Origin: Streptomyces sp. NBC_00306
Lineage (GTDB): Bacteria; Actinomycetota; Actinomycetes; Streptomycetales; Streptomycetaceae
Direction: 5' to 3'
DNA length: 64,000 bases
Assembly (NCBI RefSeq): GCF_036169555.1
Contig: NZ_CP108032.1
Span: 3,844,001 to 3,908,000 of the forward strand
Positions within the stretch are counted from its first letter, which is position 1; each line of letters opens with the position of its first letter. The notes under the pieces were generated by a model. It did no database searches and had not been told where the DNA came from. It saw nothing but the letters and a program-made list of their open reading frames with translations. Made by a program: the position numbers and the translations under genes. Of this stretch, positions 1 to 64,000 are shown in pieces.

Positions 1-913
1 GCTCGTTCAGCGGCAGGTCGGTGGCGGCCAGGACCGGTGCCGGTTTGACGCCGGCGGTCCACACGACGGTGCGCGTCGGAAAGCGGCTGCCGTCGCTGAG
101 AACGGCGACGCGGTCCTCGCAGGACTCGAGCCGGGTCTCGAGTCGTACGTCGATGTTGCGGGCGCGCAGCTCGCGTATGGCGTAGGTGCCCATCTCCTCG
201 CCCACCTCGGGGAGGATGCGGTTGCTGGCCTCGACGAGGATCCACTTCAGGTCGTCGGGCTTGATGTTGTGGTAGTAGCGCGAGGTGTAGCGGGCCATGT
301 CCTCCAGCTCGGCGAGCGCCTCGACGCCCGCGTAGCCGCCGCCGACGAAGACGAAGGTGAGGGCCGCGTCGCGGATCGCGGGGTCGCGGGTGGAGGAGGC
401 GATGTCCATCTGCTCGATGACGTGGTTGCGCAGACCGATGGCCTCCTCGACGGTCTTGAAGCCGATGGCGTAGTCCGCGAGGCCGGGGACGGGCAGGGTG
501 CGGGAGACCGATCCCGGCGCGAGGACCAGTTCGTCGTACGGCAGCTCGACGGCGCCGGTCCCCTCCTCGGCGGTGGCGAGGGTGGTCACGGTCGCGGTGC
601 GCTTGGCATGGTCGATCGCCGTGGCCTCGCCGATGAGGATCTTGCACTTGTCCAGAACTCGCCGCAGCGGGACGACGACATGGCGGGGCGAGATCGATCC
701 GGCGGCCGCTTCGGGGAGGAAGGGCTGATACGTCATATAGGGGTCCGGCGTGATCACCAGGATCTCCGCCTCGCCGCGTGCCAGCTCGTGTTTCAGCTTC
801 TGCTGGAGACGAAGCGCCGTGTACATCCCGACGTAGCCGCCGCCGACGACGAGGATGCGCGTGCCCGACGGTGGGCCGGGGGTCGCGCCCCGGGAGTTAG
901 CAGCCTTCACCAT
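1..913 (-). CDS. Type II NADH dehydrogenase (NDH-2), 3' part missing
   Basis: The reverse strand is open from an ATG at 913 to the window edge, so about 304 N-terminal residues are visible and the C-terminus is cut off. The start reads MVKAANSRGATPG, followed by a Rossmann FAD-binding motif (ILVVGGGYVGMYTALRLQ) and later a second nucleotide-binding motif (TFVFVGGGYAGVEAL), the expected pair for single-subunit NADH:quinone oxidoreductases at the inner face of the membrane. These enzymes pass electrons from NADH to menaquinone without pumping protons. The gene is divergent from the TetR gene at 1222. A pyridine nucleotide-disulfide oxidoreductase of other specificity cannot be excluded without the C-terminus. 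Confidence 0.85.
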   Translation of the reverse strand, partial: MVKAANSRGATPGPPSGTRILVVGGGYVGMYTALRLQQKLKHELARGEAEILVITPDPYMTYQPFLPEAAAGSISPRHVVVPLRRVLDKCKILIGEATAIDHAKRTATVTTLATAEEGTGAVELPYDELVLAPGSVSRTLPVPGLADYAIGFKTVEEAIGLRNHVIEQMDIASSTRDPAIRDAALTFVFVGGGYAGVEALAELEDMARYTSRYYHNIKPDDLKWILVEASNRILPEVGEEMGTYAIRELRARNIDVRLETRLESCEDRVAVLSDGSRFPTRTVVWTAGVKPAPVLAATDLPLNE

Positions 914-1221
914 CCCATGAGGCAACGGCCGCAGGCGTTTGTCCACAGGCCCGGCAAATTGTGTGACCGGAAGCCTCCGGTTGTGACGCGCCGGGCGCAT
1001 CCCGCGCATTCCGGAAGGTACGCAGGTCAGGGGCGGGGAGGAGGGTGGTGCGAGGGGGCGTAATCGGGAGTCTTCCGGTCCTTGCTCCGATCGGGGGGCG
1101 CTCCGTGCGGAACTACCCCCTTCTGAATTGACCCTGGCTCAACTATGTTCGTACCTCGTCGGGGTGCCTGGTCAAGGCGCGCCCGGCAGACCAGGCGGGG
1201 AGGTCTCCGGGGGGAGACACA
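914..1221. other. Divergent intergenic region between NDH-2 and TetR genes
   Basis: This 308-nt stretch holds no convincing gene. It must contain the promoters of both divergent genes. A TTGACC (1128-1133) resembles a -35 box towards the TetR gene, but no well-spaced -10 box follows, so I do not call a promoter. I see no clear palindromic TetR operator. Confidence 0.5.
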
Positions 1222-2028
1222 GTGACCGGGGGAACGCGTATGACCATTCAGGATTCTCATTGGCAGGCTGCCGTGCCGACGGCCGTGGACGGGCATTCCG
1301 TGCACGGCGGACACACGGGCGGCGAGGGCAACGGACGCGCGGGATCGGGCGGCCTCGGCCGTTCCGCACCGCTGCGGGTGGACGCACAGCGCAATCTCGA
1401 GCACGTCCTGCGGGCGGCTCGTGAGGTGTTCGGCGAGCTGGGATACGGCGCGCCGATGGAGGATGTGGCCCGTCGCGCCAGGGTCGGCGTGGGGACGGTG
1501 TACCGCCGTTTCCCGAGCAAGGACGTGCTGGTGCGCCGGATAGCCGAGGAGGAGACCTCCCGGCTGACGGAGCAGGCGCGTACGGCTCTGGGGCAGGAGG
1601 AGGAGCCCTGGTCGGCCCTCTCCCGCTTCCTGCGTACGTCGGTGGCGTCGGGTGCCGGCCGGCTGCTGCCGCCGCAGGTGCTGCGCGTCGGCGTGGAGTC
1701 GGAGGAGTCTGCGGCGGTCGGCGGCGACGGTGTCCGGGTGCCGCATCAGCGCTCCGGGGCACAGCCCGAACTGCGGGTCGTCGGACAGCGTCAGGCACCG
1801 GCGGACGAGGACGAGGGCACGGGCGCGGCGGATCTGCTCGAGGTCGTGGGGCAGCTCGTGGACCGGGCCCGGGCGGCGGGTGAGCTGCGGGGCGATGTGA
1901 CCGTGGCGGACGTGCTGCTGGTGATAGCCACGGCGGCGCCCTCGCTGCCGGACCCGGCGCAGCAGGCTGCGGCGTCGTCACGGCTGCTGGACATTCTCCT
2001 CGAGGGATTGCGTCCTCGGTCGGCCTGA
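1222..2028 (+). CDS. TetR-family transcriptional regulator
   Basis: This 268-residue protein has an N-terminal TetR helix-turn-helix at about residues 53-105. The diagnostic part is an AREVFGELGYGAPMEDVARR stretch followed by VGVGTVYRRFPSK. The C-terminal half should be the ligand and dimerization domain. Its middle (about residues 155-200) is rich in acidic and Gly residues and looks like a low-complexity insertion. GTG at 1222 has a GGGGGGAG ribosome-binding site 7 nt upstream; ATG at 1240 is an alternative start six codons in. The first 50 residues (His/Gly rich) precede the usual TetR start and may be disordered. It is divergent from NDH-2, which it may control, and sits 228 nt before the sigma-like gene. 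Confidence 0.85.
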   Translation: MTGGTRMTIQDSHWQAAVPTAVDGHSVHGGHTGGEGNGRAGSGGLGRSAPLRVDAQRNLEHVLRAAREVFGELGYGAPMEDVARRARVGVGTVYRRFPSKDVLVRRIAEEETSRLTEQARTALGQEEEPWSALSRFLRTSVASGAGRLLPPQVLRVGVESEESAAVGGDGVRVPHQRSGAQPELRVVGQRQAPADEDEGTGAADLLEVVGQLVDRARAAGELRGDVTVADVLLVIATAAPSLPDPAQQAAASSRLLDILLEGLRPRSA

Positions 2029-2256
2029 GCACTGACGGGTGCGGCTGTGGGCTGCGACCGACCATCGCGATCCACAGCCGCAACGGCTCATCACAGAACG
2101 CCGATTGACCATTCCCCGAACGAGTGACGATTAGTGCTCGGATTCGGTAAGTCTCCCCGGATGAGTGGTTGACGCGCATGCGGGTTCGGTGCGCTGTTGC
2201 TCTGTGGCACGCTTGCCCGGTGTTTGGGTCTGAAGGTGCTGACGGGGGCTTCCGCG

Positions 2257-4284
2257 ATGAGCGGTGACGAACGGGACGCACGGGACGAGTCCCTCGACGG
2301 TGCGGATGACGCGGAGGCTTCGGGACTGCCTTCGAGGCAGGTTCCGAGCCAGGGCGGGCCCGAGGGGTCCTCCGGATCGCCCGACGGCGTTCCGCCCCAA
2401 GGCGCGGCCAGAGACGGGATCGGGACCACCGGCCCTGTGCCGGCCGGTCATGCGGTGCCGCTCCAGCGCGAAGGCGGCAGCGGACTCGACTCGGTGCTTC
2501 CGCCACCACGTGAACTCCCCGTGTCCGATGCCGAGTTGCTCCAGCGCATGCGCATGGGGGAGAGCAGCGCCTACGAGGAGCTGTTCCGCCGCCACTCCGA
2601 CGCCGTTCGTCGGTACGCGCGCACGTGTTGCCGGGACGCGCACACCGCCGACGACCTGACGGCAGAGGTGTTCGCGCGGACGCTGCAGGCCGTTCGCGGG
2701 GGCGCCGGGCCCGATCACGCCGTGCGGGCGTATCTGATGACGACGGTGCGCCGGGTGGCCGCCTCCTGGACGAAGACCGCCAAGCGCGAGCAACTGGTGG
2801 ACGACTTCGCGGTATTCGCCGCCGAGGCAGCCCGCAGCACGGACGCCGCGACCGACGACACCCTGGACCTGGGCGCGGACGTCCGCGCCATGCACGAGGC
2901 CGAACAGTCCCTGGCCATGCAGGCCTTCCGGTCGCTGCCCGAGCGCTGGCAGGCGGTCCTGTGGCACACCACCGTCGAGGAGGAGTCCCCGAGCGAGGTC
3001 GCACCGCTCTTCGGGCTGACCGCCAACGCCACGGCGGTCCTCGCCAGCCGGGCCCGCGAAGGGCTCAAGCAGGCCTATCTGCAAGCCCATGTGAGCACCG
3101 CGCTCACCTCCGGCGGCGACTGCGCGCGGTACGCCGACCGGCTGGGGGCCTATGCCCGCGGCGGGCTGCGGATGCGGGCCGAACGCGGTCTGCGCAAGCA
3201 CCTGGAGGAGTGCGCCAAGTGCCGGCTCGCGGTGGGCGAGCTGGAGCACGTCAACGCCGGGATCCCCGCGCTGCTGCCGGTCGCGGTCATCGGCTGGTTC
3301 GCCGCCGGCTACTCGCTCAAGGCCGCCGGGATCGTCGCCGGCGGAGCAGCCGGCGCTGCGGGGGCGGGCGCGGCCGCCGCGGCATCGGGCGGTGCGGCGG
3401 CCGGCGGGTCCTCGGGCGCGGCCGGTGGAGCCGCCGCAACGGAGGGACTCGGCGCACCCGTGAAGGCGGGTATCGCCGCCGCGGTGGCCGTGGCGGCAGC
3501 GGCGGGACTGGTGTGGGCGCTCTCCGGCGACCCGGCGCCCGTGCCGGAAGCGGATGCCAAGCCTCCGGTCAGTCTGCCCGGCGCACCGCAGCAGCCGCGG
3601 CCGCCACAGCAGAAGCCCGATCCGCCGCGGCCGCCGGCACCCGGCGACCCCGCCGTACCGGCTCCGTCGGTGCGTCCCAACGACCCTGCGCCGAAGACGA
3701 ATCCGGCACCCACGACGGCACCGGGTACGCCCGCACCCTCGGCCCCGGCGCCGTCCGAGCCCGCACCGCCGGACCCGCCCGCACCCACACAGCCACCGGC
3801 ACCGACGCCGTCCGAGCCGCGCCCCACACCTCCCCCGCCTCCGCCGGAGCCGCGGGTCTACCAGGTCAACCGGCTCGAATACAGCGTGTTCGGTGACCAC
3901 ACCGGACCCGAGGTGCTGCTGGGGCAGAGCAGTTGGATCTGGCAGCGCTGGGGAATGTCGGTCGACGGCCGGCGCTATGGACACGGGGTGACGGTGCACG
4001 CGCCCTCGTCGGTCACCATCGCCCTCAACCGCCGGTGCACCAGCTATGACGCGGTGGTCGGCATCGACGACCTGACGCTGGGCCGCGGTGCCGTGCGGTT
4101 CTCCGTCTACGGGGACGGTGCGCGGCTGTGGCGCTCGCCGGTGATCCGCGGCGGGCAGGCGGGCGTACCGGTCCATGCGGCGATCGGCGGGCGGGAGAGG
4201 ATCCGGCTGGTCGTGGAGCCGGTCACGCCGTTCGGTTCGGTGGCGCTCGCGAACTGGGCCCAGTCGCAGATCAGCTGCGGCTGA
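2257..4284 (+). CDS. ECF-like sigma factor fused to zinc-finger, membrane segment and NPCBM domain
   Basis: I start this gene at ATG 2257, giving 675 residues. Sigma region 2 lies near residues 93-165 (ELFRRHSDAVRRYARTCC; DDLTAEVFARTLQAVR) and region 4 near 226-275 (SLPERWQAVLWHT; GLTANATAVLASRARE). Residues 287-330 form an anti-sigma-type zinc finger with a final HLEECAKC. A short hydrophobic stretch follows at about 337-352 and a stronger membrane segment at about 404-424. Residues 427-533 are extremely Pro-rich, and 534-675 resemble an NPCBM carbohydrate-binding domain (QVNRLEYSVFGDH; GHGVTVHAPSSVTIAL). The protein therefore looks like a membrane-anchored sigma factor with an outside sensor. 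Similar fusions exist in other Streptomyces as far as I recall. TTG 2197 is an alternative start but has no better ribosome-binding site. Confidence 0.8.
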   Translation: MSGDERDARDESLDGADDAEASGLPSRQVPSQGGPEGSSGSPDGVPPQGAARDGIGTTGPVPAGHAVPLQREGGSGLDSVLPPPRELPVSDAELLQRMRMGESSAYEELFRRHSDAVRRYARTCCRDAHTADDLTAEVFARTLQAVRGGAGPDHAVRAYLMTTVRRVAASWTKTAKREQLVDDFAVFAAEAARSTDAATDDTLDLGADVRAMHEAEQSLAMQAFRSLPERWQAVLWHTTVEEESPSEVAPLFGLTANATAVLASRAREGLKQAYLQAHVSTALTSGGDCARYADRLGAYARGGLRMRAERGLRKHLEECAKCRLAVGELEHVNAGIPALLPVAVIGWFAAGYSLKAAGIVAGGAAGAAGAGAAAAASGGAAAGGSSGAAGGAAATEGLGAPVKAGIAAAVAVAAAAGLVWALSGDPAPVPEADAKPPVSLPGAPQQPRPPQQKPDPPRPPAPGDPAVPAPSVRPNDPAPKTNPAPTTAPGTPAPSAPAPSEPAPPDPPAPTQPPAPTPSEPRPTPPPPPPEPRVYQVNRLEYSVFGDHTGPEVLLGQSSWIWQRWGMSVDGRRYGHGVTVHAPSSVTIALNRRCTSYDAVVGIDDLTLGRGAVRFSVYGDGARLWRSPVIRGGQAGVPVHAAIGGRERIRLVVEPVTPFGSVALANWAQSQISCG

Positions 4285-4327
4285 CGGCGGCCCGTACCGG
4301 TACCTGTACGGGGGGTCGCGCCCCCGG

Positions 4328-4420
4328 GCCGTACGGAGAGCCCGCGGTCGTACGGAGGTCAGCCGGGCCGTACAAGGAGCCCGAGGCCGTACCGAGGTCC
4401 ACCCGCGGCCGTACGGAGGT
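4328..4420. repeat. Five imperfect GCCGTACGGAG repeats
   Basis: Variants of GCCGTACGGAG start at 4328, 4347, 4367, 4386 and 4408, spaced 19 to 22 nt, in the gap between the convergent sigma and asparagine-synthase-like genes. A looser GTACCGGTACCTGTACGG lies just before them. They could be a degenerate microsatellite-like array or a convergent termination zone. Confidence 0.6.
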
Positions 4421-4452
4421 GAGCCTGAGCCCTCCTCGGGCCCAACCGCCGC

Positions 4453-6579
4453 CTATGGCTGGAGTGTTCGCCGGGGTGGTACTCCTCCGGCGACCGCACG
4501 CTGCCGGGGGGCCGCCGAGCCCGTCCAGCAGGTGCCACGGCGCGACAGCAGTCGCCGCAGCCACAGTTCCGTGGAGATCAGGTCGGCCAGGCCGTCCAGA
4601 GGCACCTGTTCGCCCTCGGAGGCCGCCCTCAGGGCCTTGCGGACCACCCGCGCCTCCACGAGGCCCGCGTCCGCGAGCAGCGGGGCGTCGAAGAGGGCCA
4701 TCAGCGTCGGCAGTGCCGCGCGGAGGCCTTTGCGTGCCGTCGCGGTCGACGTGGCCTGGGTGGTCGCACCCCAGCCCGGCGGCAGGTCGTGGATGCCCGC
4801 ACCCGAGAGGACCGTGCGCAGGATCTCCGCCCGCGCGCCCGGTCGCACCCGCAGGGACTCGGGGAGGTCGCGGCAGGCGCGGACGACCTGGTTGTCGAGG
4901 AAGGGCGCGTGCAGGCGCTGGCTGCGGACCTCGGCCGCCTGTTCCAGGATGCGGTGGTCGGACGCGTGGCGGGTCAGCGCGGCCCGGGCGCGGGCCTCAC
5001 CGGGACGTTGCACGATCACCGGGCGCGTCGCCGCCGCCATCAGACGAACCGATACTTCAGCCAACGCCTCACCCGTGAGCCACCGCGCGGCCGGGCCGGG
5101 CCGCGACCAGGTCAGGGCCGCCAGCGACGCACCGAGCGGGCCGGTGCCGTTCGCCCCCGCGCTCTTGCGGTTCGCCTCCAGCAACAGGTCGGCGGCCGTC
5201 TCCAGGCCCGTCCGGTACGGCGTACGCGCCAGCCGCCGCGCCGCCCGGTACACCGTCACGGGGATGAACAGCGCCTGCGGCGAAGGGCCTTCGGCCCGCG
5301 CCAGCGCTGCGGCAGGCCGCAGCAGATGGCGCCGGCGCCGGTCCAGCAGCAGATCCGCGAGGCGTGCCGGGTGCGCGTCCAGCACCTGCCGTGCGCCCGT
5401 ACCGGTGAAGTGGTCCGCGCTGCCGCCGGTCAGCCGGCCGCGGTGGCGTTCCGCCGTGACGAGTGAGGGCGCGGGTTCGTCGGTGAGCGGCCCGCTGTCC
5501 AGGGAGGCGTACGGCAGCCCCTCCTCGCCGGCCGCGACGACCACATGGTGCAGGCGCGGGTTCTCGGCGATCGCGCGCGCCCGTTCCAGTTCGGCCTCGC
5601 GGCCGTCCTCGGTCAGATCGTTGAAGGTGACGGCGAGAAGCCGCTCACCGGCTCCGGTGCCGTGGCCGAGCACCGTGCCGGGGACGCCGGGCAGCCCCGC
5701 GGCGAGCAGCGCGAGCGTGCCGGACGCGCTGCCGCCGGACAGGTCCGCGCCGATGCCGGGCGCCGGTCCGCCCCGGGCGGCGCGGCGCTCCGCGGGACCC
5801 ATGCCCGGCACGGGACCGGGGTCCGGGGGCAGCGTCTCGGGTGCGTGCCGGGGGGCGGTGAGTCTCGCGCGTACGGCGTCGACCAGGGCGTCCCGTACGC
5901 CGTCGACCGCGCGCGCCGCCTCGATCTGCGGGCCCGCGACGGCGAGCGAGGCGACCGGCTCGTAGCCGGTGATCTCGCGGGAGCCCTCGCGCAGGATCAG
6001 CGCGTGCCCCGGCGGGATGCGCTTGACCCCTTCGTACGGAGTCGAGTCGCGCAACGCCTCCGGGGTCTCGGGGCAGGCGAGCAGCGCGGCCAAGTGCCCG
6101 ATGTCCAGCTGGGCTTCGATGAGATCGGCGAGCGGTAGGGCGGCGGTCGCGTAGGCGGTGCCGTTGGCCCAGGGGGTGTAGAAGACGGGTCTCGCGCCGG
6201 CCAGGTCGCCGATGACGGTGATCCGGCGCCCTATCTGGACGACCGCGGTGTAACTGCCGGCCCACGAGGTCAGATGGCGAAGGGCCCCGCCGCGGGCGGA
6301 CAGCAGTCCGGCCCGCAGCTCGCCGTCCCCGGCCGCGCAGCAGCCGAGGACGGCGAGTCTGGTGATGGGGACCTGCCCGACGACATGCGCCGGCGGATCG
6401 GCGGTGACGACGCGCACCTCGTCGGGGCGCCAGTCACCGACCGCCCACAGCGGGTCCGGGTCGCCCCACAGGAGCTGCGAGCCGACGGGGTGGACGGTGC
6501 GGCCCTCGTCGGACTCCCCGACGGCCCCGGCCGTACCGAAGTTTGCGGCAATACTGCTCCACCCCACCAACCACCGCAT
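4453..6579 (-). CDS. Asparagine synthase-related protein (lasso-cyclase-like), orphan
   Basis: This 708-residue protein resembles asparagine synthase B and the macrolactam (lasso peptide) cyclases derived from it. An N-terminal glutamine-hydrolase-like fold covers about residues 1-200 but lacks the Cys at position 2, so ammonia release from glutamine is not expected. The ATP-pyrophosphatase loop appears as DLSGGSASG at residues 279-287, where the usual SGGxDSS Asp is replaced. ATG 6579 is chosen because GGAGG sits 5 nt upstream; further in-frame upstream ATGs have no such site. No precursor peptide, leader peptidase or RiPP-recognition gene is visible nearby, so function is unknown. It is divergent from the sporulation gene at 7285 across a long intergenic region. 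Confidence 0.75.
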   Translation of the reverse strand: MRWLVGWSSIAANFGTAGAVGESDEGRTVHPVGSQLLWGDPDPLWAVGDWRPDEVRVVTADPPAHVVGQVPITRLAVLGCCAAGDGELRAGLLSARGGALRHLTSWAGSYTAVVQIGRRITVIGDLAGARPVFYTPWANGTAYATAALPLADLIEAQLDIGHLAALLACPETPEALRDSTPYEGVKRIPPGHALILREGSREITGYEPVASLAVAGPQIEAARAVDGVRDALVDAVRARLTAPRHAPETLPPDPGPVPGMGPAERRAARGGPAPGIGADLSGGSASGTLALLAAGLPGVPGTVLGHGTGAGERLLAVTFNDLTEDGREAELERARAIAENPRLHHVVVAAGEEGLPYASLDSGPLTDEPAPSLVTAERHRGRLTGGSADHFTGTGARQVLDAHPARLADLLLDRRRRHLLRPAAALARAEGPSPQALFIPVTVYRAARRLARTPYRTGLETAADLLLEANRKSAGANGTGPLGASLAALTWSRPGPAARWLTGEALAEVSVRLMAAATRPVIVQRPGEARARAALTRHASDHRILEQAAEVRSQRLHAPFLDNQVVRACRDLPESLRVRPGARAEILRTVLSGAGIHDLPPGWGATTQATSTATARKGLRAALPTLMALFDAPLLADAGLVEARVVRKALRAASEGEQVPLDGLADLISTELWLRRLLSRRGTCWTGSAAPRQRAVAGGVPPRRTLQP

Positions 6580-7284
6580 CGCCGCCTCCACAGGCTGTGG
6601 ACAAACCATGGCCGTCGAGCCCCGGCCGTTCGGGAACATGCTGCCACGAAGGCAGCGCACAGGAGGGGCTCCGGGTAGCGCGCGCAAAAAGTGAACGCGC
6701 CCCCGCGGTTGGCGATTTGCTGCCGGTTCAACGAGCGGCGGAACGAGCGACCTATACCCAAATCAGAGCAAAGGGAACGAGCAGGACAGTCGTCATTCGG
6801 CCATTCTCGGGGGCGCTTCGGGGGCTTTGGCCCGGCATACGACAGTCCGGGAGGCGCTGTTCGCCTCCCGGACCGGTCCGCCGCCCGCGGGGATTGAAGG
6901 CGGCGGTGTCCCCCAGCCCACTGGTTCCAGTACGCAGTGGGCCGACCCACGCAGCACTCATGGAAGCGGTCCCCCACCTGCCGGACCAGAGCGCACGGAC
7001 GGGCGCACGGCCACACACACGGAGCACGGCGGCGCGGCACCGCCGGCCGTCCGGCTGCTCCAACGCACAACAATCTCGCCATACGGAACACCGCCCCTTA
7101 ACGGTCAGGATGCGGCGAACTACGCTGTGTTTACTGATGTTCTCCGCCGGGGCGCATATTCCGCAGGGCTCGGCCAGGTGCTTTTGCAGCCGGGACCGCG
7201 AAGCTGCCAACCGGGGAGGACGCAGTACGAATGCCGTGCGCTGCAGAGCGACGCGGCGGCCGTCTGTGTGTCGAGGGGTGGCGC
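6580..7284. other. Long divergent intergenic region (705 nt)
   Basis: No gene with convincing codon usage or ribosome-binding site fills this stretch. It must carry the promoters of the two divergent genes. A 12-bp perfect inverted repeat at 6845-6873 (GTCCGGGAGGCG with 5-nt loop) could end a small RNA or act as an operator; it is not followed by a T-run. Short AT-rich patches occur near 6765-6780 and 7060-7140, the latter being the likely promoter zone of the downstream sporulation gene. Confidence 0.5.
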
Positions 7285-8706
7285 ATGTCCAGGGAGCAAC
7301 GCGGGCCGAACGAAAAACTCGGCACCGTTCTCGCCCTCGCGGGAATCAGCAACGCCGGTCTTGCCCGGCGGGTCAACGACCTCGGAGCGCAGCGCGGGCT
7401 GACCCTTCGCTACGACAAGACGTCCGTGGCGAGATGGGTGTCGAAGGGCATGGTGCCGCAGGGTGCCGCGCCCCATCTGATCGCCGCCGCGATCGGCGCG
7501 AAGCTCGGCCGTCCGGTGCCGCTGCACGAGATCGGTCTCGCGGACGCCGACCCGGCCCCCGAGGTCGGGCTCGCCTTCCCGCGTGATGTCGGCGAGGCGG
7601 TGAAATCGGCCACCGAGCTGTACCGCCTCGACCTGGCGGGCCGGCGGGCCGGGAGCGGAGGCATATGGCAGTCGCTGGCCGGTTCCTTCGCGGTGAGCGC
7701 CTATGCGACGCCTGCGTCGCGCTGGCTGATAACCCCTGCCGACTCCTCGGTGGAGCGTTCTCTGGACGCCCTCACCGACGACTCGCCCGCCCGCGTGGGC
7801 CACAGCGATGTGGCCAAATTGCGGGAGGCGGCGGAGGACGCCCGCCGCTGGGACTCCAAGTACGGCGGTGGGGACTGGCGTTCGTCGATGGTCCCCGAGT
7901 GCCTCCGGGTGGACGCGGCGCCGCTGCTGCTCGCCTCGTACTCCGACGAGGTCGGCCGCGCGCTGTTCGGCGCGACCGCCGAACTGACGCGGCTGGCGGG
8001 CTGGATGGCCTTCGACACGGGCCAGCAGGAGGCCGCCCAGCGGTACTACATCCAGGCGTTGCGGCTCGCCCGCGCGGCGGCCGACGTGCCGCTCGGCGGA
8101 TACGTCCTCGCCTCGATGTCGCTCCAGGCCACCTACCGCGGCTTCGCCGACGAGGGCGTGGACCTCGCGCAGGCTGCACTGGAGCGCAACCGCGGCCTGG
8201 CGACGGCCCGCACGATGAGCTTCTTCCGGCTGGTCGAGGCACGCGCCCACGCCAAGGCGAACGACGCGGCCGCGGCCGGCGGGGCGCTGAAGGCGGCCGA
8301 GGGCTGGCTGGAGCGCTCACGGGAGGGCGACCCGGATCCGTCCTGGCTGGGTTTCTACTCCTACGACCGGTTCGCCGCCGACGCGGCCGAGTGCTACCGC
8401 GACCTGAAGGCACCACGGCAGGTACGGCGCTTCACGGAGCAGGCCCTGTCGCGGCCGACGGAGGAGTTCGTGCGCTCGCACGGCTTACGGCTCGTGGTGA
8501 GCGCCGTCGCGGAGCTGGAGTCCGGGAACCTGGACGCGGCGTGCGCGGCGGGCACGCGCGCGGTGGAGGTCGCGGGACGGATCTCCTCGGCGCGGACCAC
8601 GGAGTACGTACGGGACCTGCTGCACCGGCTGGAACCGTACGGCGACGAACCGCGGGTCGTGGAGCTCCGGGAGCGGGCGAGGCCGCTGCTGATGGCACCC
8701 GCGTAG
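7285..8706 (+). CDS. Sporulation-associated regulator, orf1590/NsdA-type TPR protein
   Basis: The 473-residue product has an N-terminal helix-turn-helix-like segment ([32 protein letters not shown] at about residues 20-55) and a helical tetratricopeptide-like body. This matches the Streptomyces family that includes the S. griseus sporulation gene orf1590 and the antibiotic repressor NsdA. I recall orf1590 being described as yielding two nested products, one lacking the helix-turn-helix. Here ATG 7285 has GAGGGG 5 nt upstream, and an in-frame ATG at 7450 with GAAGG would remove exactly that segment. An upstream ATG at 7231, with GGGGAGGA 10 nt before it, is a further option. Probably acts in the cytoplasm as a developmental regulator. 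Confidence 0.8.
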
Positions 8707-8803
8707 ACCCGAGCGGACATGACTGCGTACACGCCTCCCTGTTTCAGCTGGTTTAACGGCATTGTCAGCGGGCCAGTGCACTATCGGGGTGGGAGGTGAC
8801 GCG

Positions 8804-10012
8804 GTGACGGCGTCCGGGCAGAGCTTCGACTGCGACGTGCTGGTGATCGGCGGTGGGATCGTCGGTCTGTCGACGGCGTACGCCCTCACGCGCGCGGCCC
8901 CGGGGACCCGGGTGATCGTCCTGGAGAAGGAGCCGGGGACGGCGCGCCACCAGACCGGGCGGAACAGCGGGGTGATCCACAGCGGGATCTACTACCGGCC
9001 GGGGTCGCTGAAGGCGCGCTTCGCGGTGCGCGGGGCGGCGGAGATGGTCAAGTTCTGCGCGGAGTACGGCATCGCCCACCAGGTCACGGGCAAGCTGATC
9101 GTCGCCACCGGCCGCGACGAGCTGCCCCGGCTGCACGCCCTGGTCCAGCGCGGCCGGGAGAACGGCATTCCGGTACGGGAGCTGGGCCCCGCACAGATCA
9201 TGGAGCACGAACCGGAGGTCCGCGGGCTCGCGGCGATCCAGGTGGGCACGACGGGGATCTGCGACTTCGGCGCGGTGGCGGCGCAGCTGGCGGCCGCGTC
9301 GGACGCCGACATCCGCTGCGGCGAGGAGGTCCTGGCGGTCGACCGCCGCGCCTTCGGAGTCGCCGTGCGCACGTCCTCCGGCACGGTGCTCAGAGCGCGG
9401 GCGATGGTCAACTGCGCGGGTCTCCAGTGCGACCGGGTGGCCCGGATGACGGGCGACGAGCCGGACATGCGGATCATCCCCTTCCGCGGCGAGTACTACG
9501 AACTGGCGGACCCCTCGCTCGTCCGGGGGCTGGTCTATCCGGTGCCGGACCCGGCGTTCCCGTTCCTCGGGGTGCACCTGACACGCGGGATCGACGGCGG
9601 GGTCCACGTCGGCCCGAACGCGGTCCCGGCGCTGGCCCGCGAGGGCTACGACTGGTCCACCCTGCGCCCTCGCGACCTGGCGACCACCCTGACCTGGCCG
9701 GGCTCCTGGCGGATCGCCCAACGCCACTGGCGGTACGGCGCGGGCGAGCTGCACCGCTCGGTCTCGAAGCGCGCCTTCACGACGGCGGTCCGCCGCCTGC
9801 TGCCCTCGATCACGGAATCGGACCTCCGCCGCGCCCCGGCGGGAGTCCGCGCCCAGGCGGTCCTGCGGGACGGCACGCTGGCGGACGACTTCCTGATCCG
9901 CGAGTCCCCGCGCGCGGTCCACGTCCTGAACGCCCCGTCCCCGGCGGCGACGGCCTCGCTCCCGATCGGCCGCGAGGTGGCGCGCAGGGCGCTGCGAGCG
10001 CTGTCCGCTTAG
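8804..10012 (+). CDS. lhgO: L-2-hydroxyglutarate oxidase
   Basis: The 402-residue flavoprotein belongs to the DAO family and should oxidize L-2-hydroxyglutarate to 2-oxoglutarate, feeding electrons to the quinone pool. It begins with the FAD motif VLVIGGGIVGLSTAYALTR, and carries the LhgO-typical HQTGRNSGVIHSGIYY and FLGVHLTRGIDGGVHVGPNA stretches. GTG 8804 is chosen because GGGAGGTGA lies just upstream; the family length is about 400 residues, which fits. It follows the sporulation gene by 97 nt on the same strand, but a direct functional link is not evident. A hairpin terminator lies 20 nt after the stop. Confidence 0.88.
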   Translation: MTASGQSFDCDVLVIGGGIVGLSTAYALTRAAPGTRVIVLEKEPGTARHQTGRNSGVIHSGIYYRPGSLKARFAVRGAAEMVKFCAEYGIAHQVTGKLIVATGRDELPRLHALVQRGRENGIPVRELGPAQIMEHEPEVRGLAAIQVGTTGICDFGAVAAQLAAASDADIRCGEEVLAVDRRAFGVAVRTSSGTVLRARAMVNCAGLQCDRVARMTGDEPDMRIIPFRGEYYELADPSLVRGLVYPVPDPAFPFLGVHLTRGIDGGVHVGPNAVPALAREGYDWSTLRPRDLATTLTWPGSWRIAQRHWRYGAGELHRSVSKRAFTTAVRRLLPSITESDLRRAPAGVRAQAVLRDGTLADDFLIRESPRAVHVLNAPSPAATASLPIGREVARRALRALSA

Positions 10013-10031
10013 CGGGGCCGCGCCCCACGCC

Positions 10032-10068
10032 CCCTGGCTCCGGTGGCTTCGCGCCGCAGGAGCCAGGG
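10032..10068 (+). terminator. Hairpin after lhgO
   Basis: A 10-bp perfect stem CCCTGGCTCC / GGAGCCAGGG with a 17-nt GC-rich loop starts 20 nt after the stop codon. There is no T-run, as is usual for Streptomyces terminators. Confidence 0.65.
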
Positions 10069-10482
10069 CCGTGCGGATCAGTCGGTGTGGCCCCACGGGG
10101 CGGGTGGCCGCACCTGTTCGGTGCGGAAGAGAGAGGGGTTTGTGGAGCTGCGCCCCACGGCCCCGCATGCCACGGCAGCTTCGCGCCGCCGGGCCCAGAC
10201 AGGTGCATATAAGGCCTCGCGACGCGAGCGCTGGCCGACGCCCTGTCCTGTTTATCCCGAACCGCTCTGGTTCGCGTGTGCCCGCACCGCAACGAGGCAC
10301 GTCCTCGAGCGCCGGCAGGGGGCGTGCAGGGTCGTCCCCGCAGGGGATCGGCGGCAACACCCGGGTGACCAAGACAACAGACCTGTACGCCGCCGACCCC
10401 GAGGAGTCGAGCCCGGAGGGCCCCCGGACCCGCACCACACAAGAACCCGCACCCTCACCCACAGCGTAAAATCGGCCCCACT
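10069..10482. other. Intergenic region between lhgO and trmB
   Basis: No gene is supported in this stretch. It contains a small hairpin near 10106-10126 (CCGCACC / GGTGCGG). At 10148-10200 there is a second, degenerate copy of the lhgO terminator region, sharing GCGCCCCACG and the GCTTCGCGCCGC core. The trmB promoter lies at the right end. Confidence 0.5.
10467..10472 (+). promoter_or_regulatory. Putative -10 box of trmB
   Basis: TAAAAT, strikingly AT-rich for this genome, ends 10 nt before the GTG of trmB. Transcription would start only 3 to 4 nt before the start codon, so the mRNA would be nearly leaderless. No ribosome-binding site is present. No good -35 box is seen. Confidence 0.5.
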
Positions 10483-11259
10483 GTGTCTGAGTCCCAAGAA
10501 CCCGCCCCCCAGCCCATCCGCGACCGCCGCGCCCCCCGGTTCCCCGATGGGCCCACTCCCGACCCCGCCGGGTCGCACCACGAGCGGCGCATTCGCAGTT
10601 TTCAGCCGCGGCGCAGTCGTGTCACCGCCGGGCAGGGCGATGCTCTCCAGCGGCTCTGGCCCATCTGGGGCTTCGACATCGACGGGCACCGCGTCCTCGA
10701 CCTGGAGGCCATGTTCGACGGGCTCCCCGTCGTCCTCGAGATCGGCTTCGGCATGGGCGAGGCCACCGCCCAGATGGCCGCCGCCGACCCCACCACCGGC
10801 ATCCTCGCCGTCGACGTCCACACCCCCGGCCAGGGCAACCTCCTCGCCCTCGCCGAGCGCAACGGCCTCTCCAACGTCCGGGTCGCCAACGGCGACGCGA
10901 TCATCCTCCTCCGCGAGATGCTCGCCCCCCGCTCGCTCGACGGTCTGCGCGTCTACTTCCCCGACCCCTGGCCCAAGAAGCGGCACCACAAGCGCCGGCT
11001 GATCCAGCCCGAATTCCTCAGTCTCGTCGCCGGCTCGCTGAAGCCCGGCGCGATCGTGCACTGCGCCACGGACTGGGAGTCGTACGCCGAGCAGATGCTC
11101 GAGGTGCTCTCGGCCCACCCGGACTTCGAGAACACCCAGGCGCACGGCGGTTTCGCGCCACGCCCCGACTTCCGGCCGCTCACGCGGTTCGAGGGCCAGG
11201 GCATCGACAAGGGCCACAAGGTGCACGACCTGCTGTTCCGCCGCACCGCAGGAGCCTGA
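10483..11259 (+). CDS. trmB: tRNA (guanosine(46)-N7)-methyltransferase
   Basis: This 258-residue enzyme transfers a methyl group from S-adenosylmethionine to N7 of G46 in the variable loop of tRNAs. Family marks are the SAM-binding EIGFGMGEATAQMA near residue 86, and the TrmB signature YFPDPWPKKRHHKRRL near residues 160-175. The first 55 residues are a polar, Pro-rich extension common in actinobacterial TrmB. GTG 10483 is the start; it lacks a ribosome-binding site but follows a TAAAAT box closely. The protease gene prsW follows on the same strand after 141 nt with its own promoter-like sequence. Confidence 0.93.
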   Translation: MSESQEPAPQPIRDRRAPRFPDGPTPDPAGSHHERRIRSFQPRRSRVTAGQGDALQRLWPIWGFDIDGHRVLDLEAMFDGLPVVLEIGFGMGEATAQMAAADPTTGILAVDVHTPGQGNLLALAERNGLSNVRVANGDAIILLREMLAPRSLDGLRVYFPDPWPKKRHHKRRLIQPEFLSLVAGSLKPGAIVHCATDWESYAEQMLEVLSAHPDFENTQAHGGFAPRPDFRPLTRFEGQGIDKGHKVHDLLFRRTAGA

Positions 11260-11388
11260 CCGAGAGAACGGCGGCGCCCGCCCGGCGAAACGCCGACAGA
11301 ACGGCGGCGCGCGCCGGCGCACAGCCACCCGCCCCGGCCAGGGCCAGCCAACCCCCACACACCGTCGCCCGTTGTCGGTGTCCCTCGT

Positions 11389-11394
11389 TAGGGT
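11389..11394 (+). promoter_or_regulatory. Putative -10 box, leaderless prsW transcript
   Basis: TAGGGT ends 6 nt before the GTG at 11401, so the transcript is expected to begin at or within a base of the start codon. No Shine-Dalgarno sequence is present upstream. Confidence 0.5.
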
Positions 11395-11400
11395 CAGTGG

Positions 11401-12747
11401 GTGTCCGAGTCGTCGCCCCCGCAGCACCATCCACCGCACCCCGCGGTCCCGGCGTTCGAGCAGCAGCGTGTCGACGAGCTGCTCGCCGCCGTGCCGGAGC
11501 GTGCCCGGTGGCGCTACAAGCCCCGCCGTGTCTCCCGGTTCTGGCACAGCAAGGCCGTCCGGGCCGGGGTGCTGATCACGCTCCTCGCTCTCTCGGGCCT
11601 CGTCATCCTGTCGCTCGTACGGGAGCAGACCGGCACCCAGGGCTTCCTGGTCGGACTCGGGCTGGCGACCCTGCCGGTGCCCCTGCTCACCGCCGCGTTC
11701 CGCTGGCTGGACCGGGTCGAGCCGGGTCCCTGGCGGAACCTCCTGTTCGCCTTCGCCTGGGGCGCGTTCGCCGCCGCCCTCGTGGCGATCATCGCGAACA
11801 CCTTCGCGACGCAGTGGATAGCCACCGCCACGGCGGACCCCGCGGGCGCGGACACACTCGGCGCGACGGTCATCGCGCCGGTCGTCGAGGAGAGCGCGAA
11901 GGCCGCGGCGATCCTGCTGATCTTCCGCTTCCGCAGACAGGACTTCCGCGGCATCGTCGACGGCGTCGTGGTTGCCGGGTTCACCGCGACCGGCTTCGCG
12001 TTCACCGAGAACATCCTCTATCTGGGCAACGCCTTCGGCGAGGACCAGCAGATGGGCTTCTCCGGGATCGCCTCGGTGACCGCGGCGACGTTCTTCGTAC
12101 GGATCGTCATGTCCCCGTTCGCACACCCGCTCTTCACCGTGCTGACCGGTATCGGCTTCGGCATCGCGGCGCTGGCCTCACGGCGCATGCGCGTCCGGCG
12201 CATCGTGCTGCCGCTGCTCGGACTCGCGCTGGCGATGGGTACGCACGCTCTGTGGAACGGCTCGACGTCCCTGTTCGGCCCGTGGGGCTTCTATCTCGTG
12301 TACGGGGCGTTCATGGTGCCCGTCTTCGGGCTGCTGACCTGGCTCACGATATGGAGCCGGCAGCGGGAACTGCGGACGATAGCCACCGAGTTGCCGGCCT
12401 ACGCCGCGGCCGGATGGCTGTCGGCGGACCAGCCGCCCGCGCTGTCGTCGATGCGGGCGCGCACCCTCGCCCGGGATGTGGCCCGGCGCATGCACGGGCC
12501 GACCGCGGCGCACGCGGTGTCGGAGTACCAGCACTTCGCGACGTCGCTGGCGTTCCTGCGCCACCGGGCCCACCGGGGCGCGGCGGACCCGGACTTCGTG
12601 GAGCGCGAGCAGGAGCTGCTGCACCATCTGTGGCAGCGCAGGGACGTGGCGGCGCCGGCGCTGACGTACGCGGCACGGGCCACCGGGCGGGTGCGTGTGC
12701 CGCCTCCGCACCGCGACTACGGCGCGTACAACCCGTACCGGACCTGA
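11401..12747 (+). CDS. PrsW-family intramembrane metalloprotease
   Basis: The 448-residue protein has about eight predicted membrane segments between residues 55 and 320. It carries the PrsW motifs: EESAK (residues 161-165), FAFTENILYL (about 200-209) and two later His residues in membrane helices (SPFAHPLFT; GTHALWNGS). PrsW proteases cleave within the membrane; the Bacillus enzyme cuts an anti-sigma factor. The C-terminal 120 residues are soluble and cytoplasmic. The start is GTG 11401, six bases after a TAGGGT box with no ribosome-binding site. Its substrate here is unknown; the membrane-anchored sigma factor 7 kb upstream is one untested possibility. Confidence 0.88.
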   Translation: MSESSPPQHHPPHPAVPAFEQQRVDELLAAVPERARWRYKPRRVSRFWHSKAVRAGVLITLLALSGLVILSLVREQTGTQGFLVGLGLATLPVPLLTAAFRWLDRVEPGPWRNLLFAFAWGAFAAALVAIIANTFATQWIATATADPAGADTLGATVIAPVVEESAKAAAILLIFRFRRQDFRGIVDGVVVAGFTATGFAFTENILYLGNAFGEDQQMGFSGIASVTAATFFVRIVMSPFAHPLFTVLTGIGFGIAALASRRMRVRRIVLPLLGLALAMGTHALWNGSTSLFGPWGFYLVYGAFMVPVFGLLTWLTIWSRQRELRTIATELPAYAAAGWLSADQPPALSSMRARTLARDVARRMHGPTAAHAVSEYQHFATSLAFLRHRAHRGAADPDFVEREQELLHHLWQRRDVAAPALTYAARATGRVRVPPPHRDYGAYNPYRT

Positions 12748-12806
12748 CCGCGCACCGGTGGGCGACCGCATCCTGCCCGCGCCAGGAGATCCGGGCGCAG
12801 CAAAAA

Positions 12807-12848
12807 CCGGCAGTCCTGGCGTCGGGGGGTGAGCGCCAGGACTGCCGG
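12807..12848 (-). terminator. Intrinsic terminator of the M23 peptidase gene
   Basis: A perfect 15-bp stem (CCGGCAGTCCTGGCG / CGCCAGGACTGCCGG) is followed on the minus strand by TTTTT. It lies 32 nt past the stop of the minus-strand M23 gene and may also stop convergent prsW transcripts. Confidence 0.85.
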
Positions 12849-12880
12849 GGATCGAGATACGCGGGAACGGTCCCGCAGGA

Positions 12881-13921
12881 TCAGGGAGTCAGGCCCTTGT
12901 CCCGCAGCCAGGCCATCGGGTCGATGCCCGAGCCGCCGGGGGTGTGGACCTCGAGGTGCAGGTGCGCGCCCGTCACATTGCCCGTGGCGCCGACGCGGCC
13001 GATGGTCTCGCCCGTCGCCACCTTCTGGCCGGCGCTCGCGGTCATCGACGACAGGTGCGCGTACCAGACCTCGGTGCCGTCCTCGAGTTCGAGAACGATG
13101 CGGTAGCCGTACGAGCCGGACCAGCCCGCCGACTTCACGGTGCCGTTGTGGACGGCCTTGGCGGGCGTACCCGTCGGGGCGGCGAAGTCCAGGCCGGTGT
13201 GCTGGCCCGAGGACCACAGGGAGCCGGACTCGCCGTACGTGGAGGTGATCGTGTACGAGGAGGTGGGGAGCGAGTAGCTCTTGGCCAGCTGCGCGAGACG
13301 CTCGGCCTCCGCCTTGGCCTTCGCCTCAGCCTCCGCCTTCTTCTTCGCGGCGGCGGCCTTCGCGGCCACTTCTTCCGCCTTCTTCTTCGCCGCGGCCTCG
13401 GCCTTGTCCGCCGCGGCCTTCGCGGCCGCCGCCCTGGCCGACTCCTCCGCCTTGGCCTGCTGCTGCTCGGCCTGCTGGAGGATGCGGGAGCGCAGCGCCT
13501 CGCCGGCGCCGCCCTGGTCGGTGTCGGAGGCGGTGTCGGCGTAGGCGATGCCCATCGCCGAGTACGTGGCCGCCTCGTCGACGACGTCCGAGGAGTCGTC
13601 GGACATGAAAGAACCGACGCCGGGAAGAGACTTGGCGTCGGGGAGATTGTCCGAGAGCGCGTCGGGAAGGGAGATGGAGACCGCGGGTTTGTCCTGGGCG
13701 GTCGCGATGCCACCCGCGCCGACCGCGGCGATCACGCCGACGCCGAGCACGGTGGAGCTTCGGGCAAGTCCGCCGCGCTGCTTGGCTACACGGTGCCGAC
13801 CGCGCACCGGACGGACGGAGTCCTCGGTGGGGTTCCACTCTTCGAGGGACCGCTCCGCGCCCTCCGCACCGAAGAAGTCATTGGCGAAGGGTGCTTCTGG
13901 GGCAGGCCTGTTGGACGCCAC
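12881..13921 (-). CDS. Exported M23 peptidoglycan endopeptidase, riboswitch-controlled
   Basis: The 346-residue protein has a cytoplasmic N-terminus, a hydrophobic export segment near residues 62-82 (TVLGVGVIAAVGAGGIATA), and a long Ala/Lys/Glu coiled coil at about 150-235. A C-terminal LytM/M23 domain (about 250-346) carries the zinc motifs HTGLD and HLHLEVH. It should cut peptidoglycan cross-links outside the membrane. I place the start at GTG 13921, with AAGGAG 9 nt upstream. The longer frame to 14002 would translate the riboswitch and is rejected. The leader is a c-di-AMP (ydaO-type) riboswitch, so expression is likely shut off by c-di-AMP, as known for resuscitation-promoting and cell-wall hydrolase genes in Actinobacteria. 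Confidence 0.92.
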   Translation of the reverse strand: MASNRPAPEAPFANDFFGAEGAERSLEEWNPTEDSVRPVRGRHRVAKQRGGLARSSTVLGVGVIAAVGAGGIATAQDKPAVSISLPDALSDNLPDAKSLPGVGSFMSDDSSDVVDEAATYSAMGIAYADTASDTDQGGAGEALRSRILQQAEQQQAKAEESARAAAAKAAADKAEAAAKKKAEEVAAKAAAAKKKAEAEAKAKAEAERLAQLAKSYSLPTSSYTITSTYGESGSLWSSGQHTGLDFAAPTGTPAKAVHNGTVKSAGWSGSYGYRIVLELEDGTEVWYAHLSSMTASAGQKVATGETIGRVGATGNVTGAHLHLEVHTPGGSGIDPMAWLRDKGLTP

Positions 13922-13945
13922 TGAGGCGTGCTCCTTTCCTTCCTT

Positions 13946-14095
13946 CTCGCCTACCGGGTTAGCTGACGGGTTCGGAGCAGGAAGGTCTCCTACGAGCGCC
14001 ACCCGCCGCGGAAGTCGCGGTGGAAGGTGCCCGATTCACCCCAAGGATTGGTTCCCCGGTTCCCTTGCGGAATTCGGCGCACGCGCACGGCGCCG
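13946..14095 (-). promoter_or_regulatory. c-di-AMP (ydaO/yuaA) riboswitch
   Basis: On the minus strand, the leader of the M23 gene contains the conserved ydaO blocks in order: GCCGAATTCCGC near 14075, GGGGAACCAATCC with CTTGGGGTGAATCGGG near 14035-14060, and CTCCGAACCCGTCAGCTAAC with GGTAGGCGAG near 13945-13977. They appear in the correct order and spacing, about 25 nt before the start codon. Binding of c-di-AMP is expected to lower expression of the downstream wall hydrolase. The region between 14096 and 14380 should hold the promoter; I see no gene there. Confidence 0.9.
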
Positions 14096-14380
14096 TCCTG
14101 ACGACGGCTGGGACGACCGCGCTGCGTTATCGAACGTTAATAGACGCGAGGACCGTATTCCAAGCTGTTCCGGGTGATCGTTAACGACTTCCCACGGGAC
14201 CAATCGGGACACAAGCAGCCGGATACGGGCGACTTGATCGCACCTCGGGCTTCGTCACATTACTGACGGGTCGTCAAATGATATGCGGAGGGGGATCTTC
14301 CCACTACGCAGCGTGCGCGGCCGCCCGAGCGGGCCGAGCGGACGAGACAACCGAGACCGTCCCGCGGGGCCCGGCGCTCC

Positions 14381-15520
14381 TCACGCGGGCGGCACGACCT
14401 TCACCGTCCTGCGGCGCTCCGGCTGCCCCTCCGCCGGCCGGGCGACCGCCAGCAGCGCCATGTCGTCCTTCGAGCCGCCGCCGGTGTACCGGCGCACGTC
14501 GTCGACGAGCGCGTCGAGCAGTTCGTCGGGCCCGGGGAAGAGCCGGCCGGAGAGCCGCGCGCCGGGATCGTAGAACTCACCGGCCGCGTTGCGCGCCTCG
14601 CTGACACCGTCCGTGTAGAGCAACAGGGTCGCCCCCGTCGGCAGCGGATACTCCACCGCCTGGTCCGGCCAGGAGTCCAGATCGCCCATGCCCAACGGCA
14701 GCGCGGCCCTCGACGGCTCCAGGAATGCCAGGTCGCCGTTGGCGTACAGAATGATGGGTTCCGGGTGGCCGCGATTCACCAGCCGGACGATTCCGGCGCC
14801 GCGCGGGATCTCCCCCAGTACGGCGGTGGTGAAGCCCTCGACCGCGTCCAGGCTGTCCCGGCGCGTGCCCTCGCGCGCCAGCGCCCGCTCGAGGCGCTGG
14901 GCGACGCCCTCCAGGGAGCTCTCCTGTTCGGCAGCCTCCCGGAACGCGCCGATGACGACGGCCACCGCCTCGACGGCCTCCAGCCCCTTGCCGCGGACGT
15001 CGCCGACCACCAGCCGCACCCCGAAGGGCGTCTCCTGCACGGCGAACAGGTCACCGCCGATGAACGCGTCGGCGAGCGCGGCCTCGTACCGCGCCGCGAC
15101 GTGCAGCCCGCCGATCCGGTCGGCGGGCGCGGGCAGCACGGCACGCTGAGCGGTCTCGGCGATGACCCGGGCGGAGGCGAGCCGTTCACCGCTGCGTCTG
15201 ACGACGGTGTTGATGAGCAGCGCGAGTCCGGAGACGGTGATGAGCGTGAAGACCTCGGTGTACGCCGTGACCTCGTCGGCGGTGTGGTTGTAGAAGTGCA
15301 GCCCGAGCACCGCGAGGACCGCCGTGATGCCCGTCAGCAGTGTGGTGAGCCAGGAGAAGAACGGAGCGGCGATCAGCGGGGCGGCGGCGAACAACGGCAC
15401 GGCCGTGAACTGCGCCGGGGTCGCCAGGTCGAAGACCAGCCCACCGATGATCATCAGCGTGGGCAGGGCGCGGAGGAAGCGGCGGGCGCCGTACACGCGA
15501 CTCTGCTGGAACTGCGCCAA
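14381..15520 (-). CDS. Membrane PP2C-type (SpoIIE/RsbU-like) serine phosphatase
   Basis: The 379-residue protein has three to four membrane segments at about residues 15-110. A SpoIIE/PP2C phosphatase domain follows at about 135-370, with the metal-binding motifs GGDLFA, VVGDVRGKGLEA, LLYTDGVSEARN and SKDDMALL. Such phosphatases usually act on anti-sigma antagonists in partner-switching pathways. The start is TTG 15520, chosen because GGGGAGGAG sits 7 nt upstream; GTG 15547 would place that site inside the gene. No anti-sigma partner lies next to it. The initiator tRNA gene lies upstream on the same strand, separated by a strong terminator. Confidence 0.85.
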   Translation of the reverse strand: MAQFQQSRVYGARRFLRALPTLMIIGGLVFDLATPAQFTAVPLFAAAPLIAAPFFSWLTTLLTGITAVLAVLGLHFYNHTADEVTAYTEVFTLITVSGLALLINTVVRRSGERLASARVIAETAQRAVLPAPADRIGGLHVAARYEAALADAFIGGDLFAVQETPFGVRLVVGDVRGKGLEAVEAVAVVIGAFREAAEQESSLEGVAQRLERALAREGTRRDSLDAVEGFTTAVLGEIPRGAGIVRLVNRGHPEPIILYANGDLAFLEPSRAALPLGMGDLDSWPDQAVEYPLPTGATLLLYTDGVSEARNAAGEFYDPGARLSGRLFPGPDELLDALVDDVRRYTGGGSKDDMALLAVARPAEGQPERRRTVKVVPPA

Positions 15521-15654
15521 CGGTGCTCTCCTCCCCGGTCCGCCCACGGCTGCGGACGGTACCGCGCCCTACCCAGGCTGTCCGGAGCCGCGCCGCTGAG
15601 CGACTCTCCGTCGGCCAACCGGGCGAAACACGAGCCCGCAGAGGGGGGAAACAA

Positions 15655-15691
15655 CAGCGGCCCGGCACTCGAGACGAGTGCCGGGCCGCTG
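15655..15691 (-). terminator. Terminator of the initiator tRNA gene
   Basis: A 17-bp perfect stem with a 3-nt loop (core CGGCCCGGCACTCG) lies 7 nt after the tRNA 3' end on the minus strand, followed by TTGTTT. Confidence 0.85.
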
Positions 15692-15697
15692 TTTCAG

Positions 15698-15771
15698 TAG
15701 CGGGGACAGGATTTGAACCTGCGACCTCTGGGTTATGAGCCCAGCGAGCTACCGAGCTGCTCCACCCCGCG
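15698..15771 (-). tRNA. Initiator tRNA-fMet (CAT)
   Basis: The minus strand folds into a complete tRNA with anticodon CAT in the loop CTCATAA. The acceptor stem begins CGCGGGG and ends CCCCGCT, leaving the unpaired 1-72 position typical of bacterial initiator tRNAs. Three G-C pairs at the foot of the anticodon stem (GGG/CCC) are the other initiator mark. CCA is not encoded (ACTG follows). A TAGAGT -10 box lies upstream at 15784-15789. Confidence 0.95.
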
Positions 15772-15783
15772 TCGGTAAACACC

Positions 15784-15789
15784 ACTCTA
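15784..15789 (-). promoter_or_regulatory. -10 box of the initiator tRNA
   Basis: TAGAGT on the minus strand lies 12 nt before the mature tRNA. The same hexamer precedes tRNA-Asp (33590) and tRNA-Gly(TCC) (47782). A TTGATC lies 15 nt further upstream, a slightly short spacing for a -35 box. Confidence 0.55.
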
Positions 15790-15870
15790 CGCCATCCGGA
15801 GCAAGATCAACTCCAATTAGTGGAGCCCCCGCCCTGTCGCTCACGTTTCCGGTGGGTCACCATCTCGCGC

Positions 15871-16461
15871 ATGAGGGGGAAACAGTCCGTGCGGCCGAAC
15901 GTACGTCCGTCGATCCTCCGCCCGCTCGCGCGTCGAAGGGCCGGGCCGCTCGTCCGGGCCGCCGCGGCGCTGATGGCGCCCGCGGTAGGCCTGGCCGCGT
16001 ACGTGCTCCCGCCCGGCGCGCAGGACGACAGGCTGGCGGGCGCACTGGCGCACAGCCCCCTCCCGCGCGCCCAGCTGCTGGTCATCGATCCCCCCGGCGG
16101 CTTCGAGACGGAACCGGGCACCGGCCGTCTCGCAGCGGACTTCCGTCTCCACTACAGCGCGGGCGGCCGGCCCGGCGCCGTCCCCGGCTTCGACTACGAG
16201 GTCACCGCGCGGCCCGACGCGGGTTGCCCCGAGGAACTCCCCGGCCAGATCGTCTGCCTGGACGCCGGGGACGGTTTCACCGTCGTCAAGCAGCGTCACG
16301 TCGACGGCAAGGTGTCCCACTACGTCGTCCAGCGCCGCGGGACCCTGTTGCTGCGGGCGCGCACCGCCCCCGGCCTGGACGTGGAACGGCTGCGCACCAC
16401 CCTCGCCGCCGCCCGCCCCGCGACCGACGAGGAACTGGCGAGAGCGTTGCCCAGCCGCTGA
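15871..16461 (+). CDS. Hypothetical membrane-anchored or secreted protein
   Basis: I do not recognise this 196-residue protein. It has a very basic N-terminus (about 30 residues, many Arg), then one hydrophobic segment (AAAALMAPAVGLAAYVLPPG at about 35-55), and a soluble remainder of about 140 residues with two Cys (CPEELPGQIVC spacing) that could form an extracellular disulfide. One membrane segment with an outside domain fits best. ATG 15871 precedes the basic stretch but has no strong ribosome-binding site; the frame opens further upstream at 15820. It is divergent from the initiator tRNA and convergent with the MerR gene. Confidence 0.6.
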   Translation: MRGKQSVRPNVRPSILRPLARRRAGPLVRAAAALMAPAVGLAAYVLPPGAQDDRLAGALAHSPLPRAQLLVIDPPGGFETEPGTGRLAADFRLHYSAGGRPGAVPGFDYEVTARPDAGCPEELPGQIVCLDAGDGFTVVKQRHVDGKVSHYVVQRRGTLLLRARTAPGLDVERLRTTLAAARPATDEELARALPSR

Positions 16462-16521
16462 CCAGCGGCTGACCAGCGGCCCGCGACCAGCAGTGGAGAC
16501 CGGCGAGCGGGCACCGCGTGA

Positions 16522-17271
16522 TCACTCGTCGGTCAGGTGCCGCTCCCCGTACACCTTCATCGCGTCCCGGACCAGGACGGCCGTCCCCTCGCCGTGCCGG
16601 TCGTACGCGGCGGTGAAGCGCGGATCCGCCACGTACATCTCGCCGAGACCGATGAAGTACGACTTCGAGGGCGTCACGGTCGTCGACAGCCAGGCGTACT
16701 GCCGCGCGGTGATCGCCTGCACCTCGTCGCTGTCGGCGGACCGGCCGTCCCGGAGCGCCTGGGCGAAGGCCTGGGCGATGGAGACCTGCTCGTCCTGGAA
16801 CGCGCGCTTCTCCTCGTCGCTGAGCGAGCGCCACCAGCGGTCGCCCTTCTCGTAAGCGTCCCGGCCCCAGCGCTCGGTCACCTCCTGCTCGTACTGCGTG
16901 TGGTCGAAGCCGTCGAACACTTCCTCGGCCATGAGTTCTTCCCCTCTCTCGGTCTTGTGGAGAGTGGTCCGCACCGAGGCGATCTGCCGCCCGATGCGTT
17001 CGCGTTCCTGCTCCAGGAGGCGCAGATGAGCCCGCAGCGCGGCGCCCGTGTCCCGTTGCCCTTCGAGCACCTCGGCGATCGCGGGCAGGCCGAGACCGAG
17101 CTCCCGGAGCAGCAGGATCCGCTGCAGCCGTACGAGCGCGTCCGGGCCGTAGTAGCGATAGCCGTTGCTGCCCACCCGGGTGGGTTCGAGCAGACCGAGC
17201 TCGCCGTAGTGCCGCAGCGTGCGGCTCGTCGTCCCGGCGCGCCGGGCAATCTCCTGGATCGACCACTCCAT
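16522..17271 (-). CDS. MerR-family regulator, TipA-like with thiostrepton-binding-type domain
   Basis: The 249-residue protein has an N-terminal MerR helix-turn-helix (IQEIARRAGTTSRTLRHY; GLLEPTRVGSNGYRYYG, residues 5-45), a coiled coil at about 75-110, and a TipAS-type ligand domain at about 115-245 (FDHTQYEQEVTERWG; YEKGDRWWRSLS). TipAS domains trap thiopeptides and other drugs. The layout and length match S. lividans TipAL (253 residues as I recall). An in-frame ATG at 16932 with GGGG 8 nt upstream would give a 136-residue ligand-binding fragment like TipAS. The start at 17271 lies 7 nt after a TAGCGT box that belongs to an autoregulatory MerR promoter. Confidence 0.9.
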   Translation of the reverse strand: MEWSIQEIARRAGTTSRTLRHYGELGLLEPTRVGSNGYRYYGPDALVRLQRILLLRELGLGLPAIAEVLEGQRDTGAALRAHLRLLEQERERIGRQIASVRTTLHKTERGEELMAEEVFDGFDHTQYEQEVTERWGRDAYEKGDRWWRSLSDEEKRAFQDEQVSIAQAFAQALRDGRSADSDEVQAITARQYAWLSTTVTPSKSYFIGLGEMYVADPRFTAAYDRHGEGTAVLVRDAMKVYGERHLTDE

Positions 17272-17278
17272 GACGAAG

Positions 17279-17310
17279 ACGCTAAATCTTGACGCTGCGT
17301 AAAGGTCAAG
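17279..17310 (-). promoter_or_regulatory. MerR-type promoter/operator with 19-bp spacer
   Basis: On the minus strand a -35 TTGACC (17304-17309) and a -10 TAGCGT (17279-17284) are separated by exactly 19 bp, the overlong spacing that MerR proteins correct by DNA twisting. An inverted repeat CTTGAC-N11-GTCAAG (17288-17310) sits over the spacer. The start codon follows the -10 box by 7 nt, so the transcript should be leaderless. Confidence 0.8.
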
Positions 17311-17361
17311 CGGCGTTTCGGCAGGGTGAGCCGGCGGGCGTCCTACGGGCCGGGGCGCGGT

Positions 17362-18597
17362 TCAGTGCAGCAGCCGGGACGCCCGGGCCCGGAGATAGCG
17401 CGCCTCGGGGATGCTCAGCGTGCGCTGGGCGGCCAGCTGGTAGGCGGCGCGTGCGCCCTCGACGTCCCCCGCCTTCTCCAGCAGATGCGCGCGTACGGCG
17501 TCCAGCCGGTGGTGGCCCGCCAGCCCGTCCTCCAGCCCGTCGAGCTCCGCGAGCCCGGCCTCGGGCCCGTGCACCATCGCGACCGCGACGGCCCGCCCGA
17601 GCTCGGCCATCGGCTCCGGAGCCAGCCGTACGACCAGGTCGTACAGCGCGAGGATCTGCGGCCAGTCCGTGTCCGCGGCACGCGCGGCCTCGTCGTGCAG
17701 CGCCGCGATCGCCGCCTGAAGCTGGTAGACCCCGGCCGGGCCCTGCCCCAGGGCCTCCTCCACCAGCGCCGACCCCTCGTCGATCGCCGCCCGGTCCCAG
17801 AGACCGCGGTCCTGCTCGTCGAGCGGGATCAGCTCTCCGTCCGGCCCGGTCCGCGCGGAGCTGCGTGCGTCGGTGAGCAGCATCAGCGCCAGCAGACCGG
17901 TGACCGCACCCTCCCGCGGCAGCAGACGGCGTACGGCCCGGGTGAGCCGGATCGCCTCACGGGCCAGATCGGCGCGGTGCAGCGCCCTGCCGGACGTCGC
18001 CGTGTAGCCCTCGTTGAAGATCAGATACAGGACCTGGAGCACGGCGGCGAGCCGCCGGTCACGGTCCTCGGGACCCGGCTGCCGGAACGGCAGGCCCCGG
18101 ACCCTCTGCTTGGCCCGGCTCACCCGCTGCGCCATCGTCGCCTCCGGCACCAGATGCGCGCGGGCGATCTCCGCGGTGGTCAGACCGCCCACGGCACGCA
18201 GCGTCAGGGCGATCTGGGCGGCGGGCGTGAGTTCGGGATGGCAGCAGAGAAAGAGGAGAGTGAGGGTGTCGTCCTCGGCGGGCGCCCGGCTCTCCCCGGG
18301 GGCCGGAGCGGTGAAGGCGTCGCGGGGCATGAGGGTCGCGACCGTCTCCTCGCGACGGCGCCGGGCCTCCTCGCTGCGCAGCTGGTCCGTCAGCCGGCGC
18401 GAGGCGACCCTGATCAGCCAGCCGCGGGGGTTGTCCGGGATACCGGAGTCCGGCCACTGCTCGGCGGCCGCGAGGAGGGCTTCCTGCACCGCGTCCTCGG
18501 CCAGGTCGAAGTGGCCGTAACGGCGTACCAACGCGCCGAGGACCTGCGGCGCGTGCCGGCGCAGCAGGTCCTCGACAGCGGTCGTACGGCTCAACAT
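17362..18597 (-). CDS. ECF42-type RNA polymerase sigma factor with C-terminal extension
   Basis: The 411-residue protein combines sigma region 2 (GHFDLAEDAVQEALLAAAEQ, about residues 30-50), region 4 (LTTAEIARAHLVPEATMAQR, about 140-160) and a long C-terminal TPR-like extension (DUF6596-type, about 190-411). This is the architecture of ECF42 sigma factors, which are typically encoded beside YCII/DGPF proteins; that is the case here. ATG 18597 overlaps the stop of the upstream YCII gene by 7 nt (ATGTTGA), with GGAGG inside the upstream gene. The two are translationally coupled. No anti-sigma factor is present; the extension may take that role. Confidence 0.9.
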   Translation of the reverse strand: MLSRTTAVEDLLRRHAPQVLGALVRRYGHFDLAEDAVQEALLAAAEQWPDSGIPDNPRGWLIRVASRRLTDQLRSEEARRRREETVATLMPRDAFTAPAPGESRAPAEDDTLTLLFLCCHPELTPAAQIALTLRAVGGLTTAEIARAHLVPEATMAQRVSRAKQRVRGLPFRQPGPEDRDRRLAAVLQVLYLIFNEGYTATSGRALHRADLAREAIRLTRAVRRLLPREGAVTGLLALMLLTDARSSARTGPDGELIPLDEQDRGLWDRAAIDEGSALVEEALGQGPAGVYQLQAAIAALHDEAARAADTDWPQILALYDLVVRLAPEPMAELGRAVAVAMVHGPEAGLAELDGLEDGLAGHHRLDAVRAHLLEKAGDVEGARAAYQLAAQRTLSIPEARYLRARASRLLH

Positions 18598-19007
18598 TCG
18601 CCTCCGGCGGCGTCCTGGATGGGCCGGATGACGACGGGGTATTCGGTCGATCCCTCGGGAGCCGGGCACTGCGCGACCCGTGCCGCGATCTCGGTGACCC
18701 GCTCCAGGCTCTCGCAGTCCAGGACCCAGTACCCGGCGAGGACCTCCTTGGTCTCACCGTAGGGCCCGTCCGTGATGACCGGCCGGCCGTCCTTGCCTGC
18801 GGCCACCGTCCGGGTCTTCGCGGGCTCGGTGAGCCCCTGCGCGTCGACGAGTTCACCGGACTCGGCGAGGTCGTTGTTGATCGCTCCCATGAAGGCGAAC
18901 ATCGCCTGCATGTCCTTCTCGCTCCACGCGGGGCTCTGCGCGGAAGGCTTGCCGGACATGGCCTCGTAGTCGGCCTGCGTGCCCTGGACCATCACCAGAT
19001 ACTTCAT
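18591..19007 (-). CDS. YCII/DGPF-domain protein paired with the ECF sigma factor
   Basis: The 138-residue protein begins MKYLVMVQGTQADYEAM and contains the DGPF-type motif ITDGPYGETKEVLAGYWVLD (about residues 75-95) of YCII-related proteins. Such proteins are consistent neighbours of ECF42 sigma factors, and their biochemical role is not settled. ATG 19007 has GAGGGAG 7 nt upstream. The gene overlaps the downstream sigma gene by 7 nt, so the two are one operon transcribed leftwards. Confidence 0.88.
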   Translation of the reverse strand: MKYLVMVQGTQADYEAMSGKPSAQSPAWSEKDMQAMFAFMGAINNDLAESGELVDAQGLTEPAKTRTVAAGKDGRPVITDGPYGETKEVLAGYWVLDCESLERVTEIAARVAQCPAPEGSTEYPVVIRPIQDAAGGEC

Positions 19008-19192
19008 GACTCGCTCCCTCGGATGCGCGGTCACCCTCGTGGGCAACTCTCACAGGGGACGTCGGAGCCGGTGAAGGGTTCTCGACACCTCGCGGAAGAA
19101 TCCCGGGAAATCTTTTCGGGACCACCCGGCCGGGCGCCTGCCCGGGGTACGGCACCGCTCCGAGCCGCCTCGTGCTGCCCGGAGCGCCGGTG

Positions 19193-19402
19193 CTACTGGA
19201 CGGCGCCCAGCACCCCGGTCACGGGGGCCACGACTCCGGTGAGCTGACCCAGCTGGCTGAGCTGGTCGAGCTGGTTCAGGGACGGTGCTCCGGCGCCCGC
19301 CTGCTCGGCGGTGTGTCCCGAGGCGTGAGCACCGGAGGCGGCCATGGCGGTGGCGCCGGCGGCGATGGCAACGGCGGTGAGGATGCGCTGTGTCTTGGTC
19401 AT
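19193..19402 (-). CDS. Small exported protein with signal peptide
   Basis: A 69-residue product with a clear Sec signal peptide (basic MTKTQR, hydrophobic ILTAVAIAAGATAMAA, cleavage after AHA at about residue 27) and a 42-residue mature part rich in Gln, Leu and Gly (SLNQLDQLSQLGQLTG). There is no Cys, so it is not a lipoprotein. I know no function; small secreted proteins of this look are frequent in Streptomyces. ATG 19402 has no strong ribosome-binding site, and the frame continues upstream, but the signal peptide argues for this start. Confidence 0.65.
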   Translation of the reverse strand: MTKTQRILTAVAIAAGATAMAASGAHASGHTAEQAGAGAPSLNQLDQLSQLGQLTGVVAPVTGVLGAVQ

Positions 19403-19623
19403 GCCGGGACAACGGCCTGGGGGACGCGGGGTCACGGGGACGGCTCCCGGATGACCCGCACCGACGACCTCACCGATGGCCCGCACCGGCCGCAACGGCG
19501 CCCCTGTACGAGGAAGCGGGCCGACTATGGCGTGTTCTGGACCATCCCTGAGCCCGCTCCCCCCGAGATCCTCTAAGGGTCCACCGGCGTGAGAGCCCAC
19601 GCATCGATCTGATTGGGGGACGC

Positions 19624-20559
19624 ATGGCCTGGTATCCGAACGCCACGAAGTACGAACTTCAGCCCGAGTCCGACAGTCAACCCGCCATCCGGCCCACGCA
19701 GTTCATCCTGCACAGCATCGCGGCGCCCTGGACGGCGAAGCGGGTGTACGAGTACTGGCGGGACAGCACCAATCTCGAAAGCCATTTCGGGCTCGGTTAC
19801 GCCGGCGACCTCGGCCAGTACATCGGCACGGAGACCCGGGCCGACGCCAACTATCAGGCCAACCGGCGCCCCGACGGGACCGGCGCGGTCTCCATCGAGA
19901 CGGCGAGCAACACCAATGCCACCGACCGGTGGACGGACGAACAGGTCGACCGGCTGATCCGGTTGGGGGCGTGGCTGCACCACCGCCACGGCATCCCGCT
20001 GCGGATCTGCCGCACCCACGACGACCCCGGCTACGGCTACCACCGGCTGCACGAGGAATGGGCGGTCGGCGGCACGATCTGCCCCGGCAACGCCCGGGTG
20101 ACCCAGTTCCGTGAGGTGGTCTTCCCCGGCATCGTCGCCGAGGCCGCGAATCCCAGCCCGCCCGAGGAGGACGACATGCCCATCGCCAAACTGCACGAGT
20201 CGAACGCCTTCGACGTCGAACTGCCGTCCGGCTCCTGGGTGGGCCTCGCCTTCCGGGACGCGGTCATCCACGCGGGCCCCCGCACCCTGATCGGCCCGCT
20301 CTACGTCCAACTGACCATCGGCGACGCCCCGCAGGGCACCCGGCTGGACGGCCGCTTCTACGCCACGAACCCGGACGGCTCGTCACCCTCGGGCTACGGC
20401 GACCTCACCAAGTGGGGCGCGGGTACGCACCAGTTCCTGCACAACGTGGACGTCCCGGCGGGCAAGCACCTGCGGTTCGAGATCTGCGCGACGACACCGG
20501 ACGGCAGCCCGGTGACGCTGATCCACCGGCTGGTGACGGGGGATTACGTGGCGTCGTGA
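19624..20559 (+). CDS. N-acetylmuramoyl-L-alanine amidase (Amidase_2/PGRP type)
   Basis: The 311-residue protein opens directly into an Amidase_2-like zinc domain (about residues 20-165), with probable zinc ligands in FILHSIAAPW, the HRLHEEW region and TICPGNARV. These amidases cut the bond between N-acetylmuramic acid and the stem peptide. A Pro/Glu linker at about 175-185 leads to a C-terminal beta-rich domain of about 125 residues that I do not recognise. There is no signal peptide, which is more typical of phage endolysins or proteins released by other routes. ATG 19624 has GGGGGA 4 nt upstream. It lies just before tRNA-Lys and stands alone. Confidence 0.78.
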   Translation: MAWYPNATKYELQPESDSQPAIRPTQFILHSIAAPWTAKRVYEYWRDSTNLESHFGLGYAGDLGQYIGTETRADANYQANRRPDGTGAVSIETASNTNATDRWTDEQVDRLIRLGAWLHHRHGIPLRICRTHDDPGYGYHRLHEEWAVGGTICPGNARVTQFREVVFPGIVAEAANPSPPEEDDMPIAKLHESNAFDVELPSGSWVGLAFRDAVIHAGPRTLIGPLYVQLTIGDAPQGTRLDGRFYATNPDGSSPSGYGDLTKWGAGTHQFLHNVDVPAGKHLRFEICATTPDGSPVTLIHRLVTGDYVAS

Positions 20560-20649
20560 GGGGCGGACGGGCGGGGTGCGAGCCGGTGCGAGCCGCCCGC
20601 GGACGCAGAAGCGCCCGGCCGGTGGAACCGGTCCGGGCGCTCGGGTGGT

Positions 20650-20672
20650 GGCCGACCGGAGACCGGTCGGCC
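20650..20672 (-). terminator. Terminator of tRNA-Lys
   Basis: A perfect 10-bp stem GGCCGACCGG / CCGGTCGGCC with loop AGA starts 3 nt after the encoded CCA of tRNA-Lys. Confidence 0.75.
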
Positions 20673-20675
20673 GGG

Positions 20676-20751
20676 TGGTAGGCCGTGTGGGACTCGAACC
20701 CACAACCAACGGATTAAAAGTCCGCTGCTCTGCCAATTGAGCTAACGGCCC
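20676..20751 (-). tRNA. tRNA-Lys (TTT)
   Basis: The minus strand gives a full cloverleaf with acceptor GGGCCGT / ACGGCCT, anticodon TTT in the loop CTTTTAA and a normal TTCGAGT T-loop. The 3' CCA is encoded (20676-20678). Confidence 0.95.
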
Positions 20752-20780
20752 TCGGCAGGACACCCCGAGCATAGCCCGAG

Positions 20781-20851
20781 CTGACTCGTGAGCCGATCGG
20801 GTATCCGATCAACGGCTTGTCGCGCTCTTCCTGGGAGGTGCCACGAGTCAG
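20781..20851. other. Nested inverted repeats, possible structured RNA or operator
   Basis: CTGACTCGTG (20781-20790) and CACGAGTCAG (20842-20851) are perfect 10-bp complements. Inside them, AGCCGATCGG and CCGATCAACGGCT pair as a second stem with a 3-nt bulge and a GTAT loop. The element sits between tRNA-Lys and the helicase terminator and matches no gene I know. Confidence 0.5.
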
Positions 20852-20912
20852 TGAGGTGGGCCGTACCGCTCGGCGCAGCCCCCTCGGGAGGCGCCTTGTC
20901 CCCGCAACACGT

Positions 20913-20950
20913 CAGGGCCCGCACGGCACCGAAGTGTCGTGCGGGCCCTG
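20913..20950 (-). terminator. Terminator of the DEAD-box helicase gene
   Basis: A 17-bp stem with one G-T pair and a 4-nt loop (core CAGGGCCCGCACG / CGTGCGGGCCCTG) lies 40 nt beyond the helicase stop codon. Confidence 0.8.
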
Positions 20951-20990
20951 TCGGCGTTCAGCAGGTCCGGCTCAAGAGCCGGGAGGCGGA

Positions 20991-23180
20991 TCAGCCGTTG
21001 CGCTTCCAGCGCGGCTTGTCGTCACGGCGACCGAAGGAACCGGTGTTCGTGCCGGTGCCGGTGCCACCCCGGTGGTCGTCACGGCGGCCGTACGGGCGGT
21101 CCGCCGAGCCGGCGCGGTAGCCGCTGGAGGGGCGGTCGTCGCGGCGGTCACGGTTGAACGGGCGGTCGCTGCCACGGTGGCCGGACGGACGGTCGTCGCG
21201 ACGGAAGCCGCCGGAGGGGCGGTCGTCACGGCGCTCGTTGTCGCGGCGGAAGCCACCGGAGGGGCGGTCGTCGCGGCGGAAGCCACCGGACGGACGGTCG
21301 TTGCTGTCACGGCGGAAGCCACCGCGGTCGTCACGACGCTCGAAGGAACGGCCACCACGGTCGCCACCGCGGTCGTCACGGTTGAAGCCGCCGGAGGGGC
21401 GGTCGTCGCGGCGGAAGCCACCGGACGGACGGTCGTTGCTGTCACGGCGGAAGCCGCCACGGTCGTCACGACGCTCGAAGGAACGGCCACCACGGTCGCC
21501 ACCGCGGTCGTCACGACGGTCACGGTTGAAGCCGCCACGGTCGCCACCGCGGTCGTCGCGACGGTCACGGTTGAAGCCACCGCGGTCGTCACGGCGGTCG
21601 TTGCCACGACGCTCGAAGTTGCCGCGGTCGTCGCGGCGTTCGGTCTGCTCCGGCACGGCGGCCGCGGCCACAGCGGCCTCGACCTCCGCCGTGGCGGCCT
21701 CGGCCACCTCGGCGATCGCCGTCTCCGGGTCGTCGCCCCGCTCACGGGCCGCACGCGCCACCAGGCGGTCGGCCTCCTCGCGGAGCTCCACCGCGCGGCG
21801 CTGCACCCGCTCCAGCTGCTTCGTCAGGTCGGCGGCCTCGCGCTCGGCCTGCTTGGCGGCGTTGTTCGCGGAGTCGGCCTGGACCTCGGTGAGCGAACGC
21901 GCACCGGTGATCTCGGCGACCTCGGGGTCGAACGCGCCCGCTCCGCCCACGATGTGGCGCGAGGCGTCGACGCCCGCGTCCTCCATGAGACGGAAGATCT
22001 GGCGGCGCTGGTGCGGCAGCGACAGGGACACGACCGTGCCGGACTTGCCGGCGCGGGCGGTACGGCCCGAGCGGTGCAGGTAGTCCTTGTGGTCGCCGGC
22101 CGGGTCCACGTTCAGGACCAGGTCGATGCCGTCGACGTGGATGCCGCGGGCGGCGACGTCCGTCGCGACGAGCGCGTTGACGTAGCCCTTCTTGAAGTCC
22201 TCCAGCACCCGGGTACGCGCGCCCTGCGTCATACCGCCGTGGAGCGCGTCGGCCTTCACGCCCGAGTCGCAGAGCTGCTCGGCGATGCGGTCGGCGCCCA
22301 GCTGGGTGCGGACGAAGATGATGGTGCGGCCCTTGCGGGCGGCGATCGCCGCGGTGACGGGCGCCTTGTCCTTCGGCTTCACGACGAGGACGTGGTGCGT
22401 CATGGTCGTGACGTTGCCCTGGGCGCTGTCGACCTCGTGGCTGACCGGGTCGACGAGGTAGCGGCGCACGAGGGTGCCGATCTCGTTCTCCATGGTCGCG
22501 GAGAAGAGCATCCGCTGACCGCCGGCCGGGATCTGGTCGAACAGCTCGGTGACCTCGGGCAGGAAGCCCAGGTCGGACATCTGGTCGGCCTCATCGAGGA
22601 CGGCGACCTGGATGTTCTCCAGCGAGCAGGCACCGCGGTTGATGATGTCGCGCAGTCGGCCCGGGGTGGCGACGAGGACGTCGACACCGCGCTCGAGCGC
22701 GTAGATCTGGTTGCCCATGGACGTACCGCCGCAGACGACCTTCATCTTGAGGCCGAGCACGTCGCCGTACGGCTGGAGGGCGTCCGCGACCTGCATCGCG
22801 AGCTCACGGGTCGGGGTGAGGATGACGCCGCGGGGCTTCTTCTTGTCGGTGTGGCCGCCGGCCAGCGTCGCGAGCAGCGGGAGACCGAAGGAGAGGGTCT
22901 TGCCGGAGCCGGTGCGGCCACGGCCGAGGATGTCCTTGCCGGCCAGGGCGTCCGGGATGGTCGCGGCCTGGATCGGGAAGGGGGTGGTGACACCGTTCTG
23001 CGCGAGCTTGCGGACGACGCCCTCGGGCAGACCGAGGTCGGAGAACGTCACCTCGGGGGTCGAGGGAGCCTCGGAGACGTCCGCGGTCTCGGGGGCGTCG
23101 GAGACCTCGACGGTCTCGACAACGGCCTCGGCCGACTCGTTCTCGGGCATGACGGCGTGATCAGTGCTGAAAGTGGACAT
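20991..23180 (-). CDS. DEAD-box RNA helicase with RGG-rich C-terminal tail
   Basis: The 729-residue protein has the full DEAD-box core at about residues 45-420: Q-motif region (TFSDLGLPEGVVRKLAQNG), Walker A GRTGSGKT, PTRELA, VLDEADQM, LFSATM and HRSGRTARAG. It should unwind RNA with ATP, most likely in ribosome assembly or mRNA turnover. Residues 520-729 are a low-complexity tail of repeats such as RRDDRGGF and RRDDRPSGGF, ending KPRWKRNG. These Arg/Gly repeats are known to bind RNA and to favour condensates. ATG 23180 is the start. The very long open frame on the opposite strand (20817-23903) is a shadow of this GC-rich gene. Confidence 0.93.
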   Translation of the reverse strand: MSTFSTDHAVMPENESAEAVVETVEVSDAPETADVSEAPSTPEVTFSDLGLPEGVVRKLAQNGVTTPFPIQAATIPDALAGKDILGRGRTGSGKTLSFGLPLLATLAGGHTDKKKPRGVILTPTRELAMQVADALQPYGDVLGLKMKVVCGGTSMGNQIYALERGVDVLVATPGRLRDIINRGACSLENIQVAVLDEADQMSDLGFLPEVTELFDQIPAGGQRMLFSATMENEIGTLVRRYLVDPVSHEVDSAQGNVTTMTHHVLVVKPKDKAPVTAAIAARKGRTIIFVRTQLGADRIAEQLCDSGVKADALHGGMTQGARTRVLEDFKKGYVNALVATDVAARGIHVDGIDLVLNVDPAGDHKDYLHRSGRTARAGKSGTVVSLSLPHQRRQIFRLMEDAGVDASRHIVGGAGAFDPEVAEITGARSLTEVQADSANNAAKQAEREAADLTKQLERVQRRAVELREEADRLVARAARERGDDPETAIAEVAEAATAEVEAAVAAAAVPEQTERRDDRGNFERRGNDRRDDRGGFNRDRRDDRGGDRGGFNRDRRDDRGGDRGGRSFERRDDRGGFRRDSNDRPSGGFRRDDRPSGGFNRDDRGGDRGGRSFERRDDRGGFRRDSNDRPSGGFRRDDRPSGGFRRDNERRDDRPSGGFRRDDRPSGHRGSDRPFNRDRRDDRPSSGYRAGSADRPYGRRDDHRGGTGTGTNTGSFGRRDDKPRWKRNG
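21006..21640 (-). repeat. RGG/RDDRPSGGF-coding repeat array
   Basis: The 3' end of the helicase gene consists of many 24- to 33-nt imperfect repeats coding RRDDRGGF, RRDDRPSGGF and DRGGDRGGRSFE. Two nearly identical longer blocks (21292-21376 and 21427-21511) show recent duplication. The array is a likely source of length variation between strains. Confidence 0.8.
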
Positions 23181-23385
23181 GCGAAATGCGAAACCTTCCG
23201 GAGTCTCGGCACGCGCCCAAACTCCGTGATTCGCAATTCGACCGCCTCGATGCGGTCAGCCACGGCTAGGGAGAGTACGCGCCACGCGGCGCTCTTCTTT
23301 TTCGGCGCCGGGCAATGGGATCAAACGATCTACCACCATACGCACCCTCCCCCGCCCAAGGCAAACCACCAGGGAGTGACCCCGG

Positions 23386-23946
23386 TTACATCGGCCCCAT
23401 CTGCGGTGATGCGCTGGGTACTCCCAGTGTGCCCTGTCCGTCGACCAGCCGCATGGCACCGGCGTGCACCTCCGGCGCGGACGACGCCGACGGCGCATCG
23501 GTGGGCTCGCTCGGCGGCAGGGTGGGCGGGTCGACCGGCGGCGGCTCGGACGGCTCGACCGGGGGTTGCGGCTGCGACGGCTGCGCGGAAGGGGACGATC
23601 CGCCTCGCGTCGGCTCGGGCCCTTCGGGCGGCCGGGGCTGCTGACCGCCGCTCGGGGGCCGCGCGGAGGGCGCGGCCGTACCGCTGGCGCTGGACGATGC
23701 GTCCGGGCCGTCACTCTTGTCGCCGGCCTTGCCGGAACCTTTCCGTCCGCCGTCGGCGTGACGGCCGCCGGACACCCCCTCCCCGCCGTCCGGTTCGGCC
23801 ACCGCACCAGGGCGGCCGGAGGACTTGCCGGGGGCCGGTTTGCCGCCGGGATCGTCGCTCACGCTCATACAGCCGGCCGAGGCCGCGACGGCCAGTGAGG
23901 TGACCATGGCGACAGCCAGACGGCGGGGGGCGGACAACTGGCGCAC
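23386..23946 (-). CDS. Putative lipoprotein with low-complexity Pro/Ser region
   Basis: The 186-residue protein has a lipoprotein signal: basic MRQLSAPRR, hydrophobic AVAMVTSLAVAA and lipobox ASAGC with Cys at residue 26. The mature part is low complexity: Gly/Lys/Asp rich first, then Pro/Ser/Glu rich (EPSEPPPVDPPTLPPSEP). It ends with a short, more regular tail. This looks like a surface-exposed tether with no enzymatic domain. GTG 23946 has GGAGGTG 6 nt upstream and is preferred to the upstream frame starting at 24012. Function unknown. Confidence 0.7.
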   Translation of the reverse strand: MRQLSAPRRLAVAMVTSLAVAASAGCMSVSDDPGGKPAPGKSSGRPGAVAEPDGGEGVSGGRHADGGRKGSGKAGDKSDGPDASSSASGTAAPSARPPSGGQQPRPPEGPEPTRGGSSPSAQPSQPQPPVEPSEPPPVDPPTLPPSEPTDAPSASSAPEVHAGAMRLVDGQGTLGVPSASPQMGPM

Positions 23947-24085
23947 GAGGGGCACCTCCGGGACACAGGGCACGGTTTCCGTGCCCAACTCCCTGTGCCC
24001 CACAAGGGACACGCCCCGACGCCTGACAAGTACACGACCCTGTCCCGACGGTCCGGTGCCCAGCCGTGCGCCCCCGGGCCGCCTT

Positions 24086-24448
24086 CTAGTGCGCCCACGC
24101 GCGCGCCAACTCCGCGCCCAGGAACACCGATCCGAGCCCCACCAGCACCGATGCTGCCACGTTCACCGCGGCGAGGAGCCCCCGGCCGCGTTCGGCCAGC
24201 CGCAGCGTCTCGTAGGAGAAGGTCGAATACGTCGTGAGCGCCCCGCACAGGCCGGTGCCCAGCAAGGCGTACGCGCCCGAGGAGACCGACGCGCCCGCGA
24301 CCGCGCCCAGCACCAGGCTGCCGCCGGCGTTGACCACGAAGGTGCCCCACGGGAACAGCGAATCGCTGCGGGCCTGCACCGCACGGTCCGTCAGATAGCG
24401 CAGAGGTGCGCCGACCGCCGCGCCGAGGGCCACCAGCAGCCAGGTCAT
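24086..24448 (-). CDS. crcB: Fluoride exporter CrcB/Fluc, second subunit
   Basis: The 120-residue protein has four membrane segments and CrcB family motifs (GAAVGAPLRYLTDR; FPWGTFVVNAGGSLVLG; CGALTTYSTFSYETLRL). Fluc proteins form dual-topology dimers that let fluoride leave the cell. Its ATG overlaps the stop of the upstream crcB gene as ATGA, so the two are translationally coupled and probably form a heterodimer with opposite orientations. The operon reads metallopeptidase, crcB, crcB on the minus strand. Confidence 0.92.
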   Translation of the reverse strand: MTWLLVALGAAVGAPLRYLTDRAVQARSDSLFPWGTFVVNAGGSLVLGAVAGASVSSGAYALLGTGLCGALTTYSTFSYETLRLAERGRGLLAAVNVAASVLVGLGSVFLGAELARAWAH

Positions 24449-25008
24449 TTCGGCACCGCTCCGCCCGCGGCAGCCCTGGCCACTACCGCCCTGGTCGTCA
24501 CCGCGGCGAGCCACACGGCGCCGAGGCAGCCGGCCACCGTGCCGCCGGCGTAGGCGAGCGCGAGCCCGGCCTCCTCGCGTTCCAGGAGGTTCCGGAGGTC
24601 CAGGGCGTACGTCGAGAAGGTGGTGAAACCGCCGAGCACCCCGACTCCGACGAACGGCCGGACCAGCGGATGGGCGCGCCGGCCGCCCTCGGCGATCAGC
24701 GCCATCAGGACGCCGATCAGGGCGGACCCCAGCACGTTGATCCAGAACGTCGCCCACGGGAAGGTGCCGTCGGCCGCGGGCCACTGGCGGTTCACCGCGT
24801 GGCGGGCGAGCGCCCCGGCCACACCGCCCGCGGAGATGGCAAGCAGGACGGGAAGACGGTGGCCGCGCGCGGTCTCCGCGCGCTGCTCGGGCACGTGCAG
24901 GTCGACATCCGGGTCGATCGCCTCGGCTGATGCATCAGGCGTACCGGACGCCGCAGCGGCATCTCCCGCCTCAGCGTCTCCCGCACCGGAGGGCGGGTCC
25001 TCGCTCAC
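24445..25008 (-). CDS. crcB: Fluoride exporter CrcB/Fluc, first subunit with acidic N-terminal extension
   Basis: The 187-residue protein has a 50-residue acidic, Ala-rich N-terminal extension before the four-helix CrcB core (about residues 52-180; GGVAGALARHAVNRQW; FPWATFWINVLGSALIG; GGFTTFSTYALDL). With the next gene it should form the fluoride channel in the cytoplasmic membrane. The GTG start at 25008 overlaps the stop of the upstream metallopeptidase gene as GTGA, and its own stop overlaps the next ATG, so the three genes are coupled. I see no fluoride riboswitch upstream of the operon. Confidence 0.9.
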   Translation of the reverse strand: MSEDPPSGAGDAEAGDAAAASGTPDASAEAIDPDVDLHVPEQRAETARGHRLPVLLAISAGGVAGALARHAVNRQWPAADGTFPWATFWINVLGSALIGVLMALIAEGGRRAHPLVRPFVGVGVLGGFTTFSTYALDLRNLLEREEAGLALAYAGGTVAGCLGAVWLAAVTTRAVVARAAAGGAVPK

Positions 25009-25355
25009 CCGTACCCCAGTGCGTGCAGCCGCTCGTCGTCGATGCCGAAGTGGTGCGCGATCTCGTGCACGACCGTGATCTCAGTCTCCTCGACCACGTC
25101 CTGCCGGGTCTCGCTGATCCGCAGCGTGGGCCCCCGGTAGATCGTGATCCGGTCCGGCAGCACCCCCGCGTACCACTCGCCGCGGTCGGTGAGCGGCGTC
25201 CCCTCGTACAGCCCGAGCAGCTCGGGGTCGTCCGCGGGCGGCTCGTCCTCGACGAACACCGCGACGTTGTCCATCAGCCGCGTCAGCTCCGGCGGGATCC
25301 TGTCCAGGGCCTCGGCGACCAGTTCCTCGAACTCCTCGCGCGTCATCTCCAGCAC
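25005..25355 (-). CDS. Small zincin-type metallopeptidase
   Basis: The 116-residue protein carries the zinc-binding motif HEIAHHFGIDDERL (about residues 97-110), the HExxH-x-x-G/D pattern of minimal gluzincin or metzincin-like peptidases, widely conserved in Actinobacteria as a metallopeptidase family protein. The substrate is unknown. There is no signal peptide. GTG 25355 (giving MLEMTREEFEELV) fits the conserved family start; there is no ribosome-binding site, but a GACAAT lies 6 nt upstream and could be a -10 box for a leaderless transcript. It heads the crcB operon and is divergent from the phosphoesterase. Confidence 0.82.
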   Translation of the reverse strand: MLEMTREEFEELVAEALDRIPPELTRLMDNVAVFVEDEPPADDPELLGLYEGTPLTDRGEWYAGVLPDRITIYRGPTLRISETRQDVVEETEITVVHEIAHHFGIDDERLHALGYG

Positions 25356-25490
25356 GTGGCCATTGTCACGTACGCCGTCCGGCCGGTCGCCCCGGGCCGG
25401 GCCGCTCGGCCGGCCCGGGTGCCTCCGAGCCCTCCCCGTACGCCCGGCCGGCCCGGCATGCCGCCCCGCATCACTGGGCATACGCGCCCA

Positions 25491-27044
25491 ATGGCACGCA
25501 AGGTCCCGGAACCGGTCCGAGCCGCGACGACACGGCTGCAACGCCTCTATCGCTCCCGCCACACCGAACCGACCAGCGCCCTCGTCCATACGCCGCACCC
25601 GTGGGCCCGCGCACTGGGACTGACCGTCGTCGTGCTGTTCGGCGCCTGGCTCGGCCTGCTGATCGTCGGCAGCGTCCGCACCCCGGTCGGGCCGATGAAC
25701 ACGAGCATGACGCTGCGCCCGGACCTGACCGGCGGCACGAAGATCAACGTCTCGCCGCTGGGCGCCCTCGAACTCGACTCCCATGTGGCACCCATCCGGC
25801 TGGACGTGGACGTCGACCAGCTCGACCCGGTGCGTTCCCAGGCACTGGTCGAACACCCCGAACGGCTCGCCGGCCTCCAGGACGAGGTCGCCAGCGACGT
25901 GGCCGACGGCACCACCGAACTGGCCGTGCGCTCCTGCGTCGCCGTCGTCTCCGGCGCCACCGCCCTCGGCCTCGCCGTCTACCGCCGCCCGCGCCGCGCC
26001 CTCGCCGCCGGCGGCCTGGCCCTGGCGCTGCTGGCGGCCTCCGGTGTCTCCGCGTACGCCACCTGGAACCCGAAGTCCGTCCTGGAGCCGAAGTTCTCCG
26101 GGCTGCTCTCCAGCGCCCCGTCACTGGTCGGCAACGCCCGCTCCATCGTCACCGAATTCGACGTCTACCAGCAGGAGTTGGCCCGCCTGGTCACCAATGT
26201 GACCAAGCTGTACGACGCGACGTCGACCCTGCCCACCTATCAGCCGGACCCGCTGAGCATGCGGGTGCTGCACGTTTCCGACATCCATCTCAACCCGGCG
26301 TCGTGGCACATCATCAGCTCGCTGGTGGAGCAGTACGACATCGACGTGATCATCGACTCCGGCGACACGATGGACCACGGAACGGCTGCCGAGAACGGCT
26401 TCCTGGACCCCATCCGGGATCTCGGCGCCCCCTATGTGTGGGTCCGCGGAAACCACGACTCCGACGTCACACAGGCGTACCTCTCCCGGATGAAGAACGT
26501 CCACGTCCTCGACAACGGCAGGGCCGTCACGGTCAACGGGGTGCGGATCGCGGGCAGCGGGGACCCCCAGTTCACCCCGGACCGCTCGGTCGTCGCCCAG
26601 GGCGACCCGGCCGAACGCATGACCGGCATCCGCCTCGCCTCCGCCCTGCGCGACCAGGAACGGGCGGGCACGCCGGTGGACATCGCGGTCGCCCACAACC
26701 CGGTGGCGGCCCGCCAGACCGACGGCACGGTCCCGCTCGTCCTGGCCGGCCATGTCCACCGCCGCCAGACGGAGGTGATGAAACTCGGCACACGGCTGAA
26801 GATCGAGGGCTCGACGGGCGGCGGCGGCCTGCGGGCCGTGCAGAACGAGAAGCCGGAGAAGGTGCGGGCCTCGCTGCTCTATCTGGACCGCTCGACGAGG
26901 AAGCTCCAGGCGTGGGACGAGATCACGCTGGGCGGCCTGGGACTGACGACGGCCGAGGTCAGCCGCCATCTCCCGGAGGACAACCAGCCGGGTGCGGTGC
27001 CGTCCCCGAGCGTCTCCTCACCCTCCCCCTCGGCGACCCCCTAA
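25491..27044 (+). CDS. Membrane metallophosphoesterase
   Basis: The 517-residue protein has a membrane segment at about 42-65, a second pair of hydrophobic segments at about 145-190, and a calcineurin-like phosphoesterase domain from about 260. The metal-binding motifs are clear: VSDIHL, SGDTMD, RGNHDSD, AHNP and AGHVHRRQ. The active domain probably lies on one face of the membrane after the hydrophobic part. The C-terminus is a Pro/Ser tail. Substrates in this family range from lipids to nucleotides and cannot be read from sequence. The ATG at 25491 lacks a ribosome-binding site. tRNA genes follow after 80 nt. Confidence 0.85.
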   Translation: MARKVPEPVRAATTRLQRLYRSRHTEPTSALVHTPHPWARALGLTVVVLFGAWLGLLIVGSVRTPVGPMNTSMTLRPDLTGGTKINVSPLGALELDSHVAPIRLDVDVDQLDPVRSQALVEHPERLAGLQDEVASDVADGTTELAVRSCVAVVSGATALGLAVYRRPRRALAAGGLALALLAASGVSAYATWNPKSVLEPKFSGLLSSAPSLVGNARSIVTEFDVYQQELARLVTNVTKLYDATSTLPTYQPDPLSMRVLHVSDIHLNPASWHIISSLVEQYDIDVIIDSGDTMDHGTAAENGFLDPIRDLGAPYVWVRGNHDSDVTQAYLSRMKNVHVLDNGRAVTVNGVRIAGSGDPQFTPDRSVVAQGDPAERMTGIRLASALRDQERAGTPVDIAVAHNPVAARQTDGTVPLVLAGHVHRRQTEVMKLGTRLKIEGSTGGGGLRAVQNEKPEKVRASLLYLDRSTRKLQAWDEITLGGLGLTTAEVSRHLPEDNQPGAVPSPSVSSPSPSATP

Positions 27045-27124
27045 ACCGTTTTGGCGATACCTCCCTGCATCCCATATGCTTCTCACGTCCCCGACGCGCT
27101 GCGAGGCGCCCAGGCGGGCCTTTA

Positions 27125-27197
27125 GCCCTCATCGTCTAGTGGCCCAGGACGCCGCCCTTTCAAGGCGGTAGCACGGGTTCGAATCCCGTTGGGGGCA
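27125..27197 (+). tRNA. tRNA-Glu (TTC)
   Basis: Complete cloverleaf with acceptor GCCCTCA / TGGGGGC (one G-T pair), anticodon TTC in loop CTTTCAA and T-loop TTCGAAT. CCA is not encoded. Confidence 0.95.
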
Positions 27198-27235
27198 CGC
27201 ATCACCCTGTGCGAGACTTGTCTCGCACATTGCTT

Positions 27236-27310
27236 GGTCCTGTGGAGCAGTTTGGAGTGCTCGCCACCCTGTCAAGGTGGAGGCCGCGGGTTCAAATCCC
27301 GTCAGGACCG
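27236..27310 (+). tRNA. tRNA-Asp (GTC), copy 1
   Basis: Complete cloverleaf, acceptor GGTCCTG / CAGGACC, anticodon GTC in loop CTGTCAA, discriminator G as expected for tRNA-Asp. An identical 75-nt copy lies at 33638-33712. Confidence 0.95.
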
Positions 27311-27334
27311 CTGTGGTCACGCGAGTGATCGCGT

Positions 27335-27411
27335 GGCTGGGTAGCTCAGTTGGTACGAGCGATCGCCTGAAAAGCGATAGGTCGCCGGTTCGACCCCGGC
27401 CCCAGCCACCA
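27335..27411 (+). tRNA. tRNA-Phe (GAA)
   Basis: Complete cloverleaf with acceptor GGCTGGG / CCCAGCC, anticodon stem ATCGC/GCGAT and loop CTGAAAA giving anticodon GAA. The 3' CCA is encoded. Confidence 0.93.
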
Positions 27412-27414
27412 CCC

Positions 27415-27444
27415 GAAGGCCCCGATCCCCGGATCGGGGCCTTC
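27415..27444 (+). terminator. Terminator of the tRNA-Glu/Asp/Phe cluster
   Basis: A perfect 14-bp stem (GAAGGCCCCGATCC / GGATCGGGGCCTTC) follows tRNA-Phe by 3 nt. The sequence family GAAGGCCC...GGGCCTTC recurs after four tRNA units in this window. It also lies just past the stop of the convergent ccdA-like gene. Confidence 0.88.
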
Positions 27445-27453
27445 GTCGTTCCC

Positions 27454-28278
27454 CTACGCCTCCTCCCGCCTCCGCCACCCCCGTACCCCCAGCACCACCG
27501 CAGCGACCGCGACCACCGCGATCAGCAGGGCCCAGTCCGGGACCGCCCTGCCCACGTCGCCCGCCCACTGTTCCGCGGCGAACGAGTCGTCGACCGACAG
27601 CAGGCCCGGCAGGGCCGTCGCGCCGTCGAAGAGCAGGAACAGCGTGCCGAGGACGACGAAGAACAGGCCCGACGCCAGCGAGGTGGTGTGCAGGTGCAGG
27701 CGGCCGATGGTCAGTGCGCGGCCGCGGAGCCAGCGCCTGCTGCCCAGGTCGTAGCGGTCCCACAGCAGTGCGAGCAGGAACAGCGGGACCGCCATGCCCG
27801 CGGCGTAGACCGCGAGGAGCAGTCCGCCGTAGGCCGGGCTGCCGCTGAGGGCCGACACCGTCAGCACGCTGCCGAGGATGGGGCCCGCGCAGAAGCCGGC
27901 GAGGCCGTAGACCAGGCCCAGGGCGTAGACCGGGAGGGCCGTCGTCGGGCGGATGCGGCCCGAGAGCGCGGCCATCCGGCGGGAGGCGAATCCGAGGCCG
28001 AGGATCTGGGCGAGACCCAGCACGATGATCAGCCAGCCGCCGGTGGTGACCAGCAGGTCACGGTTGCCGTAGAAGAAGCGGCCCGCCAGCGAGCCGGCGG
28101 CGCCGAGCGGGACGAGGGTGGTCGCCAGGCCCGCGTAGAAGATCGCGGTGCGGGCGAGCAGCCTGCCGGCCGAGTCGAGGGAGTACGCGAAGAACGCCGG
28201 GAGCAGCAGTGCGCTGCACGGACTCACCAGAGCGAGCAGGCCGCCGAGGAAGGCGGCCAGATAGCCGAGGTCGGTCAT
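27454..28278 (-). CDS. CcdA/DsbD-type transmembrane electron carrier
   Basis: The 274-residue membrane protein has six or more hydrophobic helices, with the redox Cys pair of CcdA in SPCSALLLPAF (about residue 20) and GFCAGPILGS (about residue 129). CcdA moves reducing equivalents from cytoplasmic thioredoxin to extracytoplasmic thiol proteins, for example in cytochrome c maturation or disulfide isomerization. ATG 28278 overlaps the stop of the upstream DsbA-like gene as ATGA, so the two proteins are co-translated and likely partners. Confidence 0.9.
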   Translation of the reverse strand: MTDLGYLAAFLGGLLALVSPCSALLLPAFFAYSLDSAGRLLARTAIFYAGLATTLVPLGAAGSLAGRFFYGNRDLLVTTGGWLIIVLGLAQILGLGFASRRMAALSGRIRPTTALPVYALGLVYGLAGFCAGPILGSVLTVSALSGSPAYGGLLLAVYAAGMAVPLFLLALLWDRYDLGSRRWLRGRALTIGRLHLHTTSLASGLFFVVLGTLFLLFDGATALPGLLSVDDSFAAEQWAGDVGRAVPDWALLIAVVAVAAVVLGVRGWRRREEA

Positions 28279-29012
28279 CGGGCGGCCTTCGCCGCCGCGT
28301 CGACCGCCTCGGTGAACGTCCGCTCCGACTGCGCGCCCGCGATCGGCCGGCCGTTGATCAGGAAGGACGGCGTCGAGGTGGCGCCGAGACCGTACGCCTC
28401 GTCCTGGTCCTTCTTCACCGCCTTCTTCGCGGCGGCGCTGTCCACGTCGCGGCCGAAGCGGGCGAGGTCCTTCACCCCGGCCTCGCGCGCCAGCGCCTCC
28501 AGCCGGTCGCCGGTGAAGCCCTTCTCCTTGGCGCCCTCGGCGTACGCGGCGGCGTGGAACTGCCAGAACCGGCCCTGCTGTCCGGCCGCCCAGGCGGCGC
28601 GTGCGGCGGACTCGGACTCCGCGCCGAAGATCGGGAAGTTGCGCCACTCGATGCGCAGGACACCCGCGTCGACGTACTTCTTCACCAGCGCCGGTTCGGT
28701 GTCGCGGGCGAACTTGCCGCAGTAGCCGCACTTGAAGTCGGCGTACTCGACCATCACGACGGGCGCGTCCGCGCGGCCCATGGCGAGGGGGTCACCGGCG
28801 TCGCGGCGGGCGAGTTTCACCAGTTCGGGATAGGTGCCGGCGCCCGGTTCTGCGGACACCTCGGCGGCGGGGCCGGATTTCGAGGGCGACTGAGGTCGGG
28901 TGGCGGTGTACGAGGCGAAGCCGAGCAGCAGCGCGGCGACGAGCACACCCGCGGCGATGGCGACGGTCGTGCCGGAGGGCCGGGACGATCGGGCAGAGGG
29001 GGAGGAAGGCAT
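28275..29012 (-). CDS. DsbA-like membrane-anchored thiol-disulfide oxidoreductase
   Basis: The 245-residue protein has one N-terminal membrane segment (TVAIAAGVLVAALLLGFAS, residues 15-33) and a thioredoxin-fold DsbA domain outside the membrane (about 70-240). The active site is CGYC in YADFKCGYCGKFARDTEP, and the cis-Pro is in GATSTPSFLINGRPI. It should form or shuffle disulfides in exported proteins. The ATG at 29012 has AGGAG about 12 nt upstream. It is coupled to the downstream CcdA-type gene, which could keep its active site reduced. Confidence 0.92.
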   Translation of the reverse strand: MPSSPSARSSRPSGTTVAIAAGVLVAALLLGFASYTATRPQSPSKSGPAAEVSAEPGAGTYPELVKLARRDAGDPLAMGRADAPVVMVEYADFKCGYCGKFARDTEPALVKKYVDAGVLRIEWRNFPIFGAESESAARAAWAAGQQGRFWQFHAAAYAEGAKEKGFTGDRLEALAREAGVKDLARFGRDVDSAAAKKAVKKDQDEAYGLGATSTPSFLINGRPIAGAQSERTFTEAVDAAAKAAR

Positions 29013-29091
29013 GGTGGTTCGGTACTCCTGAGCGAGAAGAAACAGCGAGAAGGACGCCGTGAACGGACACGCGCGAGCGGCCCGTCGCCTT

Positions 29092-29454
29092 CTAGACGCG
29101 CAGGACGGACAGATCCACCGGGGTGGGCGGGGCGGGTGGCGGCGGGGCCCGGTCGGGAGTGATGACCGGGGTCGCGGCGGTCAGGACCGGGCCCGTGAAG
29201 CAGGGCGCGTCATGCGGCGCCGGCAGCAGTTCGTACGCCGCCGAGCCGCGCGGCGGGGTCGCGGGATGCGCCCCCCGGTCCCCGTCCGGCGCCCCCTTGC
29301 CGCATCCGGGCGCCTGCCCCTGCGCGGTCACCACGATCACGTCGTCGGCGGGGTTCGCGTACGACGGGGAGCACAGGAGCAGCGCGAAGAGCATGCCCAG
29401 CAACGCGGTCGCGGTCACCGCGGAGCGGTACCGGCGGTGGCGGCCGATGGGCAT
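29092..29454 (-). CDS. Hypothetical exported protein upstream of dsbA-like gene
   Basis: The 120-residue protein begins with a basic stretch (MPIGRHRRYR) and a hydrophobic segment (TATALLGMLFALLLCS) that ends near PSYA, a likely signal peptide cleavage site at about residue 33. The mature part has two Cys (GCGKG and APCFTG) and a Pro-rich tail. Two Cys in a small exported protein next to a disulfide-forming enzyme would suit a substrate, but this is inference. I do not recognise a family. It lies 79 nt upstream of the dsbA-like gene on the same strand. Confidence 0.6.
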   Translation of the reverse strand: MPIGRHRRYRSAVTATALLGMLFALLLCSPSYANPADDVIVVTAQGQAPGCGKGAPDGDRGAHPATPPRGSAAYELLPAPHDAPCFTGPVLTAATPVITPDRAPPPPAPPTPVDLSVLRV

Positions 29455-29564
29455 GAACGTGCGGCCCTTCGTGGGGAGGTGAACGGATCTGCTCCATACT
29501 GCACCAGCTTGTGGGCGAAATGCGTTCGCCAGTGCTTTCCCGGGGGTGCGATCCTGGGATCCGT

Positions 29565-32500
29565 ATGTCTACTTCCTTCGCCGACCTTCAGACCCTCCTG
29601 GCCGGGGCATCGCTGCGCGACGCCCACCGGCTGGGCCGTCGTCTCGAAGGCGCCCGCCGCATCCGTAAGCCCGAGGCGCGGCAGGCCGTGCTGGACGAGA
29701 TCGCCGCCGAGGCCGAGCAGTCCGCTGCCCGCACCGCCCGGCGCGCGGAGCGCATGCCCGCGATCACGTACCCCGAGCAGCTGCCCGTCAGCCAGAAGCG
29801 GGACGAGATCCTGGAGGCGATACGGGACCACCAGGTCGTGATCGTCGCGGGCGAGACCGGCTCGGGAAAGACGACGCAGATCCCCAAGATCTGTATGGAG
29901 CTCGGCCGGGGCGTGCGCGGCATGATCGGCCATACGCAGCCGAGACGGATCGCCGCCCGGACGGTCGCGGAACGGGTCGCCGAGGAGCTGAACACGCCGC
30001 TCGGCGAGGCCGTCGGCTGGAAGGTCCGCTTCACGGACCAGGTCAGCGGCAACACCTTCGTCAAGCTGATGACGGACGGCATCCTCCTCGCGGAGATCCA
30101 GACGGACCGCGAGCTGCGCGCGTACGACACGATCATCATCGACGAGGCCCACGAGCGGTCCCTCAACATCGACTTCCTGCTCGGCTATCTCGCCCAGCTG
30201 CTGCCCAAGCGCCCCGACCTCAAGGTCGTCATCACCTCCGCGACCATCGACCCGGAGCGGTTCTCGCGCCACTTCGGGGACGCCCCGATCGTCGAGGTCA
30301 GCGGGCGTACGTACCCGGTCGAGGTGCGCTACCGGCCCCTTCTCGAGGAAGAGGGCGACGACAGCGACCGCGACCAGATCACCGCGATCACGGACGCCGT
30401 CGAGGAGCTCCAGGGCGAGGGCAAGGGCGACATCCTCGTCTTCCTCTCCGGTGAGCGGGAGATCCGCGACACCGCGGACGCGCTCAACAAGAAGCAGTAC
30501 CGATTCACCGAGGTGCTCCCCCTGTACGCGCGGCTCTCGCACGCCGAGCAGCACCGCGTCTTCCAGCCGCACACCGGCCGCCGGATCGTGCTCGCCACGA
30601 ACGTCGCCGAGACCTCGCTGACCGTCCCGGGCATCAAGTACGTGATCGACCCGGGCACCGCCCGTATCTCCCGCTACAGCCATCGCACCAAGGTCCAGCG
30701 GCTGCCGATCGAGGCGGTCAGCCAGGCCAGCGCCAACCAGCGCAAGGGCCGTTGCGGCCGTACCTCCGACGGCATCTGCATCCGGCTGTACTCCGAGGAC
30801 GACTTCGAGTCCCGTCCCGAGTTCACCGACGCCGAGATCCTGCGGACCAACCTGGCCTCCGTCATCCTCCAGATGACCGCCGCCGGCCTCGGGGACATCG
30901 AGAAGTTCCCCTTCATCGACCCGCCGGACCACCGCAACATCCGCGACGGTGTGCAGCTTCTCCAGGAACTGGGCGCGTTCGACCCTGCCCAGAAGGACCC
31001 GAAGAAGAAGCTGACCCAGCTCGGCCGCAAGCTCTCGCAGCTGCCCGTGGACCCGCGGCTGGCCCGGATGGTCGTGGAGGCCGAGAAGAACGGCTGCGTA
31101 CGCGAGGTCATGGTGATCGCGGCCGCGCTCTCCATCCAGGACCCGCGCGAGCGACCCGCCGAGAAGCAGACCCAGGCCGATCAGCAGCACGCGCGCTTCA
31201 AGGACGAGACGTCCGACTTCCTCGCCTTCCTCAATCTCTGGCGCTATGTCCGCGAGCAGCAGAAGGAGCGCGGCTCCTCCAGCTTCCGCCGGATGTGCAA
31301 GCAGGAGTATCTGAACTTCCTGCGCATCCGCGAATGGCAGGACATCTACGCCCAGCTGCGCCAGGTCACCAAGTCCATGGGCATCGAGGTGAACGAGGAC
31401 GACGCGCCCGAGACCAGCGTCCACATCTCGCTGCTGGCCGGCCTGCTGTCGCACATCGGCCTCAAGGACACCGACAACAAGAACGAGTACCTGGGTGCGC
31501 GCGGCGCCAAGTTCGCGGTCTTCCCCGGCTCGGCGCTGTTCAAGAAGCCGCCGCGGTTCGTGATGTCGGCCGAGCTGGTGGAGACGTCCCGGCTGTGGGC
31601 GCGGGTCAACGCCAAGGTCGAACCGGAGTGGATCGAACCGCTCGCGCAGCATCTGCTCAAGCGCACCTACAGCGAGCCGCACTGGGAGAAGGACCAGGCG
31701 GCCGTGATGGCGTTCGAGAAGGTCACGCTGTACGGCGTGCCGATCGTCGCCCAGCGGAAGGTCAACTACGGGCGCATCGACCCGGAGACCTCCCGCGACC
31801 TGTTCATCCGCAACGCCCTGGTCGAGGGCGACTGGCGCACGCACCACAAGTTCTTCGCGGACAACCGCAAGCTGCTGACCGAGGTCGAGGAGCTCGAGCA
31901 CCGGGCCCGCCGGCGCGACATCCTCGTGGACGACGAGACGCTGTTCGACTTCTACGACCAGCGCATCCCCGAACACGTGGTGTCCGGCGCGCACTTCGAC
32001 TCGTGGTGGAAGCACAAGAAGCGCGAGGAGCCCGAACTCCTCGACTTCGAGCGCGAGATGCTCATCAACGAGAAGGCCGCGGGGGTCACGAAGGACGACT
32101 ATCCGGACTCCTGGAGGCAGGGTCCGCTGAAGTTCCGGGTGACGTACCAGTTCGAGCCCGGGGCCGACGCCGACGGTGTGACCGTCCACATCCCCCTCCA
32201 GGTGCTCAACCAGGTCACGGACGAGGGCTTCGACTGGCAGATCCCGGGCCTGCGCGAAGAGGTCGTCATCGAGCTGATCCGCTCCCTGCCGAAACCGGTC
32301 CGCCGCCACTACGTTCCCGCGCCGAACTACGCGAAGGCGTTCCTGGAGAGGGCCGTGCCCCTTCAGGAGCCGCTGCCCGTGACGCTGGCGCGTGAGCTCA
32401 AGCGCATGGTGGGGGTGCCGGTCGGCGCCGAGGACTTCGATCTCACCCGGGTCCCGGACCACTTGAAGATCACGTTCCGGATCGTCGACGAGCGCCGCCG

Positions 32501-33494
32501 CAAGCTGGCCGAGGACAAGGACCTGGAGGCGTTGAAGCTCCAGCTGAAGCCGAAGGCCCGGCAGGCGCTCTCCAAGGCGGCAGCGGCCGCCACGGCGGGC
32601 CCCTCGGGGTCGGGCGAGTCCCTGGAGCGCACCGGTCTGACGGACTGGACGATCGGGACGCTGACGAAGGTCTTCGAGACCCGGCGCGCGGGCCAGCCGG
32701 TGAAGGCGTATCCCGCGCTCGTCGACGAGGGGGACAGCGTCGCCGTACGCCTCTTCGACACCGAGGCGGAGCAGCAGCAGGCGATGTGGCGGGGCACGCG
32801 GAAGCTGATCCTGCTCAACATCCCGGTCAACCCCGCCAAGTTCGCCTCGGACAAGCTGAGCAACCAGCAGAAGCTCGCTCTGTCGGGCAATCCGCACGGT
32901 TCGGTGCAGGCCCTGTTCGACGACTGCGCCACCGCCGCCGCGGACAAGCTGGTCGCGGACCACGGCGGACCGGCATGGGACGAGGAGTCGTACCGGAAGC
33001 TCTACGACAAGGTGCGTGCCGACCTCGTGGACGCGACCGTACGGACGGTGGGCCAGGTGCAGCAGATCCTGGCTGCCTGGCAGGCGTGCGAGCGCCGGCT
33101 GAAGGACACGAAGAGCCCGACCCTCGCCGCCAACGTCCAGGACGTACGGACCCAGCTGGCGGCCCTGATGCCGGCGGGCTTCGTGACCCTCACCGGTCTG
33201 CGCCGTCTTCCGGACCTGATGCGGTATCTGGTCGCCGTGGACCGCAGGCTCCAGCAGATGCCGACGTCGGTGCAGCGCGACACCACGCGCATGGAGAAGG
33301 TCCACGACATGCGGGACGAGTACGCGTGGCTCCTGGAGCAGCTGCCCCAGGGACGGCCGGTGCCGCAGGAGGTCCTGGACATCCGCTGGATGATCGAGGA
33401 GCTGCGGGTGAGCTACTTCGCCCACGCCCTGGGCACCGCGTACCCGGTCTCCGACAAGCGGATCGTGAAGGCGATCGACGCGGCCGCGCCGTGA
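29565..33494 (+). CDS. hrpA: ATP-dependent RNA helicase HrpA (DEAH-box)
   Basis: The 1309-residue protein has the DEAH-box core in its first third (GETGSGKTTQIPK, DEAHERSLNIDFLLGYLAQL, TSATID, ATNVAETSLTVPG, QRKGRCGR), then helicase-associated and OB-fold domains, and the long C-terminal DUF3418 region characteristic of bacterial HrpA. HrpA-type helicases help resolve stalled ribosomes and process mRNA. Length fits the family (about 1300). ATG 29565 (MSTSFADLQTLL) is preferred over the in-frame GTG at 29511. A large open frame on the other strand is only its shadow. Confidence 0.95.
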   Translation: MSTSFADLQTLLAGASLRDAHRLGRRLEGARRIRKPEARQAVLDEIAAEAEQSAARTARRAERMPAITYPEQLPVSQKRDEILEAIRDHQVVIVAGETGSGKTTQIPKICMELGRGVRGMIGHTQPRRIAARTVAERVAEELNTPLGEAVGWKVRFTDQVSGNTFVKLMTDGILLAEIQTDRELRAYDTIIIDEAHERSLNIDFLLGYLAQLLPKRPDLKVVITSATIDPERFSRHFGDAPIVEVSGRTYPVEVRYRPLLEEEGDDSDRDQITAITDAVEELQGEGKGDILVFLSGEREIRDTADALNKKQYRFTEVLPLYARLSHAEQHRVFQPHTGRRIVLATNVAETSLTVPGIKYVIDPGTARISRYSHRTKVQRLPIEAVSQASANQRKGRCGRTSDGICIRLYSEDDFESRPEFTDAEILRTNLASVILQMTAAGLGDIEKFPFIDPPDHRNIRDGVQLLQELGAFDPAQKDPKKKLTQLGRKLSQLPVDPRLARMVVEAEKNGCVREVMVIAAALSIQDPRERPAEKQTQADQQHARFKDETSDFLAFLNLWRYVREQQKERGSSSFRRMCKQEYLNFLRIREWQDIYAQLRQVTKSMGIEVNEDDAPETSVHISLLAGLLSHIGLKDTDNKNEYLGARGAKFAVFPGSALFKKPPRFVMSAELVETSRLWARVNAKVEPEWIEPLAQHLLKRTYSEPHWEKDQAAVMAFEKVTLYGVPIVAQRKVNYGRIDPETSRDLFIRNALVEGDWRTHHKFFADNRKLLTEVEELEHRARRRDILVDDETLFDFYDQRIPEHVVSGAHFDSWWKHKKREEPELLDFEREMLINEKAAGVTKDDYPDSWRQGPLKFRVTYQFEPGADADGVTVHIPLQVLNQVTDEGFDWQIPGLREEVVIELIRSLPKPVRRHYVPAPNYAKAFLERAVPLQEPLPVTLARELKRMVGVPVGAEDFDLTRVPDHLKITFRIVDERRRKLAEDKDLEALKLQLKPKARQALSKAAAAATAGPSGSGESLERTGLTDWTIGTLTKVFETRRAGQPVKAYPALVDEGDSVAVRLFDTEAEQQQAMWRGTRKLILLNIPVNPAKFASDKLSNQQKLALSGNPHGSVQALFDDCATAAADKLVADHGGPAWDEESYRKLYDKVRADLVDATVRTVGQVQQILAAWQACERRLKDTKSPTLAANVQDVRTQLAALMPAGFVTLTGLRRLPDLMRYLVAVDRRLQQMPTSVQRDTTRMEKVHDMRDEYAWLLEQLPQGRPVPQEVLDIRWMIEELRVSYFAHALGTAYPVSDKRIVKAIDAAAP

Positions 33495-33589
33495 CGGACC
33501 CTGGGGCGATCGCCGTGACGAACCCCGTGGCGATCGCCGTGACAAGGCCGTCGCTCACCGTGAGTTCGACCGCCGGGCCCGGCCTGCTG

Positions 33590-33595
33590 TAGAGT
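33590..33595 (+). promoter_or_regulatory. -10 box of tRNA-Asp copy 2
   Basis: TAGAGT lies 42 nt before the mature tRNA. TCGACC at 33566, 18 nt upstream, is a plausible -35 box. Confidence 0.55.
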
Positions 33596-33637
33596 CTCTT
33601 CTCGCAGCACAGCGCACGATTCGGAGCTGCAAAACCT

Positions 33638-33712
33638 GGTCCTGTGGAGCAGTTTGGAGTGCTCGCCACCCTGTCAAGGTGGAGGCCGCGGGTTCAAATC
33701 CCGTCAGGACCG
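33638..33712 (+). tRNA. tRNA-Asp (GTC), copy 2
   Basis: Identical over 75 nt to the tRNA-Asp at 27236-27310, with the same preceding CCT-like context. It is followed by a strong terminator. Confidence 0.95.
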
Positions 33713-33721
33713 CACAGACGA

Positions 33722-33756
33722 CGAAGGCCCCGCACCATCACGGTGCGGGGCCTTCG
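33722..33756 (+). terminator. Terminator of tRNA-Asp copy 2
   Basis: A perfect 15-bp stem (CGAAGGCCCCGCACC / GGTGCGGGGCCTTCG) with a 5-nt loop starts 9 nt after the tRNA. Confidence 0.88.
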
Positions 33757-33896
33757 TCGTTCTCGCCGTCTTGACGACGCCATCCGCCGCCGGTACCCAC
33801 TGACTAGGGGCCCTTCGCCGGCCTGCCGTCCGGACACGACGGACGAGACGGACGAGCGGGCGAGGGCGGGGACGGCACACACCGGAGGTGACGTGC

Positions 33897-34193
33897 ATGG
33901 CGGCGTCCACGGCGAGGCGGCACGAGACGAGGGCACTTCTGCGAGCCCATCTGGCGGCGGCTTCCGGCTATCGGCATCTGACGCGCAACTGCCCCATCTG
34001 TCATCGCCTCCTGAGGCTCGCCATGGAACCGTCGGCGGACAACGAACCCGCCGGCCTCCGCCCGCCCGTGGCGTCCGGGACGCCCGAGGCCTCCGAGACA
34101 TCCGAGGGGTCCGGGTCTCGCCGGACCTCCGAGGCTCCCGAGCCGGCCGCAACTCCCGGCGGCGCGGAGAGCGGAGGCACCGCCGACGCGTGA
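33897..34193 (+). CDS. DUF6274-like small conserved protein
   Basis: The 98-residue protein has a conserved N-terminal half (RRHETRALLRAHLAAASGYR; NCPICHRLLRLAME) with one CxxC pair that could bind zinc or be redox active. Its C-terminal half is disordered and Pro/Glu/Ser rich. I recall it as a Streptomyces-conserved neighbour of bldC, without known function. ATG 33897 is preceded by GGAGGTG at 6 nt, a strong ribosome-binding site; the GTG at 33888 lies inside that site. It is convergent with bldC. Confidence 0.75.
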   Translation: MAASTARRHETRALLRAHLAAASGYRHLTRNCPICHRLLRLAMEPSADNEPAGLRPPVASGTPEASETSEGSGSRRTSEAPEPAATPGGAESGGTADA

Positions 34194-34421
34194 CGTCGGG
34201 CGGGTTGCGGCCCGTTCCGGGGGCGTGCGGCGGGGAGTTGGCAAGAGTCGTGCAGTGTGACGGGAGTCACCGCATGGGTTTTCAGAACCCCCCTCCTTAA
34301 CCCCTCCCTACAACCGACCAATTTAATATGTGCCATTGCACTGCCCCCAAAGGGCCTCCCGCGCTCTCCGGGAGCGCCCTGTGCAGGGGAGATGCCGACG
34401 CCCGAAGAAGCGCACAAAAAA
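34194..34421. other. Region between DUF6274-like gene and bldC terminator
   Basis: No gene is supported. An AT-rich patch at about 34305-34330 (CCAATTTAATATGTGCC) is unusual for this genome and could be a promoter or protein-binding site. A 6-bp hairpin (GCGCTC / GAGCGC) lies near 34360. Confidence 0.4.
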
Positions 34422-34455
34422 GATCGCGCTGGACCCGGCGGAGTCCAGCGCGATC
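34422..34455 (-). terminator. Intrinsic terminator of bldC
   Basis: A perfect 13-bp stem GATCGCGCTGGAC / GTCCAGCGCGATC with an 8-nt loop is followed on the minus strand by TTTTTT, a textbook terminator about 95 nt after the bldC stop. Confidence 0.92.
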
Positions 34456-34550
34456 GATGACGAAGTCTGTTGGGGCAGAGCCCGTCATGTGGAGCTATGG
34501 GTGGGCTTACCGGGATGGGGGTCCCGAATACGCCCGTTTCAACGGGGCTT

Positions 34551-34757
34551 TCAGGCCTCGCTGCGCTGCTGCGGGATACCCGCAAGCAGTGCGCGGACCT
34601 CAGCCTCGCGGTACCGGCGATGTCCACCGAGAGTTCGGATGGACGTGAGCTTGCCTGCCTTCGCCCAGCGGGTGACCGTCTTCGGGTCCACGCGGAACAT
34701 CGTGGCAACCTCTGCCGGGGTCAGCAGCGGCTCGGCATCAGGGGTGCGAGCGGTCAT
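34551..34757 (-). CDS. bldC: BldC developmental transcription regulator
   Basis: The 68-residue protein is a minimal MerR-like winged helix-turn-helix (LLTPAEVATMFRVDPKTVTR; KLTSIRTLGGHRRYREAEV). BldC binds DNA cooperatively as head-to-tail oligomers on direct repeats and delays sporulation in Streptomyces. The sequence and length match the known family essentially throughout. ATG 34757 has GAGGAGG 7 nt upstream. The leader contains an 8-bp hairpin just upstream of the ribosome-binding site (34774-34795), and the gene ends in a strong terminator, so it is monocistronic. Confidence 0.98.
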   Translation of the reverse strand: MTARTPDAEPLLTPAEVATMFRVDPKTVTRWAKAGKLTSIRTLGGHRRYREAEVRALLAGIPQQRSEA

Positions 34758-34773
34758 GAGCGGCCTCCTCGGG

Positions 34774-34795
34774 AGAACCGAACCTTCTCGGTTCT
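34774..34795 (-). promoter_or_regulatory. Hairpin in the bldC leader
   Basis: AGAACCGA pairs with TCGGTTCT across a 6-nt loop, ending about 5 nt before the GAGGAGG ribosome-binding site of bldC. It could tune translation or serve as a protein-binding inverted repeat. Confidence 0.55.
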
Positions 34796-35242
34796 TTCCT
34801 CTAAATTCTGCACCTTGACCCGCGTTGCCCGAAATGGCGGACGCGGGCCGAGTCGGTTATAGGACGAACGGCTTGTCCTCGGCACTACAACTACACCATC
34901 TGTCCAGCCACGTCGGCCAAACCGACGGAATTGCCCTCTGAGGTGTTCATCAGTGGCGGAAGCCGATGGACCATGCCATAACGGACAGTCACGCCACAGT
35001 GACGATCAGTCACAGAGCGATCAGGAGTCACCAGACCCCCCATAGAGCGCAATACCGAGAAATCCGCCTGAAGTTGGACGGAAGGAGTCCTCCCCGGACT
35101 CCTTGTCCTATTTTGACACGAGGGTAGGCGATAGGCGCAAGGGCCCAGTTAGTGCAGTCCGTCACGCTTGAGACAAAGGCCCGGATCGGGACCTACGTCC
35201 TGGACGGAAGGGCTCGGCGATCTCATCGAGCCCCAGAATCGA
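34796..35242. other. Intergenic region upstream of bldC
   Basis: No gene is visible in 447 nt. It contains a cluster of AGTCAC-like hexamers (34986-35031; three direct copies and one inverted GTGAC). It also has a 9-bp hairpin with a following TATTTT (35082-35115). The AT content is above the genome average, as expected for a complex promoter region of a developmental gene. Confidence 0.5.
35082..35104 (+). terminator. Orphan terminator-like hairpin
   Basis: AAGGAGTCC and GGACTCCTT form a perfect 9-bp stem with loop TCCCC, followed on the plus strand by GTCCTATTTTG. No gene ends just upstream, so it may end an unannotated small RNA or be part of the bldC control region. Confidence 0.45.
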
Positions 35243-36082
35243 TCAGTTTGCGAACTGAAGGTCCCTCACGGCCCGCCAGCGCTCTACGAGACGGGCGTAC
35301 GCCGCGCTCGCGCCGTCACTGTCGCCGGCCCCCAGCGCCGTGATCCCCGCGGCCAGATCCGCCGCCGAACGGTCCTCCTCGAGGTGCGCTCCACCGAGCG
35401 CGTGCACCAGGCCGCCGTAGTCCAGCTCGACCAGGGAGCGCGGGTGGAACTCCTCCAGCCACTTCCCGACGTCCACCAGCCCGTCGGTCAGCAGACCGCC
35501 GTCTGCCGACTCCCGCAGCGTCCGCAGCGAGCGGGCCACCCGGCGCCGCGCCTGGACCATCGGCGTGCGGTAGCGCAGCACGGCCGCCTCGGGCCCGGCC
35601 GGCTCGTAGACGCGCTCCTCGTCCGAGAACAGCGCGAACCAGCGCACCGGCACCTGCCACACCGCGGTCCTGATCCACGGCCGGGCATCCGGGTTCCGCT
35701 CCCGCCACTGCTCGTAGTCGGCCGCTGCCTGTCCGCGCACGACCGGCGGAAGCGCCGCGTCCAGCAGTGCCGCCGGCAACTGCTCGGTCAGCTCCTCCAG
35801 CGCCAGCCAGCCGCGCAGCCGGGTCCGCCAGGGGCAGACACAGACCACGCCGTCGATCTCCGTGACGAAGGCGTCGCCGCTCTCGTGGACGGGCACCGGG
35901 ACGGGCGGGGTGGGCAGCAAGTCCGCCAGCGAGCGCCGCAGTTCGTCCTGCGCCGTGGGGGTGCTCTCCCGCTTGGCGTAACGGGTCCAGTGGGCCCGTT
36001 CCGCGTCCGGGAAGGCCGCCAGCGGTTCGTAGACCCGCAGGTAGGCCGCGTAGGGAACGGGGACCGAGGACAGCGCTGGCAT
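35243..36082 (-). CDS. Conserved hypothetical protein (279 aa)
   Basis: This soluble protein has no signal peptide or membrane segment. It is rich in Trp, Arg and Leu (WTRYAKRES; WQVPVRWFALFSDEERVY; YRTPMVQARRRVARSLRTL). I recall it as a Streptomyces-conserved neighbour between bldC and the valine dehydrogenase gene, without known function. ATG 36082 has GGAAGGA 8 nt upstream. It is divergent from vdh, with which it shares a 186-nt promoter region, and is transcribed towards bldC. Confidence 0.75.
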   Translation of the reverse strand: MPALSSVPVPYAAYLRVYEPLAAFPDAERAHWTRYAKRESTPTAQDELRRSLADLLPTPPVPVPVHESGDAFVTEIDGVVCVCPWRTRLRGWLALEELTEQLPAALLDAALPPVVRGQAAADYEQWRERNPDARPWIRTAVWQVPVRWFALFSDEERVYEPAGPEAAVLRYRTPMVQARRRVARSLRTLRESADGGLLTDGLVDVGKWLEEFHPRSLVELDYGGLVHALGGAHLEEDRSAADLAAGITALGAGDSDGASAAYARLVERWRAVRDLQFAN

Positions 36083-36268
36083 GTCGCGAATCCTTCCACG
36101 CCCGTACTCCGCCAGGGGGTGATCCTCGGCACTGCGTCGGATCTACCCTGACGTAGGACTTACCCTCGTGCCCAACCGGACCTCCCCACCCCTTCCCCTG
36201 CCACAAGCGACGGGGAGACCCCAAGGGGGTCCTCCACATCCGCCGCTTCGTACTTGGGAGTCACCACA

Positions 36269-37366
36269 GTGACCGATCTGACCGGCGCGCCCGTCCCCGT
36301 CGATGTCCTGCACACCCTGTTCCGGTCGGACCAGGGCGGCCACGAGCAAGTCGTGCTGTGCCAGGACCGCGCCTCCGGCCTCAAGGCCGTCATCGCCCTC
36401 CACTCGACCGCCCTGGGCCCCGGCCTGGGCGGCACCCGCTTCTACCCGTACGCCTCGGAGGCGGAGGCCGTCGCCGACGCGCTGAACCTCTCCCGCGGGA
36501 TGTCGTACAAGAACGCCATGGCCGGTCTCGACCACGGCGGCGGCAAGGCGGTCATCATCGGTGACCCCGAGACCCTCAAGAGCGAGGAGCTCCTGCTGGC
36601 GTACGGCCGGTTCGTCGACTCCCTCGGCGGCCGCTACGTCACCGCCTGCGACGTCGGCACCTACGTCGCCGACATGGACGTCGTCGCCCGCGAGACCCGC
36701 TGGGCCACCGGCCGCTCCCCCGAGAACGGCGGCGCGGGGGACTCCTCCGTCCTCACCGCCTACGGCGTCTTCCAGGGCATGCGCGCCTCCGCCCAGCACC
36801 TGTGGGGCGAGCCCTCGCTGCGCGGCCGCCGGGTCGGTATCGCCGGCGTCGGCAAGGTCGGCCATCACCTCGTGGAGCATCTGATCGAGGACGGCGCCGA
36901 GGTCGTCATCACGGATGTCCGCGAGGAGTCCGTACGCCGTATCCGCGACAAGCACCCGCAGGTCACCGCCGTCGCGGACACCGACACGCTGATCCGCTCG
37001 GAGGGTCTGGACGTCTACGCGCCCTGCGCGCTGGGCGGCGCGCTGAACGACGGCTCCGTCCCCGCACTGACCGCCACGGTGGTCTGCGGAGCGGCCAACA
37101 ACCAGCTCGCCCACCCGGGCGTCGAGAAGGACCTCGCGGACCGCGGCATCCTCTACGCGCCCGACTACGTGGTGAACGCCGGCGGAGTGATCCAGGTCGC
37201 CGACGAGCTCCACGGCTTCGACTTCGACCGTTGCAAGGCCAAGGCGTCGAAGATCTTCGACACCACGCTGGCAATATTCGCACGTGCGAAGGAGGACGGC
37301 ATTCCGCCGGCCGCCGCGGCCGACCGGATCGCCGAGCAGCGCATGGCGGACGCCCGCCGGAGCTGA
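36269..37366 (+). CDS. vdh: Valine/branched-chain amino acid dehydrogenase
   Basis: The 365-residue enzyme belongs to the Glu/Leu/Phe/Val dehydrogenase family and should deaminate valine, leucine and isoleucine to their 2-oxo acids with NAD+. This supplies acyl-CoA precursors for fatty acids and macrolides. The catalytic lysines lie in [10 protein letters not shown] and [19 protein letters not shown], and the NAD site is [17 protein letters not shown] (about residues 185-200). GTG 36269 is chosen with GGGAG 8 nt upstream; TTG 36254 is less likely. The sequence closely resembles the S. coelicolor Vdh that I remember. Confidence 0.95.
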
Positions 37367-37644
37367 CCGCACGGACGCCGGCCCGCCGTATCGGGAGACA
37401 AGACTCACCCCGGTCGGCGGGTCGACCGCCAAGAAGAGGTTAAAATCGCAGTTGACCAGCGAGGACGGGGCTCCTCGCGGGTTCTGTGAAGTGGCACCTC
37501 ATGCGGGCGGCGTACCGTATGGCCGCGGAAGCAGGTACCGTTGAAGCTCTACGGACCGGTCTCTCCACGGAGAGCCCGTTCCGACTCATGAACGCGTGTC
37601 AAGACTCTGGGGCCGTCGAGCCCCGTCACCGAGGGGGTCGAGCC

Positions 37645-37908
37645 ATGGGGCGCGGCCGGGCCAAGGCCAAGCAGACAAAGGTCGCCCGCCAGCTGAAGTA
37701 CAACAGCGGCGGGACTGATCTGTCGCGTCTGGCCAACGAGCTGGGCGCTTCCACTCCGAGTCCGATTTCGAGCCAGCCGCCGAACAGCGAGCCGTTCGAG
37801 GACGACGACGAGGAAGACGACCCGTACGCACGGTACGCGGATCTGTACAACGACGACGAGGACGAGGACGAAGAGTCCGGCCCGTCGTCGCAGCGCCGCG
37901 GCGCTTGA
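37645..37908 (+). CDS. DUF3073 family small acidic protein
   Basis: The 87-residue protein starts MGRGRAKAKQTKVARQLKY, the near-invariant basic N-terminus of DUF3073, and ends in a strongly acidic tail (EDDDEEDDPYARYADLYN). Basic-then-acidic polarity suggests a nucleic-acid or ribosome-associated protein, but the function is unknown. ATG 37645 has GAGGGGG 8 nt upstream; earlier in-frame starts would translate a poorly conserved leader. The 278-nt gap to vdh holds a long leader with a small CTCTCC/GGAGAG hairpin. The gene is conserved across Actinobacteria next to purM. Confidence 0.85.
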   Translation: MGRGRAKAKQTKVARQLKYNSGGTDLSRLANELGASTPSPISSQPPNSEPFEDDDEEDDPYARYADLYNDDEDEDEESGPSSQRRGA

Positions 37909-37922
37909 CGTCGTCACCACCG

Positions 37923-37952
37923 ACCCGGTCCGGGGCCCGCCCCGGACCGGGT
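37923..37952. terminator. Bidirectional terminator between DUF3073 gene and purM
   Basis: ACCCGGTCCGGGG and CCCCGGACCGGGT form a perfect 13-bp stem with a 4-nt loop between two convergent genes; TTCTGT follows on the plus strand. Confidence 0.82.
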
Positions 37953-37962
37953 TCTGTGCTGT

Positions 37963-39063
37963 TCAGCTCGCGTAGTCGCCGGTGAGCTCCGCCCCGGTGG
38001 TCCGGTCGCCGCGCTCGGTGATCTCTCCGGTCACCCAGGCGTCCACACCGCGGTCCGCGAGCGTGGTCAGCGCCGCGCCCACCGATGCCTCGGGGACGAC
38101 GGCGATCATGCCCACGCCCATGTTCAGCGTCTTCTCCAGCTCCAGCCGCTCGACTTGGCCGGCCGTGCCGACGAGGTCGAAGACCGGACCCGGCGTCCAG
38201 GTCGACCGGTCGACGATCGCGTGCAGGTCGTCGGGCACGACGCGGGCCAGGTTGTTGGCGAGCCCGCCGCCGGTGACGTGGCTGAAGGCGTGCACCTCGG
38301 TGGTCCGGGTGAGGGCCAGGCAGTCCAGCGAGTAGATCTTCGTGGGCTCCAGCAGTTCCTCGCCGAGCGTGCGGCCGAACTCCTCGACCTGCTGGTCCAG
38401 CGACATGTTCGCCCGGTCGAAAAGGACATGGCGGACGAGCGAGTACCCGTTCGAGTGAAGGCCCGACGACGCCATGGCGATCACCGCGTCACCCTTACGG
38501 ATACGATCCGGGCCCAGCACCCGGTCGGCCTCCACCACTCCGGTGCCGGCGCCGGCGACGTCGAAGTCGTCCTCGCCCAGCAGACCGGGGTGCTCGGCCG
38601 TCTCACCGCCGACCAGGGCGCAGCCGGCCAGCACACAGCCTTCGGCGATGCCCTTGACGATGGCGGCGACCCGCTCGGGGTGGACCTTGCCGACGCAGAT
38701 GTAGTCGGTCATGAACAGCGGCTCGGCGCCGCAGACGACGAGGTCGTCGACGACCATGCCGACGAGGTCGTGGCCGATCGTGTCGTACACGCCCATCTTC
38801 CGGGCGAGATCGACCTTGGTGCCGACGCCGTCCGTGGCGGAGGCGAGCAGCGGACGCTCGTAGCGCTTGAGGGCGGAGGCGTCGAAGAGGCCGGCGAATC
38901 CGCCGAGGCCGCCCAGGCCCGCCGTCTCGGGGCGCTGGGTCTTCTTCACCCACTCCTTCATCAGCTCGACGGCGCGGTCGCCGGCCTCGATGTCGACACC
39001 CGCGGCCGCGTAGCTGGCACCGGTGCCCGCGTGCAGGGCACGCTCGGAAGATTCAGCAGACAT
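37963..39063 (-). CDS. purM: Phosphoribosylformylglycinamidine cyclo-ligase (AIR synthase)
   Basis: The 366-residue enzyme closes the imidazole ring: FGAM + ATP gives AIR, the fifth step of purine synthesis. Family motifs are LLASATDGVGTKVDLARKMG, VCGAEPLFMTDYI, LVGGETAEHPG and SSGLHSNGYSLVR. Length is slightly above the usual 345 because of an N-terminal extension before GASYAAAGVDIEAG. ATG 39063 is 33 nt downstream of the purF stop, so purF-purM form an operon. The ribosome-binding site is weak. Confidence 0.97.
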   Translation of the reverse strand: MSAESSERALHAGTGASYAAAGVDIEAGDRAVELMKEWVKKTQRPETAGLGGLGGFAGLFDASALKRYERPLLASATDGVGTKVDLARKMGVYDTIGHDLVGMVVDDLVVCGAEPLFMTDYICVGKVHPERVAAIVKGIAEGCVLAGCALVGGETAEHPGLLGEDDFDVAGAGTGVVEADRVLGPDRIRKGDAVIAMASSGLHSNGYSLVRHVLFDRANMSLDQQVEEFGRTLGEELLEPTKIYSLDCLALTRTTEVHAFSHVTGGGLANNLARVVPDDLHAIVDRSTWTPGPVFDLVGTAGQVERLELEKTLNMGVGMIAVVPEASVGAALTTLADRGVDAWVTGEITERGDRTTGAELTGDYAS

Positions 39064-39096
39064 TGCCGGAGAACTTTCGTGTCGTTGAGCGGGGTC

Positions 39097-40614
39097 TCAC
39101 GGGCGACGGAGCGCGTCGGCGGCGTCGGCGCCGCCCGCAAGCTCGGTCTCCAGAAGCTGCTTGCCGAGCAGCTCGGGGTCGGGGAGGTCCATCGGGTACT
39201 CGCCGTCGAAGCAGGCGCGGCAGAGGTTCGGCTTGTCGATGGTCGTGGCCTCGATCATGCCGTCGATGGAGATGTAGGAGAGCGAGTCGGCACCCATCGA
39301 GGTGGCGATCTCGTCGACCGTCATGCCGTTGGCGATGAGCTCCGCGCGGGTGGCGAAGTCGATGCCGAAGAAGCAGGGCCACTTCACCGGCGGGGACGAG
39401 ATCCGGATGTGGACCTCGGCGGCGCCGGCCTCGCGGAGCATCTTGACCAGGGCGCGCTGGGTGTTGCCGCGGACGATCGAGTCGTCCACGACCACCAGGC
39501 GCTTGCCCCGGATGACTTCCTTGAGGGGGTTCAGCTTGAGGCGGATGCCCAATTGGCGAATGGTCTGTGAGGGCTGGATGAAGGTACGGCCCACATAGGC
39601 GTTCTTCACCAGGCCGGAGCCGTAGGGGATGCCGCTGGCCTCGGCGTAGCCGATGGCGGCGGGGGTGCCGGACTCCGGCGTCGCTATCACCAGGTCCGCG
39701 TCGACGGGCGCTTCCTTGGCGAGTTTCCGGCCCATCTCCACACGGGAGAGGTAGACGTTCCGGCCGGCGATGTCGGTGTCGGGGCGCGCCAGGTAGACGT
39801 ACTCGAAGACACAGCCCTTGGGCTTCGCTTCCGCGAATCGCTGGGTGCGGAGACCGTTCTCGTCGATGGCGATGAGCTCGCCCGGCTCGATCTCGCGGAC
39901 GTAGCTCGCGCCGCAGATGTCGAGGGCCGCGGACTCGCTCGCGACGACCCAGCCGCGGTCCAGCCGGCCGAGGACGAGCGGGCGGATGCCCTGCGGGTCC
40001 CGGGCGGCGTACAGGGTGCCCTCGTCCATGAAGACGAGCGAGAAGGCGCCCTTGACGTCGGGGAGGATCCTGGCGGCGGCTTCCTCGATGGTCAGCGGCT
40101 TGCCGTCGTCGTCGACCTGGCCCGCGAGGAGCGCGGTGACGAGGTCGGTGTCGTTGGTCGCCGCGACCTGGGTGGAGCGTCCGTCCTGCCGGGGCAGATC
40201 GGCGACGAGCCCGGCGAGCTCGGCGGTGTTGACCAGGTTGCCGTTGTGGCCGAGCGCGATGGAGCCGTGGGCCGTGGCCCGGAATGTCGGCTGCGCGTTC
40301 TCCCACACGGAGGCGCCGGTCGTCGAGTAGCGGGCGTGACCGACCGCGATGTGTCCCCGCAGAGATCCGAGGGACGTCTCGTCGAAGACCTGCGAAACGA
40401 GGCCCATGTCCTTGAAGACGAGGATCTGGGAGCCGTTGCTCACCGCGATTCCCGCGGATTCCTGACCTCGATGCTGAAGGGCGTAGAGCCCGAAGTAAGT
40501 GAGCTTTGCGACCTCTTCGCCCGGAGCCCAGACACCGAAGACGCCACAAGCGTCCTGGGGGCCTTTCTCACCGGGGAGAAGATCATGACTGAGTCGACCG
40601 TCACCACGTGGCAC
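39097..40614 (-). CDS. purF: Amidophosphoribosyltransferase
   Basis: The 505-residue enzyme makes phosphoribosylamine from PRPP and glutamine, the first step of purine synthesis. A 22-residue propeptide precedes the catalytic Cys (QDACGVFGVWAPGEE), so maturation by cleavage is expected. Further Cys residues in PKGCVFEYVY, WPCFFGIDF and LCRACFDGEYP match the four [4Fe-4S] ligands of Bacillus-type PurF. The PRPP site is VVVDDSIVRGNT. GTG 40614 is chosen by similarity and because TACACT lies 7 nt upstream, predicting a leaderless mRNA; the frame upstream of it lacks a ribosome-binding site. Confidence 0.97.
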   Translation of the reverse strand: MPRGDGRLSHDLLPGEKGPQDACGVFGVWAPGEEVAKLTYFGLYALQHRGQESAGIAVSNGSQILVFKDMGLVSQVFDETSLGSLRGHIAVGHARYSTTGASVWENAQPTFRATAHGSIALGHNGNLVNTAELAGLVADLPRQDGRSTQVAATNDTDLVTALLAGQVDDDGKPLTIEEAAARILPDVKGAFSLVFMDEGTLYAARDPQGIRPLVLGRLDRGWVVASESAALDICGASYVREIEPGELIAIDENGLRTQRFAEAKPKGCVFEYVYLARPDTDIAGRNVYLSRVEMGRKLAKEAPVDADLVIATPESGTPAAIGYAEASGIPYGSGLVKNAYVGRTFIQPSQTIRQLGIRLKLNPLKEVIRGKRLVVVDDSIVRGNTQRALVKMLREAGAAEVHIRISSPPVKWPCFFGIDFATRAELIANGMTVDEIATSMGADSLSYISIDGMIEATTIDKPNLCRACFDGEYPMDLPDPELLGKQLLETELAGGADAADALRRP

Positions 40615-40621
40615 GGCACCG

Positions 40622-40627
40622 AGTGTA
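40622..40627 (-). promoter_or_regulatory. Putative -10 box of purF (leaderless)
   Basis: TACACT on the minus strand ends 7 nt before the purF GTG. TTCGGA, 18 bp further upstream, could be a weak -35 box. No Shine-Dalgarno sequence is present. Confidence 0.6.
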
Positions 40628-40686
40628 GGCGAGATCGACCACTGGTCCGAATTGGGGACCACCCGGGTCTCTCGGTGACCGCACGG

Positions 40687-41502
40687 TCACCCGGTGGTGG
40701 CGTTCGCGGAGATGCCTTTTCCATTCGCCGCGGTGAGGGTGAGACCGCGGTGCTGAAGGTTGAACGTCACCTTTCCCTCGAGCGCCTTGCGCATGTGGTT
40801 CTCCACCGTGCCCGCGGTGCCGGCGCACATCTTCCGGGTGCTGGCCAGGCGGTCGAAGGTGATCGTCGAGCCGGAGACCTTCGCCGTGCTGCTGAAGGTG
40901 TTGCAGCCGAGGCTGCCGCGTACGGAGCCGTCCTTGGCGAGGGTGAAATAGGCGTTCTTCTCGGTGCCGGCCGGCAGGGACGTCGCGACATCGCCCGTGA
41001 GCAGCGAGTTCACCGTCCACTTGGTGCCCGCGAGGGGTGCGGCCGGCTCGGAGGTCAGGGTGATCGAGTCACCCTTCGGGGTGGTCAGGGTGAGGTTCTT
41101 GTCGACGAGCTTGGCCTTGAGCTTCCCGGTGAAGGCGTCCTTCATCGCCTCCTCGAAGCCCTGGATGTCCTCGGCGCAGCCCATCTCGGTCATCTCGCCC
41201 TTGCCGACGGTGACGGTGTCGCCCTCGACCTTCACGGCGGCGCCGAACTGGTTGCAGCCGTAGTTGCCCTGGGCGCGGCCCTTGTCGGTGATCTCGACAT
41301 GCGCGCCGTTCGGGGCAACCGACTTCTTGCCGTCGACGGTGACGCTGTCGACGGTCCAGTGCACGCCGGTCAGGGGCAGGTCGGTCGTGACCGATCCGCC
41401 CCCGTCGCCGCCCGACCCGGAACCGGATCCCGATTCCGTGCCGCAGGCTGCGAGCGCGAGGAGGGCCAGGGCAGTGACAGGAATGCTCAGCTGGTTACGC
41501 AT
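40687..41502 (-). CDS. META-domain lipoprotein (two repeats)
   Basis: The 271-residue protein has a lipoprotein signal (MRNQLSIPVTALALLALAAC, Cys 20), a Gly/Ser linker, and two META/HslJ-like domains of about 110 residues each. The first runs from about 45 (TGVHWTVDSVTVDG; GNYGCNQFGA) and the second from about 160 (AGTKWTVNSLLTGD; GSLGCNTFSS). Each carries the domain's conserved Gly-Cys-Asn. Such proteins sit on the outer face of the membrane; HslJ is linked to heat and novobiocin tolerance in E. coli. ATG 41502 fits the signal peptide; no strong ribosome-binding site is seen. It is 72 nt downstream of purF and on the same strand, but purF starts beyond it. Confidence 0.85.
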   Translation of the reverse strand: MRNQLSIPVTALALLALAACGTESGSGSGSGGDGGGSVTTDLPLTGVHWTVDSVTVDGKKSVAPNGAHVEITDKGRAQGNYGCNQFGAAVKVEGDTVTVGKGEMTEMGCAEDIQGFEEAMKDAFTGKLKAKLVDKNLTLTTPKGDSITLTSEPAAPLAGTKWTVNSLLTGDVATSLPAGTEKNAYFTLAKDGSVRGSLGCNTFSSTAKVSGSTITFDRLASTRKMCAGTAGTVENHMRKALEGKVTFNLQHRGLTLTAANGKGISANATTG

Positions 41503-41569
41503 ACCGATGTGACGGAGCACACCGCGCTCCGGTTCCCGCCCGTACGCCGGGCGGGCGTGCCTGCCCGGC

Positions 41570-42361
41570 TCAGCCGAGCACCGGCAGCAGCGCGGCGAGG
41601 TCGGCCCGCTCGCCGCTGGCGCTCACCTTCGCGGCATCGAGTGCCTCGGCCCAGCCGGTGCGTCCGGTGGCGAGCCTGATCCAGGTCAGCGGGTCGGTCT
41701 CGACGACATTGGGCGGGGTGCCCCGGGTGTGCCGGGGACCCTCGACGCACTGGACGACCGCGTAGGGCGGCACCCGGACCTCGACCGAGCCCCCGGGCGC
41801 CTTCACGGCGAGCGCGTCGGCCAGGAGCCGGGTGCAGGCGGCGAGCGCCTGCCGGTCGTACGGGATCGCCGTCCCGGCCGCGTCGTTCAGGTCGTCGGTG
41901 TGGACGACGAGTTCGACGGTGCGTGTGACGAGGAAGTCGCCGAGGCGCATGGCTCCGAACCGGGTCGGGATCAGCCGGTCGTCGGGGACCCCCGCAAGCG
42001 CCTCCTCGATACGCGTGGCCGCGTGCTCGTACAGCTCGTCGGTGGTGGCGCCGGCCACCAGTGCGCGGACGTCCTCGTCCACCTGGCCGGCGGCCGATGC
42101 CGTGGCGAACGGCCATTCCAGCAGGGCGACTTCCTGCCGCGCGGGCTCCGGCAGGGCGAGGTTGCGGGCGACGACGGCGACGGCCATGGACAGATGGGCG
42201 GCCAGCTCGCGCACCGTCCAGTCCCCCAGCCGGGTGGGCAGCTCCTGCTGCTCCGGCGTGAGCTTCGACACCCCGTCGCGTACGTGGCCGAACTGGGTCA
42301 GCACGGCCGTACGGATCTTGCCGGGGTCGTAGCTGCGGGTGCGCTTTCTGGCTGGTGGCAT
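41570..42361 (-). CDS. Maleylpyruvate isomerase-type (DinB-like) protein with sterol-carrier-like C-terminus
   Basis: The 263-residue protein contains a four-helix mycothiol-dependent maleylpyruvate-isomerase N-terminal domain (GDWTVRELAAHLSMAVAVVA, around residues 45-65; LVTRTVELVVHTDDLNDA around 145-160). The conserved histidines (AHLS; VVHTDDL) could bind a metal. A smaller C-terminal domain resembles a sterol-carrier fold. The substrate is unknown; the family uses mycothiol in Actinobacteria. ATG 42361 lies 6 nt after a TACCCT box with no ribosome-binding site, another predicted leaderless gene. The M23 gene ends 13 nt upstream. Confidence 0.8.
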   Translation of the reverse strand: MPPARKRTRSYDPGKIRTAVLTQFGHVRDGVSKLTPEQQELPTRLGDWTVRELAAHLSMAVAVVARNLALPEPARQEVALLEWPFATASAAGQVDEDVRALVAGATTDELYEHAATRIEEALAGVPDDRLIPTRFGAMRLGDFLVTRTVELVVHTDDLNDAAGTAIPYDRQALAACTRLLADALAVKAPGGSVEVRVPPYAVVQCVEGPRHTRGTPPNVVETDPLTWIRLATGRTGWAEALDAAKVSASGERADLAALLPVLG

Positions 42362-42367
42362 GGCCCG

Positions 42368-42373
42368 AGGGTA
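42368..42373 (-). promoter_or_regulatory. Putative -10 box, leaderless transcript
   Basis: TACCCT on the minus strand ends 6 nt before the ATG at 42361. It overlaps the region next to the stop codon of the preceding M23 gene. Confidence 0.5.
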
Positions 42374-42374
42374 A

Positions 42375-43271
42375 TCAATCGCCGTGCGTCGGCAGGGCTG
42401 TTTCTCCGGCCGGGGAAGTGGCCTGCGAAGGGTCCGGGGAGACGGCCTGCGAGGAGTCCTCCATGGACCCGGCGGTGAACGTCTCGCCGTTGCGCGGGAC
42501 GCCGATGCCCCGCCACGCGAACGGGACGCCCCGGGCGGTGTCCAGGTCCGTCCCGTCCATCAGCTGGAAGTGGACGTGCGGCTCGCTGGAGTTGCCGGAG
42601 TTCCCGCAGCGGGCGATCTGCTGCCCGGCCCGGACGGTGTCGCCCGCGCGGACGCTCAGCGAACCGCGCTGGACGTGGGCGTACATCGCATAGGTGCCGT
42701 CGCCCAGGTCCAGGACGATGTGGTTGCCCACGACCCAGGAGGCACCGCCGATGTCCCGCACGCTCGCCTCCACGAGCAGCATGTAGACCAGCATCACGAG
42801 GGAGTTGCGGCTCAGATGGTCGCGCCGTCCGTCCGAGGCGTGCACGACGGTGGCGTCGGCGACCGCGAACAGCGGTGCGCCGAAGGCCGGGAAGGCGCTG
42901 TTGCGGCGGGCGAGCGGCCAGAGCCAGGCGAACGCGGGGCGCGCACCCTTCTCGGGCTCCGCGACGATGTCGATGGCGTACGTCTGACCGTAGCCGTGGA
43001 CCCCGTGGCTCGGCACCTTGTCCGCCGGGCTGTTGAGCGCGGACCACCGGCCCGCGACCGGGGCCTCCACCTCGACGGCGGGCGGCCGGTGGGCGTGGAC
43101 GCGGCGCGCGCGGCGGCTCAGCTCCACGACGATGGCGAGAGCGAGAGCGCCGGGCAGCCAGACCCAGTGCGGGGAGAAGGGCAGCTCCGTGACGAGGCTC
43201 GTGACAACCAGCGCGAAGAAGACGACCCAGCAGACCCGCTGGGTCACCATCAGCAGCTTCTGGACGGACAT
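42375..43271 (-). CDS. Membrane-anchored M23-family peptidase (LytM domain)
   Basis: The 298-residue protein has two N-terminal membrane segments (VCWVVFFALVVTSLV; WVWLPGALALAIVVEL, residues 12-50) and an M23/LytM domain at about 120-260. The HVH zinc pair is present (SSEPHVHFQLMDG), but the usual HxxxD motif is replaced by HGYGQTYAID, so the first zinc ligands are uncertain. A core GDGTYAMYAHVQRGS is normal for M23. ATG 43271 is favoured, as AGAGG lies 8 nt upstream, rather than the ATG two codons earlier. It follows the ArsR-type gene by 59 nt and is probably co-transcribed with it. Confidence 0.82.
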   Translation of the reverse strand: MSVQKLLMVTQRVCWVVFFALVVTSLVTELPFSPHWVWLPGALALAIVVELSRRARRVHAHRPPAVEVEAPVAGRWSALNSPADKVPSHGVHGYGQTYAIDIVAEPEKGARPAFAWLWPLARRNSAFPAFGAPLFAVADATVVHASDGRRDHLSRNSLVMLVYMLLVEASVRDIGGASWVVGNHIVLDLGDGTYAMYAHVQRGSLSVRAGDTVRAGQQIARCGNSGNSSEPHVHFQLMDGTDLDTARGVPFAWRGIGVPRNGETFTAGSMEDSSQAVSPDPSQATSPAGETALPTHGD

Positions 43272-43330
43272 CGTCATCACCTCTCGTGGCGATCGGGGTG
43301 GTCGAGCGGTTCCTGCAATCGGACGGGGGC

Positions 43331-43831
43331 TTACGGGCGGGCCGCGGCGAGCGCGACCAGCAGGGGCACCACCCGCGCTCCCGGCACCTCGTAGCGGCCA
43401 CGGCTCGCGGTGTGCAGCCAGCCCGCGGCGGTCAGCTGGCGCAGGTGGTGGTAGATCTGGCCGGTCGTGCCGAGCCCTTCGAGCTCGGTGAGCTCGGCCG
43501 CGGTGCGCCGGCCGCCGAGGATCTCGCGCAGCAGGCGGAGCCGTACGGCATGGCCGAGAGCGGCGAAGGAGTCCGCGGCGTCCGACCAGTCGCCGTCGAG
43601 CAGCTGCTCGCACAGCAGGCCGTACTGCCATTCGTACTGCTCCTGCGTCGGCAGCCGCACGGCCCCGGTGAACAGCACTCCCCCGCTCTGCGCGCCGGCC
43701 TCCGCGAGCTGCTCCTTGAGGCCCTCCAGCGCCCAGAAGTCGCCCTCGCCCAGCCGGGGTGCCGCGCGGTCCGCCTGCTCCAGGGCGGCGAGCCGGCGTT
43801 CCAGCGCGGCGACCCGTTCTTCCAGCTCCAT
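43331..43831 (-). CDS. ArsR-type winged-helix regulator
   Basis: The 166-residue protein has a short N-terminal coiled coil (MELEERVAALERRLAALEQ) and an ArsR-like winged helix at about 85-160 (ALGHAVRLRLLREILGGRRT; GTTGQIYHHLRQLTAAGW). No metal-binding Cys cluster is visible, so the signal is unlikely to be a heavy metal. It starts at ATG 43831, 10 nt downstream of a perfect 14-bp TA-rich palindrome that is the likely autoregulatory operator. It is followed by the M23 peptidase gene, its likely target. Convergence of purL and this operon is not an issue, since both run leftwards. Confidence 0.85.
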   Translation of the reverse strand: MELEERVAALERRLAALEQADRAAPRLGEGDFWALEGLKEQLAEAGAQSGGVLFTGAVRLPTQEQYEWQYGLLCEQLLDGDWSDAADSFAALGHAVRLRLLREILGGRRTAAELTELEGLGTTGQIYHHLRQLTAAGWLHTASRGRYEVPGARVVPLLVALAAARP

Positions 43832-43841
43832 GATGCCAACA

Positions 43842-43855
43842 TACGTAATTACGTA
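43842..43855. promoter_or_regulatory. Perfect palindrome, likely operator of the ArsR-type gene
   Basis: TACGTAATTACGTA is a perfect 14-bp palindrome in an AT-rich island of an otherwise very GC-rich genome, centred 18 nt before the regulator's start codon. The overlapping TTACGTAA adds a second symmetric core. It is well placed for repression of the ArsR-M23 operon. Confidence 0.72.
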
Positions 43856-43939
43856 ATCTCCCGCAACGGTCGGACCGGTGTCCGGACACGACGGAGCCCC
43901 CGCCCCCGGAAGGGGGCAGGGGCTCAGCGGATGCTGCGG

Positions 43940-46185
<2,246 letters not shown>

Positions 46186-46189
<4 letters not shown>

Positions 46190-46866
46190 GCGGTGACCAG
46201 CTTCTTGATGATCGAGGTGAAGAACGCGAGGCCGTCGGTGCGGCCGGTGCCGACCAGCGGCTCGACAGCGTGTTCGGGGTGCGGCATCAGACCGACGACA
46301 TTGCCCTCGGCATTGGTGATGCCGGCGATGTCACGGAGCGAGCCGTTCGGATTGCCGTCGAGGTAGCGGAAGGCCACCCGGCCCTCGGCCTCGAGCTCGT
46401 CGAGGACCCGCTCGGCGGCGACGTAGCGGCCGTCGATGTTCTTCAGCGGTACGGAGATCTCCTGGCCCGCCTCGTAGTCGGCGGTCCACGCGGTCGTCGC
46501 GTTCTCCACCCGGAGCTTCTGGTCGCGGCAGATGAAGTGGAGGTGGTTGTTGCGCAGCATCGCGCCCGGCAGCAGATGCGACTCGGTGAGGATCTGGAAG
46601 CCGTTGCAGATACCGAGGACCGGCAGTCCCGCCCTGGCCTGCTCGATGAGCGTCTCCATCACCGGCGAGAAGCGGGAGATGGCTCCCGCGCGCAGATAGT
46701 CCCCGTAGGAGAAACCTCCGGCGAGGACCACGGCGTCGACCTGCTTGAGGTCCTTGTCGCGGTGCCAGAGGGTGACGGGCTCGGCGCCGGCGAGACGCAC
46801 GGCGCGCAGGCTGTCCCGGTCGTCGAGCGTTCCGGGGAAAGTGACGACTCCGATGCGAGCTGTCAC
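46186..46866 (-). CDS. purQ: Phosphoribosylformylglycinamidine synthase, glutaminase subunit
   Basis: The 226-residue class I glutamine amidotransferase supplies ammonia to PurL. It has the nucleophile Cys in [13 protein letters not shown] and the His/Glu pair near [13 protein letters not shown]. It starts with GTG at 46866, overlapping the purS stop as GTGA, and ends overlapping the purL start. The tight coupling fits an equimolar PurS2QL complex. Confidence 0.98.
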
Positions 46867-47108
46867 GACTCCACCTTTACGACGAAGTCCTCGATGACGG
46901 TGTTGGCGAGGAACGTTTCGGCCATCTCGTGGATGCGGGCGAGGGCGGCGTCGTCGACCGGCCCGTCCACCTCCAGCTCGAAACGCTTTCCCTGACGTAC
47001 GTCCGCGATGCCGTCGAATCCGAGACGGGGCAGTGCGCGCTGAACTGCCTGTCCCTGGGGGTCGAGGATCTCGGACTTGAGCATGACGTCGACTACGACG
47101 CGTGCCAC
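46863..47108 (-). CDS. purS: Phosphoribosylformylglycinamidine synthase subunit PurS
   Basis: The 81-residue protein ([20 protein letters not shown]) is the PurS bridging subunit that holds PurQ and PurL together and guides ammonia. GTG 47108 has GGGAG 5 nt upstream; the in-frame GTG two codons earlier lies inside that site. It is first in the purSQL operon and divergent from lsrL across 292 nt. Confidence 0.97.
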
Positions 47109-47164
47109 GGGCACTCCCGGTGGTGTGTTGCGAGGGCGGTTCCCTCAGCGTACCCGGCCGGAAA

Positions 47165-47180
47165 ATCTACTCGCGTAGAT
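47165..47180. promoter_or_regulatory. Inverted repeat between purS and lsrL
   Basis: ATCTAC-TCGC-GTAGAT is a 6-bp inverted repeat inside an AT-rich tract (47160-47290) of the divergent promoter region. It may bind a purine or nucleoid-protein regulator; AT-rich DNA next to an Lsr2 paralogue suggests autoregulation. Confidence 0.45.
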
Positions 47181-47400
47181 ATCCGGAGAACATCCTGGGT
47201 AACGCACGGAGAAAATCCAGGAAAAATATCCCGCCCGCCATTGCTCCAGACACGCGCATGTAATTGAGTGGGCTTCACAATGTGTCGTCGGCCGCTGTAC
47301 AAAGGAATACAGAGGAAAGCAGCTTTGCCCCTCGGCAGCCGGAAAGTCGGTGGCACCGCATGTCAGAACGGGTGACACCGCAGGGAAAGGACCGATATCC

Positions 47401-47736
47401 GTGGCTCAGCGAGTAGTGGTCGCGCTCTTCGATGACATCGACGGCGGAGAAGCGGCGGAAACGGTCACGTTCGCCCTGGACGGGAAGTCGTACGAGATCG
47501 ACCTCAATCCCGCCAATGCAAAGAAACTGCGCAAGGCGCTGGCCCCGTACGTCGCGGCCGGCCGGAAGCAGAGAGACGCCGGCAGACGCGGCAGGGCCCG
47601 CACCGCCTACACGCACACCTCGCTCGAGCCGGCCCCGGCCGCCGTACGGGCCTGGGCGCAGTCCAACAAGATGGACGTGCCCGCGCGCGGACGCATCCCG
47701 AAGGCGGTCTACGAGGCGTTCCGCGAAGCGAGTTGA
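47401..47736 (+). CDS. lsrL: Lsr2-type nucleoid-associated protein (LsrL paralogue)
   Basis: The 111-residue protein is an Lsr2 homologue: an N-terminal dimerization part (MAQRVVVALFDDIDGGEAAE; FALDGKSYEIDL) and a C-terminal AT-hook-like helix with RGR in DVPARGRIPKAVYEAF. Lsr2 proteins coat AT-rich DNA and silence foreign or specialised-metabolism genes. By position next to purS I take this to be LsrL, the second and less studied Streptomyces paralogue, rather than Lsr2. GTG 47401 has GGGAAAGGA about 9 nt upstream. It is followed by tRNA-Gly genes. Confidence 0.9.
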   Translation: MAQRVVVALFDDIDGGEAAETVTFALDGKSYEIDLNPANAKKLRKALAPYVAAGRKQRDAGRRGRARTAYTHTSLEPAPAAVRAWAQSNKMDVPARGRIPKAVYEAFREAS

Positions 47737-47756
47737 GCGCCGCGCGCCGATCCGAG

Positions 47757-47787
47757 TTGCACAGCACCCCTGCTGTTCGGCTAGAGT
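47757..47787 (+). promoter_or_regulatory. Promoter of tRNA-Gly (TCC)
   Basis: TTGCAC (47757-47762) and TAGAGT (47782-47787) are separated by 19 bp. Transcription would start about 43 nt before the tRNA. The -10 hexamer is the same as for initiator tRNA and tRNA-Asp in this window, which argues that the tRNA-Gly is expressed. Confidence 0.65.
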
Positions 47788-47836
47788 CTGGAGCACGCCG
47801 AGGGGCGAGGCCGCAAGGCCCCACCTCACGCAGCGT

Positions 47837-47908
47837 GCGGGTGTAGTTCAGTAGTAGAACATCCCCCTTCCAGGGGGAAGGCGCAGTGTGCAATTCCTGT
47901 CACCCGCT
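47837..47908 (+). tRNA. tRNA-Gly (TCC) with atypical D and T arms
   Basis: Acceptor GCGGGTG / CACCCGC with discriminator U, and anticodon stem TCCCC/GGGGA with loop CTTCCAG, give anticodon TCC and all glycyl-tRNA synthetase identity elements. The D-loop reads AGTAGTA, with A (47853) where nearly all tRNAs have G18. The T-loop reads TGCAATT (47889-47895), so the normal TTC is TGC. The T-stem pairs GCAG-G with C-CTGT only if U at 47887 is bulged. The two tRNA-Gly(GCC) genes nearby have normal G18G19 and TTCGAAC, so this is not the local norm. Loss of the G18-T55 tertiary contact and a weak T-stem are known traits of staphylococcal tRNA-Gly used for cell-wall bridges. A degenerate pseudogene is less likely because the acceptor and anticodon stems are perfect. 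Confidence 0.85.
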
Positions 47909-47986
47909 CTCATCGCTTTACCGTCCTCTCGCGAGGATCGGGTAAGGTGATGCGGCACCGCCCAGTGAGAGCTGAGCGGGAGCAAT

Positions 47987-48059
47987 GCGGACGTAGCTCA
48001 GTTGGTAGAGCGCAACCTTGCCAAGGTTGAGGTCGCCAGTTCGAACCTGGTCGTCCGCT
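47987..48059 (+). tRNA. tRNA-Gly (GCC), copy 1
   Basis: Normal cloverleaf: acceptor GCGGACG / CGTCCGC, anticodon GCC in loop TTGCCAA, G18G19 present, T-loop TTCGAAC, discriminator U. A TAAGGT at 47943-47948 is a probable -10 box. An identical copy lies at 51754-51826. Confidence 0.95.
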
Positions 48060-48065
48060 CGGAAA

Positions 48066-48094
48066 GAAGGCCCTGGTCATCGACCAGGGCCTTC
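48066..48094 (+). terminator. Terminator of tRNA-Gly copy 1
   Basis: GAAGGCCCTGGTC and GACCAGGGCCTTC form a perfect 13-bp stem with a 3-nt loop, 7 nt after the tRNA. Confidence 0.88.
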
Positions 48095-48143
48095 GTCGTC
48101 TTCCCGTACACGCCCGCCGGTTCCGGACCGCCTGCCGCGCCCA

Positions 48144-48170
48144 TGACATTTGTCATCGGGGCCGATGACA
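48144..48170. promoter_or_regulatory. Overlapping TGTCA palindromes before the ABC/two-component operon
   Basis: TGACA-TT-TGTCA (48144-48155) overlaps TGTCATCGG-GG-CCGATGACA (48151-48170), a perfect 9-bp inverted repeat. Three TGTCA half-sites alternate in orientation 44 nt before the first start codon. This is a good candidate site for the LuxR-type response regulator encoded at the end of the operon. Confidence 0.7.
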
Positions 48171-48213
48171 GGGCGCACTGCTCGTGGGTCCGTCCGGGCG
48201 GAAGCCTTGAGAC

Positions 48214-49131
48214 ATGACCTCAGACGACCACGTGATCAGGGCCGAGCAGGTCCGGCGCTCCTACACCGGGGGCTTCGAGGCCGTGAGCGGGATCTCCTTC
48301 TCTGTCTCCCGCGGCGAGATCTTCGCGCTGCTCGGGACGAACGGCGCGGGCAAGACCTCCACCGTCGAACTGCTCGAAGGACTCGCCCGGCCGACCGGCG
48401 GGACCGTGCAGGTCCTCGGCCACGACCCGTACCGCGACCGCACCGCCGTCCGGCCCCGGATCGGGGTCATGCTCCAGGAAGGTGGCTTCCCCTCCGACCT
48501 CACGGTCGCCGAGACCGCCCGCATGTGGGCCGGTTGCACCACCGGAGCACGGCCCGTCCCGGAAGCCCTGGAACTCGTCGGGCTCGGAATGCGGGCCGGC
48601 GTCCGCGTCAAGCAGCTCTCCGGCGGTGAGCGGCGGCGCCTGGATCTGGCACTGGCGCTGCTCGGACGGCCCGAGGTGCTCTTCCTCGACGAGCCGACGA
48701 CCGGCCTCGACGCCGAAGGGCGCCGCGACACCTGGGACTTGGTGCGCGCCCTGCGGGAGGGCGGCACCACCGTGCTGCTGACCACGCACTATCTGGAGGA
48801 GGCCGAGTCGCTGGCCGACCGGCTGGCGATCATGCACCGGGGGCGGATCGTGACCGGCGGCACCCCCGCCGAGGTGACGGCGTCCCGGCCCGCCAGGATC
48901 CGCTTCCTGCTTCCCGAGGGCTTCCCGGCCGGACGGCTGCCGCTGTCGCTCCAGGCCGGCGCCCTGGGCCGCCGCGTCGAGATCCGTACGCACGAACTCC
49001 AGGACGACCTCGGCGAACTGCTGCGCTGGGCACGGGAGTCGGACGTACGCCTCGAAGCGCTCGACGCCCGCTCCGCCTCCCTCGAAGACGCCTTCCTCGA
49101 CATCGCGCAGACCGAAACGGCAGGGGTGTGA
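48214..49131 (+). CDS. ABC transporter ATP-binding protein
   Basis: The 305-residue protein has Walker A GTNGAGKTS, the Q-loop in VMLQEGGFP, signature LSGGERRRLDLALALLG and Walker B VLFLDEPTTGLD, followed by a DrrA-type C-terminal extension (about 220-305). It energizes the membrane partner encoded next. ABC-2 systems of this kind export drugs, lipids or peptides. ATG 48214 is the start. It begins an operon with permease, sensor kinase and response regulator, a layout typical of envelope-stress or antibiotic-efflux modules. Confidence 0.93.
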   Translation: MTSDDHVIRAEQVRRSYTGGFEAVSGISFSVSRGEIFALLGTNGAGKTSTVELLEGLARPTGGTVQVLGHDPYRDRTAVRPRIGVMLQEGGFPSDLTVAETARMWAGCTTGARPVPEALELVGLGMRAGVRVKQLSGGERRRLDLALALLGRPEVLFLDEPTTGLDAEGRRDTWDLVRALREGGTTVLLTTHYLEEAESLADRLAIMHRGRIVTGGTPAEVTASRPARIRFLLPEGFPAGRLPLSLQAGALGRRVEIRTHELQDDLGELLRWARESDVRLEALDARSASLEDAFLDIAQTETAGV

Positions 49132-49132
49132 C

Positions 49133-49897
49133 ATGAACGCCACCACACGCAGGCTCAACGCGCTCGGGCGCGCGGAGCTGACCCTCCTCGTACGCAACCG
49201 GACCACCCTCTTCGTGGCCCTGCTGATGCCCCCGGCGATGATCATGCTGATGGCGTCGACGCTGGACGGCATGGACCTCGGCCCGACCGGGATGAGCATC
49301 GGCGAAGCGACGATGACCGGCGCGATCGGGATGGTGCTGATCCTCGTCGTCCATCTCAACCTCGTCTCGGCCTATGTGGCCCGGCGCGAGGAACTGGTGC
49401 TCAAGCGGCTGCGCACGGGAGAGGTGCCGGACCACGAGATCCTCACCGGGACCGCGCTGCCCGCCGTCGGGCTCGCGCTCGCGCAGTGTCTGCTGATCGT
49501 GATCGCCGGCATGGCCCTGCTGGATCTCGGCGCACCCCGGCGGCCCGACCTGCTCGTCGTCGGCATCCTGCTGGGGACCCTGCTGATGGCCGCCCTCGCC
49601 GCCGCCACCTCCGCGTTCACCCGCACCGTGGAGAGCTCGCAGATCACCACGATGCCGATGTTCCTGATCTCCCTGCCGGGCTCCGGCCTGCTTTTTCCGC
49701 TGGACGTCCTGCCGGACAAGATCGCCTCGGTCTGTGAACTGCTGCCACTCACCGGAGCGATGACGCTCGTACGGGCCGGCTGGCTCGGCGACACCGGCTC
49801 CGGGGAACTGCTGGGCGCCGCCGTGACCGCACTGGCCTGGGTCGTGGTCTCGGTGTTCGCTGTGCAACGGTGGTTCCGCTGGGAACCCCGTCGCTGA
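49133..49897 (+). CDS. ABC-2 type permease
   Basis: The 254-residue membrane protein has six predicted helices and the ABC-2 fold (LFVALLMPPAMIMLMAS; MGMVLILVVHLN-like helix near 65-80; FLISLPGSGLLFPLDVLPD near 180-200). It pairs with the ATPase at 48214. The ATG follows the ATPase stop by 1 nt, so translation is coupled. Substrate unknown; export is more likely than import because no binding protein is present. Confidence 0.92.
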   Translation: MNATTRRLNALGRAELTLLVRNRTTLFVALLMPPAMIMLMASTLDGMDLGPTGMSIGEATMTGAIGMVLILVVHLNLVSAYVARREELVLKRLRTGEVPDHEILTGTALPAVGLALAQCLLIVIAGMALLDLGAPRRPDLLVVGILLGTLLMAALAAATSAFTRTVESSQITTMPMFLISLPGSGLLFPLDVLPDKIASVCELLPLTGAMTLVRAGWLGDTGSGELLGAAVTALAWVVVSVFAVQRWFRWEPRR

Positions 49898-49911
49898 CCT
49901 CGGGAGTACGT

Positions 49912-51126
49912 GTGCCGGTGAAGGCATGGAGCAAACGCAGCGGTCTGGCCAAGGTGGACCTCTACACCCGCGGCACCGTGCATCTGATCATCTGGTTCGG
50001 GCCCGTCGGGCTGGCGCTGCTGCTGATGACCAGGCCGGTGCGCAATGGCGGACAGACGCCCGTCCTGCTGGCCACGCTGCTCTGCTGCGTCGTGACGGGC
50101 GTGCTGTGCGGCCGTCTCCTCCGGCACGCGATGGATGTGTACCTGGGCAGGGGGCAGCTGCCCCCGCGGCTGCTGGGCCAGGCCGCCGCCGCGACGGCCG
50201 CCACGGCCGGCGGGGTGGCCGTGCTGGCGGCCACCGTCGATCTCGAAGGGCTGCTGCCCACCATGCTGGCGGCGGCGGTCGTCCCCTTTCTGACCGTCCA
50301 CACGCTGCTCGTGCCCAACCGGGTCTCGGTCGTGGTCCAGCTCGGCGTGCTCCTCGCCGTGGCCGGACTGCTCGCGGCGACCGGCAGCCCGGTCCAGGAG
50401 ATGCTCATCGTCCTCCCTGCCCTCGCCTTCAGCACCGGGTGGATGGCCTTCACCTCGCGGGCGTCGATGTGGGTACTGGCGGTGATGTGGGAGCTGCGGG
50501 AGGCGCGGGACGTCCAGGCACGCCTCGCGGTCGCCGAGGAGCGGCTGCGCTTCGGCCGCGATCTGCACGACGTCCTGGGACGCAATCTCGCCGTCATCGC
50601 GCTGAAGAGCGAACTGGCGGTCCAGCTGGCCCGGCGCGAGCGGCCCGAGGCGGTCGACCAGATGACCGAGGTCCAGCGCATCGCGCAGGAGTCGCAGCGG
50701 GAGGTGCGGGACGTGGTGCGCGGCTATCGCGAGGCGGATCTGCGCGTCGAACTGGAGGGGGCGCGGGGCGTGTTGGCGGCCGCCGGCATCGCCTGCACCG
50801 TGACCGCCGGGGACACGGTCCTGCCCGGCGATGTGCAGTCCGCGCTCGGCTGGGTGGTCCGGGAGGCCACCACCAACGTGCTGCGGCACGGGGACGCACG
50901 GCGCTGCACGATCGCGGTGGACACGGCGGACGACGGCGTCGTCCTCGTCGTCGAGAACGACGGAGCGGGTGCCGCGGTGGCCGCGCCCGGCTCGGGTCTG
51001 ACCGGTCTGCGGGAGCGGCTGTCCGCGGTGGACGGCGCCCTGGAGACGGGCCCGGTGGACGGTGGACGGTTCCGGCTGACGGCCCGGGTACCGCTGGCAC
51101 GAGCTGACATGAGGGAGGCGGTGTGA
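49912..51126 (+). CDS. NarL-type sensor histidine kinase
   Basis: The 404-residue kinase has about five membrane segments (residues 18-185), a HisKA_3 dimerization helix with the phospho-acceptor His in FGRDLHDVLGRNLAVIALKSE (about 220-240), and an ATPase domain (VVREATTNVLRHG; GSGLTGLRERL). It resembles the DesK/YvfT group that often controls adjacent ABC-2 transporters. There is no large extracellular sensor domain, so it probably senses within the membrane or through the transporter. GTG 49912 has GGGAG 5 nt upstream. The C-terminus overlaps the response-regulator start. Confidence 0.93.
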   Translation: MPVKAWSKRSGLAKVDLYTRGTVHLIIWFGPVGLALLLMTRPVRNGGQTPVLLATLLCCVVTGVLCGRLLRHAMDVYLGRGQLPPRLLGQAAAATAATAGGVAVLAATVDLEGLLPTMLAAAVVPFLTVHTLLVPNRVSVVVQLGVLLAVAGLLAATGSPVQEMLIVLPALAFSTGWMAFTSRASMWVLAVMWELREARDVQARLAVAEERLRFGRDLHDVLGRNLAVIALKSELAVQLARRERPEAVDQMTEVQRIAQESQREVRDVVRGYREADLRVELEGARGVLAAAGIACTVTAGDTVLPGDVQSALGWVVREATTNVLRHGDARRCTIAVDTADDGVVLVVENDGAGAAVAAPGSGLTGLRERLSAVDGALETGPVDGGRFRLTARVPLARADMREAV

Positions 51127-51731
51127 CCGTACGCGTACTGCTCGCCGACGACGAGCATCTGATCCGCGGGGCGCTCGCCGCGCTGCTCGCGCTGGAGGAG
51201 GACCTCGTGGTCGTCGCCGAGGCCGCCTCGGGCTCGGAGGCGCTGGCCATGGCGCTGGCGCACCGGCCCGACGTCGCGGTCCTCGATCTCCAGATGCCGG
51301 GCGCCGACGGTGTGAGTGTGGCCACATCACTGCGGGCCGAACTGCCCATGTGCCGGACGATGATCGTCACCAGCCACGGCCTGCCGGGACATCTGAAAAG
51401 GGCGCTGACGGCGGGTGTGCGGGGCTTTGTCCCGAAGACGCTCAGTGCCCAGCGGCTCGCCGAGATCATCCGTACCGTGCACGCCGGAAACCGTTACGTG
51501 GACCCGGAGTTGGCGGCCGACGCGATCTCCGCCGGGGACTCGCCGCTGACCGCCCGCGAGGCGGAGGTACTGACGCTGGCGGCGGACGGCGCACCGGTCG
51601 CGGAGATCGCGGAACGGGCCTCGCTGTCACAGGGGACCGTGCGGAACTACCTGTCGTCGGCGGCCTCGAAACTGGGTGCGGAGAACCGGCATGCGGCAGT
51701 CCGTCTCGCACGCGAGCGAGGTTGGGTATAG
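51123..51731 (+). CDS. NarL/LuxR-type response regulator
   Basis: The 202-residue regulator has a receiver domain (acidic pair in LLADDEHLIRG, phospho-acceptor Asp in AVLDLQMPGADG, Lys in GFVPKTLS) and a LuxR helix-turn-helix (LTAREAEVLTLAADG; IAERASLSQGTVRNYLSSA, about 140-190). GTG 51123 overlaps the kinase stop as GTGA. It should be phosphorylated by the kinase and bind the TGTCA palindromes at 48144-48170. Its TAG stop codon is part of the TATAGT -10 box for the following tRNA-Gly. Confidence 0.95.
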   Translation: MTVRVLLADDEHLIRGALAALLALEEDLVVVAEAASGSEALAMALAHRPDVAVLDLQMPGADGVSVATSLRAELPMCRTMIVTSHGLPGHLKRALTAGVRGFVPKTLSAQRLAEIIRTVHAGNRYVDPELAADAISAGDSPLTAREAEVLTLAADGAPVAEIAERASLSQGTVRNYLSSAASKLGAENRHAAVRLARERGWV

Positions 51732-51732
51732 T
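51727..51732 (+). promoter_or_regulatory. -10 box of tRNA-Gly copy 2, overlapping a stop codon
   Basis: TATAGT overlaps the TAG stop of the response regulator gene and lies 21 nt before the tRNA. Confidence 0.6.
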
Positions 51733-51753
51733 GGTCTCCGCGCCACGGCGCAT

Positions 51754-51826
51754 GCGGACGTAGCTCAGTTGGTAGAGCGCAACCTTGCCAAGGTTGAGGT
51801 CGCCAGTTCGAACCTGGTCGTCCGCT
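51754..51826 (+). tRNA. tRNA-Gly (GCC), copy 2
   Basis: Identical over 73 nt to 47987-48059, with the same ATGCGGACG context at the 5' side and CGGAA at the 3' side. The two copies flank the ABC transporter/two-component cassette as direct repeats. Confidence 0.95.
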
Positions 51827-51832
51827 CGGAAC

Positions 51833-51863
51833 GAAGGCCCCGGTCCTCAGGACCGGGGCCTTC
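51833..51863 (+). terminator. Terminator of tRNA-Gly copy 2
   Basis: GAAGGCCCCGGTCC and GGACCGGGGCCTTC form a perfect 14-bp stem, followed by TTCGTGTCTTC. It may also stop convergent purC transcripts. Confidence 0.88.
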
Positions 51864-51954
51864 TTCGTGTCTTCGTGCGCCGGAGTCTCCGCGGGCCGCG
51901 TGTCTCCGCGGCCCGCGTCGCCCCGGGCCCGCGTCGCTCCGGGCCCGCCGGGCG

Positions 51955-52854
51955 CTACGACCAGCTGGTGCCGGTCAGCAGCTCGTAGGCCTCCAGGTAC
52001 TTGGCGCGCGTCGCCTCCACGACCTCCTGCGGGAGCGCGGGCGGCGGCTGCTCGCTCCGGCGGTCCCAGCCCGAGGCGGGCGAGGTCAGCCAGTCGCGGA
52101 CGTACTGCTTGTCGTACGAGGGCTGGGCGCGGCCCGGCTCCCACGTGGCCGCCGGCCAGAACCGCGAGGAGTCGGGGGTCAGCACCTCGTCCGCGATGAC
52201 GAGGTCGTCGCCGTCGAAGCCGAACTCGAACTTGGTGTCCGCGAGGATGATGCCGCGCTCCCGGGCGATGTCACGGGCCCGGCCGTAGACGGCCAGGGTC
52301 GCCTGCCGCAGCTCGGCCGCTGTCTCGGCGCCGACCTGACGGGCGACCTCTTCGTAGCTCACGTTCTCGTCGTGGTCCCCCACGGCCGCCTTGGTGGCGG
52401 GGGTGAAGATCGGGGCCGGGAGCTCCGAGCCGTCGGTGAGGCCCTCGGGAAGCGCGAGGCCGCAGACCGTACGGGACTCCTTGTACTCGGCGAGGCCGGA
52501 GCCGGTGAGATAGCCGCGGGCGACGCACTCGACCGGGACCATCCGCAGCGACTTGCACACCAGGGTGCGCCCCTCCCAGTCGGCGGGGGCGCCCTCGGGC
52601 AGGTCGGTGCTCAGGACGTGGTTGGGGACCAGGTCGGAGAGCCGCTCGAACCACCACAGCGAGAGCCGCGTGAGCACCCGGCCCTTGTCGGGGATCTCGG
52701 TGGGCAGCACCCAGTCATACGCGGACATACGGTCGCTGGCGACCATCACGAGGTCGCCCGCCTCGTTCCGGTACAGCTCGCGCACCTTGCCGGTGTGCAG
52801 ATGCACCAGGCCCGGCACCTGAAGCGGTTCGGGCTTTTCGACGAATCCGGACAC
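51955..52854 (-). CDS. purC: SAICAR synthase
   Basis: The 299-residue enzyme joins CAIR and aspartate with ATP to give SAICAR, the eighth step of purine synthesis. Motifs include HTGKVRELYRNEAGDLVMVA, SDRMSAYDWVLPTEIPDKG, VARGYLTGSGLAEYK and DTKFEFGFDG. GTG 52854 has GGAGGA 3-4 nt upstream and gives the usual length; further upstream in-frame codons would add an unrelated extension. It is monocistronic, preceded by the DMFase-like gene with its own stop 69 nt upstream. Confidence 0.97.
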   Translation of the reverse strand: MSGFVEKPEPLQVPGLVHLHTGKVRELYRNEAGDLVMVASDRMSAYDWVLPTEIPDKGRVLTRLSLWWFERLSDLVPNHVLSTDLPEGAPADWEGRTLVCKSLRMVPVECVARGYLTGSGLAEYKESRTVCGLALPEGLTDGSELPAPIFTPATKAAVGDHDENVSYEEVARQVGAETAAELRQATLAVYGRARDIARERGIILADTKFEFGFDGDDLVIADEVLTPDSSRFWPAATWEPGRAQPSYDKQYVRDWLTSPASGWDRRSEQPPPALPQEVVEATRAKYLEAYELLTGTSWS

Positions 52855-52923
52855 GGTTCCTCCCCGTATATCTGTCCCAGCGGTCCGATTCTCCCGCATC
52901 CGGAGGGCGGTTCTCGACGCGGG

Positions 52924-54381
52924 TCAGTCCCGCTTGCAGATCCGGTCCAGCAGATTGGCCGTCGCACGCTGCACACGCGTGTCCCGGTGGCCCGGCCGGT
53001 CCAGCGCCGGTGACCAGGCGAAAGTCCCGGACGCGAAGACGAGGGCACCGGAGGGAGCGCGGTACAGGGAGGTCTCCTGGTGACGCACCACGCCCTCGCT
53101 GTCCCGGTACGGGGAGTGCGCGAGCAGGATGCGGCGCCGGTGGTCGGGGAGCGCGGTGCGCGGGAAGTAACGGTCCGCCTCACCGGCGACCAGGCCGGCG
53201 AGCTCGTCGCCCTCGCCCGCGCCGGTCGCCTCCCACAGCCAGTGGTCCGCGTTCCGGACGACGAGGGGATGCGGCTCGGGCACACGGCCCGCGTACTGGA
53301 TGCCCAGGAGCTGCTGCTCCGAACGGTCCACCTCGCGCCACAGGGCCGGTTTGCCGGGTCCGCGGCGCTTGCGGCAGGTGAGAAGACGGTCGGGCACCCC
53401 GGAGGGCGAGGGGCCGAGCTCGACCTGCCAGTACATGGTGTTGGCGGAGAGGAAGACGAGCGAGGTGCCGTGGTCGCGGGCGCGCTCGGCCGTGCGGCGC
53501 ATGGGCGCCGACCAGTACTCGTCATGGCCGGGGAAGACCAGGCCGCGGTAGCGGGTCGGATCGATGCGGCCGGCATGCAGATCGCGGGTGTCGGCATAGG
53601 CGAGGTCGTAGCCGTACCGCTCGGCCCAGCGGATGAAGTCGTAGGCATGACCGACGTGCAGGGGCAGGCCGGCACCTGCGTAGGGCCGGTCGAACGAGAC
53701 CGTCACGGCGGCGTCCTGCTCACCGAGGAGCCGGCCCTCCTCGTCCCACGCGTGGTAGAGACTCGCGCCGGTACGGCCGTCCTCGGGATACAGGTTGTAC
53801 GCCTGCCAGGTGACGTCCGGCAGGAGCAGCAGCAGGTCCGCGGGGTGGTCGTCGCGGACGGTGAAGGGGATGTGGGAGCGGTACCCGTCGAGGGTGGTCA
53901 GCACGGCGACATAGGCGCCGACCGACCAGTACGAAGGGATCTGCAGCCGCCAGGAGAGCCACCAGTGGTGGCAGGAGACCGTGCGGTCCGCGGCGAGCGG
54001 CGGTGGCTGGACGATGCCGGACAGCCGGGGGCTGGTGGTGATCTTGGCGGCGCCGTCGCCCGCGTAGTGCCCGATGCGATAGACGTCGACCGAGAACTGC
54101 TGCGGCGGGTCGACCGTGATGTGGAAGTCGAGCGCCTCGCCCGGCGCCGCTGCACCGGTGGACGTGAAGCCCTTGATCTGGCGGTGGACGTCGTCGGCCG
54201 TGCGGGGGCCGCGGGCGCTTCTGCCCCGGTCCGGGTCGGCGTACCACGGCACGACGTGACCGGTGTCGTCGAAGTAGTGCTCGCTGCCGCGGAGCCAGGG
54301 GAGCGGCCCCTGCCCGAACGGGTCCGAGACGGCGTGGGCGAGAGCGCCCGATTCCCACCGCCTGATCTGCTCCGCCCCCAT
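52924..54381 (-). CDS. N,N-dimethylformamidase large-subunit-like protein
   Basis: The 485-residue protein resembles the large (beta) subunit C-terminal region of N,N-dimethylformamidase (SVDVYRIGHYAGDGAAKI; LLLLLPDVTWQAYNLYPEDG; VFPGHDEYWSAPMRRTAERA; LVFLSANTMYWQVEL). No small subunit gene is adjacent, so a true DMFase is doubtful; many Streptomyces carry such proteins without known substrate. There is no signal peptide. ATG 54381 has GGGAGGG 5 nt upstream. The gene stands alone between purC and a membrane protein. Confidence 0.78.
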   Translation of the reverse strand: MGAEQIRRWESGALAHAVSDPFGQGPLPWLRGSEHYFDDTGHVVPWYADPDRGRSARGPRTADDVHRQIKGFTSTGAAAPGEALDFHITVDPPQQFSVDVYRIGHYAGDGAAKITTSPRLSGIVQPPPLAADRTVSCHHWWLSWRLQIPSYWSVGAYVAVLTTLDGYRSHIPFTVRDDHPADLLLLLPDVTWQAYNLYPEDGRTGASLYHAWDEEGRLLGEQDAAVTVSFDRPYAGAGLPLHVGHAYDFIRWAERYGYDLAYADTRDLHAGRIDPTRYRGLVFPGHDEYWSAPMRRTAERARDHGTSLVFLSANTMYWQVELGPSPSGVPDRLLTCRKRRGPGKPALWREVDRSEQQLLGIQYAGRVPEPHPLVVRNADHWLWEATGAGEGDELAGLVAGEADRYFPRTALPDHRRRILLAHSPYRDSEGVVRHQETSLYRAPSGALVFASGTFAWSPALDRPGHRDTRVQRATANLLDRICKRD

Positions 54382-54582
54382 GCCGCACCCTCCCTCGATG
54401 CCCCAGGACAACTGTGGAAGCGCCGAGTTCGTTCAGCGCCGGTCCCAGCACATCACATAACGCACGCACACCGTCACCCTTCGTCGCTAATTGTTGCGGC
54501 AGTGAGCTATTGACGAGAGCGGGCAGTTGCCCGGTGCAGGGCGGGCCCCGAGGAGCGGACGCTCGTCCGGCCGGGAGTCGCG

Positions 54583-56217
54583 TCAGACGAGGCGGACCGG
54601 TTTCTCCGGGCGCACGCCGAGCGTGCGGATCCAGGTGCGCAGCGGGGCCGCGTCACCGTCCTCGGTCAGGCTGAGCACCCGGGTCGTGAGGTCTCCGCAG
54701 CGTTCGCCGCGGATCAGCAGCGCCGGTCCGTCCAGCCAGTCGAGGCCGGGGGCGGCGCCCGCGGTGTCGACCGCGGCACAGCAGACCATCGCGGTCACGT
54801 GGTCGGCGAGCAGCTCACGCCCCGTCCGGGGCGGCTGGAGCGGGAAGAGCGGCAGGGGGTCCGCGGCCCAGCCGGCCAGCGTGTCCCCGGGACTCTTGGC
54901 GACCGGCAGCGCCGCCTCCTCCTCGCGGGCGACATGGGCGGTGATCCCGGCCGCGAGATGGTCACCGGTGTCCGTCCCGCGCCCGGACAGATGCTCCATC
55001 ACGCGGTCCAGCGTCGGCCCGTCCGGACCGGTCGACTGCGGTACGCCGAGCTCGTCCAGGACCCGGTGCAGCCGGGCCGCCTCGGTACGCCACTTACGGT
55101 CGACGACCTCTTCCGGGTACTGCTGCCAGTCCACCGGCGACCACCCGGGGCTGTTCTTCGCGGGACCGCCGTGGAAGAGGCGGGCGGCCAGCAGGGAGGC
55201 GGCCTCGTCGATGGCGCCCGGCTCCTCGAGCAGATCGCAGGCGGGGCGCTCGCCCAGCCGGGACGTGAAGCCCTCGGCGAGACGGTCGCGGCGGGACAGT
55301 TCGGTGAGGGCCGAGACGACGCCCGCGTCGAGTCGGGCCGGCCAGCGGCCCATGCGCCACGCCGGCAGCGCCACCCGGGTCAGCAGCCGGTCCCAGCCCG
55401 CGTAGGCGAGGCCGACCTGCTCCTGGGCGACGATCCGCAGGCCGTAGTCCACAGCCTGTGCGCGCTCGGACGCCGCCGCGGCGACCCCGCGCTCCATCTC
55501 GGCCGCGTGGGTCTGACAGCTGTGCAGCATCAGCCGGGCGACCCGGCCGACGAAGCCGAGCGCCGCCGCGCGTATCGCACCCCGGCCGGGGCTCGCCCCG
55601 ACCGCGACCGCCGCGTCCAGGCCCCGGACGAATCTGCGGGCCGCGGCTATGTCGGGCTGCGCGGAGGGGCCGGTGCCGGCGACCACCGGTGCCAGCAGGG
55701 CCCGCAGCTCGGCGACCCGCATCCACCACAGGAAGGGCGAGCCGATGACGAGCACGGGCGCCTCCGTCGTACGCCGACGGCGCGCTCCGGATATCGCGTG
55801 CGCCGGGTGCGTACGGTCCTCGAGCCAGCTGTCGCAGTCCGGGGTGAGGGCCAGCGCGGAGGGCGCGGGCACGCCGAGACGGTCGGCCAGGTCCCTGACC
55901 AGCCGGTACAGATCGGGTGCGGCCCGCTCGGACAGCTCCACCGTGGGGCTGAGCGCCGGGGACGCCCGGACGATCACGGCCGCGACCACCGCGGCCACCA
56001 CCAGGACAACCGCAGCGAAGATGCCCACGGCCCAGCGGGCCGTGCTCCATGCTTCGCCGCTCATATGGCCGGACACACCGCCCGCGAAGAGCACGACGGC
56101 GACAGCCGCGGGCAGCAGGCCGACGGCCAGGGCCCTGCCGCGGGTGCGCAGCACGGCCAGTGCACGCGACCGCGCGGCCTGGGCCCCGATCGACTCACCG
56201 ATACCGGTACCGGACAC
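54583..56217 (-). CDS. Membrane protein resembling an inactive M48 peptidase
   Basis: The 544-residue protein has two N-terminal membrane segments (ALAVGLLPAAVAVVLFAGG; WAVGIFAAVVLVVAAVVAAV, residues 30-90). A soluble part follows the M48 pattern: DLYRLVRDLADRLGVPAPSA, then PVLVIGSPFLWWMRVAELRA at about 155-175. Where an M48 enzyme would continue with HELGH, this protein has PVVAG, so the zinc site is missing. It may be a scaffold or sensor. The rest is helical and unrecognised. GTG 56217 follows GGGGGTGAG. I recall a conserved homologue between purC and purD in other Streptomyces. Confidence 0.65.
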   Translation of the reverse strand: MSGTGIGESIGAQAARSRALAVLRTRGRALAVGLLPAAVAVVLFAGGVSGHMSGEAWSTARWAVGIFAAVVLVVAAVVAAVIVRASPALSPTVELSERAAPDLYRLVRDLADRLGVPAPSALALTPDCDSWLEDRTHPAHAISGARRRRTTEAPVLVIGSPFLWWMRVAELRALLAPVVAGTGPSAQPDIAAARRFVRGLDAAVAVGASPGRGAIRAAALGFVGRVARLMLHSCQTHAAEMERGVAAAASERAQAVDYGLRIVAQEQVGLAYAGWDRLLTRVALPAWRMGRWPARLDAGVVSALTELSRRDRLAEGFTSRLGERPACDLLEEPGAIDEAASLLAARLFHGGPAKNSPGWSPVDWQQYPEEVVDRKWRTEAARLHRVLDELGVPQSTGPDGPTLDRVMEHLSGRGTDTGDHLAAGITAHVAREEEAALPVAKSPGDTLAGWAADPLPLFPLQPPRTGRELLADHVTAMVCCAAVDTAGAAPGLDWLDGPALLIRGERCGDLTTRVLSLTEDGDAAPLRTWIRTLGVRPEKPVRLV

Positions 56218-56707
56218 GATCGGTTCTCACCCCCTTTGCCCTGCGACGGTGTAGGTCACTCACCCACTGTGGCACCCGCCAGTGACATCGCAATGCCGGT
56301 GGGCCAAGTGCCGGAACGCTTGCGCCGCACCATAGTTGGGCCTTCGGCGGGCGTCATCCGGATGGCTCAGCCGTCACTCGATGGAATGGCTCTGGGCATA
56401 GGTGATGACGGAATCGCGGGGCGGGGGGTTCACTCCTGCGCGGGCTTGCGTGGAGGGGCGCCGCTGCGTGGGGACGCACCTGCTGTCGTGCGCGGGGCAC
56501 CGTATGGCGGCCCTGGCGCGTCAGGGGGTCGCCGCACGGGGCATCCGCCCGCCGGGGTTGCTCCTCGGCGGGCTTGCGGGGGCCTGCTGGGCGGCCTGGC
56601 CCGCCCGGGGGTCTCGACGGCCGCGCGTGGGCCTGTCGGCGGCGCGGCGACGCCCGGGGGTCTCGGCGGCCGCGGGTGGGCCCGTCGGCGGCGCGGCGCC
56701 CGGGGGT
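56218..56707. other. Intergenic region between membrane gene and purD
   Basis: No gene is supported in 490 nt. The left end must hold the promoter of the minus-strand membrane gene. The right 110 nt are tandem repeats running up to the purD stop codon. Open frames crossing it are repeat-driven and lack ribosome-binding sites. Confidence 0.55.
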
Positions 56708-56711
56708 CTAC
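56604..56711. repeat. Tandem repeat of about 48 bp at the end of purD
   Basis: Units begin with CCCGGGGGTCT at 56604, 56653 and 56699 (49 and 46 bp apart). Units 1 and 2 also share GGCCGCG and GTCGGCGGCGCGGCG blocks. The third, partial unit contains the purD stop codon (56708-56710), so the array seems to have grown from the 3' end of purD. Confidence 0.75.
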
Positions 56712-57958
56712 GCCTCCGCGACCTTGCGGGCGATGTCGGTCCGGTGCTGCGAACCGTCCAGCCGGATCCGGCCCACCGCGGCGTAGGCGCGTTCCCGCGC
56801 CTCGTGGAGGTCCTTTCCGGTCGCGGTGACCGAGAGCACCCGGCCACCGGCGCTCACGACGGCGTCACCGTCGCGCCGGGTCCCGGCGTGCAGGACGTAC
56901 GCGTGCGGCGCATCCTTCGCCGCGACCTCGTCCAGCCCCTCGATCGGGTCGCCGGTGCGCGGGGTGTCCGGGTAGTTGTGCGAGGCGACGACCACCGTCA
57001 CGGCGGCCTCGTCGCGCCAGCGCAGCGGCGGCTGGAGGTCGAGGGTGCCGTCGGCGGCGTGCAGCAGCAGTCCGCCGAGCGGTGTCTTCAGCCGGGCGAG
57101 GACCACCTGGGTCTCGGGATCGCCGAAGCGCGCGTTGAACTCGATGACGCGGACGCCGCGCGAGGTGATCGCCAGGCCCGCGTACAGCAGTCCGGAGAAC
57201 GGGGTACCGCGGCGGCGCAGTTCGTCGACGGTCGGCTGGAGGACCGTCTCCATGACCTCGTCGACCAGCTTGGGGTCCGCCCACGGCAGCGGCGAGTACG
57301 CACCCATGCCGCCGGTGTTGGGGCCCTCGTCGCCGTCGAGGGCACGCTTGAAGTCCTGCGCGGGGCTGAGCGGCACGACGGTCCGGCCGTCGGTGATCGC
57401 GAAGAGCGATACCTCGGGACCGTCCAGGAACTCCTCGATCACCACCCGGCCGCAGGCGAGCGCGTGCTCGCGAGCCGCACCGAGGTCGTGGGTGACCACG
57501 ACGCCCTTGCCGGCAGCGAGGCCGTCGTCCTTGACGACGTACGGGGCACCGAAGGCGTCGAGCGCCTCGTCGATCTCCTCGGGCGTCGTACAGACATAGC
57601 TGCGGGCCGTGGGTACCGCGGCGGCCGCCATGACGGCTTTGGCGAAGGCCTTGGACCCCTCCAGCTCGGCGGCCTCCCGAGAGGGGCCGAAGCAGGGGAT
57701 GCCGGCCGCGCGCACGGCGTCGGCGACGCCCGCGACCAGCGGGGCCTCCGGACCGACGACGACGAGCCCGGCAGCCAGTTCGCCGGCGAGCCGGGCCACG
57801 GCCGCGCCGTCCATGGCGTCGACCGGGTGCAGCTCGGCGACCTCGCCGATGCCGGCGTTTCCGGGCGCGCAGTGCACAGCGGTGACGTCGGGGTCGAGTG
57901 AGAGAGAGCGGCACAGGGCGTGTTCGCGGGCGCCGCCGCCGATGACGAGGACCTTCAC
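56708..57958 (-). CDS. purD: Phosphoribosylamine-glycine ligase (GAR synthetase)
   Basis: The 416-residue ATP-grasp enzyme joins phosphoribosylamine and glycine, the second step of purine synthesis. Motifs include MKVLVIGGGAREHALCR, GPEAPLVAGVADAVRAAGI, VKDDGLAAGKGVVV and EFNARFGDPETQVVL. GTG 57958 is fixed by the conserved N-terminus and lies 7 nt after TAGGCT without a ribosome-binding site, so a leaderless mRNA is likely. It follows dnaX by 60 nt on the same strand but has this own promoter-like box. Confidence 0.97.
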   Translation of the reverse strand: MKVLVIGGGAREHALCRSLSLDPDVTAVHCAPGNAGIGEVAELHPVDAMDGAAVARLAGELAAGLVVVGPEAPLVAGVADAVRAAGIPCFGPSREAAELEGSKAFAKAVMAAAAVPTARSYVCTTPEEIDEALDAFGAPYVVKDDGLAAGKGVVVTHDLGAAREHALACGRVVIEEFLDGPEVSLFAITDGRTVVPLSPAQDFKRALDGDEGPNTGGMGAYSPLPWADPKLVDEVMETVLQPTVDELRRRGTPFSGLLYAGLAITSRGVRVIEFNARFGDPETQVVLARLKTPLGGLLLHAADGTLDLQPPLRWRDEAAVTVVVASHNYPDTPRTGDPIEGLDEVAAKDAPHAYVLHAGTRRDGDAVVSAGGRVLSVTATGKDLHEARERAYAAVGRIRLDGSQHRTDIARKVAEA

Positions 57959-57965
57959 GGCAGCC

Positions 57966-57971
57966 AGCCTA
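57966..57971 (-). promoter_or_regulatory. Putative -10 box of purD (leaderless)
   Basis: TAGGCT on the minus strand ends 7 nt before the purD GTG; no Shine-Dalgarno sequence is present. Confidence 0.55.
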
Positions 57972-58018
57972 ACCGCCGTGCGCGGCTCGTCCTGTACGGG
58001 CCTCCGAAGGAGGGGGCC

Positions 58019-60322
58019 CTATTCGTTCGTGTATTCCTCCACGACCGTGGCTCCCAGCTCGCGCACGATCAGGTCGTGACCGGAGAGCGCGGAGTCGACC
58101 AGGTCGGGGTCGTCGTCCTCGGGCACGTCGTCCTCGATACGGACGGACGGCGGGGTGTGTGCGGGCCCGGAGGCGTGCGAGGGCTCGGGGGCGGCCGCGG
58201 CTCTGGGCGGGCGTGCGGCCTGCGCGGGCTGCGGCGCAGGAGCGGGCGCGGGTGCGGACGCCTGCGGGGCGGAGCTCTGGGGGGCGAACCCGGACTGCGG
58301 GGGCCGGCCGCCGCCGTACCCGCCGCCGGACGAGGGCGGTGCGCCGCCGCCGGGACCGCCCGGGCCCGGACCACCGGAGCCACCGCCTGAGCCACCCGGA
58401 CCGCCGGTGCCCCCCGAGGGGTCGACGATCGCCTCGACCTTCCACTGCACGTTGAACTGCTCGGAGAGTGCCTGCCGCAGCACCTCTTCGCTGCCGCTGC
58501 TCGCGAAGTTGTCGCGGGCGCCGGCGTTGATGAAGCCGAGCTGGAGCGTGGTGCCGTCGAACCCGGCCACCTGCGCGTTCTGGCTGAGCAGGATCCAGGT
58601 GAAGCGCCGTCGGTTCTTCACAGCCTCCAGGATGTCCGGCCACATGTTCCGCACCTGGCCGGCGCCCTGGGCCATGCCGGGTGTGGGGCCGGGGGCGGAT
58701 TCCTGAGCCGGGGCCTGCGCCGCGGGGGCCGGCCGGGAGGCCGCGGGCGGGGTGCCGCCCTGGCCCGGCGCGGAGGCGGTGGGCCAGCCACCGGGCCGGC
58801 GCGGGGGTTCGGGCGCGGTATCGGGTGCTGAGCCGGAAGCGGGTGGGGACGCGGGGGCGGAGCCGGACGCGGGGGCCGCCGCGGTGGGCCAGGCGCCGGG
58901 GCGGGTGCCCGTGGCCGGTTGCGGATCCGCGGGCGCGGCGTACTCCTCCGGTGCCGGAGCGGACTGGGCGGCGGCCGGCTGCGCGGTGCTCGGTGCGGAC
59001 GGCGGCTGAGCGGCCGGCGGTGCGTCCGGCACGGGCCCGCGGGCCGCCGCACGGGCCGCGGCCGGTCCACCGCCCGCAGGCGCCGCGTGGGCGGGCATGT
59101 GCGCCTGCGCCTCCGGCCCGGGGATGTAGCCCATCGCGGGACCGGGACCGGCCGCCGAGAAGGTCGCGCCGCGCTCCAGCCGGTCCAGCCTGGCCTGCAT
59201 CGAACGCTCGTCGTCGTACGCGGCGGGCAGCAGCACCCGCGCGCAGATCAGCTCCAGTTGAAGCCGGGGCGAGTTCGCGCCCCGCATCTCGGTCAGCCCG
59301 GTGTTGACGAGATCGGCCGCCCGGCTCAGCTCGGCCGCCCCGAAGACGGAAGCCTGCGCCTGCATCCGCTCGACGACATCGGCCGGGGCATCGATGAGGC
59401 CCTTCTCGGCGGCGTCCGGCACGGCGGCCAGGATCACCAGGTCGCGGAGCCGCTCCAGGAGGTCGGCGACGAAGCGGCGCGGGTCGTTGCCGCCCTCGAT
59501 GACCTGGTCCACGACCTCGAAGGCCGCGGCCCCGTCGCCCGAGGCGAACGCCTCCACGACCGCGTCGAGCAACGACCCGTCGGTGTACCCGAGGAGGCCG
59601 GTGGCCATGGCGTACGTCACGCCGTCCTCGGCGGCACCGGCGAGCAGCTGGTCCATCACGGACATCGAGTCACGCACGGACCCGGCACCGGCCCGGACGA
59701 CCAGCGGCAGCACACCGTCCGCGACGGGGATCTGCTCCTTGCCGCACACCTCGCCGAGGTAGTCGCGCAGCGTCCCGGGCGGCACCAGACGGAACGGGTA
59801 GTGGTGCGTACGCGACCGGATCGTGCCGATGACCTTCTCCGGCTCGGTGGTCGCGAAGATGAACTTGAGGTGCTCCGGGGGCTCCTCGACCACCTTCAGC
59901 AGAGCGTTGAAGCCCTGCGGGGTGACCATGTGGGCCTCGTCGATGATGTAGATCTTGTAACGACTGCCGGCGGGACCGAAGAAGGCCTTCTCGCGCAGAT
60001 CGCGGGCGTCGTCCACGCCACCGTGCGAAGCGGCGTCGATCTCGATGACGTCGATCGACCCCGGGCCGTTCCTCGCGAGATCGCGGCAGGACTGGCACTC
60101 ACCGCAGGGGGTCGGCGTCGGCCCCTGCTCACAGTTGAGACAGCGCGCGAGGATGCGCGCACTGGTCGTCTTGCCGCAACCGCGCGGACCGCTGAACAGG
60201 TACGCGTGATTGACCCGGTTGTTCCGCAGCGCCTGCTGCAGCGGGTCAGTGACATGCTCCTGCCCGATGACCTCGGCGAACGACTCGGGGCGGTAGCGGC
60301 GGTACAGCGCAAGGGACGACAC
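58019..60322 (-). CDS. dnaX: DNA polymerase III subunits gamma and tau
   Basis: The 767-residue clamp-loader ATPase has Walker A GPRGCGKTTSARI, a zinc module (CLNCEQGPTPTPCGECQSC, about residues 62-80), Walker B YIIDEAHM, and sensor motifs (IFATTEPEKV). Residues about 410-560 are a Pro/Ala-rich linker, followed by a tau-type domain (WPDILEAVKNRRRFTWILLS) and a disordered Gly/Pro tail. I see no A-rich slippery frameshift site. GTG 60322 (MSSLALYRRYRPESF) lies 7 nt after TAACCT and lacks a ribosome-binding site, again suggesting a leaderless mRNA. The SRP RNA gene lies upstream on the same strand. Confidence 0.96.
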   Translation of the reverse strand: MSSLALYRRYRPESFAEVIGQEHVTDPLQQALRNNRVNHAYLFSGPRGCGKTTSARILARCLNCEQGPTPTPCGECQSCRDLARNGPGSIDVIEIDAASHGGVDDARDLREKAFFGPAGSRYKIYIIDEAHMVTPQGFNALLKVVEEPPEHLKFIFATTEPEKVIGTIRSRTHHYPFRLVPPGTLRDYLGEVCGKEQIPVADGVLPLVVRAGAGSVRDSMSVMDQLLAGAAEDGVTYAMATGLLGYTDGSLLDAVVEAFASGDGAAAFEVVDQVIEGGNDPRRFVADLLERLRDLVILAAVPDAAEKGLIDAPADVVERMQAQASVFGAAELSRAADLVNTGLTEMRGANSPRLQLELICARVLLPAAYDDERSMQARLDRLERGATFSAAGPGPAMGYIPGPEAQAHMPAHAAPAGGGPAAARAAARGPVPDAPPAAQPPSAPSTAQPAAAQSAPAPEEYAAPADPQPATGTRPGAWPTAAAPASGSAPASPPASGSAPDTAPEPPRRPGGWPTASAPGQGGTPPAASRPAPAAQAPAQESAPGPTPGMAQGAGQVRNMWPDILEAVKNRRRFTWILLSQNAQVAGFDGTTLQLGFINAGARDNFASSGSEEVLRQALSEQFNVQWKVEAIVDPSGGTGGPGGSGGGSGGPGPGGPGGGAPPSSGGGYGGGRPPQSGFAPQSSAPQASAPAPAPAPQPAQAARPPRAAAAPEPSHASGPAHTPPSVRIEDDVPEDDDPDLVDSALSGHDLIVRELGATVVEEYTNE

Positions 60323-60329
60323 GCCTACG

Positions 60330-60335
60330 AGGTTA
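60330..60335 (-). promoter_or_regulatory. Putative -10 box of dnaX (leaderless)
   Basis: TAACCT on the minus strand ends 7 nt before the dnaX GTG, matching the TANNNT pattern and spacing seen for purF, purD and the MerR gene. Confidence 0.6.
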
Positions 60336-60471
60336 TCGGGGTGCACCGACAACCGTCGCCGCCCCTGCGTGGCCGCCGGGGGCCGCCGAGATCGTTCCCG
60401 TCCGCACGGCCGACGATCACGTACTCACGTGCGACGCCCTCACCGGAAGGCGGGCACCCCGGAACGCAAAA

Positions 60472-60560
60472 CGCCCCTCACGCACCCGCCAGAGCCGACC
60501 TACCCTTGCTGCCTTCCGGCCCTGGGGGAGTTCAGTCAGATAGCGCCACGTGAGGGGCTG
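60472..60560 (-). ncRNA. ffs: Signal recognition particle RNA (4.5S/scRNA)
   Basis: The minus strand carries the conserved SRP domain IV loop, CCGGAAGGCAGCAAGGGTAG, flanked by a long hairpin whose ends pair (CCCCTCACG / CGTGAGGGG). GCGTTTTGCGTT follows and can terminate transcription. This is the Ffh-binding RNA for co-translational export. Its position beside dnaX and tRNA-Ser is common in Actinobacteria. Confidence 0.93.
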
Positions 60561-60659
60561 CGCCCAGGTTACCCGATGACGACCGGTGCTCGATCCCCCG
60601 GGCCGGGCTGCCGGGAACAGGTTCGCGAGCACTCCTCAACGTCTTGTATTGTTTGCGGC

Positions 60660-60747
60660 GGAGGATTCGCCTAGTGGCCTAGGGCGCACGCTTGGAAAGC
60701 GTGTTGGGGGCAACCCCTCACGAGTTCGAATCTCGTATCCTCCGCCA
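60660..60747 (+). tRNA. tRNA-Ser (GGA)
   Basis: Long-variable-arm tRNA with acceptor GGAGGAT / ATCCTCC, anticodon GGA in loop TTGGAAA, variable arm TTGGGGGCAACCCCT, T-loop TTCGAAT and encoded CCA. TATTGT at 60647-60652 is a probable -10 box. Confidence 0.95.
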
Positions 60748-60770
60748 TTGCTCTCACCGGGCAATACGTC

Positions 60771-60800
60771 GAAGGGCCCCACCGCGAGGTGGGGCCCTTC
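60771..60800 (+). terminator. Terminator of tRNA-Ser
   Basis: GAAGGGCCCCACC and GGTGGGGCCCTTC form a perfect 13-bp stem with a GCGA loop. Confidence 0.88.
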
Positions 60801-60814
60801 GGCGTTGTCCCCAG

Positions 60815-61110
60815 CCCTCGTTGTCCTGGTTCTTGTCCACAGGGGGCGCTTCCGGGGGTCCCCAGATGGCTTCGGCGACCTTCCGGGCCACATCCTTGAG
60901 CATCGCGTCCGGCACATGCAGGTACCTCGCCCGCATTGCCGGCGGAGGTGCCCGGTTCCCCTCCCATGATCTGGTCGATGACACGGGCCGGGACACCGTG
61001 CAGCATGAGCACGGTGGCGATGGTGTGACGAGCATCATGCGGCCGGCCGTCCCGGACCCCCGCGTCTGTCAGCAGTCGCTTCCGGCAGGAGCGGATCCTC
61101 GGCTGCATCC
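60815..61110 (-). pseudogene. Tyrosine-recombinase (integrase) C-terminal remnant
   Basis: The minus strand encodes the catalytic end of a phage/ICE-type integrase in two frames. One frame has RLLTDAGV, then RPHDARHTIATVLMLHGVPA and RVIDQIMG, with the HxxR motif in PHDARHT. A second frame continues as AMRARYLHVPDAMLKDVARK and VAEAIWGPPE. The shift lies near 60950 and the 5' two thirds of the gene are absent. Its 3' end points at the 3' end of tRNA-Ser, the classic attachment site arrangement of Streptomyces integrative elements. It is therefore the decayed scar of an element that used tRNA-Ser. Confidence 0.82.
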
Positions 61111-61158
61111 ACGAGCGGATCGCCGAAACCGGCGAGGGCCCGAGCATCCGGCAGAAGA

Positions 61159-61196
61159 GCCGGTGGCCCCGAACCGCACGGTTCGGGGCCACCGGC
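61159..61196. terminator. Strong 17-bp hairpin
   Basis: GCCGGTGGCCCCGAACC and its exact complement are separated by 4 nt. It lies upstream of the integrase scar (minus strand) and before the small exported gene; direction is unclear. Confidence 0.65.
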
Positions 61197-61447
61197 CTCT
61201 CGTTCCTTCTGAGATCAGGACGGGAGCTGAACCCGCAGCGCGTTCAAGCCGTTTCGGATTCCCGGATGCCGCCGGCGACTGCACGATCACCACGCTGGAC
61301 CACCCGGTGGAAATCGGCTCCACTTCTACCCGCTCCAAGATCACCCGCACGCGCCGGGACGGCTCCTCGAAGGTGTCGACGCTCCACGACATGCTCCGGG
61401 ACGGAACGTCGGCCGCCGGCCGACGTCCATCCAGCCAGAGGTCCCCC
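61197..61447. other. Unassigned sequence between integrase scar and small exported gene
   Basis: Frames are open on both strands, but no family is recognisable and no ribosome-binding site supports a start. It may be remnant DNA of the lost mobile element together with the promoter of the gene at 61448. Confidence 0.4.
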
Positions 61448-61798
61448 ATGCGTCTTCGTCTCACCCTCGGCGCCGCCATCGGCGCCGTCGCCCTCATCGT
61501 GGCCATCCCCTCCTCGGCCCACGCGCTCGACGGAAGCTTCCTCTACCAGTACGGCGACTCCGCCAATCCGACTGCGGCGCTGCTGGAACAGCCGGGGGCG
61601 GGCGAGTGCATCAACATCCCCGAGGTCGAGGGCAAGTCCGACACCGCGTTCGCGCCCAACAACTCGGTGCAGGGCGCCGATGCCAACGTCTACACCGAAG
61701 AGGACTGCCAGGGCACGCCCACGACACTTGCCGAGGGCACCCAGCTGGGCCCCGAGGTGACGTTCAAGTCCGTGTACTTCGAGCAGACCGAAGCCTGA
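61448..61798 (+). CDS. Small secreted protein
   Basis: The 116-residue product has a clear signal peptide (MRLRLTLGAAIGAVALIVAI, cleavage after SAHA at about residue 26). The mature part of about 90 residues holds two Cys (GECIN and EDCQG) about 35 residues apart, likely a disulfide. Asp, Glu and Thr dominate. It resembles small Streptomyces extracellular proteins of unknown role. ATG 61448 has AGAGG about 6 nt upstream. It lies in the tRNA-Ser accessory zone and may be a relic cargo gene. Confidence 0.68.
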   Translation: MRLRLTLGAAIGAVALIVAIPSSAHALDGSFLYQYGDSANPTAALLEQPGAGECINIPEVEGKSDTAFAPNNSVQGADANVYTEEDCQGTPTTLAEGTQLGPEVTFKSVYFEQTEA

Positions 61799-61911
61799 GC
61801 CGCACGGCCACACCGTGCGGACCATCTCGGCCGCACCGGAACAGAGCCGCGTCACGGTGCGAGGAACCTGACGCGCCCCCACATCCGCGAACCATCGGAC
61901 GGTGCGCAACG

Positions 61912-62085
61912 TGCCGCGCTCGTGCGGTCGTTCTCCGGACGATCCGCTGCATCGGCGTCGCGGTCGCCCAGCTGAGTGCCGAGGGCCATGAGATCCGCGA
62001 CGAAGACGTGGCCCGGCTCTCGCCACACAAGCACCGAAACGTGAACTGCCTGGGCCGGCACAGCTTCGCCGCCTCCCAGAGGACC
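61912..62085 (+). pseudogene. Tn3-family transposase C-terminal fragment
   Basis: One frame encodes RAVVLRTIRCIGVAVAQLSA, EGHEIRDEDVARLSPHKHRN and VNCLGRHSF, which matches the conserved C-terminal end of Tn3-type transposases (pattern AQLRAxGHEVxDEDVARLSP...HxNxLGRYSF). Only about 55 residues remain, without start codon or inverted repeats. The remaining sequence between 61799 and 62202 holds nothing else I can assign. Confidence 0.75.
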
Positions 62086-62202
62086 ATGCGAACAGGCACA
62101 GGCAGAGATCAGCGGCGCCGGGCTTGGTCACGCGGCCCTGTTCGGGCGGGTGAACCGCCGTGGGCGCCCCCGTGCGAGGGCGCCCATGACCGAAAGCGTG
62201 CG

Positions 62203-63405
62203 TCAGGCAGCCGTGACCGGCGCGCCCGCACCCGTCGGTTGCGGCAGTACCCGGCGGGGCCGGGTCGGGAGGCCGAGAAGGGGGTTGGCCACTCCCCAGG
62301 CCGCTCCCTTGCAGATCAGTTCCTTGTAGACCGCGGCGAGCCGGCCGGTCAGGGCCGCGTTGACCGAGCGGTCGTCGGCCGTGACGTACTGGATCAGGCC
62401 TTCCCTGCGGCCCAGCGAGATGCACTGGTTGAAGTAGCGGAGCGGCGTCTTCGGGAGCTTGCGGCCGGTCATGCGTGCCGCGATGGCATCGGCGGCCTGC
62501 CATGCCATGGGGGTGCCCGTGGCGCACGACATCCGCAGCGGCTTGTCGGCGGGGCCCATCGCCATGGCCGCGTCGCCGACCGCGTACACGTCCGGGTGCG
62601 AGACCGAGCGCATGGTCCCGTCGACCACGATCTGGCCCGCTTCCGTGACGTCCAGGGCGGTCGCCGCCGCGATCGGGTGGACCGCGAAGCCCGTGGTCCA
62701 CACGGTGACCGCGGCCGGGACGGCCGTGCCGTCGGCGGTGGTGACGCGGTCGGCCTCGACCCCGGTGACGGCGGCGTGCTCGTGCACGGTGATGCCGAGC
62801 TTGCCGAAGACCTTCCGCAGGTGGGTGCGGCCCTTGGGCGACAGCCAGTCACCGAGTTCGCCGCGGGCGGCGAGGGCGACGTCGAGGTCCGGGCGGGCCT
62901 CGGCGATCTCGGTCGCGGCCTCCACGCCGGTGAGACCGCCGCCGACGACGACCACGGTCCCGCCTGCCTCCAGCCGGGCCAGGCGCTCGCGCAGCCGGAG
63001 TGCTCCCGGACGGCTCGCGATCTGGTGGGCGTGCTCGTCGGTGCCGGGGACGCCCTGGTCGTTCCAGGCGCTGCCGAGGGCGTAGACCAGGGTGTCGTAC
63101 GACAGCTCCTCGGCCGCGCCGTCGCCGTTCGCGCCGGCCACGGCGACGGTCTTGCGGTCGACATCGACGCCGGTGACCTTCGCGAGCTTCAGTTCGACAC
63201 CGGTGCCGGCGAACATCTCGCTGAACGGCCGGGCCTTGAGGTCCTGGCCGACCGCCAGCTGGTGGTTGCGGACCCGCTCGACGAAGTCGGACTCGGCGTT
63301 GACGAGGGTGATGGCGACGTCCTCGCGGTGCAGCCGCCTGGCGAGTCGCCCGGCGGCGATGGCTCCGCTGTACCCGGCTCCGAGGACGATGATGCGGTGC
63401 TGCAT
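62203..63405 (-). CDS. NAD(P)/FAD-dependent oxidoreductase, NDH-2-like
   Basis: The 400-residue flavoprotein has two Rossmann motifs (RIIVLGAGYSGAIAAGRLAR at residue 4; TVVVVGGGLTGVEAATEI at about 150) and the C-terminal FAD motif VYAVGDAAMAMG at about 275. It belongs to the same broad family as the NDH-2 at the window start but is clearly different in sequence. ATG 63405 has AGGAG 7 nt upstream. It follows an ECF41-type sigma gene by 93 nt on the same strand. ECF41 factors are typically linked to oxidoreductase-type (COE) genes, so this enzyme is probably its target. Confidence 0.85.
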   Translation of the reverse strand: MQHRIIVLGAGYSGAIAAGRLARRLHREDVAITLVNAESDFVERVRNHQLAVGQDLKARPFSEMFAGTGVELKLAKVTGVDVDRKTVAVAGANGDGAAEELSYDTLVYALGSAWNDQGVPGTDEHAHQIASRPGALRLRERLARLEAGGTVVVVGGGLTGVEAATEIAEARPDLDVALAARGELGDWLSPKGRTHLRKVFGKLGITVHEHAAVTGVEADRVTTADGTAVPAAVTVWTTGFAVHPIAAATALDVTEAGQIVVDGTMRSVSHPDVYAVGDAAMAMGPADKPLRMSCATGTPMAWQAADAIAARMTGRKLPKTPLRYFNQCISLGRREGLIQYVTADDRSVNAALTGRLAAVYKELICKGAAWGVANPLLGLPTRPRRVLPQPTGAGAPVTAA

Positions 63406-63498
63406 GTCAGGGCTCCTGTCTCGCGCGGTTTCGCCCCTTGAACCGGGCAGCCCGCCGATTCCTGACAGGAACCGGATGTGAAGCAGGTCACATCGGGG

Positions 63499-64000
63499 TC
63501 AGAAGGCCGTGAACAGGGGTTCCCCGCGGTCGGCGGCCGCCCACCGCCGGGTCGCGCGGTCGAGCTTGTCGGGGTTGACCTGGTTGCGGAACGCGGCGAT
63601 GCCGTCGGCGCCGACCTCCACGCACATGATGCCGACCACCCGGCCGTCGACGACCGCCACGACCGCGGGGACGCCGTTGGCGGTCGCGGCGTAGACCCCG
63701 GGCGAGCCGCCGACCAGATTGCGCTTGGCCTTGCTCGGCTTGAACAGACCCCGCATGAACTTCGCGACCGCGAGAGCGCCCTCGAACGGAGTGGCCTTGG
63801 CCGGGACCTTGCCGCCGCCGTCGCCGACCGACACGGCGTCCTTGGTCAGCATCTTCACGAGCAGATCCGTCTGCCCGCTCGTGGCGGCCGCGAGGAACTC
63901 CTCGACGATCCGCCGGGCCGCTTCCTCGTCGATCTCGGTACGGGACCTGCCCTGCGCCACGTGCTTCTTGGCGCGGTGGAAGATCTGCTGGCAGGCGGCC
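63499..64000 (-). CDS. ECF41-type sigma factor (SigJ-like), 5' part missing
   Basis: Only the last 167 residues are inside the window. They begin within the end of sigma region 4 (AACQQIFHRAKKHV) and continue into a SnoaL/NTF2-like domain (RIVEEFLAAATSGQTDLLVK; VVAVVDGRVVGIMCVEV; FRNQVNPDKLDR). The short conserved NPDK near the end is a mark of ECF41 sigma factors, whose C-terminal domain regulates their own activity. The gene runs off the right edge of the window, so length and start cannot be given. Confidence 0.85.
   Translation of the reverse strand, partial: AACQQIFHRAKKHVAQGRSRTEIDEEAARRIVEEFLAAATSGQTDLLVKMLTKDAVSVGDGGGKVPAKATPFEGALAVAKFMRGLFKPSKAKRNLVGGSPGVYAATANGVPAVVAVVDGRVVGIMCVEVGADGIAAFRNQVNPDKLDRATRRWAAADRGEPLFTAF

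Follow-up and report, generated by a model that had tools for sequence, protein, structure and literature searches.

The window, by which we mean the whole analysed stretch of 64,000 nucleotides (G000:C1:3844001–3908000) from a Streptomyces genome of 8.5 Mb assembled in one contig, carries on its forward strand a 72-nt gene of an unusual tRNA-Gly(UCC), located at 47837–47908, delineated by Rfam and our covariance model R1 and lacking an encoded CCA end. The match of this gene to family RF00005 scored 53.5 bits against a gathering score of 29, which assigns it to the tRNA family, and the ARAGORN scan of the window did not report it. The same program predicted a tRNA-Arg at 5905–5994, which is absent from Rfam matches and is probably false. 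The anticodon (TCC) occupies positions 47869–47871. G18 is replaced by A (47853) and G19 is retained at 47854, i.e. G18 alone is lost from the G18G19 pair. On the T-side A51 (47885) pairs with U63 (47898), an additional U at 47887 bulges out of the T-stem between pairs 52-62 and 53-61, and positions 53–56 (47888–47891) read GUGC, with G55, instead of GUUC. The position pair 32-38 is C-G or U-A in the variant tRNA, and the glycine identity elements C2-G71, C35, C36 and U73 are present. The initial annotation had described a tRNA-Gly(UCC) with A for G18, GTGC for GTTC, a bulged U in the T-stem and an acceptor, anticodon and discriminator ready for glycylation, and all these points were reproduced here. 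It did not include A51-U63, the 32-38 pair, the coupled exchange at positions 18 and 55, the tandem copies or the substitution in Kitasatospora described below. Thus, 47837–47908 is confirmed as a real tRNA-Gly(UCC) gene with non-canonical D and T elements.

The gene lies in a syntenic slot bounded on the upstream side by an lsr2 homologue (47350–47736, forward strand; identified by synteny and by Pfam Lsr2 PF11774, 5.3e-28) and marked on the other side by an adjoining normal tRNA-Gly(GCC) gene (47987–48060, forward strand; ARAGORN and Rfam). The latter is identical to the tRNA-Gly(GCC) gene at 51754–51827, 3.8 kb apart. Upstream of the variant, a −10-like box TAGAGT (47782–47787, forward strand) ends 49 nt 5' of the tRNA gene. 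It is found in 51 of 71 upstream stretches collected from Streptomyces loci, and TAAAGT stands in 7 of the 71. A possible −35 element TTGCAC (47757–47762, forward strand), of which TTGC alone is conserved in the consensus of these stretches, is separated from the box by a spacer of 19 nt, and a strict sigma-70 scan allowing 16–18 nt registered no promoter at the variant locus. The TAGAGT promoter claimed previously is upheld as a box and leader conserved in the genus and finds no support in the strict scan. The leader itself (47788–47836, forward strand) has a conserved first part (CTGGAGCACGCC...) in the consensus of the 71 stretches; such partial conservation across the genus would not be needed for a leader that is merely cleaved off.

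All 121 sampled Streptomyces genomes match the variant with a best E-value of no more than 4.3e-18 each, as compared to approximately 1e-6 for normal tRNAs, which rejects a chance occurrence. The loci of 70 of these genomes (L038–L107) were read, giving 82 genes selected for a paired acceptor stem and the motif GCGGG.GTAG. None of them departs from A18 or GTGC, the bulge is occupied by T in 81 and by C in one, and C35, C36 and U73 are present in 82/82 (C2-G71 being fixed by the filter), as is the anticodon UCC, which was not filtered in this set. Thirty further Streptomyces genomes (L118–L147, 34 genes), found via the pattern demanding GTGC and kept outside the orthologue count given below, have A18, G55 and A51-U63 in 34/34. 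Two or three copies of the variant are carried by 11 of the 100 Streptomyces loci read (70 plus these 30). Three tandem copies were observed in five genomes (L069, L070, L076, L077 and L118 of G018, G060, G035, G051 and G167), and in G120 (L068) two copies are placed on opposite strands of a short contig about 4 kb apart, possibly as an assembly effect.

Mean pairwise identity in the 71 stretches is 92.5% for the tRNA, 64% for 100 nt upstream and 51% for 60 nt downstream. In 17 distinct sequences 99.5% of cells are paired, a level reached in 0 of 500 shuffles, six pairs are changed on both sides (as high in 4 of 500), and the covariation score exceeds that of 500/500 shuffles, which ignore relatedness. 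Further pair types numbered 7, fewer than the average of 11.0 in the shuffles. No evidence of covariation comes from the five T-stem pairs, which are invariant in this set. The single change found in the acceptor stem is compensated. The variant is thus selected as a tRNA fold. A phage or mobile origin was rejected: there were no matches in 50,697 phage records, and two matches at 76% in a plasmid collection turned out to be ordinary tRNA-Gly with GG18-19 and GTTC.

For order-wide and class-wide searches we used model R1, which in the window and 20 of 37 loci scored the variant at 103.2 bits, followed by the normal CCC (66.4 bits) and UCC (65.4 bits) tRNAs. In the order sample (n = 99) all 84 Streptomyces genomes scored at least 96.6 bits and the 15 others at most 73.4. 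In the class sample (n = 393) the same level of at least 96.6 bits was attained by 44/44 Streptomyces genomes, and none of the 349 Actinomycetes genomes outside Streptomyces reached the variant score. Matches of 69.8 to 73.7 bits in 31 of these 349 span 71 bases, which is the length of a normal tRNA-Gly, and the rest gave no R1 match at E 1e-15. A stricter sequence pattern yielded 44/44 Streptomyces versus 0/349 other genomes. Applied to Streptomycetaceae, the pattern search registered the variant in 33 of 61 genomes and 12 of 17 genera, but it demands GCGG and GTGC and therefore missed g7, with its GCAGG acceptor, as well as g6 and g9. These genera were recovered by R1, which, run against 21 selected genomes, detected the variant in g6, g7 and g9 (3/3 each), confirmed g14 and found nothing in g15 (0/3), in g18, which is Kitasatospora (0/3), in G235 and in four Streptomycetales of other families. 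For G235 (g20) an assembly gap is possible, since the search for its lsr2 yielded nothing better than a paralogue at 54%. The order lsr2 homologue, variant, tRNA-Gly(GCC) was the same as in the window in 8/8 checked genomes (g6, g7, g9, g14 and g20), and in Kitasatospora (5/5 read) and g15 (3/3) this slot is occupied by an additional normal tRNA-Gly(GCC).

A comparison of 103 orthologues from 90 Streptomycetaceae genomes, each required to have UCC and U73, to begin with GC[AG]GG and to pair in the acceptor stem, revealed two forms of the tRNA. A51-U63, G19 and C56 are invariant in 103/103. The bulged base is U in 101, C in one and G in one (with a shifted register), and G49-U65 is found in 100/103, giving way to A49-U65 in three genes, the window gene not among them. 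Positions 18 and 55, which touch each other in normal tRNAs, change jointly: A18 is combined with G55 in 97/103 (11 of these 97 came from the search demanding GTGC), G18 with U55 in 6/103, and mixed combinations are absent. The six G18 and U55 genes are those of g6 and g9, which have the T-stem bulge and A51-U63 but retain GUUC. The FemX tree, built from 29 rows, groups g6 with g9 in a single clade (99/94) that branches apart from the remaining ingroup rows; G235 and G225 (2 of 31 rows), having no neighbouring alanine-racemase-like gene, were dropped, and the outgroup, G121, is also devoid of this neighbour. The form found in g6 and g9 may be a preserved early stage, with reversion as the alternative.

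Staphylococcal wall glycine tRNAs carry GUGC, and the initial annotation drew its analogy from this group. In S. aureus wall tRNAs G49-U65 is changed to A49-U65, G51-C63 to A51-U63 and GG18-19 to UU or CU (PMC4052509); the staphylococcal wall tRNAs are described there as having weak EF-Tu pairs and lost GG18-19. The non-proteinogenic tRNA-Gly(UCC) of S. aureus and our variant have in common the anticodon UCC and a status extra to the proteinogenic set (PMC4052509, PMC8007984, PMC4810233, PMC9976931), as well as altered D and T loops, A51-U63, a low tRNA-finder score and Fem-type enzymes. In contrast to S. aureus, the variant keeps G19 and mostly G49-U65 and has a bulged U, and the bridge contains one glycine in the Streptomyces wall versus five in S. 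aureus. Staphylococcal-type features are half present: G18 is lost in 97/103 with G19 kept in 103/103, and A51-U63 is found in 103/103 with A49-U65 in 3/103. The analogy proved to be right in kind (A51-U63, loss of G18, UCC) and inexact at G19, which is kept, and at G49-U65, which is nearly always so. The restriction to Streptomycetaceae, together with the intermediate form seen in two genera, would favour an origin separate from that of the staphylococcal tRNAs. Among the papers listed in searches of an incomplete open-licence collection, none names such a tRNA in Streptomyces, which is a weak negative. A dedicated wall tRNA is known from Staphylococcus, while its actinobacterial form, the 18-55 exchange, the bulge and the loss pattern appear, rather tentatively, to be new.

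Judging from sequence comparisons, the variant is probably a dedicated, EF-Tu-avoiding donor of glycine for FemX. GlyRS would charge it, recognising C35-C36, U73 and the acceptor stem, which is intact. U73, which is reported to guard non-proteinogenic Gly-tRNA against D-aminoacyl-tRNA deacylase, DTD (PMC6097841), may shield the glycylated variant from the resident enzyme, whose gene is present in the genome. The affinity for EF-Tu would be lowered by A51-U63 together with the T-stem bulge and the altered 18-55 contact at the elbow, leaving the Gly-tRNA free, and FemX would then transfer its glycine to the peptidoglycan precursor, producing the single-glycine bridge. The strong EF-Tu pair G49-U65, kept in 100/103 orthologues, counts against avoidance of EF-Tu.

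Ordinary decoding appears to be provided for by other genes. The genome has 72 tRNA matches, and typing of the stretches with those outside the window by ARAGORN revealed three normal tRNA-Gly(GCC), one UCC (at G000:C1:2719790) and one CCC; model R1 gave 6 matches at E 1e-9, a total that the variant and these five genes would account for. An odd tRNA cluster was observed in the same genome (L034 106–261, 6212–6289 and 12821–12895, corresponding to G000:C1:6935145–6947933), consisting of Glu (CTC), one tRNA without an assigned anticodon, Trp and His with scores of 59.2, 46, 47 and 64.3 bits; for Glu, Trp and His, other copies exist in the genome. The normal CCC and UCC tRNAs resemble the variant in acceptor stem and D-stem but have G18, GUUC, G51-C63 and no bulge, where the variant has A18, GUGC, A51-U63 and the bulge; they are likely to be its parent genes. 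The search for another normal tRNA-Gly(UCC) or (CCC) proposed in the initial annotation thus found both, and the variant is not the sole reader of GGA. Given these tRNAs, and since GGA ranks last among the glycine codons (30 of 313, from a count in ten genes), decoding does not need the variant. One may still imagine that the variant does take part in translation and serves a particular decoding niche, such as GGA/GGG or a certain growth stage, its odd elbow being accepted in the way known from some organellar tRNAs. Invariance of UCC (82/82), of G19 and C56 (103/103) and the nearly constant G49-U65 would suit this explanation; but A51-U63 is also invariant and copies multiply in some species despite the presence of normal UCC and CCC and the rarity of GGA, so that we regard it as unlikely. 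The same multiplication of the variant (11/100 loci) beside a full normal set favours the donor role.

The candidate transferase for this glycine is the product of the only FemAB gene in the genome, a protein of 372 aa (Pfam FemAB, 156.5 bits). Its nearest solved structures by sequence are the S. aureus Lipid II:glycine glycyltransferase 6snr and FemX, and in S. coelicolor FemX adds the single wall glycine (PMC4790382). The gene is located about 150 kb from the tRNA, and linkage, therefore, gives no support. In genome comparisons FemAB was used as a stand-in for the wall type. It is found in 42/42 Streptomycetales genomes examined, with or without the variant; among those lacking the tRNA are Kitasatospora, g15 and outgroup families. 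The class sample gave 179 genomes with FemAB out of 393, made up of 44/44 Streptomyces and 135/349 others. Every variant-bearing genome searched has FemAB, but the reverse fails: a distribution of the tRNA linked to Fem across Actinomycetes is rejected by 135/349 genomes with FemAB and 0/349 reaching the variant score. The tRNA is, therefore, not required for Fem activity as such, and elsewhere the enzymes may take their glycine from ordinary Gly-tRNA or attach different amino acids. The FemAB distribution weakens the wall reading and is not fatal to it. In the comparison with wall type suggested in the initial annotation, the tRNA was found in Streptomycetaceae alone (0/349 Actinomycetes genomes outside Streptomyces reaching its score) and the link to FemAB is one-way. 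The proposal of a dedicated tRNA for wall synthesis is partly supported, being favoured by an extra gene confined to Streptomycetaceae with FemAB present and disfavoured by FemAB in the 135 genomes without the tRNA. The glycine might also be delivered to another non-ribosomal enzyme. Fem-like natural-product pathways are strain-specific, and the tRNA is present in 121/121 Streptomyces genomes, while the window's genome has just one FemAB gene. Precedents are available in Streptomyces, where the Fem-like Orf11 (BD-12) and DhpK (dehydrophos) depend on Gly-tRNA (PMC12945691), but on balance we find a natural-product donor decidedly unlikely.

Folding predictions bear on the donor reading in a less favourable way. 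In the minimum-energy fold of the variant a hairpin GCGC-AGU-GUGC (47881–47891) takes the place of the canonical T-arm, which became possible because GUUC was changed to GUGC. All four pairs of this alternative hairpin (gene positions 45–48 with 52–55) can be formed in 94/103 orthologues, and in most of the distinct full variants it is more stable than the canonical arm by 1.4 to 2.9 kcal/mol, the difference being 5.7 kcal/mol in the g14 sequence, which the canonical register used does not fit. The g6 and g9 forms disfavour it, as do three genes of g11 (L109, L111 and L116). The absence of a canonical T-arm from the minimum-energy fold counts against the donor reading. At the same time R57, A58, Y60 and the 3' strand of the T-stem are retained as a T-arm needs, and for this reason the alternative hairpin is not accepted as the preferred fold. 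The predicted hairpin would suit a view of the molecule as an uncharged tRNA-shaped regulatory RNA, for which the Bacillus cereus tRNA-Other, a pseudo-tRNA with a cell-wall phenotype, is a precedent (PMC3399842). Both are deviant tRNA-like genes linked to the wall, and the conserved leader of the variant is in line with this idea. However, tRNA-Other sits in a larger regulatory RNA according to the same source, whereas the variant has intact glycylation elements. A regulator would need neither C35, C36 and U73 invariant in 82/82 genes nor a compensated acceptor stem, which makes this explanation very improbable. A decaying tRNA-Gly copy, to which its resemblance to the normal CCC tRNA and its omission by ARAGORN might point, can practically be dismissed, as a pseudogene is ruled out by conservation and covariation, the changes being compensated, the gene genus-wide and its identity far above that of the flanks.

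Returning to the donor of wall glycine, we tentatively envisage, as one possible course of events, its stepwise origin independent of staphylococci. The bulge and A51-U63 would have come first (g6, g9), followed by replacement of G18-U55 with A18-G55 and refolding of the T-arm, by which EF-Tu and elbow-binding enzymes would have been shed; the Kitasatospora line, with DL- and LL-diaminopimelic acid in its hydrolysates, would later have swapped the variant for an ordinary tRNA-Gly in the slot. On the FemX tree the losses need two changes. Both DL- and LL-A2pm were reported in hydrolysates of Kitasatospora and Streptacidiphilus (PMC6113628), and loss of the variant may, as a mere suggestion, be tied to wall type; this tie fails at the variant-bearing g7 if g7 is Streptacidiphilus. 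The peptidoglycan type of Streptomycetaceae is given in the same source as A3alpha, which we cannot square with the single glycine of S. coelicolor.

How charged tRNA is diverted from translation to the wall is unclear in most bacteria (PMC4052509). If the proposed role is true, the solution of a wall tRNA arose twice, and A51-U63 together with the 18-55 contact would be its shared parts. Streptomyces would then offer a non-pathogenic and genetically easy system, where natural losses, as in Kitasatospora, and intermediates can be compared, and a tRNA gene of this much-studied genus would have been overlooked as an ordinary or poor tRNA.
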